From positions 379,600 through 443,599 of the forward strand of contig JAGXKG010000001.1 of NCBI GenBank assembly GCA_018335335.1: a stretch of DNA of 64,000 bases, in the 5' to 3' direction. Source of the DNA: Candidatus Thorarchaeota archaeon (GTDB lineage: Archaea > Asgardarchaeota > Thorarchaeia > Thorarchaeales > Thorarchaeaceae). Made by a program: the position numbers and the translations under genes. A model generated the notes under the pieces. The model made no database searches, was not told the DNA's origin, and was given only the letters and a program-made list of their open reading frames with translations. Positions 1 through 64,000 of this stretch are shown one piece after another. Every line of letters begins with the position of its first letter. Position 1 is the stretch's first letter.

Positions 1-120
1 GCCGAACCCCGGGGTTTACGAGTGTCGCCATGACGACGTCATTTAATGACCCGCTCTTCACAGACTCGAAATGAGCCTAGATCTGGAGCCCGTCGCCATA
101 CCGGACTAGGCCACCTTCCC
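1..120 (-). tRNA. tRNA-Trp(CCA), partial, with canonical intron
   Basis: Read on the minus strand from 120, the acceptor strand GGGAAGG, D-arm GCC/GGC, anticodon stem ACGGG/CTCGT and anticodon CCA (84-86) identify tRNA-Trp. The anticodon stem closes only if about 59 nt (24-82) are removed between tRNA positions 37 and 38, the usual archaeal intron site cut by the splicing endonuclease. The T-stem begins (CGGGG then TTC), but the 3' half lies outside the window, so acceptor pairing cannot be confirmed. I did not find convincing box C/D guide motifs in the intron. Confidence 0.85.
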
Positions 121-364
121 GTGCAGGACAGACGTGTGAAAGGCCTACAAGTTACCGAGCTAATCACAGTCTGTGTAGATAGGGGCAATAGGAGGTTCGG
201 ATATGAAGTTTTCGCCAAGGGAATCAATTGTGGCCATGTGCCACCGGAAGCAAAAGGTTTAGCATTGAAAAACACAATCACCTACCTGCCCTAGAACCCG
301 GGAAAAACACGAACTATGTATGAACGGGATTCCAAACCAACGTGACGGTTACCAGGTGATGAAC

Positions 365-1054
365 ATGACGGACGATGATATGGTTTTGCAGCGGATAGCT
401 GGCGTAGACGAAGCCGGGCGCGGTCCCATGATTGGTCCTATGGTCATCTGTGGTGTGACGTTTGAAGCAGCGGATATCCAGCATCTTGAAACTCTTGGAG
501 TCAAAGACTCGAAATTACTGACCGCAAAGAGACGGGAGGAGCTGTATGAACACATCTCGGAGCTGGCGGAAAACACCGTTATCACATCCATATCAGCTGC
601 TGAGATAGATGATGCTCGGAAACGAGGTATCTCGCTGAATGATATCGAGCTCGATGCCTTTGTCTCGACCATAAATGAGCTGCAACCTTCCGAGGTATTT
701 GTGGACGCGGCAGATGTTGATGCAGATAGATTTGGAAGGCAGATTATCGAACGGTGCACTCTGACTCCCAATTGCAGAGTTGTCTCAGAGCACAGAGCTG
801 ACATCACGTATCCGGTAGTTTCGGCTGCATCAGTACTTGCAAAAGTTGAACGCGACCAGCGGATAAAGGAACTACATGCCATTCATGGCGATTTTGGTTC
901 TGGATACCCCTCTGACTCTGTTAGTGTGGGATTCATCCAATCAGTGGTTTCGGAAACTGGAGATGTACCAGAAATTGTTAGACGTACATGGAGTCCGGTC
1001 CGAAAAATCATGTTGGATGCGAAGACGACACAATCCCAGCTTGACTCCTTCTAG
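365..1054 (+). CDS. rnhB: Ribonuclease HII
   Basis: RNase HII (229 aa) cleaves the RNA strand of RNA-DNA hybrids and nicks at ribonucleotides embedded in DNA, in the cytoplasm. The four metal-binding acidic residues are visible: D15 and E16 in GVDEAGRGP, D114 in VFVDAADVD and D146 in HRADITYP. The KDSKLL motif and a C-terminal GSGYPSD segment also fit the family, and the length is normal. I chose the ATG at 365 because AGGTGAT (354-360) lies four bases upstream; an in-frame ATG at 359 and a further start at 320 are less well placed. It converges on the regulator gene next door, with one base between stop codons. Confidence 0.96.
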   Translation: MTDDDMVLQRIAGVDEAGRGPMIGPMVICGVTFEAADIQHLETLGVKDSKLLTAKRREELYEHISELAENTVITSISAAEIDDARKRGISLNDIELDAFVSTINELQPSEVFVDAADVDADRFGRQIIERCTLTPNCRVVSEHRADITYPVVSAASVLAKVERDQRIKELHAIHGDFGSGYPSDSVSVGFIQSVVSETGDVPEIVRRTWSPVRKIMLDAKTTQSQLDSF

Positions 1055-1055
1055 C

Positions 1056-2015
1056 CTACTTCTCAGAACGCTCTGCGATTATTTTCTTGAGTTCGTCGGG
1101 TTTCTCAATATCTCCCAGCTCAAGTTGTCTGATGACTGGTAGTTCAGCCAAGCATTCCTCTGCCTTACCTTCTTCTACAATGATTACTGCGCTACTGTCA
1201 GTGACATCCGACACGCTTCTGAGAATATCTGTCCGTTTCTTAAGGGCCCAGCTTCGAATTGAACCAACACTCGACATGAGAGGCGGTCCTTCTTCCTTTG
1301 CAGCTAGGTGAAATGGTGCCCTATCCGTCCATAGGACTCTCATTCCCAACTTCTTGAAGAACTCATTGACACGACTCTCAAAGGTGGCCGGGCTGGGTTC
1401 TTGAGGAGACACATCCTTTCTTTGAATTACTTCTTCTTCAAAGAGGTTTAACGGAACTACCAAGTCAGCGTCAAATACTTGCTCAAGACGTTCCGCTACA
1501 TCCTTACTTACATCAACTTCATCCTTCTCATATGATAGAATCGTCCGTGTGGAGACTTCGACACTATCTGCGAGTTCTTCCTTTGTCATACTTCTTGATT
1601 GTCTGAGATCTTTCAACTTGGCTCCATCAATCGAGACAAACCTACCCCCTCTCTGTATGAACTCCTTGGGCATATCCTTCTCAGTAACGATGCTATTGAA
1701 GCTTTTAGGCTCGATTGTTGGTACACCATATCGTCTATAGACGACGCCAGTATCCAGTTTTCCTCTTCTGGTTTTCCGACCGATGATGACTGGAGTCGCT
1801 TCAAAGAAGTGCGCAACTAGCTGAAGGGCTAAAGCGTCTTCTTTGGTGAGGGCATCTACATTTGTAAGCACCTTAATCAATAGCAACTGATTCCCTCTTC
1901 GTGCGACCATATCAAAACAAGTTGGTCTCACATCGCATTTCGTTGAAAGGTTAAATCCAGCATCATCTAGTTGTGATTTGATTTCCTGAATCAGCTGAAC
2001 TCTAGACTTTGTCAT
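1056..2015 (-). CDS. Archaeal HTH transcriptional regulator with N-terminal nuclease-like domain
   Basis: A 319-aa protein of a widespread archaeal family annotated as putative HTH-type regulators. Residues about 1-115 look like a restriction-endonuclease-like alpha/beta domain (segments such as DMVARRGNQLLLIKVL). Residues about 127-182 form a Cro/C1-type helix-turn-helix (LKDLRQSRSMTKEELADSV). A C-terminal domain of about 120 residues follows. The family's target genes are not known to me. It is transcribed alone towards rnhB, with an AT-rich 80-bp upstream stretch. The architecture call is firm; the role as a DNA-binding regulator is inferred from the HTH. Confidence 0.85.
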   Translation of the reverse strand: MTKSRVQLIQEIKSQLDDAGFNLSTKCDVRPTCFDMVARRGNQLLLIKVLTNVDALTKEDALALQLVAHFFEATPVIIGRKTRRGKLDTGVVYRRYGVPTIEPKSFNSIVTEKDMPKEFIQRGGRFVSIDGAKLKDLRQSRSMTKEELADSVEVSTRTILSYEKDEVDVSKDVAERLEQVFDADLVVPLNLFEEEVIQRKDVSPQEPSPATFESRVNEFFKKLGMRVLWTDRAPFHLAAKEEGPPLMSSVGSIRSWALKKRTDILRSVSDVTDSSAVIIVEEGKAEECLAELPVIRQLELGDIEKPDELKKIIAERSEK

Positions 2016-2097
2016 GTTCTATATCAGATGTATTTTCTCATCTATGTATATCAGGCTAACTAAAGGTGCCATTCGATTCAAACCGAGTTGCTTTCTC

Positions 2098-2535
2098 TCA
2101 ACCTGTTCCGGTTGTTATTCCAAGGCAGGATGTTGAGGGGATTTTTCTCCGCAACTGCTGTACCTGAGGCCTGGCCAATCTATCACGAGTTTCCCATTTA
2201 TACAGATTTCCCCATTGTAGGTCAACATATCCTAGAATTTTATGTACGAGAAATAGAGTGTGTTTAGTCCCCGATATCGAGAAGATGCCAGCACCGAGGT
2301 CGATACGTCTCAGCAATACGATTGGCAAGATAATTTTATCATGGAATGGCTCCGGAACAAGATCTGCAAGTAGTTCCAGTTCAGATTTTTTGATTACGCT
2401 CTTCTTTCCCCCTCTGGTAACAAAATGAGGAGCATCTTCTTGCAAGGCCTCCTTGAGGGACAACCGAGTCGTGGGCAAATGATCGTTCAGGGATTCAATC
2501 TCCCGCTCTATTTTGCGTTCAATAAATGAACTCAG
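2098..2535 (-). CDS. UPF0216 (DUF61) family protein, probable CTG start
   Basis: A conserved archaeal protein of unknown function. The conserved core (KSELELLADLVPE, KIILPIVLLRR, ISGT near residue 90) matches UPF0216. The first standard start codon is a TTG at 2478, but the conserved N-terminus (FIERKIEREIESLNDHLP) continues in frame upstream. The only plausible start is a CTG at 2535, seven bases after GGAGG inside the end of the fibrillarin gene; the CTG overlaps the fibrillarin stop TGA. That start gives 145 aa. It is the last gene of the nop5-fibrillarin operon, which suggests a link to RNA modification, though this is only context. The exact start is uncertain. Confidence 0.8.
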   Translation of the reverse strand: MSSFIERKIEREIESLNDHLPTTRLSLKEALQEDAPHFVTRGGKKSVIKKSELELLADLVPEPFHDKIILPIVLLRRIDLGAGIFSISGTKHTLFLVHKILGYVDLQWGNLYKWETRDRLARPQVQQLRRKIPSTSCLGITTGTG

Positions 2536-3230
2536 ACGAATTCCTCCTTGACTCGGGTTACCACCATCGAATGTGCCTTCTCTAGGGGCTCCAAATTAAC
2601 ACGTTCCATTACTTCAAGGCCATAATCGTCCAGCTCGGCAACCACTTGTTTGTAGATACTCTGAATATCCTTAGCAGCATCTATACTGCGCGCCTTAACA
2701 GCAATCATACCCCACGCACCGTATGAGCAGAATTTCCTGAGGTTTTCGTATAGAATTCGGGCTTGATTCACCTGAGCAATATCTTGGTACACTACATCGA
2801 TGATGCCCATCAGAAATGGCGCGTATCTATTTGGATGCCTGGCATCATCAACGATTGGCACGATATTATCTCGCTCTTCTGATAGAGCAATCAGTTCTCT
2901 AGCTGTTCTAGCTGAGAATTCGACCGCATAGACAACGCCATTCGGGCCTACAATATCTGAAACATGACTTACAGTAGTTCCAGAAGCTGCTCCTAGGTAC
3001 AATACTCTAGAACCTGGTTGGATAGGCATATGTCTAACCCCCTTAATGATAGCTGCAGCTAGCTTTGACCTGTTAGCTGACCAAGCCCTGTACTCTTTGT
3101 CACCAACCTGAATCAGTTTCTCACCATAGACTTTCTTTCCTGATACCAATGATTGAGTCCAGAGTTTCAGTTTTTGTTTCTGCTTGCTCTTGAATACACC
3201 CGGAAACTTGTATTCCTCTATTTCTTCCAT
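2532..3230 (-). CDS. flpA: Fibrillarin-like rRNA/tRNA 2'-O-methyltransferase
   Basis: The 232-aa catalytic subunit of the box C/D small RNP, which 2'-O-methylates rRNA and tRNA at sites chosen by guide RNAs, using S-adenosylmethionine. A short N-terminal beta region (about 1-70) precedes a Rossmann methyltransferase domain with the SAM-binding loop YLGAASGTTVSHVSD (about 89-103), the acidic strand end YAVEF, and the DVVYQDIAQ segment carrying a catalytic aspartate. The gene sits two bases downstream of nop5, its scaffold partner, and its 3' end supplies the ribosome-binding site of the next gene. It is full-length for the archaeal family. Confidence 0.97.
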   Translation of the reverse strand: MEEIEEYKFPGVFKSKQKQKLKLWTQSLVSGKKVYGEKLIQVGDKEYRAWSANRSKLAAAIIKGVRHMPIQPGSRVLYLGAASGTTVSHVSDIVGPNGVVYAVEFSARTARELIALSEERDNIVPIVDDARHPNRYAPFLMGIIDVVYQDIAQVNQARILYENLRKFCSYGAWGMIAVKARSIDAAKDIQSIYKQVVAELDDYGLEVMERVNLEPLEKAHSMVVTRVKEEFV

Positions 3231-3231
3231 T

Positions 3232-4422
3232 TCACTTCCCCCCTTTATCTTTCTCCGCCCTATCTGGCGGCTCAGGGTATTTCTGTTGGATCTCTGCTAT
3301 CTTCTCTTCGAATTGCGCCCTGAGTTTTGCTCCAATATTCCGTTTTGAATACGCGTCCACTCGTGCAGCAATCGACAATTTGCCTGCTAGAGCTCTAGAA
3401 ATATTTCCCCTTTGCCAGTAGGGAGCTGTATGGATTTCTGGCACCCGATATATTATACCGTGTTTGGGCGGATTTGCCCCTGTTTTGAGACTCCTGAACA
3501 GGGCCTTCTCTGCCCCGTAAACCTGAACAGTGCTTGATGGTTTACTGGCCAGTTCCTTCAGGGATCCAGCATGGCTAAGAAGTCTCGCTGCAATGAGTGG
3601 GTCCACCAGAGTCGACATATTCGGCGCCACTTCAGTCATGGTCTTCTCGACATATTCCTGAAGATTCTCTCTGAGATTGATAAGTCGAACCAGAGATCCC
3701 GCAAGTTCAGAAATGATTTCAGCATCCTCTGGCCTGATATCTGCTCCAGTATCCTTGGTACGACTTGCAGAAATTGCTTCCACCTTCTTCTGGCTAAGAC
3801 CAAACTTGTCTAGATTCTCAGGGGTTATTTTGCCTTTGAGCCCAATTTCTGAAATTATTGTCGCTAGAGTTTTGGAGTCTTCTATCCTCTCGACAAGGGT
3901 CGGAAAGTGCAAGGAATACCATTCTCTTAAACGCATGTCCATCTCGTTTATGGCAGGATCTATCTCGTCAACGGAATCGATTGCCTGTTTCACAAGCAAA
4001 TCTCTTCGCTCGGTTGCTGCTCGTATTCTGTCTCTTGCAATATGCACAGCCACTTCTTTCCTGAAATGTATGGACTCCTCTTCTGATTCTACAAGGTTCT
4101 GCTCTATGAGTTCTTTCTCGCCTGTAGCCCTGAACCATTTGATGGGGGAGCTGACCTCGTCAACCTCTACTTGCAAATCGGTCTCGTCTTGGAGTGCCTT
4201 TTTCAACCAACGGGTCTCTACAACGACTATTGTATCATTATCACGCGGAATTCCATTGGTCATAGCTTTCAGTAAATCTGTCGGTTTTCCCCGCCGTATT
4301 GAAATAAGATTACTTGCCGCTACTTCGATATCTGGATATGCCATCTGCTTGGCTACGATGTTACTCTCCTTATCAAGCAGGAAAGCTCCAAGAGCGTTGA
4401 GTGTGAGATAGACCCGCGTCAT
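3232..4422 (-). CDS. nop5: C/D box RNP scaffold protein Nop5 (Nop56/58-like)
   Basis: A 396-aa scaffold that bridges fibrillarin and L7Ae on box C/D guide RNAs. The N-terminal fibrillarin-binding domain spans about 1-110, a long coiled-coil region about 110-240, and the Nop RNA-binding domain about 245-380 with the signature GAEKALFRSLKTG and the PPKHGIIYRVPEI segment. A Lys-rich tail follows, as in other archaeal Nop5 proteins. Its ATG overlaps the stop of a 36-aa ORF upstream (ATGA), and its stop lies just before fibrillarin, so all appear co-transcribed and translationally coupled. Confidence 0.97.
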   Translation of the reverse strand: MTRVYLTLNALGAFLLDKESNIVAKQMAYPDIEVAASNLISIRRGKPTDLLKAMTNGIPRDNDTIVVVETRWLKKALQDETDLQVEVDEVSSPIKWFRATGEKELIEQNLVESEEESIHFRKEVAVHIARDRIRAATERRDLLVKQAIDSVDEIDPAINEMDMRLREWYSLHFPTLVERIEDSKTLATIISEIGLKGKITPENLDKFGLSQKKVEAISASRTKDTGADIRPEDAEIISELAGSLVRLINLRENLQEYVEKTMTEVAPNMSTLVDPLIAARLLSHAGSLKELASKPSSTVQVYGAEKALFRSLKTGANPPKHGIIYRVPEIHTAPYWQRGNISRALAGKLSIAARVDAYSKRNIGAKLRAQFEEKIAEIQQKYPEPPDRAEKDKGGK

Positions 4423-4529
4423 ATATCGTCTCTCGCTATTTCTTCGGTTAATTCATCGAATAAGTGTGTTGGCAACCCCGGCAAAAACACTACTGGCCGG
4501 TCACACTGCAAATCTAGCCTCCCGTGCAT
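4419..4529 (-). CDS. 36-aa ORF overlapping the nop5 start
   Basis: An ATG at 4529, preceded by AGGA with a five-base spacer, opens a 36-codon frame whose TGA overlaps the nop5 ATG as ATGA. The peptide begins MHGRLDLQCDRPVVFLPG and ends in an acidic helix-like stretch (LFDELTEEIARDDI). I do not recognise it. The overlap geometry is typical of coupled genes in this window, and the composition looks protein-like, but the short length leaves open a leader peptide or chance. An in-frame TTG further upstream could lengthen it by eight residues. Confidence 0.45.
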   Translation of the reverse strand: MHGRLDLQCDRPVVFLPGLPTHLFDELTEEIARDDI

Positions 4530-4546
4530 TTTTGTCCTACAACGAA

Positions 4547-4842
4547 TCAAACTGGATTTAGATACACCTCAACCCTCGCAGAAACAACATATGATGCGTT
4601 TTCATTTGAATCGTCAGTAATCGTAACCCCCAGAGATAGGTACCTGCTCCATCTAGTTGATGATGGACGCCAGTTCCTGTGAGGTTTATTGCGTAAAGGG
4701 TCGGCTCAAAATCCCCAACACTGCCCGGATGAGCAATGTGCTCGAAGATACCAGCTGCAACTATTGAGAGCCCTATCAACAATACGATTTGATGTGGCTC
4801 TATCCAGTGGGACTTCTCTTTGATTCCTCTTAACCAACTCAT
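4547..4842 (-). pseudogene. Small membrane-anchored protein with a one-base frameshift
   Basis: The ATG at 4842 follows GGGGGAT and opens a frame with a hydrophobic segment at about residues 18-36 (IVLLIGLSIVAAGIFEHIA), then an extracellular-looking region. After about residue 70 the frame degenerates into a basic, low-quality tail. Inserting one base at the run of five Gs on the coding strand (4627-4631 on the plus strand) restores a natural polar ending, VTITDDSNENASYVVSA, and a stop at 4547, giving 98 aa. This is either an assembly error at a homopolymer or a real frameshift. The function is unknown; one membrane helix plus a small beta-rich domain is inferred. Confidence 0.55.
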
Positions 4843-5040
4843 CTTGATCCCCCATCATTTCTGTTCGTATTACAGAAGCTTCCGCAGATTGAATGGACAA
4901 TTCACTTCACGTATCTTCCCTCAACATAAATAGAACCAGCCGAATAAGTGTAGCGGTGGTTCTTACTGGGAAACTGAATTCTCTTCACTTTCGCTGGTCT
5001 TATTACTCTGATATGGCTTTAGGCATCTAACGGTGATCTG

Positions 5041-5910
5041 GTGAAAATCGAGGGATACTGGCTTGCATCAGGTATTCTCGGGGTTACTGGTGCCATTATG
5101 GCACGGGTGGCAAGAAAAGGGGCTGATGTTGTTGTAACCAAATCTGTGGGCTTGGAACCCAGAAAAGGCTACCCAGGGCCGAACATCACGGTATCCCATT
5201 CAGGTTTACTGAACGCGGTAGGCCTTACCAATCCTGGTATTGATAGTTTTCTAGATGAACTCCGAATTCTGAAAAGACACAACATCCCCTTTGTCATCAG
5301 CGTATTTGGCCGCACAGAGAAGGAAATTTCTCAAGTAGCCCGGATAGCAGTAGAAGCTGAACCCTCTGCTCTTGAGCTCAACCTTTCTTGTCCACATGCA
5401 GAAATAAGTCAAATCGCCCACAGTACCAAGCTGACTGGGGATTTTGTGAGTGCAGTCAAAGATACCGTGAGTATTCCGGTTTTCGCAAAATTAACTCCAA
5501 ACGCCAGTGATATTGTGGCTGTAGGACTGGCGGCGGAAGAAGCAGGTGCAGATGCCATCGTAGCCATCAATACGGTCCAAGGCATGAAGATAGATATCAC
5601 GCAGAAAGCTCCAGTCTTAGCCAACAAAGTCGGAGGCCTTTCTGGCCCACCTATCTTCCCTGTTGCTGTGCGCTGCATCTACGATCTCTATCATGCTGTG
5701 TCTATACCCATAATCGGTGTAGGTGGTGTATCCACCTGGGAAGACGCAGTAGAAATGCATCTGGCTGGGGCAAGCGCTATTCAAATTGGGACAGCAACGC
5801 TTCGTGGGCTGGATGTGTTTGCAGATATTCAAGAGGGAGTGGAGGAATACTTGGTTCGTGAAGGATTCAGCAAGACCTCTGAAATAGTTGGTCTCGCAGG
5901 AGGGAACTAG
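5041..5910 (+). CDS. pyrD: Dihydroorotate dehydrogenase, catalytic subunit (class 1B type)
   Basis: Oxidises dihydroorotate to orotate in pyrimidine synthesis, using FMN in a TIM barrel and passing electrons to PyrK. The 289-aa product shows LASGILG at the N-terminus, the active-site segment ELNLSCPH, lysine-containing strand VFAKLTPNA, and the phosphate-binding loops IIGVGGVSTWEDA and AIQIGTA. The start is GTG at 5041, with GGTGAT three bases upstream and an in-frame stop just before. The N-terminus is a little shorter than usual. The stop is one base before the pyrK start, so the two subunits are co-translated. Confidence 0.95.
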   Translation: MKIEGYWLASGILGVTGAIMARVARKGADVVVTKSVGLEPRKGYPGPNITVSHSGLLNAVGLTNPGIDSFLDELRILKRHNIPFVISVFGRTEKEISQVARIAVEAEPSALELNLSCPHAEISQIAHSTKLTGDFVSAVKDTVSIPVFAKLTPNASDIVAVGLAAEEAGADAIVAINTVQGMKIDITQKAPVLANKVGGLSGPPIFPVAVRCIYDLYHAVSIPIIGVGGVSTWEDAVEMHLAGASAIQIGTATLRGLDVFADIQEGVEEYLVREGFSKTSEIVGLAGGN

Positions 5911-5911
5911 C

Positions 5912-6733
5912 ATGGACTTGAAACAAGAAGTTGGGAATCCCACATCTATTCGGATTACTCGGATTGTTAAGGAAAACCGAAGCTGTCACACATTATATTT
6001 CGATATTCCTTGGAGTGATTGTTCTATTCAGCCGGGACAATTCATTATGGTTTGGATACGGGGTGTGGACGAAATCCCCATGGGTATCTGCTACCATGAT
6101 GACAAAGAAATGGCAATGACTGTAAAACGGGTGGGCAAAGCTACGGAAGCTCTACAGGCTCTCCAACCCGGAGACTATGTTGGCGTAAGAGGGCCCTTTG
6201 GCAATGGTTTTACTTTGAACTGCAAGAATCCATTGCTCATAGGAGGCGGAATCGGAATGGCTCCTCTTCGGTATCTCACACAACCACTTCTTCACGTGGG
6301 CTCCAATGTAACACTACTTGTAGCAGCCAAGACCGAAAGTGAACTACTGCTCTATGATTTTGAGAATCGTGCTTCAAACAATTTCAAGCTGAAAATAGCA
6401 ACAGATGACGGGTCACGAGGTTTTGAGACACTCGCTACAGAACTGGCAGACTCACTCTTAAAAAAGAACGATTTTGATAGGATCTATGCATGCGGCCCAG
6501 AGCTCATGATGGCTGGCCTTCTCACCTTGGCCCTGGATTACGGAATCCCTTTGGAGGCATCGCTTGAGAGGTACATGAAATGTGGCTGCGGTATTTGCGG
6601 TACCTGCGCAATGGATCCACGGGGTCTTATGGTATGTGTTGATGGACCTGTCTTCTCGGACGAACAACTCCAGAACATCGATGAATTCGGATCATATACT
6701 CGTGATTCTACCGGGCAAAGACGCCCTCTATAA
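5912..6733 (+). CDS. pyrK: Dihydroorotate dehydrogenase electron transfer subunit
   Basis: The 273-aa FAD and [2Fe-2S] subunit that links PyrD to NAD. An N-terminal ferredoxin-reductase beta barrel (about 10-95) is followed by a nucleotide-binding domain with LLIGGGIGMAPL (about 105). The C-terminal cluster motif MKCGCGICGTCAMDP ends with a fourth cysteine in LMVCVDGP. The ATG at 5912 was chosen because GGAGGG lies just upstream; an earlier start at 5888 would overlap pyrD by 23 bases. The gene ends in a stretch without obvious T-run, with hairpins some 200 bases further on. Confidence 0.94.
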   Translation: MDLKQEVGNPTSIRITRIVKENRSCHTLYFDIPWSDCSIQPGQFIMVWIRGVDEIPMGICYHDDKEMAMTVKRVGKATEALQALQPGDYVGVRGPFGNGFTLNCKNPLLIGGGIGMAPLRYLTQPLLHVGSNVTLLVAAKTESELLLYDFENRASNNFKLKIATDDGSRGFETLATELADSLLKKNDFDRIYACGPELMMAGLLTLALDYGIPLEASLERYMKCGCGICGTCAMDPRGLMVCVDGPVFSDEQLQNIDEFGSYTRDSTGQRRPL

Positions 6734-7027
6734 CGAGAGAAATCAGCTCTCAAGAATCTCTGGTTCCCTTGCTCCATCGTAGTGGAAGTACAAGATGATC
6801 TATTCGAAGAAACAGGTGCAGTCATTCCAAACCAGATTCATTCTTGGCATGCATCAGAAATTGTGTCGTCTGGTGATCTTATCAATCAAAATTTGTCTCT
6901 AGTGGTGAAAAAGAAAGGATTTTGACTTGGTATTCATGGTACCAAGTCGGGCGGAAAAATTAAGCTAAACCAAAATTGCAGTTATGCTTCTTGAAGAAGC
7001 ATGGAAAGGTTCGCGAAAGCCGCTTGA
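6734..7027. other. Gene-free interval between pyrK and eS30, with two inverted repeats
   Basis: No convincing reading frame lies here on either strand. Two inverted repeats stand out: GACTTGGTA (6924-6932) with TACCAAGTC (6940-6948), a perfect 9-bp stem with a 7-base loop, and GCTTCTT (6986-6992) with AAGAAGC (6994-7000), separated by one base. They lie between the 3' ends of two convergent genes and may act as 3'-end or processing structures; neither has a clear T-run on either strand. Confidence 0.5.
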
Positions 7028-7183
7028 TTAGCGACCTTTGACCTTGCCTTTAACAAACCGCTTGATGTAGTTCTTCTTGTTTCTTACGCGGGGAATCGGG
7101 GAATGGCGTTCCTTGCCGTCAACTTTTGGTGTCTGCTCCCTAACTTTGCCCGCTTTTGTCAATGAACCGTGTGATCCAGGCAT
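7028..7183 (-). CDS. Small ribosomal subunit protein eS30
   Basis: A 51-codon minus-strand gene encodes a Lys/Arg-rich protein. The start [20 protein letters not shown] and the later [13 protein letters not shown] are the conserved blocks of eukaryotic/archaeal ribosomal protein S30e, and the length is typical for archaeal versions without the ubiquitin-like fusion partner of animals. GAGG lies upstream; an in-frame ATG at 7186 immediately precedes the chosen one, so the start could be one codon longer. A TATA-like TTATAA lies about 45 bases upstream. It is divergently arranged with elp3. Confidence 0.95.
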
Positions 7184-7228
7184 CATTCATTCCTCTTTAT
7201 CTTCTAATGTGAAATTCGTAAATTGGTG

Positions 7229-7236
7229 TTATAAGG
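7229..7236. promoter_or_regulatory. TATA box possibly shared by eS30 and elp3
   Basis: TTATAAGG contains the palindrome TTATAA. On the minus strand it lies about 45 bases upstream of the eS30 start. On the plus strand the expected transcription start would be near 7258, which argues that elp3 begins at the ATG at 7319 and not at 7250. One box could serve both directions; separate elements cannot be excluded. Confidence 0.4.
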
Positions 7237-7318
7237 CTATTCACTTGGCATGGCCAGTTCCCTGTTTTTAGTGACAACCAATGATATTAAACTGCAAAAT
7301 ACAGAACCTGGAAACGTC

Positions 7319-8914
7319 ATGTCGGCTGAAGAGAAGCAACTCTACCGAGCAATCATACAAGACATCCTCGAATCAGATGATGTCTTAGACCGCCGTGACA
7401 TCAACACAATCAAGAAGAAATGTTGCGCCGAATTTGGCGCATCGCGTGTACCATCTAATGCTGACGTGCTTCAAAGTGCTACAGAAGATGAGTGGGACGA
7501 GCTTCAACCCCTTCTTCAGAAACGACCGGTTCGAACAGCTTCTGGTGTAGCAGTTGTAGCTGCAATGACTGAACCTCATGAATGCCCTCATGGCCAATGT
7601 GCTTACTGTCCCGGGGGCCCGAAACTTGGGGTGCCTCAAAGCTATACCGGGCATGAACCTGCAACGATGAGGGGTATCCAGAATGCCTTCGATCCCTATC
7701 TTCAGGTGAAAAACAGACTGGACCAGCTGAGGGCTACTGGACATTCGGTACAGAAGATTGAGCTTATTGTCATGGGTGGAGACTGGTGCTCAAAAGACAG
7801 AGCCTACCGTGAGTGGTTTGTAACAGGTTGTTTGGAGGCCATGAACGGTGAGGTCAGCAATGATTTCGAAACCGCCAAGAAAAAGAATGAAACTGCCGAT
7901 GTTCGAGATATCGGTATGACCTTCGAAACGCGCCCTGACCAGATCTCTCAGCAAACTGTGGATGAAATGCTGGAACTAGGGGGAACTCGAGTTGAGATTG
8001 GTGTCCAGGCCTTGCGTGATGAGTTACTCAATCATGTTGAACGAGGTCATGGCGTGAAGGAAACTGTCAAGGCAACACAGATACTCCGTGACAGTGGTTT
8101 CAAGGTCTGTTATCATATGATGCCGGGCCTGCCTGGCAGCTCCCTTGATGCAGATGTCGCAGATTTTGAACGCCTTTTTGATGATGCGCGTTTCCAGCCC
8201 GATATGATGAAAATCTACCCCACTATTGTTGTTGCAAATACAAATCTCTACGAGTGGTGGAAAAATGGTGAGTATGAACCATATACGAATGATGAGATTG
8301 TAGAGCTGGTCTCACGAGCCGTCAGTAAAATGCCGGAATATATTCGGATTCAACGAATACAACGCGATATTCCTATCCATCAAATTGAAGCTGGGCTTAA
8401 CAAAGGGAATCTACGGGAACTTGTTCATGAATGGATGAATGAACGAAACCTGCGGAATCCTACTATCCGGTACCGTGAAATTGGGCATTTTCAGAGAAGA
8501 TCAGATGAACCGGTGAAGCCTGAAAACCTTGAACTTGTTAAACGCACCTTTTCTGCATCCGGTGGCACTGAGGCATTCCTGTCGTTCGAAGAACCCGAAT
8601 TAGATGTCATTATGGGCTTTCTCAGGCTTCGGAAACCGAGCATCAATGCACACAGATTAGAAGTCACTGAAGTTCCGTCTGCTATCATACGAGAGCTCAG
8701 AGTGTATGGTCCCGTAGTGAATATTGGTGAGCGTGACGCGGATGCTTGGCAACATCTGGGTCTTGGAGAGCGGCTTCTGGATAGAGCTGAAGAGATTGCA
8801 AAGAACGATTTTGGCGCACAACGATTGCTCGTTCTGAGCGGCATAGGAGTAAAGGAATACTATCGCAACCTTGGTTTCAGCGATTGTGGTCCTTATCTTG
8901 CCAAACCAATTTGA
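7319..8914 (+). CDS. elp3: Elp3, tRNA uridine(34) 5-carboxymethylaminomethyl synthase
   Basis: A 531-aa radical-SAM/acetyltransferase fusion that carboxymethylates U34 in tRNA anticodons using acetyl-CoA. The radical-SAM cluster cysteines are in ECPHGQCAYCPGGPK (about 90-105), followed by an iron-sulfur TIM barrel with MTFETRPDQ and VEIGVQ. The C-terminal GNAT-type domain carries GLGERLLDRAE and ends with YYRNLGF. In archaea a single Elp3 acts without the eukaryotic Elongator complex. I chose the ATG at 7319 because the likely promoter lies at 7229-7236; an ATG at 7250 would fall before the expected transcript start. Confidence 0.96.
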   Translation: MSAEEKQLYRAIIQDILESDDVLDRRDINTIKKKCCAEFGASRVPSNADVLQSATEDEWDELQPLLQKRPVRTASGVAVVAAMTEPHECPHGQCAYCPGGPKLGVPQSYTGHEPATMRGIQNAFDPYLQVKNRLDQLRATGHSVQKIELIVMGGDWCSKDRAYREWFVTGCLEAMNGEVSNDFETAKKKNETADVRDIGMTFETRPDQISQQTVDEMLELGGTRVEIGVQALRDELLNHVERGHGVKETVKATQILRDSGFKVCYHMMPGLPGSSLDADVADFERLFDDARFQPDMMKIYPTIVVANTNLYEWWKNGEYEPYTNDEIVELVSRAVSKMPEYIRIQRIQRDIPIHQIEAGLNKGNLRELVHEWMNERNLRNPTIRYREIGHFQRRSDEPVKPENLELVKRTFSASGGTEAFLSFEEPELDVIMGFLRLRKPSINAHRLEVTEVPSAIIRELRVYGPVVNIGERDADAWQHLGLGERLLDRAEEIAKNDFGAQRLLVLSGIGVKEYYRNLGFSDCGPYLAKPI

Positions 8915-8950
8915 ACAAACTACCGAAATATTTGGCCAAGAAAATAGATA

Positions 8951-9068
8951 TGGCGCCGAGGAGGAGATCTGTCCAGCCAGACGAAATGTCTTGGCTTTCG
9001 AACTCCTGAGTGCATCCGCACACTGGTTTTCAAGACCAGCGCCTTAATCCGGGCTTGGCTACCTCGGC
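8951..9068 (-). tRNA. tRNA-Ser(TGA) with a 29-nt intron in the T-loop
   Basis: On the minus strand, acceptor GCCGAGG/CCTCGGC, anticodon stem CTGGT/ACCAG with loop CTTGAAA (anticodon TGA), and a 15-nt variable arm define tRNA-Ser; CCA is encoded (8951-8953). The T-stem AGGAG/CTCCT encloses 36 nt where 7 are expected. Removing 29 nt (about 8969-8997; the exact junction is ambiguous) gives a normal TTCGAAT loop. The insert folds into an 8-bp stem with one bulge and an ATTTC loop, like a bulge-helix-bulge substrate. The anticodon loop has no intron. Confidence 0.9.
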
Positions 9069-9170
9069 AAACTGCGGCTGCCCACACTCAGTAAGCAACC
9101 AACAGCCTTGAGTGGCTAAGAAACGCCTTTTAAGCTTCTTGGAGTGTTGTCCATTGTAGTTGGTTGAAAA

Positions 9171-9602
9171 ATGACAAAAGGGTTCAGGTTTCACGAGCAT
9201 ACAGCTGACATTACCATTGAGGCTTGGGGTCCAGAACTCCTCACAGCTTTTGAACAGGGCGCAAAAGCAACCATGGAAGTCATGGTAGATACATCCGGAG
9301 TTTCTTCTGATGAACCAACAGACATTGATGTTGAGGGCATCGATTTACAGGAACTACTCGTAGAATGGATCGGCGAAATAATCGCCATGGTGGATATTGA
9401 ATCGAAGTTTTACTCCCGGTTTGAAATCAATGAAATCAATCGGGCTGATCAAAGATGTTTTCTTGAGGCCACGGTTTGGGGAGAAAGCATCGATCATGAC
9501 AAGCATGAGACAAGAACTGAAGTCAAAGCAATGACCTATGCCGATTTACAGATTGAAGAAACGGACGAGAAGACGACTATTTGGTTCACGCTTGACCTCT
9601 AG
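9171..9602 (+). CDS. Archease
   Basis: A 143-aa archease, the activator of the RtcB RNA ligase that seals tRNA exons and other broken RNAs. The N-terminus FRFHEHTADITIEAWG and the downstream LLVEWIGEI segment and the C-terminal AMTYADLQI block are typical, including the conserved acidic/histidine metal ligands (H-T-A-D near residues 9-12). A TATA-like CTTTTAAG lies about 40 bases upstream, giving a short leader. The overlap in pathway with the intron-containing tRNA genes of this window is apt. It precedes the SPOUT gene by 14 bases. Confidence 0.95.
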   Translation: MTKGFRFHEHTADITIEAWGPELLTAFEQGAKATMEVMVDTSGVSSDEPTDIDVEGIDLQELLVEWIGEIIAMVDIESKFYSRFEINEINRADQRCFLEATVWGESIDHDKHETRTEVKAMTYADLQIEETDEKTTIWFTLDL

Positions 9603-9616
9603 GAGCGTATCATCAA

Positions 9617-10471
9617 ATGACACTTGAAGTTGCAATTCCTGACACGACGCTGCGTCACTGTTCAGACCTTAGAGAGAAGACGGTGACAACAGGATTCCTC
9701 GGGAGAGCATTTGCCGTTTTCCGGGCGGAAAAAATCATCGTCTTCAGGACCGGTCTGCTGGGGAACGAAGAATTGAAAGACGCAAATCTTCTGGTACGTC
9801 TCCTACACTATATGGATACCCCTCAGTATCTTCGAAAACGTGTATTCCCTCGTGCTTCCTCTCTTCGTTTTGTTGGCCTTCTTCCCCCACTACGAACTCC
9901 GAGTCATCCTTTGTTTTCCTCAATTGATGAAGTTGAGAGGGGGGATTTACGGTGGGGTTTACAAATTGGACCGGGTAAAGTGGATTTGGGCTTGGATGAA
10001 ACAGTGGATTATGATGGAATCGTCAGCGAACGCGAACCAACCCTTTTTCGCGTTGTTGAGACATCCCCTCGGATGAAACTCGAAGTGGCAGATCGGAGTG
10101 AAACACCAGTATACTGGGGCTTTGAGACAGTTATGGTTGACGATTTTGATGATTATCTTCGTACGAATAACGCTACTACCACTATAGCCCTCTCGCGAGA
10201 AGCCCCTCCATTCGGCAAAATGCAAACCTCTATAGAATCCACGATTAAGGGTACCAAGTCTTTGCTAGCTTTGTTTGGAGGACCAAAGATTGGCCTCCAT
10301 GAACTCTTCTCTCAGGCCTCGGGACCAAAGGATTACATCGATTTTTGGGTCAATACCATACCTGATCAAGGGACGGAAACTGTGCGCTTGGAAGAAGCCA
10401 TCTACTCTAGCTTAGCCCTCCTCAATTACTCTGTTGGAAACCTTGTTACGAAGAAGGGGTTCTATGGTTAA
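9617..10471 (+). CDS. SPOUT-fold RNA methyltransferase (SPOUT1/C9orf114-like, COG2106)
   Basis: A 284-aa member of the COG2106 family of putative RNA methyltransferases, related to the archaeal MTH1 structure and human SPOUT1. The N-terminal strand (MTLEVAIPDTTLRHCSDLREK), the PQYLRKRVFP segment, an inserted beta-barrel of about 90 residues, and the C-terminal knot region LLALFGGPKIGL and IPDQGTETVRLEEA are family landmarks. It follows archease with AGGAG upstream of the ATG and precedes the uL3 operon, an arrangement common in archaea. The substrate RNA is inferred, not seen. Confidence 0.88.
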   Translation: MTLEVAIPDTTLRHCSDLREKTVTTGFLGRAFAVFRAEKIIVFRTGLLGNEELKDANLLVRLLHYMDTPQYLRKRVFPRASSLRFVGLLPPLRTPSHPLFSSIDEVERGDLRWGLQIGPGKVDLGLDETVDYDGIVSEREPTLFRVVETSPRMKLEVADRSETPVYWGFETVMVDDFDDYLRTNNATTTIALSREAPPFGKMQTSIESTIKGTKSLLALFGGPKIGLHELFSQASGPKDYIDFWVNTIPDQGTETVRLEEAIYSSLALLNYSVGNLVTKKGFYG

Positions 10472-10525
10472 TCAGATTCTATGATTCTATGGCAAGGTTA
10501 AAAAGTAAAACCAGAGCTGGCCAAG

Positions 10526-10535
10526 TATAAGTAGT
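10526..10535 (+). promoter_or_regulatory. TATA-like promoter element of the uL3 operon
   Basis: The sequence AAGTATAAGT lies about 55 bases upstream of the uL3 ATG, in a short intergenic gap after the SPOUT gene. It suggests that the ribosomal protein genes have their own promoter. Inferred from sequence only. Confidence 0.4.
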
Positions 10536-10585
10536 ACGAATAGCCAGTCAAAAGGCCGTTCGATACGCGAATCTTGGTGATTACA

Positions 10586-11593
10586 ATGGCTCATAGAAAG
10601 AAACACGCTCCCAAACGTGGCAGCTTAGCCTATTTGCCACGTGGCCGAGCTTCCAAGTTTGTTCCGCGTGTTAAGAGCTGGCCTGAGTATAGTGGCTCGG
10701 CTGCAAAACTACTTGGCTTTGTAGGATATAAGGCAGGAATGACACACGCAGTAACGACTGTCACCAATCAGGACAGTCCGTTCAAGGGACGCGAAACAGT
10801 GATCCCGATTACTGTAATTGATACGCCGCCAGTACGGCCTTTCTCAATTCGTGGTTATGATACCACGCCATATGGGTCGCGAGTCATTACAGAGGCATTA
10901 ACAGAGAATACTTCCGATGCTCTGCTCAAGACAATGCCCTTGCCGAAGAACTACGATTATGATGCCAAGATGGAAGAGTTTGAAGCCGAACTTGATTCTC
11001 TTTCAGAAATCAGGATGCTAGTCCACACTCAGCCAAGACTTGCCGCGGTACCTAAGAAGCGACCAGAAGTGATGGAATACAAGATAGGTGCTCCGAGTGT
11101 GGAGGAAGCCTTCGAATATGCAAAAGATATACTTGGTACCGATGTACGTATTGCGAACATACTCGAAGAGGGTATGCTCGTGGATACCATTGCTGTTACC
11201 AAGGGACATGGATTCCAGGGAACTGTTAGACGCTGGGGTGTTCGAATCCTTCAACACAAATCTCGAAAAACCAAGCGAGGTATAGGATGCCTTGGACCTT
11301 GGTCACCTAGGAACATTCGATATACGGTTCCACAGCCCGGCCAGACCGGTTATCATTCACGAACCAATTTCAACAATGCTATCGTGCAGCTGGGTGAACG
11401 TGGTGAAGAGATTACACCAGAAGGTGGTTTCGTCAATTACGGCGTCATCCGCGGAGACTATGTGATGGTAAAGGGTTCCGTACCTGGTCCTGTAAAAAGG
11501 ACCATCAGGATGAGATATGCTATTAGAGCTCCTAGCGGGCATACTCCAGAACCTTTCCAGGTCAACTACATCAGTACGACATCGAAGCAATAG
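10586..11593 (+). CDS. rpl3: Large ribosomal subunit protein uL3
   Basis: The 335-aa uL3 binds 23S rRNA early in large-subunit assembly. The start AHRKKHAPKRGSLAYLPRGR, the GFVGYKAGMTH block, the central KGHGFQGTVRRWGV loop near the peptidyl transferase centre, and the HSRTNFNNAIVQLG segment are characteristic of archaeal/eukaryotic L3. The ATG at 10586 follows GGTGAT by four bases. It opens a compact operon with uL4, uL23 and uL2. Confidence 0.98.
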   Translation: MAHRKKHAPKRGSLAYLPRGRASKFVPRVKSWPEYSGSAAKLLGFVGYKAGMTHAVTTVTNQDSPFKGRETVIPITVIDTPPVRPFSIRGYDTTPYGSRVITEALTENTSDALLKTMPLPKNYDYDAKMEEFEAELDSLSEIRMLVHTQPRLAAVPKKRPEVMEYKIGAPSVEEAFEYAKDILGTDVRIANILEEGMLVDTIAVTKGHGFQGTVRRWGVRILQHKSRKTKRGIGCLGPWSPRNIRYTVPQPGQTGYHSRTNFNNAIVQLGERGEEITPEGGFVNYGVIRGDYVMVKGSVPGPVKRTIRMRYAIRAPSGHTPEPFQVNYISTTSKQ

Positions 11594-11609
11594 GAGAAGG
11601 TGATTTTCA

Positions 11610-12398
11610 ATGGCAACTACAAAATTATACACGTTGGATGGTAAAGCCGATTCCGACATTGAGTTACCTGAGCATTTCGACACTCCGTATCGTCCAGACA
11701 TCATAAAGCGTGCTGTGCTGGCTGTGCAATCACGTGGACGTCAGCCACACGGTGTAGATCCACTAGCCGGTAAGCGAACAACAGCTGAAAGCTGGGGCGT
11801 AGGCCATGGACGGTCGCGAGTACCCCGAGTGAAAGGTGGAGGTACCCCTGCAGCAAACAAAGCAGGTTTCATGCCTGGTGTTGTAGGTGGTAGACGAGCT
11901 CATCCTCCTGAGGCACGAGAGGTTCTTGAGGAGGACATCAATAGAAAAGAGAATCGATTGGCAATTCGTTCAGCTATCGCTGCAACAGGACACAAGGATG
12001 CTGTGTCTCGTCGTGGACACAAGGTAGATTCCGCACCAAGCTTTCCCATCGTTGTTAGTGATGAGCTTGAGACTCTCACTAAAACGAGAGAAGTCATGGA
12101 TGTAATCGAAGCCTTGGGGCTTAGCGAGGACATAGAGAGAGTACGGGCGGGACATAAGATTCGAGCTGGAAAGGGCAAAATGCGAGGCCGTAAGTACAAA
12201 ACTCCGAAGTCCATCCTTTTCGTCGTTGGTGAGGACTTGGGCATTGAGCGGGCCGCACGTAATATCCCTGGAGTTGAGATAGCAGAAGTCAATGCACTGA
12301 ATGCAGATTTACTGGCGCCTGGAACTCATGCTGGACGTCTAGTGATATGGACTAAGTCTGCCCTAGAGCGTCTGCAAGAAGAGGGGCTTTTCGTCTGA
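11610..12398 (+). CDS. rpl4: Large ribosomal subunit protein uL4
   Basis: The 262-aa archaeal-type uL4 lines part of the exit tunnel. It shows the tunnel-loop region GRQPHGVDPLAGKRTTAESW and GHGRSRVPRVKGGGTPAAN, then the C-terminal globular domain ending in HAGRLVIWTKSALERL. AGGAG lies upstream of the ATG. It is the second gene of the four-gene ribosomal operon, 16 bases after uL3. Confidence 0.98.
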   Translation: MATTKLYTLDGKADSDIELPEHFDTPYRPDIIKRAVLAVQSRGRQPHGVDPLAGKRTTAESWGVGHGRSRVPRVKGGGTPAANKAGFMPGVVGGRRAHPPEAREVLEEDINRKENRLAIRSAIAATGHKDAVSRRGHKVDSAPSFPIVVSDELETLTKTREVMDVIEALGLSEDIERVRAGHKIRAGKGKMRGRKYKTPKSILFVVGEDLGIERAARNIPGVEIAEVNALNADLLAPGTHAGRLVIWTKSALERLQEEGLFV

Positions 12399-12409
12399 GG
12401 TGTATCAAA

Positions 12410-12673
12410 ATGAAAGATCCAAACGAAATAGTCATACGACCTGTAGTGACGGAGGCCAGCCTTGAAGCTGTGGATATGGAAAACAAACTTACCTTCTTTG
12501 TGGACCTTCGCTCTAACAAGAACATGATTCGATGGGCTGTTGAGACACTCTATGAAGTCGTTGTGGAACGTGTAAACACACTGATTACGCCGACTGGAGA
12601 GAAGAAAGCTTTTGTAAAATTAGCGCCTGAATACAGCGCGGGTGAATTAGCCACCCGGCTGGGGATATTCTAA
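12410..12673 (+). CDS. rpl23: Large ribosomal subunit protein uL23
   Basis: The 87-aa uL23 sits at the tunnel exit and docks SRP and chaperones. The sequence IVIRPVVTEASLEAVDMENK, the VDLRSNKNMIRWAVE block and the C-terminal KKAFVKLAPEYSAGELATRL are characteristic. Length is normal for archaea. GAGGTG lies upstream of the ATG, and the spacing to uL4 and uL2 is about 11-13 bases, so it belongs to the same transcript. Confidence 0.97.
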   Translation: MKDPNEIVIRPVVTEASLEAVDMENKLTFFVDLRSNKNMIRWAVETLYEVVVERVNTLITPTGEKKAFVKLAPEYSAGELATRLGIF

Positions 12674-12686
12674 GTGGTGTTTGATA

Positions 12687-13412
12687 ATGGGTAAGCGTAT
12701 ATTAGTTCAGAGAAAAGGTCGCGGTACTTCGAGATGGCGTTCGCCTTCACACAAGAAACTAGCGCCGGCTCGTCATCCCAAATGGGCCCCCGATAAGACC
12801 TATCGGGGAGAAATTGTTGCTCTTTTCCACGAACCTGGAAGAGGCGCTCCCCTCGCAGAAGTCCGTTACGAGGATAAATCAACTCCTAGTTTCATGATTG
12901 CTCCTGAAGGCGCATATGTGGGGCAAGAAATTGAATGTGGGGCTGATGCTGCTCTTGCCAATGGTAACACCCTGATGCTTCAACATATTCCTGAAGGTAC
13001 TCCAATCTACAACGTAGAAGGTAAACCTGGAGACGGTGGCAAGTTTGTCCGTTCATCCGGACTTACATCTATGATAGTCTCGGCGGATCCGTCTAAGGCG
13101 ATGGTTAGACTGCCCAGTGGATCACAGAAGGCATTCAGCCCTCGTTGTCGAGCCACAATTGGGATAGTTGCTGGTGGCGGTCGGAAGGAAAAACCATTCC
13201 TTAAAGCTGGTACTGTCTGGCACCACAATCGTGTCAAAGCAAGAAAATGGCCAGTTGTTAGAGGAACTGCAATGAATGCGGTCTCCCACCCCCATGGTGG
13301 AGGATCCCATCAGTCTCCTGGAAGACCTACAACGGTCGGCAGGAACACCCCGCCAGGCCGGAAAGTAGGTAACATCGCTGCTCGAAGAACAGGCCGCAAA
13401 AAGAAGACTTGA
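12687..13412 (+). CDS. rpl2: Large ribosomal subunit protein uL2
   Basis: The 241-aa uL2 binds domain IV of 23S rRNA and is needed for subunit joining and peptidyl transfer. Landmarks are GKRILVQRKGRGTSRWRSPS at the start, the IPEGTPIYNVEGKPGDGG block and the C-terminal AMNAVSHPHGGGSHQSPG loop. The ATG at 12687 is preferred over an in-frame TTG two codons earlier. In most archaea uS19 and further ribosomal genes follow; here a terminator comes directly after the stop. Confidence 0.98.
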   Translation: MGKRILVQRKGRGTSRWRSPSHKKLAPARHPKWAPDKTYRGEIVALFHEPGRGAPLAEVRYEDKSTPSFMIAPEGAYVGQEIECGADAALANGNTLMLQHIPEGTPIYNVEGKPGDGGKFVRSSGLTSMIVSADPSKAMVRLPSGSQKAFSPRCRATIGIVAGGGRKEKPFLKAGTVWHHNRVKARKWPVVRGTAMNAVSHPHGGGSHQSPGRPTTVGRNTPPGRKVGNIAARRTGRKKKT

Positions 13413-13447
13413 AGGGAGTCTTCAAACTCCCTTCCTCATTTTTCTTA
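13411..13447 (+). terminator. Terminator after the uL3-uL2 operon
   Basis: GAAGGGAG (13411-13418) pairs with CTCCCTTC (13427-13434) across an 8-base loop, followed by T-rich CTCATTTTTCTT. It begins at the uL2 stop codon and would end the ribosomal transcript. Confidence 0.7.
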
Positions 13448-13598
13448 GGTTACTACATAGCTCGTTTTACAGTCTAGATTAGATTGTTAGTATTCCAATT
13501 CAGCATAACCTGATAGTGCCCTTTTTGTACCTCAACAATTTCGTAGTAATATCCACATTCATATCCAGAGAGAATGACAGTTGCATAGAGGACTCGTC

Positions 13599-13784
13599 AT
13601 GCAACTGATTGCGGTACACCTACCTGAGCAGATTGTTCTGGACATTGAGGAACTTGTTGAGAATGGTTTCTATCCCAACAGAAGCGAAGCAATCAGAAAC
13701 GCAATACGAGACCTATTGAAGCGTGAACTTTGGAACGGCAAAGTCATAGCTCATGAGACGAAAAGCGAGACTGTGAACCAATGA
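13599..13784 (+). CDS. Ribbon-helix-helix regulator in an operon with ftsZ (CdrS-like)
   Basis: A 61-aa Arc/CopG-type ribbon-helix-helix protein: beta-strand MQLIAVHLPEQIVLDIEELV, then the turn YPNRSEAIRNAIRDLL that packs in the dimer. The ATG at 13599 follows AGAGGA. Its stop overlaps the ftsZ start (ATGA), so the two are translationally coupled. In haloarchaea the RHH protein CdrS is co-transcribed with ftsZ2 and controls cell-division genes; the same arrangement here suggests a similar role, which is inference from size, fold and position. Confidence 0.85.
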   Translation: MQLIAVHLPEQIVLDIEELVENGFYPNRSEAIRNAIRDLLKRELWNGKVIAHETKSETVNQ

Positions 13785-15049
13785 AATCCATAATTGACTC
13801 AGCACGCGACCATAGTAGACGGGAAAAGAGGGATTCCCAAAATCGCGATATGGGGCAAGCTCGAATTCTTGTTGTTGGCTGTGGTGGTGCGGGCAATAAT
13901 ACAGTGAAGCGACTCATGACTATTGGAGTACAGGGAGCTGAATGTGTTGCGGTAAACACCGATCGCCAGCATCTTTCAGTTACAACTGCTCATCGCAAGT
14001 TATTGATTGGCGAAAAAATCACCCGCGGACTCGGTGCGGGTGGCTACCCACACGTTGGACAAGCTGCAGCTGAGGAATCATCCCATGAGCTAACTGAATT
14101 GCTACGTGATGCTGATTTGGTTTTTATTGCTGCTGGCATGGGTGGCGGAACCGGTACGGGGGCCGCTCCTGTTGTAGCTAAAATCGCTAAGAAGAACGAT
14201 GCCATAGTTGTCGGTGTAGTTACTATGCCATTCGAGTTGGAGCGCACCCGCATTGACAAGGCAAAATCAGGGTTGGCCCGACTTCAAGAGAATGCTGATA
14301 CAGTGGTTGTCATAGATAATCAGAAGCTCATGGAATTGGTGCCCGACCTTCCATTGGAGGAGGCTTTTGGTGTTGCTGATGAGGTGCTTGCTGGTATGGT
14401 AAAAGGCATCACTGAAACAATCACTATGCCAAGCCTCATCAACTTAGACTATGCTGATGTGCGTTCTATTATATGCAATGGAGGCGTAGCCTTGGTTGGA
14501 TTAGGGGAGGCAAGTGATGAAAACCGGGCGGAAGAAGCCATCAAGAATGCTCTGAACAGCCCCCTTCTCGAGGTGGAGTGGACCGGGGCAACTGGTGCAC
14601 TTATCCATATAACTGGTGGACCGGATATGTCTCTTTCCGAAGCGAATAACGTAGGGCAAATTGTTTCGAGCAAGATGAGTGATTCAGCTAATGTCATCTG
14701 GGGTGCACGTGTGGATCCTCGCTTAAGTGGTATATTACGTGTCATGCTCATTTTAACCGGCGTAAAAAGCCCACAACTGCTTCCCCGTTCAAAAGAATCG
14801 AAAACCGAGAGAAAAGACACCTCTGCTACCCGGAAACGTCTCGCTGATTTCGGTCTCTTCAGTAACCCCTCTCCGGCAAATACGAAGGCACAATCGAAAT
14901 CGCTTGGCAAATTTCCTCCGGTCAGAAACCGTTCATGGGAAGAACGACTCAAACCCCTCAATGACCGCTTCGAAAAGCAAAAAGAACGAAGGAAGGAAGA
15001 AGAAAAGAAGCCAGAGTTGGATGATTTGGGTCTGAAGAGAATCTTTTAG
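13781..15049 (+). CDS. ftsZ: Cell division protein FtsZ
   Basis: A 422-aa tubulin-family GTPase that polymerises into the division ring. The nucleotide-binding loops GCGGAGNN (about 34-41) and AGMGGGTGTGAAP (tubulin signature, about 124), the segment NADTVVVIDNQKL and the T7 catalytic loop NLDYADVR are all present. Residues about 335-410 form a basic/acidic linker, and the protein ends with a conserved-looking tail, LDDLGLKRIF, a likely docking peptide for membrane anchors. The first 24 residues are an unusually charged extension before MGQARILVVG; initiation at that later ATG (13850) is possible. Confidence 0.97.
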   Translation: MKSIIDSARDHSRREKRDSQNRDMGQARILVVGCGGAGNNTVKRLMTIGVQGAECVAVNTDRQHLSVTTAHRKLLIGEKITRGLGAGGYPHVGQAAAEESSHELTELLRDADLVFIAAGMGGGTGTGAAPVVAKIAKKNDAIVVGVVTMPFELERTRIDKAKSGLARLQENADTVVVIDNQKLMELVPDLPLEEAFGVADEVLAGMVKGITETITMPSLINLDYADVRSIICNGGVALVGLGEASDENRAEEAIKNALNSPLLEVEWTGATGALIHITGGPDMSLSEANNVGQIVSSKMSDSANVIWGARVDPRLSGILRVMLILTGVKSPQLLPRSKESKTERKDTSATRKRLADFGLFSNPSPANTKAQSKSLGKFPPVRNRSWEERLKPLNDRFEKQKERRKEEEKKPELDDLGLKRIF

Positions 15050-15208
15050 AATTCTTTCTTCACCCATCCTCTATTTTATCGGTTGTTCATTCTACTTGCT
15101 TCATTTCTTCAAATCATTTTGATGAGATATGTCTGTTGTTCCTTTTTGGACCTAGTATCAGCTGCCTTGACAGCGCGGTGGTTACTTGCTATACCATTGA
15201 TGTTCTTT

Positions 15209-15643
15209 CTATTGCTTGAGCCCGTGATCTTCTAGCCATTCATCCGCGATACTCTTCACTCTTTCATAGAGTGGACCGCTACCTTCTACTCCTTCGGGAG
15301 TAATTCGGACCTTATTCATGACAACTATAACTGCGGTGTCTGGATAGTATCGTACACCGCCTGGGGGGAAACTACTCTCAAGTTCCCGTGCCAATCCTTC
15401 AAGACTTACTTCCTTTTCAGACAGCGAGAACGAAGCGATACTATCGCCATAAATGAACATCTTTGGTATGTTCTTGTCTTCTTCTGTGTGAACCTCCGCG
15501 AGCACAATACTGAGGCTTTCCTTGTCAATACCTCTTATTGTACCCGAATAAACTTCACCGCTTTTCAGTTTCACTTCGACACTGGCGCCGACAACCGCTG
15601 CCAGCTCTCTGTTAAATGCTCGCATAGATGCTACGTCAGACAT
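15209..15643 (-). CDS. Archaeal Sm-like protein with C-terminal domain (SmAP3-like)
   Basis: A 144-aa protein. Residues about 10-75 form an Sm fold with the Sm1 strands VGASVEVKLKSGEVYSGTIRG and the Sm2-like MFIYGDSIASFSL. About 65 further residues form a second alpha/beta domain (VRYYPDTAVIVVMNKVRITP), as in the two-domain SmAP3 type. Sm-like rings bind U-rich RNA; the role of this class is poorly defined. The ATG at 15643 follows AGGTGAG, which beats a start 33 bases upstream. It is divergent from the oxidoreductase genes. Confidence 0.8.
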   Translation of the reverse strand: MSDVASMRAFNRELAAVVGASVEVKLKSGEVYSGTIRGIDKESLSIVLAEVHTEEDKNIPKMFIYGDSIASFSLSEKEVSLEGLARELESSFPPGGVRYYPDTAVIVVMNKVRITPEGVEGSGPLYERVKSIADEWLEDHGLKQ

Positions 15644-15776
15644 AATCTCACCTTGTTTGTTGATTATACTACTCAAAACCTCTGATATGCTGTTTTAAAA
15701 GTGGTGCTAATGGCGGTAGCTTTACCTGTGGTCATAGGGAATTAATTATTAGCTCCTTAACACTGCAAGCAATCGT

Positions 15777-16616
15777 GTGAACATCTTGACCATCTCAAAT
15801 CAGCACTTTTCACGAGCGTACCTCCGTGAGGAGGCCTTACCTTCTCCTTTCTGCCCCGGTTGCGGCAATGGCATCACCATAAACTGCTTTTTCAAGGCTG
15901 TTCGTGACCTTGGTCATGAGAACCTAGATGAATTCGCGTTCGTTTCGGGAATTGGCTGTGGTGCTTGGATTCCATCTCCCCATTTTGATGCTGATACACT
16001 CCATACAACTCATGGCAGAGCAATTGCTTTTGCTACAGGTCTTAAACTTGCCCGCCCAGAGTTGAAGGTTGTAGTTATATCTGGAGATGGCGACATTGCA
16101 GGTATTGGTGGTAATCACCTTGTACATGCAGCCCGCCGCAATGTGGATATGACAGTTATCTGCTCCAATAACTACAACTACGGCATGACTGGCGGTCAGG
16201 TGAGTGCTACAACTTTCACTGGTGATTCGACTTCCACTACACCCTATGGTAATCCTGAACGTCCTTTTGATCTATCACGTCTAGTTGCAGCCGCCGGTGC
16301 AAACTATGTAGCGAGGTGGACTACCGCACATCCATTTCAAGCATCTAGATCCATGAAGGCGGCCCTAGAACATGAAGGATTCACCTTTGTCGAGATGATG
16401 AGTCAGTGTCCTACCGCCTATGGTAGGCGTGCCAAAATCGGAGATACCCAGGATTTCTTTGACTGGTTCAAGAGCCTGCCAATCAGAAAGAAAAGTGACC
16501 CGATTCATCATCGTGTTCCGGAAAAGCATAGCATCGATTTGGGTGTGTTTGTTGATAGAGCCGAAAAGGGCTACGTGAAAGCACTCAACGAAACCGTTGT
16601 ACCAAAGAAGGAGTGA
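15777..16616 (+). CDS. korB: 2-oxoacid:ferredoxin oxidoreductase, beta subunit (KorB-like)
   Basis: The 279-aa thiamine-diphosphate subunit of a 2-oxoacid:ferredoxin oxidoreductase, probably acting on 2-oxoglutarate. CPGCGNG (about 26-32) supplies cluster-associated cysteines, and the ThDP/Mg motif GDGDIAGIGGNH with downstream NNYNYGMTGGQ is intact. The start is GTG at 15777. The gamma subunit follows with a short spacer, but no alpha subunit gene is adjacent on either side, so it must be encoded elsewhere. Substrate specificity is inferred from overall resemblance. Confidence 0.92.
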   Translation: MNILTISNQHFSRAYLREEALPSPFCPGCGNGITINCFFKAVRDLGHENLDEFAFVSGIGCGAWIPSPHFDADTLHTTHGRAIAFATGLKLARPELKVVVISGDGDIAGIGGNHLVHAARRNVDMTVICSNNYNYGMTGGQVSATTFTGDSTSTTPYGNPERPFDLSRLVAAAGANYVARWTTAHPFQASRSMKAALEHEGFTFVEMMSQCPTAYGRRAKIGDTQDFFDWFKSLPIRKKSDPIHHRVPEKHSIDLGVFVDRAEKGYVKALNETVVPKKE

Positions 16617-16621
16617 TATCA

Positions 16622-17149
16622 ATGCAAAAGGAAATTCGAATTGCTGGTACAGGCGGTATGGGTGTAGTTCTAGCTGGCGTCATAGTTGGTCATTCAGCTG
16701 TGGTATACGGTGGATTAAACGCCGTACAGAGCCAGAGTTATGGTTCGGAAGCAAGAGGTACAGCTGCAAAGAGTGAGGTTATCATCGGTGATGGTGATAT
16801 CCATTTCCCAAAAGTCAGGAAGTCAGATTTCTTTGTTGTTATGAGCCAATCGGCGCTTGACAAGTACATCGATGATGCAGAACCTGGTAGCTTAATCATC
16901 GTAGATCCAGACCTTGTGGATACAACCGGTCTGGAAGATAAGTACGAGCTTGTCGAGATACCTGCCATGAAGACCGCAGATGATTTCGGCGTTCGTTTGG
17001 CTTCAAATATGGTTATGCTAGGTGCGCTCATCAAGAAATCAGGTTTGTTCCCGCTAGAGGCTTTAGAAAATGGGGTTAGAGACATGGTTCCTGAGAAATA
17101 CCTTGAAATCGACATGAAGGCAATACGTGCCGGTGCTGAATTGGTCTAG
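16622..17149 (+). CDS. korC: 2-oxoacid:ferredoxin oxidoreductase, gamma subunit (KorC-like)
   Basis: The 175-aa gamma subunit (pyruvate/ketoisovalerate oxidoreductase catalytic gamma domain). The N-terminal RIAGTGGMGVVLAGVIVGHSA and the SQSYGSEARGTAAKSEV segment are diagnostic. The ATG at 16622 follows GGAGTGAT, which overlaps the end of korB. It pairs with the beta subunit just upstream. The 3' end overlaps the convergent sulfur-carrier gene by four bases. Confidence 0.92.
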   Translation: MQKEIRIAGTGGMGVVLAGVIVGHSAVVYGGLNAVQSQSYGSEARGTAAKSEVIIGDGDIHFPKVRKSDFFVVMSQSALDKYIDDAEPGSLIIVDPDLVDTTGLEDKYELVEIPAMKTADDFGVRLASNMVMLGALIKKSGLFPLEALENGVRDMVPEKYLEIDMKAIRAGAELV

Positions 17150-17424
17150 CCCCCATGGACGAGTGGCAAAACCAACAGATTGTCCCCGTCTTCGAGCTTC
17201 GTATCAAGTCCATCAAACAACGTCACATCTTTCTCATTGAGCAGCACCATGGTGTTTTGTTCCACCGTTCTCATATCTGAGAATATTTCTTCAAGTACGT
17301 CGTTTTGTTGGAGAAGTTGGTCCAATACATCTCGGACTCTTTTTTGATTCCGGATATCGACATGGTATGTTGTTTGTACGCCTTGGCTTTCTAACGGGCC
17401 CCGGAATTCGACTTTGATGGTCAT
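17146..17424 (-). CDS. Ubiquitin-like sulfur carrier (MoaD/ThiS/SAMP family)
   Basis: A 92-aa beta-grasp protein ending in the diglycine LVLPLVHGG, the site that is adenylated and thiolated by an E1-like enzyme. Features are the strands TIKVEFRG and TYHVDIRN, a helix VRDVLDQLLQQ, and NTMVLLNEKDV. Such proteins supply sulfur for molybdopterin or tRNA thiolation, or modify proteins (SAMPylation) in archaea. No E1-like partner is nearby, so the pathway is open. ATG at 17424 is preferred over an upstream TTG. Confidence 0.88.
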   Translation of the reverse strand: MTIKVEFRGPLESQGVQTTYHVDIRNQKRVRDVLDQLLQQNDVLEEIFSDMRTVEQNTMVLLNEKDVTLFDGLDTKLEDGDNLLVLPLVHGG

Positions 17425-17661
17425 GATAGCCAATGGTTCAGAAGACTATGCAATTGATAAACGCCACGGCATGCCTATTAGAAAGATTGGCTAGAAAGAA
17501 AACCCTACATTGAATTCGTAGGTCGTCACCCCACTCACTTCTTGTGCTATCAAAACCCTTCCGGACGGATGGCGCAAGCGAATAACTTATTCATCGAGCA
17601 TTTGTTCTCCCAATTCGTAGCTTACTTGGATGGAATTGTTACACACTCAGAACCCTGCACA

Positions 17662-19209
17662 ATGATGGATGTGAATCCTTTGGAACAAGAGAAAGTTGAT
17701 GAATCACTTGGTGAGAAAGAAGAAACCTCTCCCGAGGGGCAGAAAATAGTCCATTCAAGTCTCCCTGCTCGCCTTCTTGGTTTCGAGAAGCCTACGGAGA
17801 ATGCACTTTATCTTGCTAAGGTGCTTGCTGTTCTCATACCGTTATTCGCTGGCACTTTTCAATTGAGCACAAGCTTCTACATGATTCACATTGCAGAGAC
17901 GCTTGGTGGAGGAAGCTATGACCAAGGACTGACATTTGTTGCCATCTTAGTTGTGATTCAACTTGCTGTACAGACCGCGTTAGACTATCCCACTGGAGTA
18001 ATTGGTGATTGGATTGGCCAGCGCTACGTCATCGCGTCCGCTTTGTTCAGCTATGCTATTGCATTCTGGCTCACTGCAACAATCACACCGGATACGCCAT
18101 TCTCAGTATTCATACTCATCTACGTACTGATGGGCTTTGGAGCTTCCCAAGAAAGTGGGGCATTCCAAGCGTGGTTTGACAACAACTATCGTGTCGCGAT
18201 GCCCCACGATGAAGACCGGGAATCGTATGGTGCATTTTGGGGCAAAATTGGATCTGTAAATCAAATATTCGCTACGCTCGTTCTTATTCCCGGCAGCTGG
18301 CTTGCGGTGTTATACGCACGACAGCTTGTTTTCAGGTTACAGGCTATTCTGGCTATTCTTCTGGCACTTATGGTTCTAAAGCTGATTAAAGATTTGCCCG
18401 GTGTTCGAGCAGAAGATGATGAGCCGCCATCATTCAAGGAGTACACCTCCATAATGAAACGTGGAGTCCGCTTCTTGGTTTCAGATCCTTTTGTGATCTT
18501 TTTCATACTTGGTGAGGTACTGCTGTTCAGTGTCGGGCCGCTTTGGTGGAACCTGCTATTGTTTCCACTCTATTTCAACTATCTATTAACTGAAGTTGCC
18601 GTATCGTCCTATAGAACGTTAATATTCGTCCCCAATGCTGTCTTTCAGGAACGAACTGGTGTATGGGCCAAACGTTTCGAACCAAAGAAATGGATCCCGC
18701 GATTTCGACTTGCTCAGTTCAACGGCTTTCTTGCGCTGCTTGGGCTTGCAGCTCTCACATTCTTCTTTCCGCGTGCTCCGGCTGGTGCTGAAATGGTAAA
18801 CATCGTGATTCCCTATCTCAATCTGGCGATTATTCAGATTCCAGCTGTGTCCATACTGCCCGTGTTTCTGATGTTCATCATCTTTGTTGTAACCGGGATT
18901 TTCGGTGGTCTTGCAGGTATACTGAGCCAGCGGATTATGATTGATGTCATACCTAACAAAATCCGCAACAGTCTCTATTCGCTACGCCCGACATTGGTAA
19001 TGATTCTATCCATGCCATTGATAGCCTTCTTTGGCTGGTTCAAACCAGCTTTTGGCTTCCCTGCGACGTTCATCCTTTGTGCTATCATACCTCTGCTTGG
19101 TGTAATAGCGACGAAGAAAGCTCTCAGCTATCCGATACCCAAAGCTGAGTTGGTTAAGCCTGCTAGCGAGGATGAGAGAGAAGAGGTTGAAGAGCTAGAC
19201 GTGACCTAG
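17662..19209 (+). CDS. Major facilitator superfamily transporter
   Basis: A 515-aa membrane protein with about 12 predicted helices, opening with a cytoplasmic acidic tail (PLEQEKVDESLGEKEE) before the first helix. The loop after the second helix, PTGVIGDWIGQR, matches the MFS signature between helices 2 and 3. The C-terminus is also acidic. The substrate cannot be told. The start is uncertain: tandem ATGs at 17662/17665 lie close to the acidic tail, while in-frame starts at 17569 and 17542 would add a segment of doubtful coding quality. It overlaps convergent mch by 15 bases. Confidence 0.85.
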   Translation: MMDVNPLEQEKVDESLGEKEETSPEGQKIVHSSLPARLLGFEKPTENALYLAKVLAVLIPLFAGTFQLSTSFYMIHIAETLGGGSYDQGLTFVAILVVIQLAVQTALDYPTGVIGDWIGQRYVIASALFSYAIAFWLTATITPDTPFSVFILIYVLMGFGASQESGAFQAWFDNNYRVAMPHDEDRESYGAFWGKIGSVNQIFATLVLIPGSWLAVLYARQLVFRLQAILAILLALMVLKLIKDLPGVRAEDDEPPSFKEYTSIMKRGVRFLVSDPFVIFFILGEVLLFSVGPLWWNLLLFPLYFNYLLTEVAVSSYRTLIFVPNAVFQERTGVWAKRFEPKKWIPRFRLAQFNGFLALLGLAALTFFFPRAPAGAEMVNIVIPYLNLAIIQIPAVSILPVFLMFIIFVVTGIFGGLAGILSQRIMIDVIPNKIRNSLYSLRPTLVMILSMPLIAFFGWFKPAFGFPATFILCAIIPLLGVIATKKALSYPIPKAELVKPASEDEREEVEELDVT

Positions 19210-20160
19210 CGCTTTCCGCACTAATTCGACATTTATCTTGCCAGCTCGGTAGATGTTCTCTGCTTCAATGTCCATGATTGAGATTCGTGCAGGACTGAAG
19301 AGTTGTCGGTCCATATCATAGAAGCTGTTCTCTGCTTCCTTGTACAATTCGGAAAACGATTTGCCGTACCTTTTCGAATAGCTTGAGGATGCTTTCTGAA
19401 CTATATCTTCTAGACTGTCGTTTTCTCCTGGCGCAATGAAGAAATGGGCTCTTCCACCATATACAAGACAATCATTACTGGCTCCCATCGTAGAAACATC
19501 ATCATCTATCTTTGTAGGAAAGGGAGCCACTCCGTACCCACCCCTGATTTGTTGCGGTTTCAGTCCCAGGTTGTATAACCTGTAGGTGCCGATTTCAACA
19601 ATCCTTGCTGCTATTTGGACAGAACCTGCTACACTAGCAGTCGGAACAAGAACACAATGCAGATTCTCCGGTGAGACACTGCACGCTTCTGCTATTGACC
19701 TTAGCACATCATCACCGGGATACTGTCGTGTTTCTAGAACAAGTATTGCAGTATCAGCATCATCAGCGTAGTCGATACCCTCGAAAAGATCCCTCTCTAC
19801 GCCGGCTTTGGCTCGTGCAGGGCCTGAACCCATGGCTGAAAACCCATGATAGTTCACCCTCCATCTTGCCAGCTGCGAACCCAGTGTTGCAATAACGGGT
19901 TCTTGCGTCGCTACCATGACTGCCTGTACGGTCATGTCTTCAATATGTGTCGGCACAATGCGAACTGCGGCTAGGCCACCCGTGCTGATTCTCCCTATCA
20001 GTCTGCCTGCTTCAACGGAACCGGGGACGCCTATTCCCGCATCCACAATCGTCGCTCCACATTTGGTATCCTTTGCTTTACAGCCTAAATCTTCTGCATT
20101 CTCTACGAGATTCTGCAGTATCTGCAAAGCATTTTTGTTGATGCTTGAACGTGAAGCCAT
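19195..20160 (-). CDS. mch: Methenyl-tetrahydromethanopterin cyclohydrolase
   Basis: Mch (321 aa) interconverts methenyl- and formyl-tetrahydromethanopterin in the C1 branch of the archaeal Wood-Ljungdahl pathway. The sequence shows DTKCGATIVDAGIGVPGSVEAG, the NYHGFSAMGSGPARA block and SNDCLVYGGRAHFFI, all typical of the family. AGGTGGAT lies six bases upstream of the ATG at 20160. No other gene of the pathway is in the window. Its presence argues for tetrahydromethanopterin-linked C1 metabolism. Confidence 0.97.
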   Translation of the reverse strand: MASRSSINKNALQILQNLVENAEDLGCKAKDTKCGATIVDAGIGVPGSVEAGRLIGRISTGGLAAVRIVPTHIEDMTVQAVMVATQEPVIATLGSQLARWRVNYHGFSAMGSGPARAKAGVERDLFEGIDYADDADTAILVLETRQYPGDDVLRSIAEACSVSPENLHCVLVPTASVAGSVQIAARIVEIGTYRLYNLGLKPQQIRGGYGVAPFPTKIDDDVSTMGASNDCLVYGGRAHFFIAPGENDSLEDIVQKASSSYSKRYGKSFSELYKEAENSFYDMDRQLFSPARISIMDIEAENIYRAGKINVELVRKALGHV

Positions 20161-20329
20161 ACGATCCACCTATTTCTGTGATTCGAGCTGTTAACCTGAC
20201 ACACGGACCTTCTTCATAAAGCCTTTAGGTGCTACTTCTGTGTTACAAGTAGAAAACTTTAAGGCCATTGCAATAGCCGAGAGCGCTGTGCCTCGGTCTG
20301 CATTCGTGTGGACCGGTTCACTGATGCAA

Positions 20330-20437
20330 GCCCCAGTAGCTCAGCCTGGTTAGATCGCATCCTTGGTATGGATGTCCGATTACCGGACATCTCCTAGCAG
20401 GATGAGGCCGCGGGTTCAAGTCTCGCCTGGGGCTCCA
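20330..20437 (+). tRNA. tRNA-Thr(GGT) with canonical 30-nt intron
   Basis: Acceptor GCCCCAG/CTGGGGC, T-arm GCGGG-TTCAAGT-CTCGC and encoded CCA (20435-20437). The anticodon stem CATCC/GGATG encloses 37 nt; removing 30 nt (20369-20398) after position 37 leaves loop TTGGTAA with anticodon GGT (20365-20367). The intron is a hairpin with stem GATGTCCG/CGGACATC. A copy of the 3' stem strand, GGATG, occurs right at the intron start, so an unspliced alternative fold is possible. The D-stem has one C-T mismatch. Confidence 0.92.
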
Positions 20438-20628
20438 TTTTTTCTCAACCAACTCATGGCATTGTGGTCTGAAGGAACGCAACAGCCACAAGAAAATTGG
20501 AAGTTAAAATAGATGAATGTTTAATAGTATAGGTTTGTAAAATAGTTAGCAGGAGGCCGCGGGGTGGAGAGAACGAGTGTTTAGTAAATTCTTCGAAAAG
20601 CTCGTCTCATTCCAAGCGACTAGTTTGC

Positions 20629-21009
20629 CTACTCAAAGCGGTGGTCGAGAACATAACCACTTTCTGCGATTTCAGAAGTTTCGGCACAGGCCACATCTCG
20701 CAGTTGTTCCGTCTTCCGTATTTGTTTGAGTGAACGGTAGATGAAATACGTTCCCATGATAATCAATCCAATAATTCCGACTACAAGCCCCATCACGAAG
20801 AACAACACGTTCGCTAGCTCGTAGTAATTGGATGTGGCAATTAAGATAGTAAGTAAAGACATAGGAATGGCAAGGATTGCTGTCCCGGTGCGTAGTTCCG
20901 CAAGATGGGTTCGCTTTTCGGCCTCAAGGGTTCGGACGATAGATAGCTTGATATTCGTATTTCTAGCTACCCGGGGGGTCAAGTCAATATCTTCAGTTTC
21001 GGAATTCAA
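20629..21009 (-). CDS. Small two-helix membrane protein (DUF202-like)
   Basis: A 126-aa protein with two predicted membrane helices (about 42-60 and 66-92) joined by a short loop. The segment LEAEKRTHLAELRTGTAILA before the first helix resembles the DUF202/YidH pattern of small membrane proteins. The C-terminal tail is soluble and contains one Cys. The function is unknown. It is the second of two small minus-strand genes, 48 bases after the 70-aa ORF. Family assignment is tentative. Confidence 0.65.
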   Translation of the reverse strand: MNSETEDIDLTPRVARNTNIKLSIVRTLEAEKRTHLAELRTGTAILAIPMSLLTILIATSNYYELANVLFFVMGLVVGIIGLIIMGTYFIYRSLKQIRKTEQLRDVACAETSEIAESGYVLDHRFE

Positions 21010-21057
21010 GAATCTCCCCTCCCGGTATTGTTATGGTCATCAAAATAACTCATGTTG

Positions 21058-21270
21058 TTATTCGCTGCTATTATCATTCAGCAATCGTTTCGCTTTTTCT
21101 GGTCCGACCAGTTTCCTAATTTTCCGCCGTGCTTCTGGCAAATCTTTCTTATCAAGTAATCTGTCGAGTTCCCTCCTTACTGCAGGCGATAGATCTCGTG
21201 CAAGCTTTTTGATACGCTCTTTTCGGTCCTTGTCGAAATCGTCAGGCCCAAGTAAACTCAACTTTCCCAA
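21058..21270 (-). CDS. Small charged protein, unknown
   Basis: A 70-codon frame starting with TTG encodes a highly charged, helical-looking peptide (DFDKDRKERIKKLARDLSP, then RRELDRLLDKKDLPEARRK). I do not recognise it. It precedes the DUF202-like gene on the same strand and lies divergently from the GH31 gene. No strong ribosome-binding site fits the first TTG; the second TTG, four codons in, has GGGAAAG before it. Composition suggests a real gene, but this is not certain. Confidence 0.5.
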   Translation of the reverse strand: MGKLSLLGPDDFDKDRKERIKKLARDLSPAVRRELDRLLDKKDLPEARRKIRKLVGPEKAKRLLNDNSSE

Positions 21271-21375
21271 CTCACATAAACTTGCTATTAGAAGCTATTT
21301 GACCTTTTTGTTATCAAATACAATTTCGCAATAGAAAAAAGGCCTTGCCCTGTCCTCCATACAGTGACACCGGCA

Positions 21376-23769
21376 ATGTCCCAGAAGCTAGGAACGATTC
21401 AGGAAACCGACATCAAACGGAATCGAATCGAGTACACTTGTGAGAACGGAACGGCAAGAATCACAGTACTTTCTCCAAAAATTGTCAGAGTCCAGGTGAC
21501 GCAAGATGAATCTTACAGAGAAGAACAATCTGTTGCAGTTCTTGATAGAGAACAAAACGCTTCACTTGATTTGAGTGTCAAAAACGGCGTATCTGTGGTT
21601 TCTGGAGACGAGTTTACACTAACAGTTTCTCTAGACGATGGCATCTTTCGAGTCAAGGACAGAGATGGCTCACTCATTACTGAAACCTCGACTGGTTTCG
21701 GTCTGACTTGGCAAGATGCAGGCTTCACATGCAGTATGAAGAGTGCTGGGGAGGAATATTTCTACGGTCTTGGTGAAAAAACAAACGGGCTTGATAAATC
21801 GGGCCTGCATTACGAAATGTGGAATAATGATAATCCGCACTATGATTCTCAAACAGATCCACTCTATCAAAGCGTCCCTTTCTTCATCACATTACGCGAC
21901 GGAATTGCGCATGGCGTATTCCTTGACAATACTTTCCGAACCCAATTTGACTTCAAACAAGAACGTGATGATATCTATTCCTTTGGTGCTCCCGGAGGTC
22001 CCATTGATTATTACCTAATCCTAGGACCCTCAATAGTAGAGGTGCTAGAGGGATATACGTGGCTTACCGGCCGCCCCTATTTCATGCCTCGGTGGGCACT
22101 GGGTCATCACTGGTCCCGGTGGGATTTGTATGAAAGCCAAGAGGAAATACTAGCTGTTGCGAAGCGGTTCAGGCAACATAAAATCCCGTGCGATACTATC
22201 ACACTTGATATCGGGTACATGGACGAGTTCAGAATCTTCACGTGGAATCCCGAAATATTTCCTAATCCACGCGAGTTTGTCGAGACGCTGAAAGGACTTG
22301 ATTATCACGTTATGACCATCATTGATCCGGGTGTCAAATTGGAGGAGGGGTATGATCTGTACGACGAAGGCTGTGAGCATGATTTCTTCCTCAAAAATGA
22401 AGATGGCAGCGAGTATATTGGACTGGTCTGGCCTGGAAGGACTGTTTTTCCTGATTTTGCTCGTGAGGAAGTACGGGGCTGGTTTGGTTCCCAATATGAA
22501 GGTTTCATGGAATCGGGGGTGAGTAACGCAAGCTGGTTGGACATGAATGAACCCAGTCACTGTATGTATCCGGGGATGCGAGATGAGTATTCAATGGACG
22601 ATGTTGTCGACTACAGGGGCAGACCTTGGGAACCACGAATGCGGAATAGATATGCACTTGATATGATGCGTGCGGTCTTCGATGGACTGAAATCGGTTTT
22701 TCCTGATGAACGTCCCTTCATACTAACTCGAGCAGGTTATGCCGGGTATCAGCGGTATGCAGCCTCCTGGACTGGGGATAATCACTCCAGCTGGGAACAC
22801 TTGGCTCTCTCCATCCCGATGCTGCTGAACCTCGGCCTTTCAGGTATACCATTCTGTGGTGGTGATATTGGTGGCTTTAGTGATGATGTGACAGAAGAGC
22901 TGTTGATACGGTGGTATCAGCTTGGTAGTCTCTACCCATTTTCACGCAACCATACACGGATTCATACAGCACGGCAAGAGCCGTGGGAACTGGGTGAAGA
23001 TGCTATCGCTTATGCTAGGAAATACATCTCGTTCCGTTATCGGTTCCTTCGTTACCTCTATTCTCTTGCAAAGGAAGCCAATGACACCGGACTACCAATA
23101 ATGCGCCCCCTCGTGCTCGAGTTCCAAGGCGATCCCACGACATATGCCATTGATGACCAATTCATGATTGGTCCGAGTATGATGGCCGCCCCTGTGCTTG
23201 AGCAAAATGCCGAAAGTCGCAGTGTCTATTTCCCGCCAGGAACCTGGTTCAGCTACTGGACAGGTGAACGAATCAAGGGCGGTCAGAGGATTACAGTCCC
23301 CGCACCCCTAGATACTATGCCTGTTTACTTCAAAGGTGGTTCAGTAGTTCCAACAGGTGATGTGGTTCAAACCACCGACAAGGACCAAGGCGCTCTCCGG
23401 ATTCTGGTCTACCCGGAAGGAGTGGGCCATATCGACTTGTATGAAGATGACGGCATTTCGGAAGATGGCCCCTGCGCTGTAACAACAATAACAAGCTCCT
23501 GTGGGACTGATACTCTGTCCGCTGCAATATCTGAGAGACAGGGTGATTGGACACCACCCTCCCGGGACTTAATTGTCGAGTTCAGAGCTATTACAGAAGA
23601 ACCCCTCTCGTTAGAAATCGATGGCATGTCTGTTCCTATCCGGCTCGTGTCTGCTGATGGTGATGAAGATATAGTTCCGCTTTCAGCCGCCTACAATCCC
23701 GAAACCAATACCTTGGAAATCGCGCTGGAAGACAATGGTTCTGCCCACAAAATCTCGGTGCTTAAGTGA
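21376..23769 (+). CDS. Glycoside hydrolase family 31 alpha-glucosidase
   Basis: A 797-aa GH31 enzyme that releases glucose (or xylose) from the non-reducing end of alpha-linked sugars. After an N-terminal beta-sandwich (about 1-220) comes a TIM barrel with the nucleophile in SWLDMNEPSH and the acid/base Asp in SWTGDNHSSWE, then GIPFCGGDIGGF, and beta domains to the end. There is no signal peptide, so it is probably cytoplasmic, consistent with turnover of internal glycans or imported oligosaccharides. ATG at 21376 is used; a GTG four codons upstream is possible. Confidence 0.95.
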   Translation: MSQKLGTIQETDIKRNRIEYTCENGTARITVLSPKIVRVQVTQDESYREEQSVAVLDREQNASLDLSVKNGVSVVSGDEFTLTVSLDDGIFRVKDRDGSLITETSTGFGLTWQDAGFTCSMKSAGEEYFYGLGEKTNGLDKSGLHYEMWNNDNPHYDSQTDPLYQSVPFFITLRDGIAHGVFLDNTFRTQFDFKQERDDIYSFGAPGGPIDYYLILGPSIVEVLEGYTWLTGRPYFMPRWALGHHWSRWDLYESQEEILAVAKRFRQHKIPCDTITLDIGYMDEFRIFTWNPEIFPNPREFVETLKGLDYHVMTIIDPGVKLEEGYDLYDEGCEHDFFLKNEDGSEYIGLVWPGRTVFPDFAREEVRGWFGSQYEGFMESGVSNASWLDMNEPSHCMYPGMRDEYSMDDVVDYRGRPWEPRMRNRYALDMMRAVFDGLKSVFPDERPFILTRAGYAGYQRYAASWTGDNHSSWEHLALSIPMLLNLGLSGIPFCGGDIGGFSDDVTEELLIRWYQLGSLYPFSRNHTRIHTARQEPWELGEDAIAYARKYISFRYRFLRYLYSLAKEANDTGLPIMRPLVLEFQGDPTTYAIDDQFMIGPSMMAAPVLEQNAESRSVYFPPGTWFSYWTGERIKGGQRITVPAPLDTMPVYFKGGSVVPTGDVVQTTDKDQGALRILVYPEGVGHIDLYEDDGISEDGPCAVTTITSSCGTDTLSAAISERQGDWTPPSRDLIVEFRAITEEPLSLEIDGMSVPIRLVSADGDEDIVPLSAAYNPETNTLEIALEDNGSAHKISVLK

Positions 23770-23822
23770 GCTTTCCACTACTCTTATAATATGAACTCAC
23801 GGAACCATGTCTTAGAATTACT

Positions 23823-23932
23823 GGGTCGGTGGTCTAGCTATCCTGTCAGGTTTGTTCTGATAGGACTAGTGTGGCTATGATGCTTGGTTTGGGTCCAAGA
23901 CATCGGGCGTTCAAATCGCTCCCGGCCCACCA
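23823..23932 (+). tRNA. tRNA-Pro(TGG) with a 32-nt intron in the D-loop
   Basis: Acceptor GGGTCGG/CCGGCCC, T-arm GGGCG-TTCAAAT-CGCTC, anticodon stem CTTGG/CCAAG with loop TTTGGGT (anticodon TGG), and encoded CCA. The D-arm is too long by 32 nt. The insert is bounded by CTAG repeats (23834-23837 and 23866-23869), so the junction can slide by up to four bases (for example 23838-23869); removing it restores a normal archaeal tRNA-Pro D-arm. The insert folds with TCCTGTCAG against CTGATAGGA, nine pairs. This is a non-canonical intron position. Confidence 0.9.
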
Positions 23933-24322
23933 ACCATTCTCACTGTTTTTGAGGGCAAAGGGCACCTAGGAATATCGAGCTACGGATGAAGTGGCTCATG
24001 TGGTCATCCTAATAACGCTTCAATCGCTCTAAGATTGAACTCTATAGACGCTGGTATGAAAGCTCAGGTATGCGCCAGGGAGGCGAATGGGTGCACATGA
24101 CGGCACATCTGGATGAACTAGAATTTCCTGAAATCGATTTTCAGATTTTATTCGGATTGGCCAGGTCCGAGATGTTTCAAACGATGAGTTGTACCCTCCT
24201 ACTATCAAACGTTCATGACCCGTGGTGATGACCGTTTCTTAGATCAGAGCGATGCAGAGCGTCGAGAGAATTTCGACGATTGACGAATAGCTTTATCATA
24301 CATCACGGACCAACTATAGCAA
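23933..24322. other. Gene-poor interval after tRNA-Pro
   Basis: No recognisable gene. Short open stretches occur in several frames (for example 24097-24225 starting MTAHLDELEFPEIDF, and about 24125-24216 in another frame), but none has a ribosome-binding site or a family match. The region could contain a decayed gene. The last 60 bases hold an AT-rich stretch (TAGCTTTATCATAC) that probably contains the promoter of the regulator gene at 24323. Confidence 0.5.
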
Positions 24323-25048
24323 ATGTCGATGCAATCTTCAGCAAGGGAACGGCTAGCGCGCAGGATGGCTGGCGAAATTGCTTTGTCCGACGATCCTGGA
24401 AAGACCATGCGTATGTGGCGCGAACGGTTCAGGCTTCAGCAGGTTGACATTGCCAATTATCTTGACATCAGTCCAAGCGTGATAAGCGATTATGAGTCAG
24501 GCAGAAGGAAGTCCCCTGGTAGCGCAACAATCAGGCGGTTTGTCATGGCTCTCATCACCCTGGATGAGCAGAGTGGCGGTCAGGTTGTTTCTGCCTTCCT
24601 CCGGCTGATGGATGTGGACTTGGTTGACCTGAACATCGTACTGGCAATGTCTGATTTGCATTCTCCACTGAGTGTCGAACAGTTGTGCAAGAAACTGAAA
24701 TGTGATTTGTTGACTGGTGAACAGGGACTGCATCGTGAAATCTATGGTTACTCGGTAGTTGACGCCGAGAGAGCAGTAAAGGAACTGAATAGTGAAGCCT
24801 TCCTGAAGATTTTCGGAGCTGCAACCGACCGGTGTCTTGTGTTTACGAAAGTCAATACTGGAAGGGCGCCCATGGTGGCCATCAAATCTCAGGAGTTCAA
24901 GCCAACATTTGTGATTCTACATGGCACTCCCGAAGTAGATCGCCTTACCATCGACTTGGCTGAGGGAATGAATATACCCTTGGCAACGAGCGGAATCGGT
25001 TCGATTGAAGATTTGATAAAAGAGTTCCGTGACCTTCAGTCTGATTGA
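24323..25048 (+). CDS. Archaeal transcriptional regulator with Cro/C1 HTH (COG1709-like)
   Basis: A 241-aa protein with an N-terminal helix-turn-helix (RFRLQQVDIANYLDISPSV, ISDYESGRRKSPG; about 35-75) and a C-terminal domain of about 140 residues (FVILHGTPEVDRLTIDLAEG). This matches the archaeal COG1709 regulator family, whose C-terminal domain is thought to sense a ligand. The target is unknown. It overlaps the convergent pyrB gene by 13 bases. Two in-frame ATGs lie at 24323 and 24329; either may be used. Confidence 0.82.
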   Translation: MSMQSSARERLARRMAGEIALSDDPGKTMRMWRERFRLQQVDIANYLDISPSVISDYESGRRKSPGSATIRRFVMALITLDEQSGGQVVSAFLRLMDVDLVDLNIVLAMSDLHSPLSVEQLCKKLKCDLLTGEQGLHREIYGYSVVDAERAVKELNSEAFLKIFGAATDRCLVFTKVNTGRAPMVAIKSQEFKPTFVILHGTPEVDRLTIDLAEGMNIPLATSGIGSIEDLIKEFRDLQSD

Positions 25049-25992
25049 CCTAGGATGATATCAAGCAGCGCCATCCGTGTTACCACGCCACTGTAAACTT
25101 GGTCGAAATAGCGAGCTTGTGGTGCTGAATCGACTTCTGAATCGATTTCATCAATTCGTGGTAATGGGTGAAGAATAATGGCATCATCCTTCATCAAGTT
25201 GACTTCGTCCATTGTTATTCTGAATTTCCCCTTTACCTTATCATACTCGCGAACATCGGGAAAGCGCTCTTTTTGAATGCGGGTCATATAGCAGACATCA
25301 ACATCTTTCACCGCCTCTTCGATACTATCTACCTGTTTGACTTCTATCCCTGCCTTATCCAATTCTCTGACGATCATGGGTTTCATTTTCAATGTGGGTG
25401 GTGCCGCTAGGGTGATTTGTACATCATAGTCAGCGAGCGCGATTCCCAACGAATGGACAGTTCTCCCGTATTTCAGATCTCCACAGAGAGATATGGAAAG
25501 GCCGTCAATACTACCTTTCATTTTCTGTATCGAATACAGGTCCAGAAGCGCTTGGGTGGGATGTTCTTCTGAACCACTACCCGCATTTATGATGGGAATA
25601 CTTGAGAATTCAGCTGCCAGTTTAGCTGAACCGTCCAAAGGATGACGTATAACTATCAAGTCCGCATATTGCTCTACCGTTCGTATCGTATCCGCTAGAT
25701 TCTCCCCTTTACCTCCAGCACTTGTCACCCCAATATCCGCGAATCCCAGGATGCTTCCACCCAGTCTCAACATTGCACTTTCAAAAGAAAGGCGGGTTCT
25801 TGTGGATGGTTCGAAGAAAAGGCATGCCATTATTTTCTTTTCTAGTCGTTTGCTGCGTTCAATGGCTTCATTCTCCATTTCTGCCGCCTTATCCAGTATC
25901 ATATCGATGTCTTCACGTGCTAGGTCATGAATAGATATCAAGTCATACAGGTTTGGCATATTTTCTGCCGCCTTTAGATTATCAAGGAGCAT
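25036..25992 (-). CDS. pyrB: Aspartate carbamoyltransferase, catalytic subunit
   Basis: PyrB (318 aa) joins carbamoyl phosphate and aspartate in the second step of pyrimidine synthesis. The carbamoyl-phosphate motif FEPSTRTR, the HPTQALLD loop, the MTRIQKERF segment and HPLPRIDEI are all intact. An in-frame ATG twelve codons in (MPNLYDLISIHDL) matches the usual N-terminus better, so translation may begin at 25959. No regulatory pyrI gene follows, in contrast to many archaea. Confidence 0.96.
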   Translation of the reverse strand: MLLDNLKAAENMPNLYDLISIHDLAREDIDMILDKAAEMENEAIERSKRLEKKIMACLFFEPSTRTRLSFESAMLRLGGSILGFADIGVTSAGGKGENLADTIRTVEQYADLIVIRHPLDGSAKLAAEFSSIPIINAGSGSEEHPTQALLDLYSIQKMKGSIDGLSISLCGDLKYGRTVHSLGIALADYDVQITLAAPPTLKMKPMIVRELDKAGIEVKQVDSIEEAVKDVDVCYMTRIQKERFPDVREYDKVKGKFRITMDEVNLMKDDAIILHPLPRIDEIDSEVDSAPQARYFDQVYSGVVTRMALLDIILGQSD

Positions 25993-26028
25993 ACTGCAAG
26001 TGTTCTTTAATCTTTCCAGATAATCGGT

Positions 26029-26520
26029 CTATTTCCGATTTCTTGCGGTTCTTCCATATTTTCTCTTGATTTTCACTCTGCGAACTTCTAAGTCGGATTC
26101 CTTGAGTAGCTGTGCAGCAAGCTCATCCTTGTAGGGCTCTATGTAGATAATCTCAGTTATACCCGCGTTGATGAGCATCTTGGTACAAATGCTACATGGC
26201 TTTGTTGTGCAATACATCTTGGCGCCCTTCACCGATACACCGTGGTACGCAGCCTGTATGATGGCATTCTGTTCAGCATGTAAACCCCTGCAGAGTTCGT
26301 GTCTTTCTCCCGGTGGTACCTTCAGTTTCTCTCTGATACATCCCACCTCATCACAATGAGGCAATCCTGTTGGTGCTCCATTGTAACCTGTGCTGAGAAT
26401 TTGTGATTCTTTGACTAGGACAGCACCAACCTTGTTTCTGAGACAGGTACTGCGTGATGATACGAGATCTGCGATTTCGCAGAAGTAGGTATCTTTGCTT
26501 TTCCGTGTTACCAAGACCAA
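26029..26520 (-). CDS. Deoxycytidylate (dCMP) deaminase family protein
   Basis: A 163-aa zinc deaminase likely to convert dCMP to dUMP for thymidylate synthesis. Zn-binding HAEQNAI and PCSIC are present, as are [11 protein letters not shown] and [12 protein letters not shown] near the start. The frame stays open upstream, but the family begins close to the [16 protein letters not shown] segment. I chose TTG at 26520, which lies five bases after AAGGAG; the longer frame to 26604 adds an atypical extension. It lies near pyrB on the same strand. Confidence 0.9.
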
Positions 26521-26664
26521 ACGTGCTCCTTGATTGTTGGTACGGTGAACCTCTTGCTTTCTTAAGGCCCTTGCTGTTGAAACGAAGGGTAAAAAAGCAA
26601 ACATCGGTCAACTTCGCTCCAGGACCCGTTGAGTACTGATACATAGACAGGAGATTCCAACATC

Positions 26665-27006
26665 ATGAAAGAACGCGATGGTTTGATCATCTGGCCTGAA
26701 TATATGGATGCCAAGCTCACACGGGCTGAAGGCAGGCGAATCGCAGCAAATCTGTGTGTCAATGATCCAAGTGCTAACCTTCTTCGTCTCGCCGCGAAAG
26801 TTATAGGACATGAGGCGGAAGTAATTCAAGGTAAAAGATATCCACGTCATCCTTCGGAAGATAGGGGTGGCTACATTGTTCTTGAAAATCCACAGGGCCA
26901 TAGTAAGAAACGTCTCTTGATGATGCTTGCAAAGGGTGCGCGCAAGGTTGTTGCTAAGAAGAAGAAGCTTGAAGAGGCCAAACGGAAGCGGAAATCACGT
27001 AAATGA
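26665..27006 (+). CDS. srp19: Signal recognition particle protein SRP19
   Basis: The 113-aa SRP19 binds helices 6 and 8 of 7S RNA and helps load SRP54. The N-terminal signature LIIWPEYMDAKLTRAEGRR is diagnostic, followed by ANLCVNDPSANLLRLAAK and a basic C-terminal tail (KKKKLEEAKRKRKSRK). Length is normal for archaea. It begins a plus-strand run with gar1 and the TFE-beta-like gene. Confidence 0.96.
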   Translation: MKERDGLIIWPEYMDAKLTRAEGRRIAANLCVNDPSANLLRLAAKVIGHEAEVIQGKRYPRHPSEDRGGYIVLENPQGHSKKRLLMMLAKGARKVVAKKKKLEEAKRKRKSRK

Positions 27007-27031
27007 TAGAACCACCTGAGGGAGAATTGAC

Positions 27032-27262
27032 TTGAGGCGTTTGGGCAAAGTACTTCATGTATCAAAAACCGGGTCCATAATCCTTAGAACAAAGAAGATT
27101 CCTAGAATCGGTGCATCTGTTGTTGATAAGAGTCTGGATCGAATCGGAACCGTTTCAGATGTATTTGGTCCTGTAAATCACCCGTATGTTGCAGTCTCTT
27201 CTGCCAATAATGTTGATACGAATCGCCTTGTGAAGATGGTTCTATACCTCTACAAAGACTAG
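27032..27262 (+). CDS. gar1: H/ACA RNP protein Gar1
   Basis: A 76-aa Gar1, the H/ACA RNP subunit that binds the pseudouridine synthase Cbf5 and aids substrate release. Landmarks are RRLGKVLHVSKTG at the start, the strand GASVVDKSLDRIGTVSDVFG and NHPYVAVS. The start is TTG at 27032, seven bases after GGGAG. It follows SRP19 by 25 bases. The usual archaeal neighbour, a TFB gene, is absent; a TFE-beta-like gene lies 136 bases downstream instead. Confidence 0.95.
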   Translation: MRRLGKVLHVSKTGSIILRTKKIPRIGASVVDKSLDRIGTVSDVFGPVNHPYVAVSSANNVDTNRLVKMVLYLYKD

Positions 27263-27398
27263 CGGATGCATCAACACATTCATGTACATTTGTGTGCAAG
27301 GGGAACCAGATGTGGAGAGCAGCTTCCGAATAATTATTAATCCTCAAAACTATACTAGTCAGCTAGTTGTCATACGTATTGCTTAAAGGTCATGAAGA

Positions 27399-27752
27399 AT
27401 GGAAAACGTGGCCGACCAAATTGTGGCCGCCATAAAGGCGGCAGGTAACAGAGGTCTGCTCACTTCCGTACTAAAAACCACATTGAGCCTGAATTCAAAC
27501 ACATTGACAAAAACCATCAAACAACTCACCAGGAAGGGATTCATAATGCAAAAACAAGAAACAGCTGAAGATAGACGATTATTCATAAGCGCAGACTTCA
27601 TATCCGAGCCGGAGACTTCACATTTGAGCGACTTAGGCGGGTGTCCATGCTTCCATTGCCTTAAACTAAGCAAGTGTGGTGCACGGCAACCGGACTCCCC
27701 AGTGAAGTGCAGGGACCTCGAAGACTGGCTCAATAATGTGAGCTCAGAATAG
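27399..27752 (+). CDS. TFE-beta / RPC34-like winged-helix iron-sulfur protein
   Basis: A 117-aa protein with an N-terminal winged helix (about 5-66: AIKAAGNRGLLTSVLKTTLS, then KTIKQLTRKGFI) and a C-terminal cysteine cluster at residues 82, 84, 87, 93 and 104 ending in CRDLEDWLNN. This order is that of archaeal TFE-beta and of the C-terminal domain of eukaryotic Pol III subunit RPC34/RPC39, which binds a [4Fe-4S] cluster. TFE-beta pairs with TFE-alpha to open promoter DNA. It is shorter than crenarchaeal TFE-beta. Assignment rests on motif pattern and is likely, not proven. Confidence 0.78.
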   Translation: MENVADQIVAAIKAAGNRGLLTSVLKTTLSLNSNTLTKTIKQLTRKGFIMQKQETAEDRRLFISADFISEPETSHLSDLGGCPCFHCLKLSKCGARQPDSPVKCRDLEDWLNNVSSE

Positions 27753-27777
27753 AGTAGACCAGTGATTCGTTGATAGT

Positions 27778-28356
27778 TTATCGTGGATTGGATGCTAGAA
27801 GATAAAGCTCAGAGCTGGATTTCCGTGATGCATCTGGTTTGATAAGGCGGGTTGTTGCGAATTTCTGTTCTATCCTCTTCTTAAATTCTTCAAACCCCGG
27901 CCCTTCGAAAACCTTAGCTAATGCCTTATTGCTGTCCAACCTATGAGCGATATTGAAGGTTGTTTCAGCCAGTTCTAATTGTCTTGCGACATCTATATTC
28001 CAGTTCCCACAGACTTTGGGTGAACAATCTGAAAGGACAAGATCCGCTTTCCCTCGCGTGAAATCATCGATTTTTTGTTGTGTTTCCTCCGCGCGTATGT
28101 CTCCCTGAATAAAGCGGACTCCCATGACCGGGATCATCTTCTCAATATCAACAGCCACAACTTCGAGGGATGGATCCAGCTCTCGTAGTACTTGTGTCCA
28201 CCCTCCCGGACTACTGCAAAGCTCCAACACTATATCAACACCGCGCAACAACTTGAACTTTTTCACGATTTGCTTGAGTTTGTATGCAGACCTGCTGCGA
28301 TACCCCTCTTTCTTTGCCTTCTGATAGTAGTGTTCATCTCTTCTTCGTCTTCCCAT
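27778..28356 (-). CDS. rlmE: Ribosomal RNA 2'-O-methyltransferase RlmE/FtsJ family
   Basis: A 192-aa FtsJ-family enzyme that methylates the 2'-O of a 23S rRNA uridine. The N-terminal SRSAYKLKQI, the SAM loop LCSSPGGWTQ, the SDCSPK segment with the catalytic aspartate, and lysine-containing LAKVFEG fit the K-D-K-E catalytic plan. AAGGAGAT within the end of trm1 serves as its ribosome-binding site, so it is translated from the same mRNA, four bases after the trm1 stop. Confidence 0.94.
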   Translation of the reverse strand: MGRRRRDEHYYQKAKKEGYRSRSAYKLKQIVKKFKLLRGVDIVLELCSSPGGWTQVLRELDPSLEVVAVDIEKMIPVMGVRFIQGDIRAEETQQKIDDFTRGKADLVLSDCSPKVCGNWNIDVARQLELAETTFNIAHRLDSNKALAKVFEGPGFEEFKKRIEQKFATTRLIKPDASRKSSSELYLLASNPR

Positions 28357-28360
28357 GGTT

Positions 28361-29605
28361 CTATCTCCTTTTATTCAGATTTTTGATGATTTCTACCAAT
28401 TTGGCAACTGGTGCATCTGTTCTAATGGCAGTTGGTGTAAAATGGGTTTTAGTAGATGCATATCCTGCTTCTTTCAACATACGTCTGATATCATCGGTGG
28501 CTGGTGGAGTCAGACTATATGCATCGCATAATGCATGAATATCGATATATGGTATGTGCATCAACGCTTCTTCTTCCAGCATAACGCTGACAAGCTTAGG
28601 AGTCTGTGAGTCGAAGTCCTCATTCCGCTGTTCTATTATTGCACTTGCCTGTTCTAATAGGGAAGAATCGTAGATGGCTCCCAACCAGAGTGGACCTGCT
28701 GTTCGGACTGAGCCATTACATCCTTCAACGACATGCTCAAACTCTCTACCCCCTCCCTTTTCCCGCAGTGGTTGTACTTGAAATTGCATACATACTGGAC
28801 AGAATGATATTAACCCAATCTCACGTGATTGTCGATTGGATGCACTTCTACTTTCATGGAGATTCGCCCAGATTCTCACGTAGTGATCAGTACTGAGTGA
28901 AGCAACTGGTTCAATTCCATAGTCCTGTTTTCCGGCTGCATGATATATCATCCCATAGAGTAATCTCACAGCCAATTCATGGGTGAAGGGAGCCCTGATT
29001 GAGTACCCTCCATACTTTCTGAGAGCCACTCTAGGATATACCCCACAGAGGACTGCCATGTCTGTAGCTGTAACTCCAAGCATGCTGCCCCTTGGATTCA
29101 GCGATTGTATGGCTGCATCGATGTAGGGTGCAGGAGTTCCAAATGGATCCACATCCACAAAATCGAATCTTTGTTCCTTTGATTCGGTTATCAGCAAAAT
29201 CTTGGCATTCCCACGAGTTACTTCAGCCCGCTGTCTAAGCCTATTGCGTTCTATGTTCTTTCTGCACATCTCAACTGCAACTGGATTTATGTCAAACATC
29301 TTTGCGCGGAAGTCGCCATCGCATTCAATGAGATAACGAAGAGTCCGCACTCCCGAACCAGCGAGTGGTTCGCACATCAAATCCACCGAAGATTCCTTCA
29401 AGTATGTAGAGAGAATCGCAACTGAGATGTCTCTATTGATTTGCATTCTGGGATTGTAGAATACCGGCATATCTGCTGTAGGTTGTCCTTGTACTGCATA
29501 ATGCTCCACGTCTGCACTCAGGAAAGATGTCCTGCCTTCGGTATACTCTTTCTCGACTGTCATCCGTGCTGGTTGCCCAGTTACCACTAATAAGCAATCA
29601 GTCAC
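28361..29605 (-). CDS. trm1: tRNA (guanine26-N2)-dimethyltransferase Trm1
   Basis: Trm1 (up to 414 aa) dimethylates G26 of tRNA. The N-terminal VEKEYTEGRTSFL, FYNPRMQINRDISV, the SAM loop EPLAGSGVRTLRY, the DVDPFGTPAPYIDAA catalytic segment and the zinc-binding FCPVCMQF region match the family. The likely start is the ATG at 29563 (MTVEKEYTEG); the longer frame begins at 29605. It shares a transcript with rlmE. A role in maturing the intron-rich tRNAs here is plain but general. Confidence 0.96.
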   Translation of the reverse strand: MTDCLLVVTGQPARMTVEKEYTEGRTSFLSADVEHYAVQGQPTADMPVFYNPRMQINRDISVAILSTYLKESSVDLMCEPLAGSGVRTLRYLIECDGDFRAKMFDINPVAVEMCRKNIERNRLRQRAEVTRGNAKILLITESKEQRFDFVDVDPFGTPAPYIDAAIQSLNPRGSMLGVTATDMAVLCGVYPRVALRKYGGYSIRAPFTHELAVRLLYGMIYHAAGKQDYGIEPVASLSTDHYVRIWANLHESRSASNRQSREIGLISFCPVCMQFQVQPLREKGGGREFEHVVEGCNGSVRTAGPLWLGAIYDSSLLEQASAIIEQRNEDFDSQTPKLVSVMLEEEALMHIPYIDIHALCDAYSLTPPATDDIRRMLKEAGYASTKTHFTPTAIRTDAPVAKLVEIIKNLNKRR

Positions 29606-29692
29606 AGGTATCTTGGAACTTCTGTATTCTGAATCTCAAGGAACCAAATCTTAACCTGGGCTGAATGAATCAAGTTACTGTGTGATTGAAGG

Positions 29693-29729
29693 AAAAAAAG
29701 AGGTTGGCAGCCCCGAGAAGAGCTCGGGG
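29693..29729 (-). terminator. Intrinsic-type terminator after the pyrophosphatase gene
   Basis: On the minus strand CCCCGAG pairs with CTCGGGG (plus-strand arms 29711-29717 and 29723-29729) across a 5-base loop, followed after ten bases by a seven-T run. It lies 25 bases beyond the hppA stop. Confidence 0.75.
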
Positions 29730-29753
29730 TGCCAGTATATCTATCCTGTTAGA

Positions 29754-31874
29754 CTACGGGAAGATCAAGTTGTTGAGGGTGACGATAATCGGCAAGAACA
29801 ATGTTGCCGTCAGGCTCAACACGACAAGCAGGGTGTTGATGCTTGGGCCCGCGGTGTCCTTGAAGGGATCTCCGACCATGTCGCCGAGTACGCTGCTATC
29901 ATGTACCTCATGATACTCGGGCGTGCCCTTCTCGTATTTGTCGTATTCTGGCGATTCTATGATCTTCTTAGCGTTATCCCATGCTCCACCGGCGTTATCC
30001 ATGAGTAGTGCTAGGATGAAACCAATGATGACCGCGCCACCGAGATAGGCGGCCAAGGCTTGGAGTCCTAGAATTGCCCCAGTAAGGATAGTCACACCAA
30101 TGGCCAGTAGTGTACCTGGCATCAGTTCTTTGATTGCCCCAGTTGTTGCGATACCGATACAGGCGTCATAGTCTGGTTTGGAGGTGCCTTCCAGTATACC
30201 TGGATCCTCATCGAACTGTCTTCGAATTTCCCTGATCACTCTCCCACTGTTTTCCTGAACACCGAGAATAAGAATGGCTGAGAATATCGGGGGAATCAGA
30301 GACCCGATGAATGCTCCCGCAAGGATGAATGGATCTGCGATATTGACAACTCGTCCTATGCCCGCTGTTTCTATGAATGCAGAAAACAGTGCAAGCACAG
30401 AAATCGCAGAAGCACCAATTGCGAACCCTTTCGTTATCGCCTTAGTTGTGTTACCACTTGCATCTAGTTTGTCACAGGCAACCACTGCTTCGTGAGGAGC
30501 TTGTGCTTGTTCGATTACTCCTCTTGCATTATCCACAATGGGACCATAGGCATCTGTAGACATAATGAATCCATTGGTAGAGAGCAGGCCTACTGCGGCA
30601 ATTGCGACCGCATATATTCCGCCTGACCAACCTCCAAGTCCAGGTGTGGTTGCATTTGCGCCCAGAACAAAGGAAAGTACCATGGCTACAACAACGCCGA
30701 GAACTGACGGTACTGCACTCAACAGCCCATAGGAATACCCTGAAAGAATAAGACTAGCGGGGCTTTCATCTGCTGCATCAACCATATTGAGCACTGGCTT
30801 GAATGAGCCAAGGCCACGGTCGCTTGTGAACACATCAGACGTGAATCCGATGACAACCCCACCAAGCAATCCGAGTATGGCTGAAAGGGCTAGCACCAGA
30901 TTAGCTCCTAGAAGATAGATTACCATCGTTCCAAGAACCGCAAATAATATCGTGGTGAGGTAAGTACCCCTGTTCAACGCTGGTCCGGGATCTTCTCCTT
31001 CCTTCGGTCGTACTAAGAACACCCCAATTACGGAAGATATTGTACCAATACCTGCAAGCATCAATGGTAGCAGGCCAAAGGAGATGGTGGTCGGTGTAAC
31101 GGCGTCAATAGATGCACCAAGAATAGCTGCACCAAGAATCGCAGCGACATTACTGTCAAAGATATCTGCACCACTCCCTGCAACATCTCCCACGTTATCA
31201 CCAACTGCATCAGCAACAGCTGCGGGATTGCGTGGATCGTCTTCTGGAATGTGATGTTCAATCTTTCCTACAATATCAGCTGCAATATCTGCGGTTTTGG
31301 TATATATGCCGCCACCAGCTTTAGCAAACAGAGCAACAGTGCTAGCACCAAAGCTGAAACCGACAACGATTTCCCAAAGCTTGGGGGCACCAACTGTTGG
31401 AAACACAAATTCCCACATCGGGTAAAGGATTCCTAGCCCTATGAGGGCGATGCCAGCTATACACAAGCCCATGAATGAACCTGCTCTGAAAGCAACCTTA
31501 AACGCAGCATTGAGGCCACCTTTGTTTGCGGCCGCTGCGGTTCGTCTATTAGCTCTTGTTGCGACGATGATTCCGAGGTAACCAGCTACCATACTCGCCA
31601 ATGATCCAATGATATAGGATATGGCAATTGGTACTGAATATGGCCATTCGAATACAAAAGCGATTACCGCCGCCAACACAAGAGTGAACGCGGTGAGCAG
31701 CTTGTATTGCCGTTGGATGAACGAGTAAGCCCCATTCTCAATGTAAGAGCTTACCTCTCTCATCCGCTCGGTGCCTTCATCTGCTTTTTCATTCTCTCGA
31801 AAAATCCAGATGGCAACGATAACGGCAAGCAAACCTGCTGCAATTGCTGTTCCTATGAATAGAGGGTCTGCCAT
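29754..31874 (-). CDS. hppA: Membrane-bound proton-pumping pyrophosphatase (K+-independent type)
   Basis: A 706-aa integral membrane protein, about 15-16 helices, that hydrolyses pyrophosphate and pumps protons. The pyrophosphate-binding segment DAVGDNVGDVAGSGADIFDS and a second acidic motif near DNAGGAWDNAKK are intact. GNTTKAITKGF carries Lys where K+-dependent enzymes have Ala, and Thr three residues later, the marks of the K+-independent class; this argues for H+ over Na+ transport. It is single-gene, with a strong terminator downstream. It could recover energy from tRNA and acetyl-CoA synthetase pyrophosphate. Confidence 0.96.
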   Translation of the reverse strand: MADPLFIGTAIAAGLLAVIVAIWIFRENEKADEGTERMREVSSYIENGAYSFIQRQYKLLTAFTLVLAAVIAFVFEWPYSVPIAISYIIGSLASMVAGYLGIIVATRANRRTAAAANKGGLNAAFKVAFRAGSFMGLCIAGIALIGLGILYPMWEFVFPTVGAPKLWEIVVGFSFGASTVALFAKAGGGIYTKTADIAADIVGKIEHHIPEDDPRNPAAVADAVGDNVGDVAGSGADIFDSNVAAILGAAILGASIDAVTPTTISFGLLPLMLAGIGTISSVIGVFLVRPKEGEDPGPALNRGTYLTTILFAVLGTMVIYLLGANLVLALSAILGLLGGVVIGFTSDVFTSDRGLGSFKPVLNMVDAADESPASLILSGYSYGLLSAVPSVLGVVVAMVLSFVLGANATTPGLGGWSGGIYAVAIAAVGLLSTNGFIMSTDAYGPIVDNARGVIEQAQAPHEAVVACDKLDASGNTTKAITKGFAIGASAISVLALFSAFIETAGIGRVVNIADPFILAGAFIGSLIPPIFSAILILGVQENSGRVIREIRRQFDEDPGILEGTSKPDYDACIGIATTGAIKELMPGTLLAIGVTILTGAILGLQALAAYLGGAVIIGFILALLMDNAGGAWDNAKKIIESPEYDKYEKGTPEYHEVHDSSVLGDMVGDPFKDTAGPSINTLLVVLSLTATLFLPIIVTLNNLIFP

Positions 31875-32042
31875 TTGTTGTCACTTACGAAATTTTGCTG
31901 GGACTATCCCATAAGAGACTTTTGGCGTACATTTGTTTTTACAATGATAAAGCGAAAAGTTTCCTTGTTTCTTAAGATATTGGCTTGATAGCTTACCTTT
32001 ATTGGGCACCATGGACTCGCAAGCCACGGAGAATAGATAGCG

Positions 32043-32930
32043 TTGCGTTTCGGAATAGTCCCCCTCGAATTTGAGCCCGCAGCTGAACTAATTATCGGGA
32101 ATGGCACGCCCGATTTCTCACGTTTTGATGTTGTTGAACTTATTCACTCTGCTCTACACATCAAGCACATAGAAGTTATCGAGCTCACCTTGGATGTTCC
32201 ACATCTTATCCCCGGCTCTCTCCCCCCTGAGACGGTTACGCAGCTCATCAATCTACGAGAAGAAACAGGGTGTACCTACACGGCTCACCTCCCTCTCTGG
32301 AGCGTGGAATTGGCGAGTCCAAATGAGTACATCCGCAAGGGAAGTGTAGAGAGCACTGTTGCCGCTGTGGAACTGGCAGAGCCACTAGAGCCAGAATACT
32401 ATGTCCTGCATTCCACCGGGGCTCTGGCAGCCGAGTTCTCTAGACTCGGTTTTCCGCAGGGTATCATGGATGTTTTCTCGGCATTCATGGCCGGATATTC
32501 TGCACAGAGCATCGAGGAGATACTGGAACAAACAAATCTAGATCCACGCCGTCTTGCTGTCGAGAACGTAGAATTCCCATTTAGCGTGACCCGCCAAGTT
32601 ATAGATGAATATGATTGTAGCATCTGTTTCGATACCGGCCATCTACTGACCAAGTTCTCAGGCGATGAACCTGTGGTTGACTTCTACCGGGAGCATCGGG
32701 AGCGGATAGTTGAGATTCACCTTAATGACGGAAGTTACCGAGAATGCGATGGTGTTGCAGTCCACGAAGACCACTTGGCACTTGGCGATGGAGAGATGCC
32801 TGTGCAAGAATTCGTCTCAGAAATCTACGATGACGGTTTTGATGGCCCCCTTATTTTCGAGCTGACTGCTCAACAGGCCAAACGTTCTCTTGACTTGATT
32901 GAACAACTGATTCCTGAAGCCCTTACCTAG
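32043..32930 (+). CDS. Sugar phosphate isomerase/epimerase-like TIM barrel (AP endonuclease 2 superfamily)
   Basis: A 295-aa xylose-isomerase-like TIM barrel. Metal-ligand-like motifs include TYTAHLPLW, LAVENVEFPF, ICFDTGHLL, IVEIHLNDG and LIFELT, the pattern of the AP-endonuclease-2/sugar isomerase superfamily. The start is TTG at 32043 with GGAG upstream. The substrate is unknown; both sugar isomerases and endonuclease IV share this fold, and the lack of the full endonuclease IV set favours an isomerase. It stands alone, with tRNA-Ile on the other strand downstream. Confidence 0.8.
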   Translation: MRFGIVPLEFEPAAELIIGNGTPDFSRFDVVELIHSALHIKHIEVIELTLDVPHLIPGSLPPETVTQLINLREETGCTYTAHLPLWSVELASPNEYIRKGSVESTVAAVELAEPLEPEYYVLHSTGALAAEFSRLGFPQGIMDVFSAFMAGYSAQSIEEILEQTNLDPRRLAVENVEFPFSVTRQVIDEYDCSICFDTGHLLTKFSGDEPVVDFYREHRERIVEIHLNDGSYRECDGVAVHEDHLALGDGEMPVQEFVSEIYDDGFDGPLIFELTAQQAKRSLDLIEQLIPEALT

Positions 32931-32947
32931 AATAATTGGAAGAAATC

Positions 32948-33085
32948 TGGTGGGCCCGGGGTGATTTGTCCCGATACGGGAAATCCGTAGCCGATTGAAC
33001 ACCCGGCCCCCGCCTGTCGGAGGGGACGACTTGACTTTCGCCCGCATATCAGAGCGGTGCAATAACCAGTCTATGCCACGGGCCC
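32948..33085 (-). tRNA. tRNA-Ile(GAT) with two introns: canonical and T-loop
   Basis: On the minus strand: acceptor GGGCCCG/CGGGCCC, D-arm, anticodon stem CCGCT/GGCGG, anticodon GAT (33048-33050) and CCA at 32948-32950. The anticodon loop holds 38 nt; a 31-nt intron (33016-33046) between positions 37 and 38 leaves a 7-base loop. The T-stem GGGTG/CACCC encloses 36 nt; a 29-nt intron (about 32966-32994) leaves TTCAAAT. The T-loop insert shares layout and sequence with that of the tRNA-Ser. The mature tRNA would be 78 nt including CCA. Confidence 0.9.
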
Positions 33086-33272
33086 GAACTATGTGAATGG
33101 TGGTGACACTGACTCGGTACCTCTCGTTCTTGATAAAAAGGTTATGTTGGCATCAGGTTGTGAGGTTGGTAGTGGGCCGTAAGATTTGTTTCACTTCCCT
33201 ATCCACAAAAGGGCCCCATAACCGAGCAGTATTATTGCTACACTGAGAACCATATCATCATGGGTGCTGCAG

Positions 33273-33740
33273 ATGACTCCAGCCGAGAAGCCCGAAGGAA
33301 GCAACGTAGAAGATATGACGAAACGCCTTGAGATGGCCATGGCGAAGGACGAGAAGGACCAAAAGGCCAACGGCGAACTGAACGCTCTCAGTAGTATGAA
33401 GGAAGTACATGAATTACGGCAGTCTCGCACAGCAGTTCTTGAATTTTACCGGCAGCAATGCCCTCATTGCAAACGCCTAATGCCGATAATGGAGGAACTG
33501 GCTTCAGACTATGAAGGAAAAGTGTTCTTCGCGAAAGTGAACATCGACGACGTTCCCAGGGTACGAGAGAGCTTCGAAGTGTTTGGTGTACCCCTTGTGG
33601 TTGCTTTGAAGCGAGGAATGCCTGTTGCGAGGATTGAGGGTTTTCATGATATAGAGGTATATGACGACTGGATTTCCAAAATCCATAGCGGCATGCGTCC
33701 TATGGATCTAGCAACAGGACCCGAAACGGAACTCCTCTAA
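33273..33740 (+). CDS. Thioredoxin-fold protein
   Basis: A 155-aa protein whose N-terminal 45 residues are charged and probably helical, followed by a thioredoxin domain (about 50-145). The redox motif is CPHC in FYRQQCPHCKRLMP, with the cis-proline at FGVPLVVAL. Probably a disulfide oxidoreductase in the cytoplasm; no signal peptide is seen. The ATG at 33273 or a GTG three codons upstream is used. The N-terminal extension is longer than in standard thioredoxins. Its redox partner is unknown. Confidence 0.88.
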   Translation: MTPAEKPEGSNVEDMTKRLEMAMAKDEKDQKANGELNALSSMKEVHELRQSRTAVLEFYRQQCPHCKRLMPIMEELASDYEGKVFFAKVNIDDVPRVRESFEVFGVPLVVALKRGMPVARIEGFHDIEVYDDWISKIHSGMRPMDLATGPETELL

Positions 33741-33744
33741 CTGA

Positions 33745-35631
33745 CTACAGCTTGAGCTTGAATATATACTCGGAATCTGCCACTGATAGTCTGCTCTCGA
33801 TGACTTTACCAGTCTGATGCAAGAATCGAATCATTGGTTGGTTTCGTGGATGGACATAGGCGACGAATTTATCCACGCCCTTGCTTTTGGCGATACGCAT
33901 CAGATGATTGAGAATGAACGTACCGATGCCTCTATTCTGGTATTCATCTTGCACTACGAGGGCGAACTCGGCTTCGTTCGTGCTTCTGTTGAGGAGGTAC
34001 CTTCCTGCACCGATGATCTTCTCAGATTCTCCCTCTACATCCGGCCTGATTGTTGCCACTATTGATATGTCTCGTTCCTGGTCAACATCGTAGAACTGTT
34101 GGAGCGTCTGCCGTCGGATGGATTTGAGGGGTGAAAGGAATCTGAAAAAGACGCTCTCTTCGGACAAATCATAGAAGAGATCCTTTATCCGGTCGGTATC
34201 ATCTGGCCGAATCAATCTCAACTTCACATTGATTTCTTTACCCTCGGGCCCTCTGAACGTATCCTGTACTTCGTACTCAGAAGCGAAATATGTTCCTTTC
34301 GTCTGGAATGGGACTTGATCCTCGAAGACGTACTGCATCTTCTTTGCCGCTTCGAGCAAGTCATTTCTGAAGTCTGGATGTGCAATAGCAATGAGTGACA
34401 GCGCACGTTCTCGTATCGTTTTGCCATGCAAGGTAGCCAGTCCATACTCGGTAACAACATAGTCGACATCTCCACGTGTCGTAACTACGCCTGCGCCTTC
34501 ACTCAATCTGGGGACTATACGGGATACTTTCCCGTTTTTGGCTGTCGACGGCATACAGATGATTGCCCGACCATTGGGCGATCTGGCTGCACCTCGGATG
34601 AAGTCGACTTGTCCGCCAATGCCACTGTAGAACAGGTGTCCTATCGAGTCGGCACATACTTGGCCAGTAAGATCTATTTCCAGCGCCGAGTTGATTGCAA
34701 CCATTTTGTTATTCTGCCCTATGACATACGGGTCGTTTACGTATTCTGAGGGATGAAACTCAAAGAAAGGATTCTCGTCAACATAGTCGTAGAGATTCTC
34801 CGAACCCATAGCGAAGCTTGCAATGACCTTGCCTCGGTGCAGACTCTTCTTTTTGCAGGTTACAACGCCCTCCTCAATCAGGGGAATCAGACTGTCACTG
34901 AACATCTCTGTATGAATGCCAAGGTCTCTCACTCCTGATTCAAGCAGGTTGTTGCAAACTGACTGTGGAAGAGCACCGATGCCAAGTTCCAAGGTGGACT
35001 CGTTTTCAATGAGTCTTGCAGTATATGCACCTATTCTGTCAACAACTTCAGTTATCTCTGCAGACTCGAAGTGGCGTAATGGTTCGTTGAAGGGTACGAG
35101 GTAATCGATGTCGCGCACGTTTAGGAATGTGTCTCCCAAGGTGATTGGCATCTTATCATTTACCTGGGCAATGATCATATCCGCGCTTTCGGCCCCGGAC
35201 TTGGTGATGTCTACTGAAATCCCAAGGGAGCAATACCCATGTTCATCAGGCGGACTGACTTGGATGAAGGCTGCGTCTATGGGCATTCGTCTTTTTCTGA
35301 ACAGGTCAGGGATGTCACTCAACATGATTGGTGTGTAGTCAGCTCGGCCTTCGGCCACAGCCTCACGCATGTTCTCGCTGATGAAGAATGAATTATGCCG
35401 GAATTGCTCTTGGAATTTTGGATCGGCAGAAGGCGTGTCACCAAGTGTTAGCAAGTGTACTATTTCATTGTCAGCCATGTGTGTGGCATTATTGGCAAGC
35501 TCCTGCACCAGATGGTATGGTACCCCGCAACCAGTACCGAGGAAAATCCGCTCCCCTCGCTTGATTTTCTTGATGGCTTTTGAGGCCCTCAAGATTTTAT
35601 CGCTGTATCTCGCTTTCCAATCTTCCGACAT
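33745..35631 (-). CDS. Acetyl-CoA hydrolase/CoA-transferase fused to a GNAT acetyltransferase
   Basis: A 628-aa two-domain protein. Residues about 1-460 form a family I CoA-transferase/acetyl-CoA hydrolase, similar to 4-hydroxybutyrate CoA-transferase, with the probable catalytic glutamate E242 in GIHTEMFSD and a VDYVVTEYGLATLHGKT block. Residues about 470-628 form a GNAT domain with acetyl-CoA loop YQNRGIGTFI. It lies divergent from the acetate transporter and near acetyl-CoA synthetase. The hydrolase part could exchange CoA with acetate; the GNAT part could acetylate a protein such as the synthetase. Fusions of this kind are known in prokaryotes, but the function of the GNAT half here is inferred. 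Confidence 0.9.
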   Translation of the reverse strand: MSEDWKARYSDKILRASKAIKKIKRGERIFLGTGCGVPYHLVQELANNATHMADNEIVHLLTLGDTPSADPKFQEQFRHNSFFISENMREAVAEGRADYTPIMLSDIPDLFRKRRMPIDAAFIQVSPPDEHGYCSLGISVDITKSGAESADMIIAQVNDKMPITLGDTFLNVRDIDYLVPFNEPLRHFESAEITEVVDRIGAYTARLIENESTLELGIGALPQSVCNNLLESGVRDLGIHTEMFSDSLIPLIEEGVVTCKKKSLHRGKVIASFAMGSENLYDYVDENPFFEFHPSEYVNDPYVIGQNNKMVAINSALEIDLTGQVCADSIGHLFYSGIGGQVDFIRGAARSPNGRAIICMPSTAKNGKVSRIVPRLSEGAGVVTTRGDVDYVVTEYGLATLHGKTIRERALSLIAIAHPDFRNDLLEAAKKMQYVFEDQVPFQTKGTYFASEYEVQDTFRGPEGKEINVKLRLIRPDDTDRIKDLFYDLSEESVFFRFLSPLKSIRRQTLQQFYDVDQERDISIVATIRPDVEGESEKIIGAGRYLLNRSTNEAEFALVVQDEYQNRGIGTFILNHLMRIAKSKGVDKFVAYVHPRNQPMIRFLHQTGKVIESRLSVADSEYIFKLKL

Positions 35632-35772
35632 CTATCTTACCTCGACTTCTGCAGGTATTCGATTTCGCATGTACATATAGGCGTTTCCAAGCGGAAGCCT
35701 CGTCCCTAGATGGTTCGTTTCTTCCATTGCATAGAATCGAAGCTATTTTTTTCAGGGGAAGGAATAAATAGC

Positions 35773-35791
35773 GGCCGAAAGTCTATCGGCC
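35773..35791. promoter_or_regulatory. Operator-like palindrome between TATA box and satP
   Basis: GGCCGA (35773-35778) and TCGGCC (35786-35791) form a perfect 6-bp inverted repeat around a 7-base centre, just downstream of TATA-like ATAAATA (35764-35770). The expected transcript start is near 35792, so a bound protein would block initiation of the acetate transporter gene. No regulator is identified; a short mRNA hairpin is an alternative. Confidence 0.45.
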
Positions 35792-35825
35792 AAACTAATC
35801 ACCTACGTTATGAGGTGGCGATAAA

Positions 35826-36407
35826 ATGTCAGATGAATTAGCCAACCCGGCTCCGCTTGGATTGATCGGTTTCGGTATGACCACGGTTCTTTTGAACATG
35901 AGAACTGCTGGCCTTATCGCAACCAGTACCAGTCTGGGTATGATTTTCGCCATGGGTATCTTCTATGGCGGCTTCGCTCAGATTATTGCGGGTCTAATGG
36001 AATTCAGAAAAGGGAATACGTTCGGAACTGTTGCATTCACATCATATGGTCTCTTCTGGATGACCTTCGTGTTCCTGCATGTGTTTGCATCGCTTGATCC
36101 AGCATGGGCTGCAGCTGTGGATAAGGGCTCCATGTCTGCCTATCTATTCTGTTGGGGTGTCTTCACATTCTTGATGTTCTTCGGCACACTGAAGACTAAC
36201 CGTGTGCTTCAGTTCGTGTTCTTCTCGCTCTTCGTCCTCTTCTTCATGTTATCCGCCGCGGACCTTCTTGTCTATGTCGGCGCAACTGCCGCAGGAGGGG
36301 CACTGGCAGTCGCGGCTGGAATCGAAGGCATCGCCTGTGGAGGTAGCGCGTTCTATTTGGCCATGGCTGAGGTCAACGGCTGGCCTATATTCCCTGTTGA
36401 AGAATAA
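35826..36407 (+). CDS. satP: Acetate/succinate transporter, AceTr (SatP/YaaH/GPR1) family
   Basis: A 193-aa integral membrane protein with about six helices. The family motif NPAPLGLIGFGMT begins at residue 7, followed by FAMGIFYGGFAQIIAGLMEF. Members import acetate or succinate with protons. GAGGTGG precedes the ATG. Neighbours are a CoA-transferase/GNAT fusion and acetyl-CoA synthetase, which supports acetate uptake and activation. A clear terminator follows. Confidence 0.94.
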   Translation: MSDELANPAPLGLIGFGMTTVLLNMRTAGLIATSTSLGMIFAMGIFYGGFAQIIAGLMEFRKGNTFGTVAFTSYGLFWMTFVFLHVFASLDPAWAAAVDKGSMSAYLFCWGVFTFLMFFGTLKTNRVLQFVFFSLFVLFFMLSAADLLVYVGATAAGGALAVAAGIEGIACGGSAFYLAMAEVNGWPIFPVEE

Positions 36408-36423
36408 GCTCAATACGGGCTGA

Positions 36424-36467
36424 GCTGCCCCTTGCTGAGGGCAGCCTCCCCATTCTTTCTTTTTTTA
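36424..36467 (+). terminator. Terminator after satP
   Basis: GCTGCCC (36424-36430) pairs with GGGCAGC (36439-36445), followed by a T-rich run (CTTTCTTTTTTTAT). It separates satP from the acetyl-CoA synthetase gene, which must have its own promoter. Confidence 0.7.
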
Positions 36468-36647
36468 TACCCTCTATTTCTGCTTGATTTCCGCGTATGG
36501 CACACCGAACAAGCAATTGGCACATGATGATTTTTGCAGCTATAGCAGTTTTCTCTCCCAAGAAAATCTTCTTTGGTTCATGGATAAGCTTCATAAAGGT
36601 CTACTTCTGCCTTCGACAAAAGCTATCAAACCGTACATCAGGTGCTT

Positions 36648-38639
36648 ATGATGTCAATGGACGAAAAGAAAATCCAAGTTATCATGGACGAAGACCGGCG
36701 ATTCTCCCCGCCTGATAGCTTCCGTGACAAGGCGTACATCCAGAGTCACGAAGAGCGTATGAAGCTATGGGAAGAAAGTCTTGAGAATCCCGACGAATTC
36801 TGGTTAGAGATTGCGAAAGATTTGTGCTACTGGAAGAAAGAGCCTACTAAGGGTTTTGACTGGAAAGATCCTGACGAAGCCCGATTCACATGGTTCGAAG
36901 ACGGTGTTACGAATATGGCATACAACTGTCTTGACAAACATGTCGAGGCAGGAAAGGGTGACCAGGTTGCACTCATTTGGCAGGGTGAGCCCCTGGATGA
37001 GTCAAAGACCTACACCTACAGTGAGCTTCTCTCAGAAGTGAACAAGGCAGCCAATGTGCTGAAGAACCTCGGTGTGGAGAAGGGTGACAGAGTCGCCATG
37101 TACATGCCGATGATTCCGGAGCTTGCCATCATCATGCTGGCATGTGTTCGGATTGGTGCGGTTCACAGCATTGTCTTCGGTGGATTCAGCTCCGAATCTG
37201 TGAAGGACAGGATTCTTGATTGTAATGCTGAGATTCTTATCACATCAGATGGTTACTATCGCAGTGGTAAGGAAATCGTGCAGAAGACAAAGGCAGATGA
37301 TGCTGTTGAGGACCTCGACATAATCAAGACGGTTCTTGTTGTCCAGCGTTTGGACAATGAGGTCCCATGGGATGATGAACGCGACGTCTGGTATCACGAG
37401 GAATATGAGAAGGTTGATGACGAGTGCGAGCCAGCATGGATGAATGCAGAAGACCCATTGTTCATCCTGTATACTTCAGGCTCCACAGGAAAGCCAAAGG
37501 GTGTGCTTCACACAGTTGGAGGCTACATGGTCTACACCACAAAGACCTTCTTGGATATTTTCGATTGGCATGAAGGTGATGTCTACTGGTGTACAGCCGA
37601 CATTGGTTGGATTACCGGTCACTCGTACATCGTATACGGCCCACTGAGCGCAGGCTCGACATCGATGATGTATGAAGGTGCTATCTGGCCTGACCCTGAC
37701 AGGTTCTGGCATGAAGTGGATCGCTGGGAGGTCAACCAGTTCTATACTGCACCAACTGCTATCCGTGCTCTCATGCGATATGGTGACGAACCAGTTGAGA
37801 AACACGACCTTTCAACTCTCAATCTACTTGGTACCGTTGGTGAGCCAATCAATCCTGAGGCATGGCTATGGTATTACGAAGTGGTAGGTAAGAAGAAATG
37901 TCCAATTGTGGACACCTACTGGCAGACCGAGACTGGCGGTGTTGTTGTTACACCACTACCCGGTGCTGATGACCTCATTCCTAGTAGTGCTACATTCCCA
38001 TACTTCGGAATTGATCTGACCATCGTTGATGAAACCGGTCAGCCAGTCGATGCTAACGAGGGTGGCTATCTATGTATCAAAAAACCCTGGCCTGGTCTGA
38101 TGAGAACCGTATACGGCAACCACCAGAGGTTCATCGATACCTACTGGTCCCAGTACAGGGATCCTGACAACGGTAATCCGATGTACTTCACTGGTGATGG
38201 AGCTCGTTTCAACGATGATGGCTACTACTTCATTGTAGGCAGAATCGATGACGTGCTCAAAGTGTCTGGACACAGACTCGGTACCGCAGAAATTGAGTCA
38301 GCTCTCGTATCCCACCCAGCTGTCGCAGAAACAGCAGTTGTCGGATTCCCACATGAAATCAAGGGTGAGGACATCTATGCCTACATCACGCTCAAGCAGA
38401 GCATAGAGAAAAGCGATGAGTTGAAGGACGAGTTGAAGAATCACGTCCGGTCAGAGGTTGGCCCGATTGCCACGCCAGCCAAGATTCAGTTTGCTGACGC
38501 ACTTCCCAAGACACGATCAGGGAAAATCATGCGTCGTATTCTGAAAAAGATTGCCGCTGGTGAGGTAGACGACCTTGGCGACACAACCACCTTGGCTGAC
38601 CCAACCGTCGTTGAAACTCTTGTCCAAGAGCGAGTATAA
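36648..38639 (+). CDS. acsA: Acetyl-CoA synthetase (AMP-forming)
   Basis: A 663-aa adenylate-forming enzyme that converts acetate, ATP and CoA to acetyl-CoA. Motifs: YTSGSTGKPKG (ATP loop), TYWQTETGG, the hinge region GRIDDVLKVSGHR and the C-terminal LPKTRSGKIMRRIL, whose lysine (about K626) is the site that protein acetyltransferases modify in bacteria. AGGTG lies upstream of three ATGs at 36648, 36651 and 36657; any may be used. The pyrophosphate released fits with the membrane pyrophosphatase encoded 5 kb upstream. Confidence 0.97.
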   Translation: MMSMDEKKIQVIMDEDRRFSPPDSFRDKAYIQSHEERMKLWEESLENPDEFWLEIAKDLCYWKKEPTKGFDWKDPDEARFTWFEDGVTNMAYNCLDKHVEAGKGDQVALIWQGEPLDESKTYTYSELLSEVNKAANVLKNLGVEKGDRVAMYMPMIPELAIIMLACVRIGAVHSIVFGGFSSESVKDRILDCNAEILITSDGYYRSGKEIVQKTKADDAVEDLDIIKTVLVVQRLDNEVPWDDERDVWYHEEYEKVDDECEPAWMNAEDPLFILYTSGSTGKPKGVLHTVGGYMVYTTKTFLDIFDWHEGDVYWCTADIGWITGHSYIVYGPLSAGSTSMMYEGAIWPDPDRFWHEVDRWEVNQFYTAPTAIRALMRYGDEPVEKHDLSTLNLLGTVGEPINPEAWLWYYEVVGKKKCPIVDTYWQTETGGVVVTPLPGADDLIPSSATFPYFGIDLTIVDETGQPVDANEGGYLCIKKPWPGLMRTVYGNHQRFIDTYWSQYRDPDNGNPMYFTGDGARFNDDGYYFIVGRIDDVLKVSGHRLGTAEIESALVSHPAVAETAVVGFPHEIKGEDIYAYITLKQSIEKSDELKDELKNHVRSEVGPIATPAKIQFADALPKTRSGKIMRRILKKIAAGEVDDLGDTTTLADPTVVETLVQERV

Positions 38640-38655
38640 ATCCGATTAGAATACC

Positions 38656-38694
38656 GGAGGGGCCTTCGGCCTCTCCCTTCCGTTTTCTTTTTTC
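38656..38694 (+). terminator. Terminator after acetyl-CoA synthetase
   Basis: GGAGGGGCC (38656-38664) pairs with GGCCTCTCC (38668-38676) across a TTC loop with one G-T pair, then a T-rich tail (TTTTCTTTTTTC). A strong rho-independent-like structure. Confidence 0.75.
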
Positions 38695-38813
38695 TGAGAA
38701 TCTTCAGTCGTCAGAATCAATATTTCTTCCAAAGCAGAACGCGAGCATAATCTCTGTCATCGGCGTGTCACAATCTTCAAAACATGGAAGCTTTCTCTTC
38801 TTCAGGAAGAGAA

Positions 38814-39887
38814 ATGTCCATACTGTTTGAGCCATACAGCATTGGGGACCTAGAGATTAGGAATCGGTTTGTGCGTAGTGCTACCACATCGGCTTACGCT
38901 GACAAAAACGGTGTTGTCCGCGATGCGGCCATCGACCTCTATAGCAATCTTGCCAAAGGTGACGTTGGCCTGATAATCAAAGGCCATCTGTACGTCCTGG
39001 AGAGTGGAAAGGCACACAAAGGAATGGCTGGAATCACCCATGAAGAACATGTTTCCCGATTACGCGAACTGACAGATGCAGTGCATGAACACGGGGGAAA
39101 GATAGCGGCTCAGCTCAATCATGCTGGAATCTACCATGAAAAGGATCGGGCTGGCCCAAGTGAATACGAGGGGAACGGTTGGAAAGCAAGAGCTCTTACC
39201 GAAGATGAAATACTAGATATAATCCAGGCTTTTGGTGATGCTGCAGAACGAGCAGCAAAGGCTGGGTTTGACGGCATTCAGATTCACGGTGCTCACGGGT
39301 ATCTGATCTCTCAGTTTCTTAGCAGGTTGACTAATCGTCGCCAGGACAAATGGGGTGGAACTCTGCAAAAGCGAATGCGGCTCCTTCTGCGCGTATATGA
39401 TGAAGTTCGAGAGCAAGTCAAAGATGCGCCTGTGCTTCTCAAGCTGAATTGTGATGATTTCAGTGAGAATGGATTTACGATAGAGGATAGCAAGGTGGTT
39501 GCCTCAACCATGGCAGAGCGAGGGCTAGATATGCTTGAAATAAGCGGAAATGGTGTTGGGAAGAAAAAGCAATGCGAATCCCGGGCAAGTCATGAGGATT
39601 CCATCTTTGCGAACCTTCCTTTTGCAGGCTATGCTGCTGAAATCAGAGAGGCTGTGAAACCAATACCAACGTCTGTAGTAAACGGTTTTCGTGAACGCAA
39701 AACCATGGAGCAGGCAATCGAGCAAGGCCTGAGTGATTTGATAAGCATGAGTCGTCCTTTCATACGAGAACCTGATTTGGTCCGCAAAATCAAGCATGGG
39801 CAAGAAGAGGTGGAGTGTATCCGCTGTGATGCCTGTCTCGGTGAGGATGTCTTTGGTGAAATGATGCTCCGTTGCCATCGGGACTAA
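38814..39887 (+). CDS. NADH:flavin oxidoreductase, Old Yellow Enzyme family
   Basis: A 357-aa FMN enzyme with a TIM barrel. The start LFEPYSIGDLEIRNRFVRSAT, AAQLNHAGIY, the substrate-proton donor region QIHGAHGYLISQFLS, and LLKLNCDD and VVNGFRERK strands are typical. The C-terminus carries a cysteine pair in ECIRCDACL, and a final C in RCHRD, atypical of simple ene-reductases and suggestive of a metal or cluster. The ATG at 38814 has AGGAAGA upstream. Substrate unknown. Confidence 0.88.
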   Translation: MSILFEPYSIGDLEIRNRFVRSATTSAYADKNGVVRDAAIDLYSNLAKGDVGLIIKGHLYVLESGKAHKGMAGITHEEHVSRLRELTDAVHEHGGKIAAQLNHAGIYHEKDRAGPSEYEGNGWKARALTEDEILDIIQAFGDAAERAAKAGFDGIQIHGAHGYLISQFLSRLTNRRQDKWGGTLQKRMRLLLRVYDEVREQVKDAPVLLKLNCDDFSENGFTIEDSKVVASTMAERGLDMLEISGNGVGKKKQCESRASHEDSIFANLPFAGYAAEIREAVKPIPTSVVNGFRERKTMEQAIEQGLSDLISMSRPFIREPDLVRKIKHGQEEVECIRCDACLGEDVFGEMMLRCHRD

Positions 39888-39895
39888 CGGCTATT

Positions 39896-39918
39896 AACCC
39901 CCAATTAGAATGGGGGTT
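39896..39918. terminator. Inverted repeat between convergent genes
   Basis: AACCCCCA (39896-39903) pairs with TGGGGGTT (39911-39918) over a 7-base loop, lying between the stop codons of two convergent genes. It may act on either strand; no long T-run follows. Confidence 0.45.
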
Positions 39919-39932
39919 ACACTGGCGCTTAT

Positions 39933-41621
39933 TCAGCTAAACGAAAGGACGGTTGCGACCATCCATGCGAATAACAGGCTGTTGAGAAGGGCACCTACAA
40001 ATTCGTCTCCCGTCGCTCTATATGTCCATATTGACAAAACCACCGCGGCCATGAACCACGGTGCAAACGCATAGAAGAATAGGAACGAGAAACCGATGAG
40101 ACCAGGGATGATTGGCACACCGGTTGCCAATCCTACGCCGTACTGTATGCTGATGACAACCAAGTAGGGTAGAACCTTAGCAATAACTCCTTTGACGGTC
40201 CATCGAATATACCCTTTCACATCCTCTGCTTTCCCTTTCATTCTCAACAACCATTTCGATTCTACAAAGAAGTACGGTAGGAAGGCAAGACTGTAGATTG
40301 GCCATAGGAGCGCACGGGAAACTGTAAAGTCATTCAATCCTGGGAGAAAGCAGCGGAAATCAAGCGCTAGTCCGAGATCCACTACCAATGTACAGGCATA
40401 AAGCCATGAGACTAGGACCAGAACGAGGAGAACGACTCTGATTAGGCGGTCTTTACTGATTGATTTCAGACTCTCTTTAGACATCCATCCCAAGCTTTCT
40501 CTATCTAACATACGGATGACAACAAGTAGCAACAATGTTGTGCCTACCATCCAAGACAAAACAGGCAATGCATATCGTTGCGGGAAGTCTACCATTGTTT
40601 CGAGAAGTGTACCGACAGCAAGAAGCGGAAAGAAACTAACAAGCCCTATCGTACCATAGACTAATCCTTTGTATGGAGGTAGATTCTCCGATGTCTCTAC
40701 TTCTTGTCTATCATTCAATGATGAAAAGAAGGGATGTTCTGTGATGAACTCCGCCAAGGGAATAATGCTGATAATCAACCCAGTAATTCCCATTAAACCT
40801 CCTACTAGCCAGAATGGATAGATGAGGTTCTCCTTCGGAAGGGAATCGGTGTTGTATGTATCTGGTTTTAGTGATCGACCTAGCCAGTCAACACTTTCTT
40901 GGATGATTACAGGATCAACTGTCTCAAAGAGATGATTTGTATTTGCAATTACTAGCTTTCTTGCTGAACCATCATCGTGTGAACCGTAGGTTACACCCGG
41001 TTCGATTGTATCGGTATCAAAACATTTGGTGAGTGAGCTCCTGTCTGAAGCTTGGCGGAATAGCGAATCGAATGATCCCACCGTAACTAGCAGATTGTTT
41101 GGTCGTGTAGTATTGTACCATTCAAACACAGCTCCGCCAACGATTACCAATGCTCCGACCTGCTGGCTCGTTTCATTGAGCACCCTCCCGGCGATGAAAC
41201 TTCCCATGCTATGGCCTATGATGCCAAGAGAACCACTATCTACAAAATCTAAATCGGAGAGATAATCGAGACCTGCTTCGCCACTGCCACTACCCGCATC
41301 CGAATTCCCATGGCCGTTTACATCAATGGTGAGGGCTACAAAGCCGCGACGTGATACCTCGATACCGAAGCCCATAACCCACTCCTTATTCTGCAGAGCT
41401 CCGTGAATAACAAGCACACCGGGAAGCGGATTGGATGCATCAGCTTCTCTCGGTTTTTGGAGCGTACTGTGTATGAGAGAACCATCTTCAGCCGTGAAAT
41501 CTATTTCTGTCACAACAACTCCGCCAAAGTTGTTTTGAACTGCCCAGGCTAATGTTGTTCCTGATACAAGTAGTATTATTGCTACACTGAATACCAGTCT
41601 TCTGAGGGTTTTTGGGTTCAA
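39933..41621 (-). CDS. Alpha/beta-hydrolase fused to a polytopic membrane domain
   Basis: A 562-aa protein. An N-terminal signal or anchor helix (about 8-28) leads to an alpha/beta hydrolase domain (about 35-255) with LVIHGALQNKEW and the nucleophile elbow GHSMGS; a histidine in ANTNHLFE is the likely triad His. The C-terminal 300 residues contain about eight predicted helices and a soluble loop of about 40 residues after the second. It is probably an extracytoplasmic membrane-tethered esterase or lipase. The substrate is unknown, and no close family is known to me for the C-terminal part. Confidence 0.75.
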   Translation of the reverse strand: MNPKTLRRLVFSVAIILLVSGTTLAWAVQNNFGGVVVTEIDFTAEDGSLIHSTLQKPREADASNPLPGVLVIHGALQNKEWVMGFGIEVSRRGFVALTIDVNGHGNSDAGSGSGEAGLDYLSDLDFVDSGSLGIIGHSMGSFIAGRVLNETSQQVGALVIVGGAVFEWYNTTRPNNLLVTVGSFDSLFRQASDRSSLTKCFDTDTIEPGVTYGSHDDGSARKLVIANTNHLFETVDPVIIQESVDWLGRSLKPDTYNTDSLPKENLIYPFWLVGGLMGITGLIISIIPLAEFITEHPFFSSLNDRQEVETSENLPPYKGLVYGTIGLVSFFPLLAVGTLLETMVDFPQRYALPVLSWMVGTTLLLLVVIRMLDRESLGWMSKESLKSISKDRLIRVVLLVLVLVSWLYACTLVVDLGLALDFRCFLPGLNDFTVSRALLWPIYSLAFLPYFFVESKWLLRMKGKAEDVKGYIRWTVKGVIAKVLPYLVVISIQYGVGLATGVPIIPGLIGFSFLFFYAFAPWFMAAVVLSIWTYRATGDEFVGALLNSLLFAWMVATVLSFS

Positions 41622-41667
41622 TTCGATGTCTCCTTTTGCTGCTAATGCGATCTTGTTAGCATAATGG

Positions 41668-42330
41668 ATGGGATTAATATCGAAATCGGTTCGTTATGAA
41701 CCCATTATGCCATCTTGGGATCATATCTTCAAGAGAAAGGGACGTGTCTTCCAAACCCCTCACGGTGATATGTCTCGTATACTTGAAGAGTTATACAATC
41801 GTGGTGCCAAGAGAGTCCTTGATTTGGGATGTGGTACGGGCAGACATGTTGTCTACTTCGCAAGGCATGGGTTTGAAGTGTTTGGATTTGATGCCTCTCC
41901 TACTGCAGTTGAACTTGCCAAGGAATGGTTGGCAAAGGCCGGTCTAAACGCTGAAATCCGGAAACACAGAATGGAGCGTCCCTTCCCCTATCAAGATGGT
42001 TTCTTTGACTGCGTTATTTCAGTACAAGTCATTCATCATAATATGATTCAGAGCATAATTGATACAGTTGACGAAATTAATCGAGTAACCAGTTCTAAGG
42101 CCCTTCTCTTTGTTACTGTTCCAGTATTGAAGGATGAAGCTGAAGAAGGAGATTGGGAACTGAAGAAGACAGGAGAACGCACTTATCTCCCAATGAATGG
42201 TCCTGAGGAAGGAATACCACACCACTATTTCACTGAAGAAGGATTGATTCAAACGTTCAGTTCTTTCCGTCCGCTGGACCTGTACATCGATAGCACAGGG
42301 CACAGGTGCTTCCTTGCTGAGAAACGGTAA
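41668..42330 (+). CDS. Class I SAM-dependent methyltransferase
   Basis: A 220-aa methyltransferase with the SAM-binding motif VLDLGCGTGRHVVYFA and post-I acidic end FGFDASP. FDCVISVQVIHH and the variable C-terminal region resemble TehB/UbiE-type enzymes with small-molecule substrates. The substrate is unknown. The ATG at 41668 lies close to the divergent promoter of the hydrolase gene; an internal ATG at 41707 is an alternative start. Confidence 0.82.
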   Translation: MGLISKSVRYEPIMPSWDHIFKRKGRVFQTPHGDMSRILEELYNRGAKRVLDLGCGTGRHVVYFARHGFEVFGFDASPTAVELAKEWLAKAGLNAEIRKHRMERPFPYQDGFFDCVISVQVIHHNMIQSIIDTVDEINRVTSSKALLFVTVPVLKDEAEEGDWELKKTGERTYLPMNGPEEGIPHHYFTEEGLIQTFSSFRPLDLYIDSTGHRCFLAEKR

Positions 42331-42362
42331 AACAGCACTATCTCACCGCTCTATGGAGTTCC

Positions 42363-43547
42363 TCAAGATTTTATTATGACTACTATGAGCGATAATAATT
42401 CGATTGATCCGGCTACAACAAATGCTATGACAAAATTACTTTGGAGTAGAATAACGCCTAATACTATTGGGCCTAGAACCATTCCGAAATTGCCCAGAAG
42501 ATTGAACAAACCCGTTCCTGTGGCTCTGTCCTTCGGGGGCACACAATCGCCAATCCATGCCATTGTAGGTGGAGCAGTTAGACCAGAGAAAGTTCCTAAT
42601 AATACGAGAGAAATGATAAGTGGAATTAACCCCACTTGGGCTGCAAAACCCACGAATGCTAGGGTAAATGCATAACAAAAACTACCAGTAATCACCAATA
42701 TCCTTCTCCCTATACTGTCGGAGAGTCTTCCAATAGGATATTGGAGCAAAATGAAAGGTGTTGCAAATAGTCCTAGAATCATTCCTCTGAAAGACTCGGA
42801 AAGACCCAATACGGTGACCAACAAAAGTGGTAATGCTGTTAAAATGAAACCCATATGTAGTCGATCAACAAAATTGAGTATACTTGGTATCTTTATTTTT
42901 GGACAACGCTTTGCAAGCGTGATGCTTTTCCGAAAAGAAACGCGCGCTTTCAAATGATTAGAGTCTCTTATTCCACAAAGCGCAACCAGACCTACTACTA
43001 GACTAAAGAAAGAAGCAACGTAATATGGTTGAAAAACCCCATATCTGGCAACAATACCTCCAATTACTGGGCCTACTCCCATAGCAGTAGCTAGAAAAAC
43101 TCCAAAGACTCCCATATTTTTCCCTCGATTACTAGAAGTCGAAAAATCCAAAATCGAGGTCATGAGGCTTTGCCATGCTAGCACAGTAAACATGCCTTGA
43201 ACAAATCGCATTATCAGGAGAATCTCATAATCAAGAGTTGTAGTCATTAACCAATAGAAGAGAGACCCTCCAAACCCCCCGATTACGATGAAAATTTTTC
43301 TTTTTGCTATTCTATCCGAAAGGATGCCTAAGATAACACCGAATATCAAATACGCAAGATATAGAATCGAATCAAAAAGTGAGTATTCGAACTGAGATAC
43401 ACCCGGGAATCGCCCCAAGATAAATTCCGGTTCATTCGTATGTAATAAAGCTGCAGCAGAAACAGTAAGTAGAACTAGAACACCTGATAGCAAAATCTGC
43501 ATGGAATGTGTTGCATCTCGATATGAATCCAGCATTGAAATCTTCAA
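42363..43547 (-). CDS. Major facilitator superfamily transporter
   Basis: A 394-aa membrane protein with about 12 predicted helices. The loop GILSDRIAKRKIF between helices 2 and 3 and the symmetrical PIGRLSDSIGRR after helix 8 are MFS signatures. Codon use looks richer in A and T than in neighbouring genes, which may mark later acquisition. The substrate is unknown; drug/efflux-type families are possible. A later ATG (four codons in) may be the true start. Confidence 0.85.
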   Translation of the reverse strand: MKISMLDSYRDATHSMQILLSGVLVLLTVSAAALLHTNEPEFILGRFPGVSQFEYSLFDSILYLAYLIFGVILGILSDRIAKRKIFIVIGGFGGSLFYWLMTTTLDYEILLIMRFVQGMFTVLAWQSLMTSILDFSTSSNRGKNMGVFGVFLATAMGVGPVIGGIVARYGVFQPYYVASFFSLVVGLVALCGIRDSNHLKARVSFRKSITLAKRCPKIKIPSILNFVDRLHMGFILTALPLLLVTVLGLSESFRGMILGLFATPFILLQYPIGRLSDSIGRRILVITGSFCYAFTLAFVGFAAQVGLIPLIISLVLLGTFSGLTAPPTMAWIGDCVPPKDRATGTGLFNLLGNFGMVLGPIVLGVILLQSNFVIAFVVAGSIELLSLIVVIIKS

Positions 43548-43728
43548 GTTGACTTTTTACACGGTTGGATAATAACCCTATGATGGCTGATAGGAGAAAG
43601 CACGTATCAATGCAGGGGATAGAAAAGCATAGCTACTTTGATACCCTTCCTTTTGACATGCTTTGGACATTTTGGAACCAACATGTAGGTCTTGTCTCAG
43701 ATGCCCAATCGTCATGAAATAGAAAATG

Positions 43729-43763
43729 AAAAAAGAGGTTGGAAGAGAAAGAGTCTCTTCCAA
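43729..43763 (-). terminator. Terminator for the V4R genes
   Basis: On the minus strand TTGGAAGAGA and TCTCTTCCAA (plus-strand arms 43739-43748 and 43754-43763) form a 10-bp hairpin followed by a T-run, about 18 bases after the stop of the gene ending at 43782. Confidence 0.7.
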
Positions 43764-43781
43764 TTGTTAACTATGGTCTAT

Positions 43782-44306
43782 TCAGACTAGTGATTTCAGT
43801 CTGAATTCACAATGAGGATCGCCCTTTGCAACGCACTTAGTCTCTGTGCATTCGAGTTCGGTTTCGAGGTTATGCTCTTCTAGGAATACCGTGATTGTCT
43901 GAAGAATACCTCCATACGCGTAGCAAACCGGCTCATCTGCCTGCATGAGGTCTACTACGTAGCTGTTCTTGACTTTGATAACGACCGTAACAGGGTTCAA
44001 GCTGAATTCCACAAGTTCGGCCGCACCCCATCCACTTGCATTCAAGTAGCTTAGGAAAGCCTTGATCTGCTCTTCTGTTGAAGCATCGGGGTTGCTATCA
44101 ACGATTATCTTTGCCAGTTCATCATGACAAAATTCGCCAGCCTTTTGGAACAACATTGAGAGGGCATTTGAACCAAGGATGTTAGATAGCTCCTCCTCTT
44201 GCCCAGTAAGCCAATCTGCTGGACAGAAAATAAGACGCAGGTCCCTGAACATTATCTGTTTATCAACAACTTCTAGTTCTTCTTTGAATTCTTCATGTGT
44301 TATCAT
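43782..44306 (-). CDS. V4R-domain protein (4-vinyl-reductase-like)
   Basis: A 174-aa protein. The C-terminal part (about 115-170) fits the V4R domain with a conserved tail CVAKGDPHCEFRL and cysteines in CYAYGG and CTETKC. V4R is a small-molecule-binding domain thought to bind hydrocarbons and metals. The N-terminal part contains ALSMLFQKAGEFCHDEL. AAGGAGG precedes the ATG. It is paired with the next gene upstream, a likely paralogue. Confidence 0.82.
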   Translation of the reverse strand: MITHEEFKEELEVVDKQIMFRDLRLIFCPADWLTGQEEELSNILGSNALSMLFQKAGEFCHDELAKIIVDSNPDASTEEQIKAFLSYLNASGWGAAELVEFSLNPVTVVIKVKNSYVVDLMQADEPVCYAYGGILQTITVFLEEHNLETELECTETKCVAKGDPHCEFRLKSLV

Positions 44307-44308
44307 TT

Positions 44309-44824
44309 CTATGCCTCCTTGAATACATATTCATCGAAATCATCGCCTGCTGATTCCCATTTCGTTTGCTCAACTTCTAGTTCGACACCCTCTACACCTG
44401 CAGCTTTCACGAGCTCTTCGAGAATTGAAACTGCAGAATAGTAGTAGTAGGAATTCATTTTCTTCCCTACCCCCTTGAGGTAACTGTTCTTCACCTGCAT
44501 CTTCATCAAGAACGGTTCAATTGTCAATTCTGTGATCTTCGCGTCACCCCATCCACGCTGAATCGTTACACTCCAGAAGGCCCTTACTTTGTCTTCCGCA
44601 GGTATATCGCCCAGAATCTGGTTAAATCCCTGAGCGCTTGTTTTTGCTCCATCGCTCATAGTACTCATGGCAACGGCATAGGCGGCATTTTCTCCCAGGA
44701 CCTCTTCTAACGCCCTCTGAAGTCCACCAATGAACAGCTGGGGCATGGGAAGAAGGCGTTGTCCACCTTGAGAGATTTTTCCTTCATTATAATCTAAAGA
44801 TTCCAAAAATTCTTGAAAATCCAT
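44309..44824 (-). CDS. V4R-like protein lacking conserved cysteines
   Basis: A 171-aa protein resembling its neighbour in length, in the internal WGDAKITELTIEPFLMKMQVKNSY block and in the C-terminal beta-rich segment, but without the cysteine-containing tail. This suggests a duplicated V4R protein that lost metal binding. ATG at 44824 is preferred to a start 12 bases upstream. Both genes likely form one operon with an AT-rich promoter region (44837-44979). Family assignment depends on the paralogy with the next gene. Confidence 0.6.
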   Translation of the reverse strand: MDFQEFLESLDYNEGKISQGGQRLLPMPQLFIGGLQRALEEVLGENAAYAVAMSTMSDGAKTSAQGFNQILGDIPAEDKVRAFWSVTIQRGWGDAKITELTIEPFLMKMQVKNSYLKGVGKKMNSYYYYSAVSILEELVKAAGVEGVELEVEQTKWESAGDDFDEYVFKEA

Positions 44825-44979
44825 AACAATTACCACATGAAAGAGTCAAAATTTTTGATAATAAGGGTTATTTGTTTACATTCTATAGTGTAAAATGAAA
44901 AATATGATATGTTATCAAAAAATAATAAATAACGCAATGCAATTCTTCAAGGCATTTTGAACGTGTACCCCTCATACCC

Positions 44980-46167
44980 TCATTGTTCAAGCCCGAATAC
45001 TGGAAAAATCAGCTCCTTCACTTTCTGGATAGTATCATCAACTGCGCGACTGATATTCGGTTCGTTTTCACAGTTCATTTTTGTAGGGCGATCTGTCCAC
45101 CCCCCTCTTTTGACTTGCAGGTCATAGTTTCTACAAAGCTGAATCCACTCTGCAGGCAAGAGCGCTGGCAATGATACGCCTGCCAGGTCAGAAAGCAGAA
45201 TTGTCCAGACTTTTGCAGTTACAACTGGATTATACCCTCCACCACCTACAGCTACAAGCTTCTTTGTTCCTAGGTTGGTAAGCTGCTTAACAGTTAGGGC
45301 TAGTCTTCTATATGTGTCGAGTGTAAGCATCATGTCTGCCAGAGGGTCCTCCTTATGCCCGTCTGCACCTACTTCCCAGAAGATTAAGTCCGGCTTATAT
45401 TCAAGCCATATCGGAACAACCAATTCCTCGAATGCCCTCCAGAACTCATAATCGTCCGTCAATGGTGGGAGCGGGATGTTAACAGAATAGCCTTCTCCTT
45501 CCCCAGCCCCATTCTCTTCAGGCCTGCCAGTACCCGGATAAAAACCCAAACTCAACTCATGCATGGAAATTGTTAGCACATTCTGATCATTGTAGAATGC
45601 TTGTTGTGTCCCATTCCCATGATGCACATCTGTATCCAAATACAGTACCTTCTTCTCTGGATACTTTTCCCTGTATCTCTTGAGTGCAATCACGCAGTCA
45701 TTGTAATAACAGAAGCCTCCAGCTTGGCTTTCAAGTGCATGATGAAATCCTCCAAACAAAGAGAATGCTGTATCGAATCTCCCTTCTGCAACGTCCATCG
45801 TTGCATCGATAGTTGTGCCTACTGGATAGCTAGCATACTTATCCATCTCCCTGAACACAGGGCACTCCTGACTATCCAGTCCAAATCGAGAGGCGAAAGC
45901 TGTTCCCATGTTGCTAAAGAGCTCCATTGTCTCAATATATGAGCGATCATGGAATATTTCGAGTTCTTCTCTTGACGCTAGACGCATCTGGTGCAACTCC
46001 ACTTTATCGCTATCAGTAATGCCTGCCATCACAGGAAGTTTCCATGCGAGTTCAAGCCTCGCACGATTCCAAAATGGATTGGGTGTTGGTCGTGTGCTTT
46101 CAAGATGATCTATGCCATCAAGTTCGAGAAGATTAGTTGGATCAAAGAAAAGTGTTGGAGTCGACAT
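44980..46167 (-). CDS. Histone deacetylase family (AcuC-like) zinc deacetylase
   Basis: A 395-aa class I/II HDAC-fold protein. The catalytic histidine pair is at FGGFHHALES (H142, H143), the zinc ligands in YLDTDVHHGNG (D180, H182) and EVGADGHKEDP (D269), with GGGGYN near the C-terminal third. Members remove acetyl groups from lysines or small amines. In bacteria AcuC of this family reactivates acetyl-CoA synthetase, and an acetate block lies about 6 kb upstream here. Substrate is inferred. The gene is upstream of the V4R pair on the same strand. Confidence 0.93.
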   Translation of the reverse strand: MSTPTLFFDPTNLLELDGIDHLESTRPTPNPFWNRARLELAWKLPVMAGITDSDKVELHQMRLASREELEIFHDRSYIETMELFSNMGTAFASRFGLDSQECPVFREMDKYASYPVGTTIDATMDVAEGRFDTAFSLFGGFHHALESQAGGFCYYNDCVIALKRYREKYPEKKVLYLDTDVHHGNGTQQAFYNDQNVLTISMHELSLGFYPGTGRPEENGAGEGEGYSVNIPLPPLTDDYEFWRAFEELVVPIWLEYKPDLIFWEVGADGHKEDPLADMMLTLDTYRRLALTVKQLTNLGTKKLVAVGGGGYNPVVTAKVWTILLSDLAGVSLPALLPAEWIQLCRNYDLQVKRGGWTDRPTKMNCENEPNISRAVDDTIQKVKELIFPVFGLEQ

Positions 46168-46375
46168 GTCTTTTCACTATCTGGATTGAGATTTATAGTT
46201 CAACGATTCTCGCGTCTTAAGCACCGTCATGATGCCCCTCTGCCTAATATATTGCATGCTGTGTCGACTGAGTGACTTGAATGACTTGAAACCTGTGGTC
46301 GCGGCTATCCATAAACACATTCCTCCCTTATTACGCTTCGAAACCCTCATTATCCTTTCCGCTCATTTGCTTATT

Positions 46376-47404
46376 ATGTCAAAATTTGAGATGCTTGAGG
46401 AGAGTCTCCTTGGAAACCTAGGTGAAAGAATCCCGTATTCTCTCTGGCAACATCACCCTCGCATAGATCGAACCCCGGAGGGCCTAGCCAAGGCCGAAAT
46501 CGAGTTCATGAAGAAGTATGATGTCACTTGTGGGAAAATAAGCTTCCACGGAAGATATCCTGTTGTTGACTGGGGGTGCGAAGCGGTTTATGATGGTGCT
46601 ACCTCCGGATCAACTACCTGCAAGAGCTGCGCAGTTGAAAAGGCCAGTGATTGGGAAGAGCTGGAGCCTGTTGATGTGAATGCGGGTGAGTTTGGCAAAC
46701 AGGTCCAGGCCATAGAACTGATTCAGGACTATGCTGAAGGCCGGGTTCCTATCATGGCTACGATATTCGATGCGCCTATGGTCGCTTCGAAGCTATGTGA
46801 TGGTCAATTTGTTGATTTCATAGAAAAGCGACCAGAATTGATGCACAGCGTTCTGGACATGCTAACGGATGTGATGATTGATTTTGCTAGGGCCACTTTA
46901 CAGGCTGGATCCCATGGTCTTTTCATTGCTTCACAACACTCTACAACAGCGGCAGTAACAGATAGGCAATATGCTAATTTTGTTTTTCCGTATGAAAAGA
47001 AGCTGATTTCGAAGTTACGCGGAAGAGCCAAATTCATTGTGTTACATCTTCATGCCCGGGAAGAAGGGGAGACAATCCGATTTGAGAAAGTATCTCGTTT
47101 AAGAGGTGTTAGTGCAATCAACTGGGAAGATCAAAGTGCATTTCCCTCCCTTGCCAAAGGCAAGAAGGTATCACGAAAAGCGGTCTTTGGTGGAATCGAC
47201 CATAACAACACACTACGAAAAGGCACTCCCGATGAAATAGAGGAACAGGTTCTGGAAGCAGCACAAGCTGCAGGTTTGCGGAAACTCATTTTGGCTCCTG
47301 GCTGTGTCATACCGATTGACACGCCACCAGAGAATCTTAAGGCAGTAGTTGATACTGTGAAGGCTATCAATCCATGGTCACAGGAATGGGAGGAGTATGC
47401 GTGA
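46376..47404 (+). CDS. Uroporphyrinogen decarboxylase (URO-D) family protein
   Basis: A 342-aa TIM barrel of the URO-D superfamily, which also includes cobamide methyltransferases (MtaA, MtbA). IPYSLWQHHPRID at the start, PIMATIFDAPMVASKL, LHLHAREEG and the C-terminal KLILAPGCVIPIDTPPENL match the superfamily. The PGC-x-(6-8)-P segment with cysteine resembles a zinc site as in MtaA-type methyltransferases, so a corrinoid methyl transfer role is at least as likely as heme synthesis. The ATG at 46376 is chosen; an upstream frame is not natural. It overlaps PolX by four bases (GTGA). Confidence 0.82.
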   Translation: MSKFEMLEESLLGNLGERIPYSLWQHHPRIDRTPEGLAKAEIEFMKKYDVTCGKISFHGRYPVVDWGCEAVYDGATSGSTTCKSCAVEKASDWEELEPVDVNAGEFGKQVQAIELIQDYAEGRVPIMATIFDAPMVASKLCDGQFVDFIEKRPELMHSVLDMLTDVMIDFARATLQAGSHGLFIASQHSTTAAVTDRQYANFVFPYEKKLISKLRGRAKFIVLHLHAREEGETIRFEKVSRLRGVSAINWEDQSAFPSLAKGKKVSRKAVFGGIDHNNTLRKGTPDEIEEQVLEAAQAAGLRKLILAPGCVIPIDTPPENLKAVVDTVKAINPWSQEWEEYA

Positions 47405-49113
47405 GCAAGAACCAAGAAGTCGCAGAGATGCTCAAGGAAATTGGATTACTACTTGAGGTTAAAGGGGCTAACAAATGGAAGACAAGAGCTTACAAACGTG
47501 CGACCAGAGCGATTACTTCTCATGGTGAGGATGTTCAAGCTGTCGATGCTAGACGGGAACTTACCGAAATACCTGGTATCGGAGATGCAATTGCAGAAAA
47601 GATAAGCAGCTACCTGGATTCTGGCGTTGTCCCTGAACTTGAGAAACTGCGAGCTGAGATACCCGTCGCTGTCATGCAGTTGGAGGCTATACCTGGAGTT
47701 GGTCCAAAAACCATAAAGCTGGTATACGACGAGCTCGGTGTGAATGATTTGGATTCTATGGAGGAGGCAGCAAGAACGGGTAGAATAGCAGAATTGAAGG
47801 GGATGGGGAAGAAGACGGAACAACAGATTCTCGATGGTATAGCATTGGTCCGCTCAGGTTTGGGACGGACTCTGCTTGCTGATGCTCTCCCGTATGCAGA
47901 ACAACTAATTGACTATTTGAACAGGTTGCCTGAGCTTGCGAAAATAGCTTTGGCTGGATCAATCAGGCGCAAAAGAGAAACTGTACATGATGTAGACATT
48001 TTGGTTTCGGCTGATGACGCTGAAATGGTCATGGATGCCTTTGTTGAATTCGAGTATGTAGAAGAGATCATTGCTCACGGAACCACGAAATCATCAGTAC
48101 GCCTCGATAATGCTCTTCAGATCGATCTGCGAATAATCCCTGCAGAAAGCTTCGGTGCAGGTCTTCAGTACTTTACCGGGAGCGTGGATCATAACGTTCG
48201 GCTGCGGTCCATAGCACGGTCTAAGAACATGCTGCTGAATGAATACGGTCTCTTTCAGGGCGAGGCGAAAGTGACCGGTGATGACGAACGTGCCGTTTAT
48301 GGAGAACTCGGTTTGCCCTACATTCCCCCCGAACTCAGAGAGGATAAGGGTGAGATAGAGGCCGCCCAAGAAAGTCGTCTACCCAATTTGATAACGCTTG
48401 AAAATATGCGGGGCGATCTTCACTCGCATACTGACCAGTCCGACGGTTCAAATACAATCCATGAAATGCTGGAGGCTGCTGACGAGATTGGCTATGATTA
48501 CTACTGTGTTTCTGACCACACACAAAGCCTTGCCATAGCCAACGGCATGGATGAAGAGCGCCTTCTCAAGCGGATTGACGAAGTTGACGAAATCAATGAT
48601 TCAGGTCGATATGGATTGACTGTACTGAAAGGAGCAGAAGTTGACATTCTGGAAGGGGGTCTCTTAGATATCAGGGATGACGTCCTAGAACAGCTTGATG
48701 TCGTTACGGTTTCTATTCATAGCAGAATGAAAGATGACAAGGAGACTATGACTCAACGAGTCTGTAACGCGCTAGAGAACAAGCATGTACACATGCTTGG
48801 TCATCCCACCGGGAGGCTTCTTTTGAAACGAACTAGCTATGAGATTGATCTCGATGCAGTCTTGGAAGTGGCCCGACAGAACAATGTCGCAATGGAACTA
48901 AACGCTCTCCCAAGGCGTCTAGATTTGAATCCCGGGAATCTTCGCGCGGCAAAACGGATAGGAGTAAAGATTGCCATTAATACGGACGCTCATAAAATCG
49001 CTCATCTCAATAACATGAAATACGGTGTATTTCAGGCCCGTCGGGGCTGGATTGAAACCGATGATGTTCTTAATACATTCACACTGGAAAAGCTTCGTCG
49101 AACATTGAAGTAG
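47401..49113 (+). CDS. polX: DNA polymerase/3'-5' exonuclease PolX
   Basis: PolX (570 aa) acts in base-excision repair. An N-terminal helix-hairpin-helix region (ELTEIPGIGDAIAEKI; EAIPGVGPKTIKL) precedes the nucleotidyltransferase domain with acidic pair HDVDILV and QIDLRI, and a PHP domain with metal motif GDLHSHTDQSDG and catalytic residues down to NTDAHK. The start is GTG at 47401, seven bases after GGAGG, and overlaps the upstream stop. Full-length for the family. Confidence 0.95.
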   Translation: MSKNQEVAEMLKEIGLLLEVKGANKWKTRAYKRATRAITSHGEDVQAVDARRELTEIPGIGDAIAEKISSYLDSGVVPELEKLRAEIPVAVMQLEAIPGVGPKTIKLVYDELGVNDLDSMEEAARTGRIAELKGMGKKTEQQILDGIALVRSGLGRTLLADALPYAEQLIDYLNRLPELAKIALAGSIRRKRETVHDVDILVSADDAEMVMDAFVEFEYVEEIIAHGTTKSSVRLDNALQIDLRIIPAESFGAGLQYFTGSVDHNVRLRSIARSKNMLLNEYGLFQGEAKVTGDDERAVYGELGLPYIPPELREDKGEIEAAQESRLPNLITLENMRGDLHSHTDQSDGSNTIHEMLEAADEIGYDYYCVSDHTQSLAIANGMDEERLLKRIDEVDEINDSGRYGLTVLKGAEVDILEGGLLDIRDDVLEQLDVVTVSIHSRMKDDKETMTQRVCNALENKHVHMLGHPTGRLLLKRTSYEIDLDAVLEVARQNNVAMELNALPRRLDLNPGNLRAAKRIGVKIAINTDAHKIAHLNNMKYGVFQARRGWIETDDVLNTFTLEKLRRTLK

Positions 49114-49127
49114 ATTCTCTACGTTTT

Positions 49128-49158
49128 GTAGTCACAAATTGTGACTACCGATTGTGAC
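49128..49158. promoter_or_regulatory. Operator-like palindrome with an extra half-site
   Basis: GTAGTCACAA (49128-49137) and TTGTGACTAC (49139-49148) are a perfect 10-bp inverted repeat around one base. A third copy of the half-site, ATTGTGAC (49151-49158), lies 13 bases after the previous one in the same direction. It sits 20 bases upstream of a TATA-like element. Perfect symmetry and the repeated half-site point to a repressor or activator binding site. Confidence 0.6.
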
Positions 49159-49177
49159 CCCATATAGTGGCTTTCTA

Positions 49178-49185
49178 TTATATAC
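49178..49185 (+). promoter_or_regulatory. TATA box for the micro-ORF unit
   Basis: TTATATAC in an AT-rich stretch (CTATTATATACTAAAT), at the expected distance of about 30-40 bases upstream of the first ATG. Expected transcript start is near 49205-49210. Confidence 0.5.
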
Positions 49186-49216
49186 TAAATCTGGTTGGTA
49201 TGTCATGTGAAACACG

Positions 49217-49324
49217 ATGAACACGATGTCAAACACACACCGCTCAGAGAAGAAGAACATTACAACACTAGCATACCAGTCTACTGAAGCACTCGGTTAC
49301 GCCTACGCAACAATCAGGAGATGA
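49217..49324 (+). CDS. Micro-ORF 1 (35 aa), unknown
   Basis: A 35-codon ORF, MNTMSNTHRSEKKNI and on to EALGYAYATIRR, opening shortly after the expected transcript start. Its end (AGGAGATGA) serves as ribosome-binding site for micro-ORF 2. A second in-frame ATG lies at 49226. I do not recognise the peptide; it is polar and basic at both ends with an aromatic stretch. Three short ORFs in a row, each with a ribosome-binding signal or coupled end, make a translated unit plausible but unproven. Confidence 0.45.
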   Translation: MNTMSNTHRSEKKNITTLAYQSTEALGYAYATIRR

Positions 49325-49328
49325 TCAC

Positions 49329-49418
49329 ATGAACCAGAAGAACACAACAAAGAGAACCAACGGGCCAAAGAAAGCCATATCGACCGACGCAATCGCAAAC
49401 CGCTACTTCACGAGGTAG
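49329..49418 (+). CDS. Micro-ORF 2 (29 aa), unknown
   Basis: A 29-codon ORF with ATG at 49329 placed eight bases after GGAG (AGGAGATGATCAC-ATG). It encodes a strongly basic peptide, MNQKNTTKRTNGPKKAISTD, ending NRYFTR. It overlaps neither neighbour; the stop lies in GAGGTAG, which serves as the ribosome-binding site of ORF 3. Unknown function; basic composition suggests nucleic acid binding. Confidence 0.45.
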   Translation: MNQKNTTKRTNGPKKAISTDAIANRYFTR

Positions 49419-49425
49419 AATAGCG

Positions 49426-49530
49426 ATGAGCGAGAAGGTTGCTAGCTCAAATCGTACTAGGTCGGAACAAACCCCAGATAGGGAAAACAGACTAACTGTC
49501 GAAGAAGTACTCGCATTAGAACCAACGTGA
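49426..49530 (+). CDS. Micro-ORF 3 (34 aa), unknown
   Basis: A 34-codon ORF, MSEKVASSNRTRSEQTPDRE then NRLTVEEVLALEPT, with GAGG ten bases upstream of the ATG. It is followed by a T-rich run (49533-49560) consistent with transcript ending. I do not recognise it. The acidic C-terminus differs from micro-ORF 2. Together with ORFs 1 and 2 it fills the interval between PolX and the convergent acetyltransferase gene. Confidence 0.45.
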   Translation: MSEKVASSNRTRSEQTPDRENRLTVEEVLALEPT

Positions 49531-49560
49531 GTCCTTCTCTTTTCTTTTATCTTATTGTTT
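49531..49560 (+). terminator. T-rich end of the micro-ORF unit
   Basis: CCTTCTCTTTTCTTTTATCTT directly after the third micro-ORF; a long pyrimidine/T-run of the sort at which archaeal RNA polymerase stops. It overlaps the end of the convergent gene by a base or two. No hairpin. Confidence 0.45.
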
Positions 49561-50422
49561 ATCCAGTATCGTGCATGACACGTTTCTTTGCCAGAAACTC
49601 AGAGTCCTTTCGAGCAAATCCTTCAGCATAGAGGTAGTCAAGGATTTCCTGATGCATATCTTGAATCCAGAATACAACCCTGTCAGTTTGTACTTCACAC
49701 ATGGCGCTTTTTATCACATCTCTACCATAACCCTCTTTGTAGCTGAATGATACCGTTGTACTATCATCATTCGCTTGATTGGGTATGAGTTGCATGAAAC
49801 CAACCACCATATTGCTTTCTGGCTCAGTCAGAGCATAACAGCGCCCTCCACGAATGGTATACTCCCATGTCTTTCGATTCCTATATCCCCAATAGGTGTC
49901 TGGCTCTAGGTGGATGAACAGTGGAATGTGTTCCAACCGTGCTATGCCCACCTCGATATCGAATTCTACTGCAGTAGTATCAGCAGGTCCTTCCAGCTGG
50001 AGGATGAGAGATTGTATGCCATACCCTAACCCCTCTACAAATGAGATAGCTTTTCTTCGGTGTGTCTTAGGGGCAATCGCAAAGTGAGTAATAGCTGGAT
50101 TAAGCTCCAGAAACGTTCTCTCCGATTCCTTAACAATCTGGCTCCCGACACCTTTGTTTCGCATCTCGGGGTCTACAGCAAGCTCCCATATCGCTCCCCA
50201 GCCAAGGCTTCGCAACATGAGATTAATTGCAACCCCCACAATCTCGTCATCTACAACCGCCACCTTCCACAACTTCTCAAGATCGCCGCTAATCTTGCAG
50301 CGGTCCCACGATCGCGAAAAACCTTCGAAGCTCATTTCAAAATCAGGAAAACCTGTTTCATATACACTGTAGGCCGCAGCTTTCTCTCCGCTTCTTGGTG
50401 GACGAATTGTGACTTCGGACAT
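49559..50422 (-). CDS. GNAT-family acetyltransferase, two-domain
   Basis: A 287-aa protein with an N-terminal GNAT domain (about 1-140) containing the acetyl-CoA loop RNKGVGSQIV after IWELAVDPEM, and a second, weaker GNAT-like half (VGIARLEHIPLFIHLEP through GFMQLIPNQ). The substrate is unknown. ATG at 50422 is chosen over one three codons upstream. It is convergent with the micro-ORF unit. Confidence 0.8.
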   Translation of the reverse strand: MSEVTIRPPRSGEKAAAYSVYETGFPDFEMSFEGFSRSWDRCKISGDLEKLWKVAVVDDEIVGVAINLMLRSLGWGAIWELAVDPEMRNKGVGSQIVKESERTFLELNPAITHFAIAPKTHRRKAISFVEGLGYGIQSLILQLEGPADTTAVEFDIEVGIARLEHIPLFIHLEPDTYWGYRNRKTWEYTIRGGRCYALTEPESNMVVGFMQLIPNQANDDSTTVSFSYKEGYGRDVIKSAMCEVQTDRVVFWIQDMHQEILDYLYAEGFARKDSEFLAKKRVMHDTG

Positions 50423-50628
50423 CAATGGCACCTGTTTTCATCATCTGTCTTGCGTCTAAAGGCTGTGGGTGAAGGTGATTTCAGACAGTAATTATCAGAG
50501 ATATTCCTCCAAAATAAGCCTGATTCTTTGGCAACCAGTTAAGCAAAAAAAGCCCGGAATACAACACTAGCTGGCAAATGCAAAACAACAGATGGGACAC
50601 AATAGAAGAGCAGAAGAAAGCAAGAAAA

Positions 50629-50742
50629 TGGTGCCGAGGGAGGGATTTGAACCCACGTACTCCTACGAGAACGGATGTCTCATCGGAGGCTCGCCAACAG
50701 ATCTTGAGTCCGTCGCCGTTGGCCGGGCTTGGCTACCTCGGC
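50629..50742 (-). tRNA. tRNA-Leu(CAA) with an insert in the variable arm
   Basis: On the minus strand: acceptor GCCGAGG/CCTCGGC, D-stem GCC/GGC, anticodon stem ACGGA/TCTGT with loop CTCAAGA (anticodon CAA), T-loop TTCAAAT and encoded CCA. The T-stem GTGGG/CCCTC has one T-T mismatch. The variable region is 40 nt where about 11-16 are normal; the excess folds into an 11-bp stem with one mismatch (plus-strand arms 50660-50670 and 50678-50688). A non-canonical intron of about 25-29 nt is the simplest reading; an unusually long variable arm is the alternative. Confidence 0.85.
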
Positions 50743-50826
50743 ATACGATTGTCGTAAGGTGGAGCTTTGTTTATAGCAGTTTTCCTTGTACGAAGCCTTC
50801 CCCAACTACTGAGATGGTTCAGAACT

Positions 50827-51126
50827 TCACTCTACTGAGACGTCTAAGAGTAAGGGTCTAATTTCTTCGTAGAAATCCATCAGAGCTTTGCTTTTTGGGT
50901 CCTCACTTTGTAGGATGAACAGCCTGATTTGCTTGCCAACTTTTATCTCTTTCACAAGGCCCATATCAACAAGTGGTTGAATGACACGATGGATAGTAGA
51001 ATGAGCCAGATCCGTTTCCTTTGCTATTCTGCTCAGGTTGAAGAATTCTTTGGGTCTATCTAGAAAATGCTGAACAACTCTCGTTTGTGCTCGAGATGCG
51101 AATAATTTCTCAAGTAGTTCTCGCAA
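50827..51126 (-). CDS. Winged-helix transcriptional regulator
   Basis: A 99-aa protein with a winged helix-turn-helix (ARQTR-type start, LSRIAKETDLAHSTIHRVIQPL, then wing GKQIRLFIL), similar to small archaeal ArsR/MarR-like regulators. It is on the same strand and 18 bases downstream of the UMP kinase gene; co-transcription is likely. Target unknown. Confidence 0.8.
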   Translation of the reverse strand: MRELLEKLFASRAQTRVVQHFLDRPKEFFNLSRIAKETDLAHSTIHRVIQPLVDMGLVKEIKVGKQIRLFILQSEDPKSKALMDFYEEIRPLLLDVSVE

Positions 51127-51144
51127 TTATCATCAGACTCCGTT

Positions 51145-51837
51145 TCATTTGCTTTTCTTGTATACCACAGAGCTACCGATTTTCTCTCCCTTCAGAATTC
51201 GACTTAGGTTATCAACATCCCTGCCATCAAAGAATACCGTCCTGATTTTTGAGCGGCGTACAATTCGTATTGCCACAGGATCAAATAGTTGGTATTCTCC
51301 TGCACGTGTACCACCTTTGGAGAGTATCTCGTTGAGTTGATCTATGGAGAGTTCCTCCAATAATACGGCGTTTCCCTCCTTCGGGTCACGATCATAGACC
51401 CCCTCAACATTTGTTGCATTCAAAAGAATATCTGCTCCAGTTATCTCTGCGGCTAATGCTGCTACGGCGTTTGTAGATTGGCCCGGAGTTAGTCCACCCA
51501 TGAACACAACTCGCCCAGATTGCCTTGCTACTTCCAGTCTGCTAAGACTTTCTACCACCTCGGGATATGCTTGATTCCCAAGAGCTATGGTAAAGAGCTC
51601 TGCATTTTTTCGGGCCAGTTCAATCCCTAGGAAATCACAATTGGCTTCACTCCCACCAAGAGATCGGGCGGCGGCAATGAACTCGCGAGCTGAAGCACCC
51701 CCGCCTACGACGACCACAAGATCATGTCCAGTTCCTATAGCTTTGCGTATCTCTTTGGCGTACGCTTCAATCATCTCAACCTGGATACGGTTGTCTTGAT
51801 ATAGGAGTGATCCTCCAATTTTGAGAACGATTCGCAT
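51145..51837 (-). CDS. pyrH: UMP kinase (archaeal amino acid kinase family)
   Basis: The 230-aa UMP kinase phosphorylates UMP to UDP. LKIGGSLL at the start, VVVGGGASAREFI, GGLTPGQSTNAVAA, and NATNVEGVYDRDPK are characteristic of the archaeal/bacterial PyrH kinase. The ATG at 51837 follows GAGG; a longer frame from 51912 is unlikely. It complements pyrD, pyrK and pyrB elsewhere in the window. Confidence 0.94.
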   Translation of the reverse strand: MRIVLKIGGSLLYQDNRIQVEMIEAYAKEIRKAIGTGHDLVVVVGGGASAREFIAAARSLGGSEANCDFLGIELARKNAELFTIALGNQAYPEVVESLSRLEVARQSGRVVFMGGLTPGQSTNAVAALAAEITGADILLNATNVEGVYDRDPKEGNAVLLEELSIDQLNEILSKGGTRAGEYQLFDPVAIRIVRRSKIRTVFFDGRDVDNLSRILKGEKIGSSVVYKKSK

Positions 51838-51939
51838 AGTCCGGCCTCTGGTGATATTTCTTAGTATCTCGCTTGTTGATACAAACCTAAAGAAGCTTTC
51901 CTGAATAGACACGCTTTACGATAAATCGATACCTTCTGA

Positions 51940-52905
51940 TTAGCCGTCGCGCCAATCTGACACATCGTTAAGCGCGCGTTTCTCTTCTTTAGACAACTCA
52001 ATATTCAAAGCTCCGAGATTGTCATGCAAATGGTCAAGCGAACTTGCGCCTATGATTGGGGCCGTAATGCTTTCTTTGGTGAGTATCCATGCCAGAGCAA
52101 TTTGGGGTATGGATGCCCCTCTATTATCGCCTATTCTTACAAGTTCTTCTACGATTCTGTAATTCTCTTCTGTTGCATACCGTTTTTCGATACTTTCTGC
52201 TCTCTTCGAATCAGGTGTCTCCTCCTTGCTGTATTTTCCCGTCAGAAAACCCCCACCAAGCGGGCTATACGGTGTTACTCCCAAGTCGTACTTCTTTACA
52301 ACTGGGTGAAGATATTTTTCATACTCTTCCCTTCTTGCCAAACTATATGGCGGTTGAATCGCGTCATAGTTTGCCAAATTTCGCGAATCACTTATCCATA
52401 GAGATTCTACAATCTGGGCTGCTGTATGATTTGAAGCGCCAATATGATGTACAATACCCTCATCAATCAGCTTGTCAAAGGCCCGAAGTGTAACCTCTTG
52501 GTCTACTTCCTCATCTGGCCAATGAGACCAGTACAAATCTATCCAGTCTGTTTGAAGACGATCCAAGCTGGCTCGTGCCCCTTCAGTGATGTGTTTTCGT
52601 GAAAGCCCTTTGTCATTTGGCTTATCGCTCATTTCTCCCCGTACCTTTGTGGCCAAGATGATATCTTCTCGTACACCTCTTTCTTTCATCCACCTCCCGA
52701 TGATCTCTTCTGATTTTCCTGGATATGATTCATCAGTCCATCGGGAGTAGATATCAGCTGTATCAATGGTGTTGATTCCGGCTTCAAGAGCTGCATCCAG
52801 CAATTTGAAACTCTCCTTCTCATTGAGGAGCCAACCCAGCTGCATGCTTCCAAGAATGAAGCGGGAGACGCCTAGACCGGTGTTTCCTAATGTGACGTAT
52901 TTCAT
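51940..52905 (-). CDS. Aldo/keto reductase
   Basis: A 321-aa NADPH-dependent aldo/keto reductase of the general stress type. Catalytic Asp in NTIDTADIYSRW with Tyr in the same stretch, Lys in LATKVRG, His in LYWSHWPDEE, and the NADP-binding loop SPLGGGFLTGKY. C-terminal QIALAWIL and PIIGASS fit. The physiological substrate is unknown. Its start codon lies next to a short AT-rich promoter region. Confidence 0.92.
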   Translation of the reverse strand: MKYVTLGNTGLGVSRFILGSMQLGWLLNEKESFKLLDAALEAGINTIDTADIYSRWTDESYPGKSEEIIGRWMKERGVREDIILATKVRGEMSDKPNDKGLSRKHITEGARASLDRLQTDWIDLYWSHWPDEEVDQEVTLRAFDKLIDEGIVHHIGASNHTAAQIVESLWISDSRNLANYDAIQPPYSLARREEYEKYLHPVVKKYDLGVTPYSPLGGGFLTGKYSKEETPDSKRAESIEKRYATEENYRIVEELVRIGDNRGASIPQIALAWILTKESITAPIIGASSLDHLHDNLGALNIELSKEEKRALNDVSDWRDG

Positions 52906-52989
52906 AAATAAACAATAGTTAATGATATATGTTAAATCTTCGGAAACGCACGAAACACTACACTGGAAAAACCTGAAGTTGTGAGAGGT

Positions 52990-53844
52990 ATGAGATTCAA
53001 AAGATATCGAATCATGGGGATATTTGTAGTAGCAGGATTGCTTTCGTTTCTACCTGTATCCACAGTTGCAGCTGGAGATATAACGGGTAATACTTACTTT
53101 TTCTCTGCAACGTGGAGTGAACAAAGCTATATCGTTGACGATGGCCCTCTACACAAGTCATCGCTGACAGGAGATTTTCAACTGACCGTCCAAAACATAA
53201 CCGCCAGTGATGCGTACGAATACCGTTACTTGGGAGCGAATTATCACTCACATGCCTATGATCCATACTTCGAAAATCGGACAGACAGCGTCTACTTCCA
53301 AGACAATAAAGTCAGTTTTGATTTGTCTAGCGTTGATGAAGATACCGACAATAAATCGGAATCTTTCTCTTTTGAAATGACACCACATTTTGAGCATCAC
53401 CATCCAGGACACATGTTTTTTGTGAACCCTGTCTGGTCGACTCATAACACCGAGTGGAACAGTGCGGTTCAACAGGCAGAAAACAATCCAACAGTATCAG
53501 AAGTCAGTAATTCCATTGGTGATGGCACGTTTTCACTGCAGATTGTTGTAAATACTGAATCTTCCCATGAGCTGTATGGTGCCATGAATGGCACAGCTAC
53601 GATCGTTTTTGATGCATCATATGATGATAATGGCGTCCTTTCGGAATGGCAGGTCTCACAAACCCGGGAGAGCCAGAATGAGAATCATACACTGAGAATG
53701 ACATTTACACAACATTTTGCGCGATCTTCTGGAGGAGATGTCGTGTTGGATTCGGGTGTTACGACGCTCCTCGGTGTTGGTGGAGCTGCTGCTGTGGGTG
53801 GCTTGATTATTGGAGCTTTGGCGATGAAGAAGTACTACTCCTAA
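52990..53844 (+). CDS. Secreted, C-terminally anchored protein of unknown function
   Basis: A 284-aa protein with a signal peptide (hydrophobic RIMGIFVVAGLLSFLPVSTVAA), a large beta-rich extracellular domain with several N-glycosylation-like sequons (NRT, NKS, NHT), a His-rich loop (HFEHHHPGH) and a C-terminal helix (VGGAAAVGGLIIGALAMKKYYS) that would anchor it with a short basic tail inside. No family recognised. Start ATG at 52990 or GTG three codons upstream. A TATA-like GATATATG lies near 52924. Confidence 0.75.
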   Translation: MRFKRYRIMGIFVVAGLLSFLPVSTVAAGDITGNTYFFSATWSEQSYIVDDGPLHKSSLTGDFQLTVQNITASDAYEYRYLGANYHSHAYDPYFENRTDSVYFQDNKVSFDLSSVDEDTDNKSESFSFEMTPHFEHHHPGHMFFVNPVWSTHNTEWNSAVQQAENNPTVSEVSNSIGDGTFSLQIVVNTESSHELYGAMNGTATIVFDASYDDNGVLSEWQVSQTRESQNENHTLRMTFTQHFARSSGGDVVLDSGVTTLLGVGGAAAVGGLIIGALAMKKYYS

Positions 53845-53954
53845 TGGAAGTGGACAATTTGTGTTGTCCATAAGCCTTTTAGGAGTATTGAGTTCTCCGA
53901 CTCAAAGGCGGACTTAGGTCCACACCTTGCTGACATCAAGGAGAGACAACGATT

Positions 53955-56420
53955 TTGCCAAAGAAATTCAGCCCCAAAATTCAATCCAAGCGATGGAAAC
54001 CGGAATCCGAAGAGGCAATTCTGGATCTCTGGGACGATGAAGATACCTACGAGTTTGATTCTGAGTCGGATAAAACAATCTACTCTGTTGATACTCCCCC
54101 ACCGTATCTCTCTGGGCCCATGCATATTGGGCAGATGCTGCACTACTGTCAGATAGATCAAATTGCCCGGTACAGAAGAATGCAGGGTCTAGAGGTCAAT
54201 TTTCCTCTCGGCATAGACCGGAATGGCCTGCCTGTCGAATTGCGGGTAGAGAAAGAGTTCGGCATGGATATGCACAGCACTCCACGAGCGGAGTTTGTTG
54301 CGAAATGCCGGGAGCAACTGGACAAGTACGAAGATGAGGTGCTCGATGGTTTCAAGCGCCTCGGAATCGGATTCAATACCTATGAAGATGAGGGCTCATA
54401 CCGAACCGATAGCCCTCGATATCGTGCGCTTACCCAAGCTACATTCATAGACCTGTGGAGGAAAGGCTTGGTTTACAGTGACTACCGACCAAACAATTGG
54501 TGCTTCGAGTGTGGTACCACAATTGCTGATGCAGAAGTAGAATACACAGAACGTCCCACAACACTGACCTACATTCGATTCGATGTGGAAGGAAAAGAAC
54601 CGCTGACCATAGCTACTACTCGACCTGAGCTATTGTGTGCATGCGGAGCCGTCTTCATCCATCCTGATGATGATCGTTACGAAGACTACGAGGGGGAAAC
54701 TGTGGATATACCTCTCTATGACAAGAAGGTACCAATCATCGCGAGTTCTACTGCAGATATGGAATTCGGGACAGGTGCTCTCATGGTGTGTAGCTATGGT
54801 GACCAAGCTGACGTCATGGCTTTCAGAGATTATGCATTGGAACCTGTTGCTGCTATATCTCCGGAGGGTGAAATGACTGAGGCTGCAGGAAAGTACGAGG
54901 GGTTGACCATTGAGGAGGCCAAAGAGGCCATAATCCACGACCTCGAGGAAGAGGATTTACTTCTGAAACAGGAGGAGACTGTACAACGAGCTCCACTCTG
55001 TTGGCGGAGCAAAACCCCCATAGAGTTCATCGCCATGGACGAGTACTATGTGAAACAGACCCAGTTTGTTGATGATTTGAAAGAAATCATGGATGAGATT
55101 GATTTCTATCCTTCCCATCACAAACAGATTCTGATTAACTGGCTCAACAGGGTATCTGTAGATTGGCCGGTAAGTCGCAGGCGATACTACGGGACGGAGA
55201 TTCCGATTTGGTATTGCAACAGCTGCGAAGAACCGGTTCTACCTGATAATGAGGAGCTAGAATACTATCAACCGTGGAAAGAGGACCCACCCTTTGAACA
55301 ATGTCCGAACTGTGGTGCTAGTGAAGGTTTTCGGGGCGAAGAGCGCACATTTGACACATGGATGGATTCGTCGATTTCATGCTTGCAGATTATTGACTAC
55401 ATGCGCGATGAAGACTTGTTTGAGAAGGCCTTTGGAAATGTGATGAGACCTCAAGGGAAAGATATTGTCAGAACTTGGCTGTACTACACTCTTCTCAGGA
55501 CTTACCAGCTACTCGAAGAACCAGCTTTCAAAGAAGTATGGATTTCTGGTCATGTTGTGGACAAACATGGAGAAAAGATGAGTAAATCTCGAGGCAATTC
55601 TCCGCCCCCAAAACCATTCATTAAGGAGTATGGGGCCGACGCTATTCGCATGTTCGGTGTTCTGGAAGCGGGACTGGGTAGCGACATACGATTTTCAGAA
55701 AACCGATTGGCTGGAGTCTCCAAATTCATGACCAAGCTGTGGAATATAGCGAGATTCATCTCGATGTTTCCTATACCTGATGATCTCGAATTCAGTGACT
55801 TGACACCAGTGGATCAATGGATTCTTGCAGAAACAAACCATCTCATTGAAGTAATCACTCCTGATTGTGAGCAACTCGATTTTCACAAACCAGCTATAGA
55901 AATACGTAGCTTTGCATGGAATTTCTTTGCAGATCATGTATTGGAATTGCTCAAGGGTCGTTGTTTCAACAATGGAGATTTATTTAGTGAAACGGAACAG
56001 AAATCTGCTTGGTTTGTACTACATCAGACCCTTCAGACTATTCTGAGGGCCTTGGCCCCCATAACCCCTTTCATCACGGATAAGATTTATCGTGAACTCT
56101 ACAATGATGGTGGTATTCATAGCCAAAGATATCCTACAAGCAATGACAAATGGACGTCTCCCATGACTAATCACACAGAGCTTCTACTGAGCGTCAACGG
56201 CGGATTCTGGAAGTTCAAGCGTGAGAACGAAATGTCCCTTAGACAGGGTCTAGCTGAAGCTGTCGTTCCAGAAGAATTGAACCCATGGAAGAAAGACCTT
56301 ATGGCGATGCATGGTATAGACGATCTGAAGCTCGAGAAACCCGAAAATCACGAATTGGTAGAAGTGGAATTGCCCGAGTCAGATCGGACAATTTACATCC
56401 AGGCCCCATCTGAAGACTAG
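53955..56420 (+). CDS. valS: Valyl-tRNA synthetase
   Basis: An 821-aa class I synthetase. The HIGH motif appears as GPMHIGQML (about 52-60), the KMSKS motif as GEKMSKSRGN, and the editing domain shows TTRPELLCACGA. The segments VDTPPPYLSGPMH and NFPLGIDRNGLPVE and the AMDEYYV region mark ValRS over IleRS or LeuRS. Cysteine pairs in YCNSCEEP and QCPNCGA suggest zinc binding. The start is TTG at 53955, after AAGGAG. The C-terminal tRNA-binding region is shorter than in bacterial ValRS, as in archaea. Confidence 0.94.
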   Translation: MPKKFSPKIQSKRWKPESEEAILDLWDDEDTYEFDSESDKTIYSVDTPPPYLSGPMHIGQMLHYCQIDQIARYRRMQGLEVNFPLGIDRNGLPVELRVEKEFGMDMHSTPRAEFVAKCREQLDKYEDEVLDGFKRLGIGFNTYEDEGSYRTDSPRYRALTQATFIDLWRKGLVYSDYRPNNWCFECGTTIADAEVEYTERPTTLTYIRFDVEGKEPLTIATTRPELLCACGAVFIHPDDDRYEDYEGETVDIPLYDKKVPIIASSTADMEFGTGALMVCSYGDQADVMAFRDYALEPVAAISPEGEMTEAAGKYEGLTIEEAKEAIIHDLEEEDLLLKQEETVQRAPLCWRSKTPIEFIAMDEYYVKQTQFVDDLKEIMDEIDFYPSHHKQILINWLNRVSVDWPVSRRRYYGTEIPIWYCNSCEEPVLPDNEELEYYQPWKEDPPFEQCPNCGASEGFRGEERTFDTWMDSSISCLQIIDYMRDEDLFEKAFGNVMRPQGKDIVRTWLYYTLLRTYQLLEEPAFKEVWISGHVVDKHGEKMSKSRGNSPPPKPFIKEYGADAIRMFGVLEAGLGSDIRFSENRLAGVSKFMTKLWNIARFISMFPIPDDLEFSDLTPVDQWILAETNHLIEVITPDCEQLDFHKPAIEIRSFAWNFFADHVLELLKGRCFNNGDLFSETEQKSAWFVLHQTLQTILRALAPITPFITDKIYRELYNDGGIHSQRYPTSNDKWTSPMTNHTELLLSVNGGFWKFKRENEMSLRQGLAEAVVPEELNPWKKDLMAMHGIDDLKLEKPENHELVEVELPESDRTIYIQAPSED

Positions 56421-56441
56421 GGAACGCATTCCCTGATTTGA

Positions 56442-56470
56442 GTTGCATGGAGAGTATATCTCTATGCAAC
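56442..56470. terminator. Inverted repeat between valS and an OsmC gene
   Basis: GTTGCAT-GGAGA with TCTCT-ATGCAAC, 12 pairs including one wobble, around a 5-base centre. Its right arm includes the stop region of the convergent OsmC gene. It may end transcripts from both sides. Confidence 0.5.
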
Positions 56471-56896
56471 TTCTACTTTGTTGATATGTTTCGTTTCACA
56501 CTTCATGCTATTGGAAACTAGGCAATATTTCCCTGCTAACTCCAATGCTCTTTCTGCTTTCTTCTTGAGGTCCGAACTTTCAACTTCGACAGTGGTCTCC
56601 AAAACAATCTTCGTGAACTCAAATCCCTTTTCAACTCGTTCCAAGGTGCCTTCCCCCCGACAACTGAATGATTCAAATTCGAATCGCATTTTATTCGAAA
56701 ATGCCACGAATGTCGTCATGAAACAAGCGGTTGCAGAGGATACAAACATATCCTCCGGTGAGATTATACCTTCAGGGCCATTGAATTCTGGTGGAGATGC
56801 GACCTGTATATCGGGTTTTCCTGCTATTTTCAAATCTCCTATAGTATCATGGTCCCAGTTCACGGTCACTCTATATTTGTGAGTCTCATCACTCAA
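56462..56896 (-). CDS. OsmC family protein (first of a tandem pair)
   Basis: A 144-aa OsmC-like peroxidase fold. The two redox cysteines are in SSATACFMTTF and SNSMKCETKH. I chose TTG at 56896 (encoding SDETHKYRVTVNWDH) because the protein then aligns residue for residue with the paralogue downstream in the other copy. OsmC proteins reduce organic hydroperoxides; the present pair may act on the same class. An upstream frame to 56974 overlaps the neighbour and is probably not translated. Confidence 0.88.
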   Translation of the reverse strand: MSDETHKYRVTVNWDHDTIGDLKIAGKPDIQVASPPEFNGPEGIISPEDMFVSSATACFMTTFVAFSNKMRFEFESFSCRGEGTLERVEKGFEFTKIVLETTVEVESSDLKKKAERALELAGKYCLVSNSMKCETKHINKVEVA

Positions 56897-56948
56897 GGCA
56901 ATCACAACGTGAAGGAGGGGCCTATGAAGAAAAAGATTCCTAACCCCC

Positions 56949-57383
56949 CTATTCCACAACAATCTCATGCTCATGTTCCCTTGGGCATTTCATACTGTTT
57001 GCGACAAAGCAGTATTTGTCACCAAGCTCAAGGGCTCGTTCGATTTTCTTTCGCAGATTCTCATCATTGATTACTACAGTTGATTTCATATCGATTTTTG
57101 TAATCTCGAAGCTTCGCCCGACTTTTTCTAGGCGTCCGGTGGCTTTTACATTAAAAGATTCAAACTCGATATGCATTTTCTTGGTGAATACGGCGAAAGA
57201 GTTCATGAAACAGAGAGCGGCAGAAGCTACGAAAAGCTCTTCTGGATTGTGAAGATTCGGTTGATTTTCGAATGCGGATGGCCTCGATACTCTTATCGGT
57301 TTCTTGCCTTCTACAAGCACAGCACTTCCACCATTGTGATCCCATACTACAGTCGTATTGTAGTAACGGTCTTCTTCGGTCAT
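56949..57383 (-). CDS. OsmC family protein (second of a tandem pair)
   Basis: A 144-aa paralogue of the previous gene, with EEDRYYNTTVVWDH at the start and redox cysteines in SAALCFMNSF and ANSMKCPRE. GGTGCTGATA precedes the ATG at 57383. The two are on the same strand, 52 bases apart, and clearly came from duplication. A role in peroxide defence is likely from the family. Confidence 0.9.
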   Translation of the reverse strand: MTEEDRYYNTTVVWDHNGGSAVLVEGKKPIRVSRPSAFENQPNLHNPEELFVASAALCFMNSFAVFTKKMHIEFESFNVKATGRLEKVGRSFEITKIDMKSTVVINDENLRKKIERALELGDKYCFVANSMKCPREHEHEIVVE

Positions 57384-57530
57384 TATCAGCACCAGAAACT
57401 TCTATTGGGCAGTTACATGAAAAAAGGTTTGTATCTGACTGCTAGATGAGATAGACATTTCAACTGGCAGAATCACACATGACCAATACTAATTACAGTC
57501 GTGTAGATACACAATCGAGGCGAAGCGGCA

Positions 57531-58280
57531 ATGAGTGATCACGAAATAGAAATCGACCTTTGGAGCACTGACCTTCACGAAGTTGAACTAGGTTTCAAGA
57601 AACGGGAAGAATATAGGGCCAAGTCCAGGCATTTCACAAAAGATAGCGATATTCTGGGCGAAGTATCAGGGGCCATGGAGGGCTATATCACTATACGCGT
57701 TGACCCGTGGAACCAGGAGCCGACGTCGCAGAGGCTCGTTATGAGGCTATTTACTAAATCCATGAACTGGAAAGCATCACTGGAAGAACTCGTTGGTCAA
57801 GGAATGGCACGGACGCTTGCAACTGGCCATGGCGTCCCTACCTTCACTGTAGTCATAGATGGGAAGGATTACCTTATTCCACTCGAACGAGCATACTCAC
57901 CATCGTTACTCGACAAAGAAATCTACTCCTTTATGATTCTCGATGACCGAGAGTTCAAGGCATATCACATCATCGCCGATCGGTTTAGTATAGGCGGCGA
58001 TTTCACCGTTAAGAACCATCGTGAAGAGAAAGTCGCTTCCATTGGGGGTTCTGTATTCGACCTGGGTGGCAAGTGGAAAATCAGAACCTTTGAAGACAAA
58101 CCGATCCCCCCATCTTTCGAGGATGTTCTGGTTCTCTTCTGTGCATCTATCAAAACCCTCAACGAAATAAAAGAAAGACTTGAATCCAATGCTAGACGCT
58201 TAAACAAGAACGAGGCTGAAATGGATATCGGCCTACAAGAGGTACGCCTCTATGGTAATCCTAGGCGTCTGGAATACTAA
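57531..58280 (+). CDS. LURP-one/tubby C-like domain protein, tentative
   Basis: A 249-aa soluble protein. The region about 140-195 (YHIIADRFSIGGDFTVKN, ASIGGSVFDLGGKWKIRTF) resembles the beta-barrel of LURP-one-related/YxjI proteins. The N-terminal 60 residues are acidic, and the C-terminal 50 form a charged helix. Function unknown. Alternative: a family of its own. It lies between the OsmC pair and the flavin enzyme gene. Confidence 0.55.
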   Translation: MSDHEIEIDLWSTDLHEVELGFKKREEYRAKSRHFTKDSDILGEVSGAMEGYITIRVDPWNQEPTSQRLVMRLFTKSMNWKASLEELVGQGMARTLATGHGVPTFTVVIDGKDYLIPLERAYSPSLLDKEIYSFMILDDREFKAYHIIADRFSIGGDFTVKNHREEKVASIGGSVFDLGGKWKIRTFEDKPIPPSFEDVLVLFCASIKTLNEIKERLESNARRLNKNEAEMDIGLQEVRLYGNPRRLEY

Positions 58281-58349
58281 GACGTCACTTCCATTACAAC
58301 GTGAAGACACATTCATTCAACCCCACTTATCTCTGCATGAGCTACAGGT

Positions 58350-59177
58350 CTAAACCACTGGAGGTCCCTTTCGCACTTTTTCCAATGGGTCCTTCAGTCT
58401 ATCTTTCATCACCAACTCAAGGTACCATGTTACACCTGCATCTGCATAGTCGTCAAGGCGATTGTTATGGCTACTTCTTGACTTAGAATCTCCCATCATC
58501 ACCATGTCGAACGGTCTTTTCTCGACTCGCTGTTTCTCTACATATTCACGAATTTCTCGGAAATCATCTGGTGACATTGCGCTTCTATGTCCAATTGGAA
58601 AGATACCGTCATATCGTGCAGCTCTCTCTACGGGCGCTTTGCGGGAGAACCAGCTTGCACACCAAATTGGAATGCGTGGTTTCTGAACTGGTTTGGGCTT
58701 GAATGTAACTTTCTCAACTTTGTAATGCTTCCCATGAAAAGATAACGGTTCTCCACTCCAAAGGCCCTCTAGTATCTCCAGCGCCTCGTCTAGCTTCTCT
58801 GCGCGAATGTGGACATCTGATTCCTCGCCAAAGAACTCGAATTCGTTTTCCGGAGGGTGTCCAAGTCCCACACCCAATATCAACCTCCCATCTGACAAGA
58901 TATCCAAGGAAACAGTTTCGCGTGCTACCTTCTGCGGACGGCGTCTTGGAAGGGGTGTGACGGTTGTACCCATCTTTATTTCATTAGTATTGGAAGCAAT
59001 AGCAGCAAGTATGATCCATGGATCAGCGACAGTTTTTGATGCCCCATTGCTTGGATAAATATGATCCCACGTGAAAAATCCATCCCAGCCTGCTTCTTCG
59101 GCTGCTTCAGCAAGCTTCACAAAATTCTTCGGATTACCCTCTAGTGCGAAATTGGCAATATAAACACCGTTCTTCAT
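58350..59177 (-). CDS. Luciferase-like (LLM class) flavin oxidoreductase, possibly F420-dependent
   Basis: A 275-aa bacterial-luciferase-like TIM barrel. LAEAAEEAGWDGFFTWDHI at the start, the DPWIILAAIASNT segment, TTVTPLPRRRPQKVARE and DILSDGRLILGVGLGHP are family landmarks. In archaea most such proteins use coenzyme F420 or FMN. AAGGAA precedes the ATG at 59177; an earlier frame from 59213 is unlikely. Substrate unknown. Confidence 0.9.
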   Translation of the reverse strand: MKNGVYIANFALEGNPKNFVKLAEAAEEAGWDGFFTWDHIYPSNGASKTVADPWIILAAIASNTNEIKMGTTVTPLPRRRPQKVARETVSLDILSDGRLILGVGLGHPPENEFEFFGEESDVHIRAEKLDEALEILEGLWSGEPLSFHGKHYKVEKVTFKPKPVQKPRIPIWCASWFSRKAPVERAARYDGIFPIGHRSAMSPDDFREIREYVEKQRVEKRPFDMVMMGDSKSRSSHNNRLDDYADAGVTWYLELVMKDRLKDPLEKVRKGPPVV

Positions 59178-59242
59178 TATCGTTCCTTTCCATATGATAT
59201 AGGGCGTACTCATCGAAGTGAGGATATCTGGTCATAAAATGG

Positions 59243-59318
59243 TGGTGGACCGGGTGGGATTTGAACCCACGCCCTCTTGATTGCGAACCAAGCGATCTGC
59301 CAGCTGATCTACCGGCCC
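59243..59318 (-). tRNA. tRNA-Ala(CGC), uninterrupted
   Basis: Minus-strand cloverleaf: acceptor GGGCCGG/CCGGTCC with the G3-U70 pair recognised by alanyl-tRNA synthetase, anticodon stem CTTGG/TCAAG, loop TTCGCAA (anticodon CGC), T-arm GTGGG-TTCAAAT-CCCAC and encoded CCA (59243-59245). No intron, the only tRNA in the window without one. Confidence 0.96.
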
Positions 59319-59436
59319 ACATTTTTAGTGAAGCTGAGAGCAGATCAATACACGCAAATCTAGCGATGGGTACTTCGTACAATGGTCCCATTTTGAGTTG
59401 TCTTAAAATCTTGCCGAATCGACTACTGTATATTAT

Positions 59437-59724
59437 CTATACTTCTATTCCAAATGCTTCCGAGAACCGCTCTATCTTCTTAAACTCCTGAAGAAACTCT
59501 CTTCCCTTCTCTGTGAGGGCATAAACCCGTCTGTTTTCATCGATGTCATTTTCCAGAATCAATCCCTTTTTCATTAGCTCTTCGAGATACTCAGTTAGGC
59601 GGTCATGAGACAGATTTGCTCCATACAGGATTTTTGTTGGACCTACACCATTGCTCCCCTCACGTTCAATCGTACGCATCATATCAACTAGGATTCTTAT
59701 TTTTGATCGGTACGATTTTGTCAT
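59437..59724 (-). CDS. Winged-helix protein (HTH_45-like) coupled to a membrane protein
   Basis: A 95-aa archaeal winged helix with RSKIRILVDMMRTIERE, YGANLSHDRLTEYLEELMKKG and EKGREFLQEFKKIER. Its start overlaps the upstream membrane protein's stop (ATGA), so the two are co-translated. This suggests regulation linked to a membrane sensor. Target unknown. Confidence 0.82.
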   Translation of the reverse strand: MTKSYRSKIRILVDMMRTIEREGSNGVGPTKILYGANLSHDRLTEYLEELMKKGLILENDIDENRRVYALTEKGREFLQEFKKIERFSEAFGIEV

Positions 59725-60344
59725 GTATCTCTCCCCGCTCCGACAAGCATCAATAGCAATACAGCAAAACCTAGGAATTGAAGGACTTGCCCTACTAGAT
59801 ACCCCCGAATTGCATTGGCAGCGATAATCGAAGTGATGTGACTTGTCAGGATAAGTACGAAGGCTGCAAAAACATAGAACGCATATCTGTTTCTATTTGA
59901 TAGATAGTTCATGAGTGATTGTAGTACCACAACTATCAAGACAAGTATTGCAACCATCTCAAGGCTGGGGTCAAGCAGGAATGGCAAGGCGAGCAGTATC
60001 ACAACCGAGGGGGTTTTCTCAGAACGAGTATGCCGAGTAGAAATGGCAAAGATGAGGTATGCCATTATTCTCATCATGCCATATGCAATTGTTACCACAC
60101 TAATGAGGGTATTAGAACCTGCTCCCCCTTCATTTTGAAGCACAAAGAAATACAGTGTTCCAACGACTCGTCCCAGCATTCCAGCAGATAATATGAGAAA
60201 ACCAGTTGATAAGTCCGCCAACCGTTTCTGCTCTGTGATTCCATATGCTTTGTTAGCGTAATGAGATACAGCTAAAGCAATGATTCCGCTGATTGTCTCC
60301 AAGAGGAGATCCAATCTAATTAGTTGAACAATTGGTTGCTGCAT
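59721..60344 (-). CDS. Polytopic membrane protein paired with a winged helix
   Basis: A 207-aa protein with about six or seven predicted helices and few charged loops; no recognised family. Its stop overlaps the start of the winged-helix gene. The arrangement, a membrane protein followed by a small DNA-binding partner, resembles archaeal membrane-sensor/regulator pairs, but no sensing domain is visible. Confidence 0.72.
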   Translation of the reverse strand: MQQPIVQLIRLDLLLETISGIIALAVSHYANKAYGITEQKRLADLSTGFLILSAGMLGRVVGTLYFFVLQNEGGAGSNTLISVVTIAYGMMRIMAYLIFAISTRHTRSEKTPSVVILLALPFLLDPSLEMVAILVLIVVVLQSLMNYLSNRNRYAFYVFAAFVLILTSHITSIIAANAIRGYLVGQVLQFLGFAVLLLMLVGAGRDT

Positions 60345-60523
60345 TATGGAACAGTCCTTGGCGTGTCTGGAATGCTACTCTACTGCTTAACTGGTTGCAT
60401 ACTTCCTTTTGTACTCTACTCTGATATATTGGTATGACCTGCAAAATGTTACTGGATGATTCATACATATTATAGATTCATTGACCCTTTAAAATCAAAA
60501 GCAGAAGAACCCCGTGAACTACA

Positions 60524-61069
60524 ATGAAGCGCCCCACGAAAGCAGCCGTTGTGTTCGTGCTTGTTATCGTAGCAAGCGGCCTACTTGCGGGTCATATTCT
60601 ATCAGTCGATGCAACTGCTGAATTCATGTCTGCTAGTACATCATCTCGTAACATAGATGTTGGCCAGAGTTTTGTTCTATTATCACGAGGCGGAGCACAA
60701 GCTGATTCCAATAGTGGCAAGATACATGCCCTGACCAAGCTAGAACTGTACTTCAAAATCGCTGGGAAGGAGAATCGACGATTACAATTGACCGCCTCCT
60801 CGGGACACCTAATCTTGAATGAAACTCGCTTTGCTGTTGAAGAAGGCAGAGGAGTTTTCTGCAGACCCAGTCAAGGAAGATTCAACGGGACAACGGTTGT
60901 GGGATTTCGTCTCAATGTAACAGATTCAGAAGGAAAGGCCTGGACTGTTGCTTTTCTTGGGAACGTTGCGTCAGCAGCTCGAGTGAAGGCTCTTCGCATG
61001 ATTGGAAAGATTCGCGTAGGCGGGTTGGAATACAGATGGCGGCACATTGGACGTGTCCGCAGAGCCTAA
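60524..61069 (+). CDS. Secreted protein of unknown function
   Basis: A 181-aa protein with an N-terminal signal or anchor helix (AAVVFVLVIVASGLLAGHIL) and a beta-rich domain containing possible N-glycosylation sites (NET, NGT, NVT). No cysteines besides one at CRPSQ. C-terminal tail is basic (RHIGRVRRA). I do not recognise a family. AT-rich sequence with TATA-like elements lies upstream (60440-60500). Confidence 0.65.
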   Translation: MKRPTKAAVVFVLVIVASGLLAGHILSVDATAEFMSASTSSRNIDVGQSFVLLSRGGAQADSNSGKIHALTKLELYFKIAGKENRRLQLTASSGHLILNETRFAVEEGRGVFCRPSQGRFNGTTVVGFRLNVTDSEGKAWTVAFLGNVASAARVKALRMIGKIRVGGLEYRWRHIGRVRRA

Positions 61070-61155
61070 TGAAGGTGGAAGAAATTAACGGCTACGGGTG
61101 ATTGTATTTTTCACTCCGCCATCGAAGAAGGAGCTCAGGCTCGCTTTCCCGTCTT

Positions 61156-63759
61156 TTATTCTCGCTGTCCTTCAACCATCTCTTCTAGTTTTGAAAGTCG
61201 ATCCTTCAAATCCCTATTTGCTTTCTCAAGTTCCTCAATGCTCTTTTCCATCGAGTCGATTTTCTCAGGTTCTTTCTCTTTTCTCAGTGCTCTGATTGCT
61301 TCGCGGGAGTACCTGATTTCTCTTGCCATGACTGCCCGCTCCGCGATGTTGCGTAGAACCGGAATGAGTGAAGCATCACCGTAATCTTTGACAGCAAGAA
61401 GTGTCATGACCTTTACTCGGTATGATTCATCATCAAGGAGCTTCTCCAATTCTGATTTGATTTCAGGCCGTTTCTTCTTGTATCGCTTACCGAGCTTTGC
61501 AAGGACCTTTGGCACGGTTCTGCGTAACTCGTCTGGCGTACCTACTTCCAAGTATGGCATGATGATATCGATTGCCTTTTCCTTCTCTGTTTCCCCAAGT
61601 CCCTGGATGTATCCCTGTTTGATGATGTGGTGCCAGCTCTCCGGTGCTTCTTCCAAACCTTCTACAAGTGTATCAAATGCTTCTTCATGTTTTGTCTTGC
61701 CAATGGAATTGGCTGCAGCAGAAACAACGAAGTAGCTCTCCTCGTCTTGTGATAGCTCCTCAAGGGCTTCAAACGCACGGTCATTTTGATAGAATTCACC
61801 AAGCGCTTTAGCAACTCCAGTTCGAGCTTTGCTATGTTCTAGGTGCGTGGCCCGTAGCAACTGGTCAAGAGAACTCTCGTTCTTGATGGATCCCAATACT
61901 TCTGCGATCTCCACTTGAGTTCCCCAGAACTCCTCGTTGAGCAATGCTTTGCCAAGTGCTCGTATTGCCTTAGGAGAGGCTTTCTCACCCAACGCCTGTG
62001 CTGCCTTGATTTTCTGCACAACATTGGTACCATGCTTGAGCTGCTCTATCCACATTGGTTCTGGCTTCTCGATGGTCCAGTCCATGAGGGTTGCATAATC
62101 TGGATCAATGATTATTTGCTTAGGCTTGAGATTGACTGGATAGTAAAAGGAGTGTACACGCTCATCGATCTCCATCTCGTATCTTGTGCGCTTTCCTTCG
62201 TTATCGACGAATTCCACTGTCAGGGGGAACTTGAACACTTCAGGTGTCATTTCATGTTCCTGCGTCTGTTCAATCCGCACCTTGGCATGTTTGAGATTCT
62301 CATCATATGAACATTTGATTTTGCATTCTGGATAGCCGGCTTTGTAGAGCCATTGTTCAAAGAACCAGCCGTAATCCTCACCAGTCATTTCGGTAAACAG
62401 AGCTTCAAGATCGTGTGTATATACCGACTCGTATGCATATCGAGTCATCCATTCACCCAGAATATGCCACCAGTTCTTTTCGCCAACTAGATGCTTGAGC
62501 ATATAGTATCGCCAAGCCCCACCTGGGTATAGGTGGCGATCAAAAACATCCATTCCACGTTCCCACTCATTTTGAACTAATGGCCTGCGATACTTCTTCT
62601 TATCTTCCTTGAAATACGCTTTCTGCTTCCCATATTGGTCGTAGTAGTACTCTTCATCACCCTTGTCATGACGCTTCCATTCATTCTGCATTTGTGTGGC
62701 CCACCCCTCATTGAGCCAACCATGACTCCAGGTTCGACAGGTCACTAGGTCCCCACCCCAGCTATGTGCCAACTCATGGGAAACAAGGCCATCCGAATCG
62801 AAATCCTTGTGTGCTTTTTCATCATGAAGTGTTGCGTCAGTTTGAATTGTTGCACTGACGTTTTCCATTCCCCCAGCTACAAACTCTGCTGCTGTTACCT
62901 GCGCATATTTGTCCCATGGAAATGGAACACCAAGCTTGTTCTCGAAGAACGTGACCATGTCAGGAGTTTTCTCAAAAGAACGATAAACAGTATCCTTGTC
63001 CCACTTCGGATGAGTGTAGTAACTGACTTCGAGACCGTCTACCTCTTCTTTGAACACTTGAGCTTTGCTTACCCATATCATCATAAGATATGCCGGAATC
63101 GGTTTTTCTTGGTACCAGTGGAAGCTTTCGGTTCCGTCATCATTTTCCTTTCGCTCCTTGAGCATACCATTACTCATGGCGAAGTACCCTTTTGGAACCG
63201 TCAGGAACGTCTCAGTTGTAAACTTGTGAGAAGGATTGTCGTAAACTGGTACGATGAATCTTGCATAATCGTCCTGAAGCTGGGTCCACGCGCTCTTCTT
63301 GCTGTCAGGGAATTCGGGACGAGGGCTTGTAAAGAAGAGCCCGGCCCGCGGCTTGTCAATAGCATAGACAAAGGTAATTTCCTCTTTGTCACCTTCTTCA
63401 AGGGGGTCCTTTAGATATACGATCATTCCCTCATCATCAGGATTCAGCTCCCACTCCAACTCTTCATCACTGGAATCTCGAATGGTGGTTATTTCAAGCT
63501 CAGCCGCATGAAGGCGAAGGGTGTCCAATCCGTCCACAATTGATTCTATGCTGAGTTTCGACATAGCATCAACATACTGTTTGTCCAGATCAACTCGCCA
63601 ATCCATCGTCAACTGCTCTATTTCATAATGGCGGGGCGGTGCCCACTGCGGCCGCGCAGTTGGAAATGTGAAATCTTCGCGGTCGTCCAGTAGTGCTTGT
63701 TCGGCTTCCCTGATACTGCCTCGCATGAGCAGTTTCAGATATTCATGAAAATCAGTCAT
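61156..63759 (-). CDS. M1 family metallo-aminopeptidase with HEAT repeats
   Basis: An 867-aa enzyme. The exopeptidase motif is GGMENVSA, the zinc site HELAHSWGGDLVT with the third ligand in WLNEGWA, and the N-terminal beta domain spans about 1-200. After the catalytic part (about 200-580), residues about 585-820 form HEAT/PBS-lyase-like helical repeats (VQKIKAAQALGEKASPKAI, SLDQLLRATHLEHSKA), and the C-terminus is a coiled coil (RDLKDRLSKLEEMVEGQRE). No signal peptide, so probably cytoplasmic. Cleaves N-terminal residues from peptides; the coiled coil suggests oligomers. Confidence 0.94.
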   Translation of the reverse strand: MTDFHEYLKLLMRGSIREAEQALLDDREDFTFPTARPQWAPPRHYEIEQLTMDWRVDLDKQYVDAMSKLSIESIVDGLDTLRLHAAELEITTIRDSSDEELEWELNPDDEGMIVYLKDPLEEGDKEEITFVYAIDKPRAGLFFTSPRPEFPDSKKSAWTQLQDDYARFIVPVYDNPSHKFTTETFLTVPKGYFAMSNGMLKERKENDDGTESFHWYQEKPIPAYLMMIWVSKAQVFKEEVDGLEVSYYTHPKWDKDTVYRSFEKTPDMVTFFENKLGVPFPWDKYAQVTAAEFVAGGMENVSATIQTDATLHDEKAHKDFDSDGLVSHELAHSWGGDLVTCRTWSHGWLNEGWATQMQNEWKRHDKGDEEYYYDQYGKQKAYFKEDKKKYRRPLVQNEWERGMDVFDRHLYPGGAWRYYMLKHLVGEKNWWHILGEWMTRYAYESVYTHDLEALFTEMTGEDYGWFFEQWLYKAGYPECKIKCSYDENLKHAKVRIEQTQEHEMTPEVFKFPLTVEFVDNEGKRTRYEMEIDERVHSFYYPVNLKPKQIIIDPDYATLMDWTIEKPEPMWIEQLKHGTNVVQKIKAAQALGEKASPKAIRALGKALLNEEFWGTQVEIAEVLGSIKNESSLDQLLRATHLEHSKARTGVAKALGEFYQNDRAFEALEELSQDEESYFVVSAAANSIGKTKHEEAFDTLVEGLEEAPESWHHIIKQGYIQGLGETEKEKAIDIIMPYLEVGTPDELRRTVPKVLAKLGKRYKKKRPEIKSELEKLLDDESYRVKVMTLLAVKDYGDASLIPVLRNIAERAVMAREIRYSREAIRALRKEKEPEKIDSMEKSIEELEKANRDLKDRLSKLEEMVEGQRE

Positions 63760-63891
63760 CTCAGAATCCTCGGCTTCTCCACTACTTGGAGTCTATGGCT
63801 TTGTTTGACGCAGAGCACAATGTAAACATTTGCTATTGCGCTAGCATATTCATGGTACATCAATCCTAGCACCATTTCACTCCAAGCTCAC

Positions 63892-64000
63892 TCAATTTGA
63901 CGGAACGTCTTGTGTTTCCGCGCGTCTAGGTTTGTAAGTATGCGAGATTTTATATTCGCTTCTCAAGTACTTAATCACGTTGTCCCGAAGCTCGGGCCGT
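63892..64000 (-). CDS. 3' end of a gene truncated by the window edge
   Basis: A minus-strand frame open from the window edge ends at TGA (63892-63894) after 35 codons: RPELRDNVIKYLRSEYKI and on to AETQDVPSN. Composition looks like coding sequence. I do not recognise the fragment. Its start lies outside the window. Confidence 0.45.
   Translation of the reverse strand, partial: RPELRDNVIKYLRSEYKISHTYKPRRAETQDVPSN

Follow-up and report, generated by a model that had tools for sequence, protein, structure and literature searches.

A compact unit between polX and a convergent acetyltransferase gene

Does the short interval between polX and a convergent GNAT acetyltransferase gene in a Thorarchaeia (Asgard) genome, with its three tandem ORFs, hold real small-protein genes, and if so, what kind of unit do these genes form? 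Asgard archaea are the group from which eukaryotes are thought to descend. The window referred to throughout is the whole 64,000-nt stretch of this genome that was analyzed. An initial annotation, made from the letters alone, had seen at 49114-49560 the part order of a regulated transcription unit; the ORF list and the matched PolX domains bore out the two flanking genes, and the contents of the interval stood, while its start was slightly off, the unit extending over ~49128-49560. Operator, TATA box, coupled ORFs and hairpin-plus-T terminator were all located, as follows.

47374-49113, polX (PolX domains matched), adjoining the unit upstream
49128-49137/49139-49148, perfect 10-bp inverted repeat (inverted-repeat search)
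49130-49146, + strand, palindromic core AGTCACA-AAT-TGTGACT, comprising half-sites 1 (AGTCACA, inverted, starting at 49130) and 2 (TGTGACT, starting at 49140)
49153-49159, + strand, half-site 3, TGTGACC, 13 nt after half-site 2
49166-49172, + strand, half-site 4, AGTGGCT, 13 nt after half-site 3 and adjoining the BRE/TATA region
49178-49185, + strand, TATA box TTATATAC, at positions 47-53 from the operator start in 107 aligned copies
49217-49324, + strand, T1, 35 aa, MNTMSNTHRSEKKNITTLAYQSTEALGYAYATIRR
49316-49324, + strand, AGGAGATGA, closing codons of T1 with its stop, providing the Shine-Dalgarno for T2
49329-49418, + strand, T2, 29 aa, MNQKNTTKRTNGPKKAISTDAIANRYFTR
49412-49418, + strand, GAGGTAG, final stretch of T2 with its stop, providing the Shine-Dalgarno for T3
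49426-49530, + strand, T3, 34 aa, MSEKVASSNRTRSEQTPDRENRLTVEEVLALEPT, with a variable N-part and a fixed C-terminus EVLALE-x-T
49504-49537, + strand, hairpin GAAG...CTTC, coding for the EVLALEPT end and stop of T3; the stop codon falls within the 3' arm
49536-49560, + strand, T-rich terminator tract; T-rich tracts follow the hairpin in other loci too
49559-50431, GNAT acetyltransferase gene, the next gene after the unit and convergent to it

With modest confidence, we judge that 49128-49560 is probably a regulated transcription unit, complete in its parts, that encodes three real small proteins and belongs with several sister units to a Thorarchaeia-specific regulon. Its best-founded part, the prediction that T1, T2 and T3 are coding and co-regulated, is well supported by comparison of their sequences across the class. 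The three ORFs have the 35, 29 and 34 codons first described, and the suggestion that ribosome-binding signals at one ORF's end serve the next agrees with AGGAGATGA at the end of T1 and GAGGTAG at the end of T2. These Shine-Dalgarno-like stretches lie 4-7 nt ahead of the next ATG, and T1 endings of the form (G)AGGTRA are conserved across copies, such that predicted translational coupling of T1, T2 and T3 through their Shine-Dalgarno-bearing stop regions is strongly supported. T2 (which includes the segment AISTDAIANR) is paralogous to T1 by the C-terminal motif ST-x-A-[IL]..[YF]..R, and both peptides are conserved toward the stop, variable in their N-parts and always basic (charge +3 to +9). 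An AlphaFold model of T1 gave one helix at pLDDT 66 and was not informative.

Three reading frames are conserved and under frame-specific selection

Conservation of reading frames and start sites in close relatives had been named at the outset as decisive for this locus, and we found the frames of T1, T2 and T3 and their start sites kept across genera, with length differences of whole codons only. Purifying selection, also put forward as a check, was seen in all three ORFs and in the true frame only. We compared observed amino-acid changes between disjoint pairs of copies with the same substitutions placed at random, and this codon permutation gave in-frame values of z = -12.1 (T1), -10.2 (T2) and -5.6 (T3; -3.8 for its part outside the hairpin). 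Copies within a genome appear to evolve in concert (two congeners), so that pairs are not fully independent and their number exaggerates the independent evidence. Effect sizes are large despite this non-independence. Shifted frames of the same sequences ranged between -1.4 and +3.0 and held many stops, whereas the true frames held none. A simple pN/pS ratio was 0.73 for T1 and 0.66 for T2 versus 0.95-1.11 in control frames; it did not separate the frames of T3, for which the permutation test with shifted-frame controls was used instead.

Members of a T1/T2 profile, which window T1 matches at E=4.6e-9, were found in 46 of 47 class genomes at E<=0.01 (43 at 1e-4), at up to 14 per genome, and in 0 of 181 other Asgard genomes. 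Stops were read through in this search, and among the ~150 profile matches listed there was one internal stop. It is an in-frame TAG in a peptide-family member at G025:C97:12137-12238, the only stop among the matches listed and possibly the mark of a pseudogene or a sequencing error.

T3 presents a more intricate case. The T-rich run, named last among the parts by the initial annotation, does close the unit, and it belongs to a hairpin terminator in which the final codons of T3 are encoded as well. The class form is a 12-bp hairpin, GTGCTCGCGTTG-GAAG-CAACGTGAGCAC, followed by T residues and encoding the fixed C-terminus EVLALEAT. Among 33 loci found via the hairpin DNA alone, all 33 carry a T3 ORF in frame with the hairpin, variable in length and with its start codon just after T2. 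Silent positions in the hairpin vary compensatorily (G-C/A-T/G-T at one pair, C-G/T-A/T-G at another), and in nine cases a Leu codon changes from T to C against the pairing; both the T3 peptide (which in the window includes LTVEEVLALEPT) and the hairpin thus appear to be under selection. Conservation of the T3 C-terminus as a purely peptide signal was considered and rejected, because the hairpin accounts for part of it. T3, mostly acidic (mean charge -2.4, some copies basic up to +4), is the weakest of the three coding cases. Its gene nonetheless offers a clear natural case in which a peptide C-terminus, its stop codon and a terminator hairpin apparently share one sequence.

A four-site operator in fixed phase with the TATA box

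The inverted repeat and extra half-site first described are both present (the latter TGTGACC at 49153-49159), with the count short by one, a fourth half-site lying at 49166-49172; the TATA box, likewise proposed at first reading, was located as TTATATAC at 49178-49185. Aligning 107 copies, we obtained GTGGCTtcGctaTATATAC as the class consensus of half-site 4 and found that direct half-sites of the 41-bp operator keep a strict 13-nt step. The T1 ATG stands exactly 85 nt past the operator T at 49132, the same spacing as in most copies. Across this alignment, information per column is 0.07 bits upstream, ~1.4 at the operator edge and 1.1-1.4 from the edge to the ATG, with nucleotide conservation extending into the 5' leader. 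Of 47 Thorarchaeia genomes, 42 carry the strict operator pattern, against 0 of 181 other Asgard genomes, and a reversed-control pattern gave 0 matches in the 228 genomes; the operator array is far beyond chance. A public genome collection contained 102 stretches matching the operator, and among the matches listed (80 of 102) every source is a Candidatus Thorarchaeota genome or RBin_111. The latter is labelled Candidatus Lokiarchaeota, yet it groups with Thorarchaeota genomes here and carries the operator and peptides, and its label looks wrong.

A position beside BRE/TATA is typical of archaeal activators, and because the operator array adjoins BRE/TATA, we propose that a putative transcription factor, bound just upstream of these elements and probably an activator, would turn the units on. 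Archaeal winged-helix regulators of the TrmB, MarR and ArsR types use palindromic operators. The Thorarchaeia array resembles theirs in placing an inverted repeat close to the core promoter and differs in having four half-sites at a fixed 13-nt step and in fixed phase with the TATA box; a TrmB-family stress regulator offers a point of comparison (PMC9426492). Within the window, a 99-aa winged-helix (IclR/TrmB-like) gene lies at 50827-51126 on the - strand, and we regard it as a candidate regulator because several other Thorarchaeia genomes also have a related wHTH gene close to their unit at the polX site. Further candidates are a TFIIB-zinc-ribbon/wHTH protein located next to the MFS_3-type site and the protein adjacent to it.

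Sister units occupy shared chromosomal positions and differ in their last member

In the window's own genome, a copy on contig C3 is 92% identical to 49131-49423 and encodes T1, T2, an extra T2-like ORF and T3, and operator-only matches lie on C6 and C66, with C6 encoding a related peptide with the motif ST-x-A-[IL]. In the single congener available for comparison, the corresponding loci are present and every frame is intact. Its assembly (G001; L006/L007 and L008/L009) breaks at an identical stretch common to its two copies, a sign of their near-identity.

A DNA search across the class found the promoter module in 26 of 47 genomes, often several times each. The units sit at approximately six chromosomal positions common across genera, including directly after polX (14 modules), between superoxide-reductase-like and GNAT genes (13) and before each exporter. 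Because these positions are shared across genera, we interpret the units as ancient loci passed on vertically and not as a mobile element.

What follows the module varies. In a set of 83 modules whose downstream sequence covers 1.5 kb or more, T3 and the terminator followed in 32, an MFS exporter in 34, both in 0 and neither in 17. One exporter family is an MFS_1/MFS_3 protein whose closest matches, TIGR00900 and the exporters Mef and EntS, do not reach the curated NCBIfam cut-offs; the other is a more distant MFS_1 family. In operons of the MFS_3 type, ~5 nt separate the end of T2 from the exporter start; in the other family, the start lies hundreds of nt after T2, with an internal operator of its own. 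Many exporter operons (L222, L032, L067, L077, L121 and others) contain a second internal array with GGTCACA/TGTGACCA half-sites, which looks like a second regulated promoter ahead of later micro-ORFs and the exporter. This array was seen as TGGTCA(CA) half-sites at ~11-nt steps, with TGTGACCA and then a TTGTGAA..ATG context, ~240-320 nt past the operator. Recurrent neighbors of the units are exporters and polX, SOR-like, GNAT and HCDH genes, with no recognised RiPP enzyme among them.

Alternative readings of the unit

Leader peptides of the ErmCL type and those associated with Mef precede antibiotic-resistance or exporter genes, and the alternative that survives best would make T1 and T2 such cis-acting leaders, tuning the downstream exporter by translation coupling or nascent-chain arrest, with solo T1-T2-T3 as the same leader and its terminator hairpin opened by the ribosome on T3. 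A variable N-part followed by a C-terminus conserved up to the stop is typical of arrest peptides, and the Shine-Dalgarno inside the stop region, the T2 stop ~5 nt before the MFS_3-type exporter start and the T3 stop codon inside the terminator hairpin all agree with this alternative, but 32 of 83 modules have no exporter and are closed by T3 and terminator, and the second exporter family starts hundreds of nt after T2 behind its own internal operator. In the window, the next gene is convergent, so nothing downstream is controllable and leader action fails there; an ORF directly upstream of a same-strand controlled gene is found in the exporter operons only. The comparison with known leaders (erm leader peptides, PMC5118997) divides in the same manner, in that short ORFs stand directly before a Mef/EntS-like exporter in one operon set with peptide ends conserved at the stop, whereas the Thorarchaeia ORFs are archaeal and can also stand alone, as units of three ORFs that close with a terminator and have no gene to control. 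Leader action is a good fit to the MFS_3-type exporter operons and not to the solo units, and we hold it to be rather unlikely as an account of the unit.

The initial annotation had also raised a toxin/antitoxin-like unit, in which basic T1 and T2 would be harmful and the acidic T3 or the exporter would relieve the harm. Small adjacent ORFs behind an upstream operator, with T1/T2 opposite in charge to T3, do recall toxin-antitoxin modules, and T3 and exporter never stand together behind the same module. This reading is nevertheless improbable, given that the peptides matched no known toxin or antitoxin family or structure (Pfam, NCBIfam, PDB), that some T3 copies are themselves basic, and that stable positions and class-wide presence fit housekeeping regulation better than addiction; a unit of three genes at class-wide fixed positions, with the third replaceable by an exporter, also departs from such modules.

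Slightly more improbable still is a unit whose RNA is the main agent, as a short transcript that stress induces and a terminator hairpin ends, with the ORFs incidental. The compensatory changes in the 3' hairpin and the nucleotide conservation of the 5' leader would suit such a transcript, while the strong frame-specific, protein-level selection in all three ORFs with zero in-frame stops, the one internal stop among ~150 profile matches listed and the lack of an Rfam family speak against it. Finally, a mobile element, viral remnant or single frameshifted gene is very improbable: copies scattered through a genome, nearly identical and sharply bounded, had first suggested a mobile unit, but synteny at the same chromosomal positions across genera ruled this out, no transposase-sized ORF lies in the unit and no inverted repeat pairs its two ends, a viral contig collection gave no operator match, and three frames are each kept across genera with their own start, stop and Shine-Dalgarno.

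A small-protein family absent from the libraries searched

Returning to the reading of three real small proteins, the micropeptide interpretation offered at the start is the one borne out by conserved frames, frame-specific selection, a class-wide operator-promoter and the lack of a match to known families. The early impression that the peptides resemble nothing known was sustained, with no Pfam, NCBIfam or PDB relative of T1, T2 or T3 found and with Rfam, PDB sequence and Pfam searches at chance level only (best stray match, a weak one to the uS11 N-terminus, E=0.34). A search of a literature library found no paper describing a Thorarchaeia micropeptide operon. Judged against the libraries searched, the peptide family and regulon look new, while conserved operons of small proteins controlled by a stress operator are already known as a kind. 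Small proteins detected by Ribo-seq in Methanosarcina mazei (PMC11456600) and those of the GMSC catalogue (PMC11364881) are likewise overlooked, <50 aa and clade-conserved; unlike these, the Thorarchaeia peptides are without a family match, multi-locus and under one shared operator, with a tandem basic/basic/acidic order and a third C-terminus dual-coded with a terminator hairpin. For Thorarchaeia, the outcome is a defined operator with its regulon, together with a family of small proteins absent from the libraries searched.

The wider regulon and a proposed function

The operator extends beyond the peptide units. A three-site form of the array, in the same phase to its TATA box, precedes a bactofilin gene (PF04519), whose product is a polymer-forming protein of the cytoskeleton or envelope. 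Among 30 genomes examined, an operator match lay upstream of this gene in 17, and in 16 of these the distance to the gene was 95-128 nt. A class-wide scan with the three-site form turned up 33 matches against none for the control. Most belong to the bactofilin gene; the remainder include GNAT proteins, a nitroreductase and a multi-TM protein whose homologue stands behind the C6 peptide (BLASTP 8e-38). Because the operator precedes MFS exporters and bactofilin, GNAT, nitroreductase and multi-TM genes, this gene content suggests a regulon that responds to toxic compounds or envelope stress.

To draw these observations into a mechanism, we propose that toxic-compound or envelope stress would trigger the units and that basic T1 and T2, together with the mostly acidic T3 where present, may serve as small trans-acting effector or regulatory proteins, with the C-terminal segment ST-x-A-[IL]-x-x-A-[YF] as the putative acting part, rather than as mere leaders. 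Action in trans, a less certain step, is favored because the peptides are the only unit products at many loci. The full picture that we tentatively put forward, as possible though less probable than the unit's identity itself, is a class-wide Asgard stress system, not described before, in which a dedicated regulator would turn on several copies of tandem basic micropeptides acting in trans, and in which exporter genes and the acidic third peptide could replace each other at the end of the unit. Directly testable questions now concern the regulator of the TGTGAC array, the stress that it senses and the role of the 30-residue peptides alone versus before exporters.

Two gene families recur behind the operator in these loci. 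A bactofilin-like gene with the three-site operator was seen in L004/L223 (G000:C66:6226-6264) and L224-L252, and a multi-TM family without a Pfam match stands behind the operator in different genera (L281:1632-2708, L260 and L003:434-1318).
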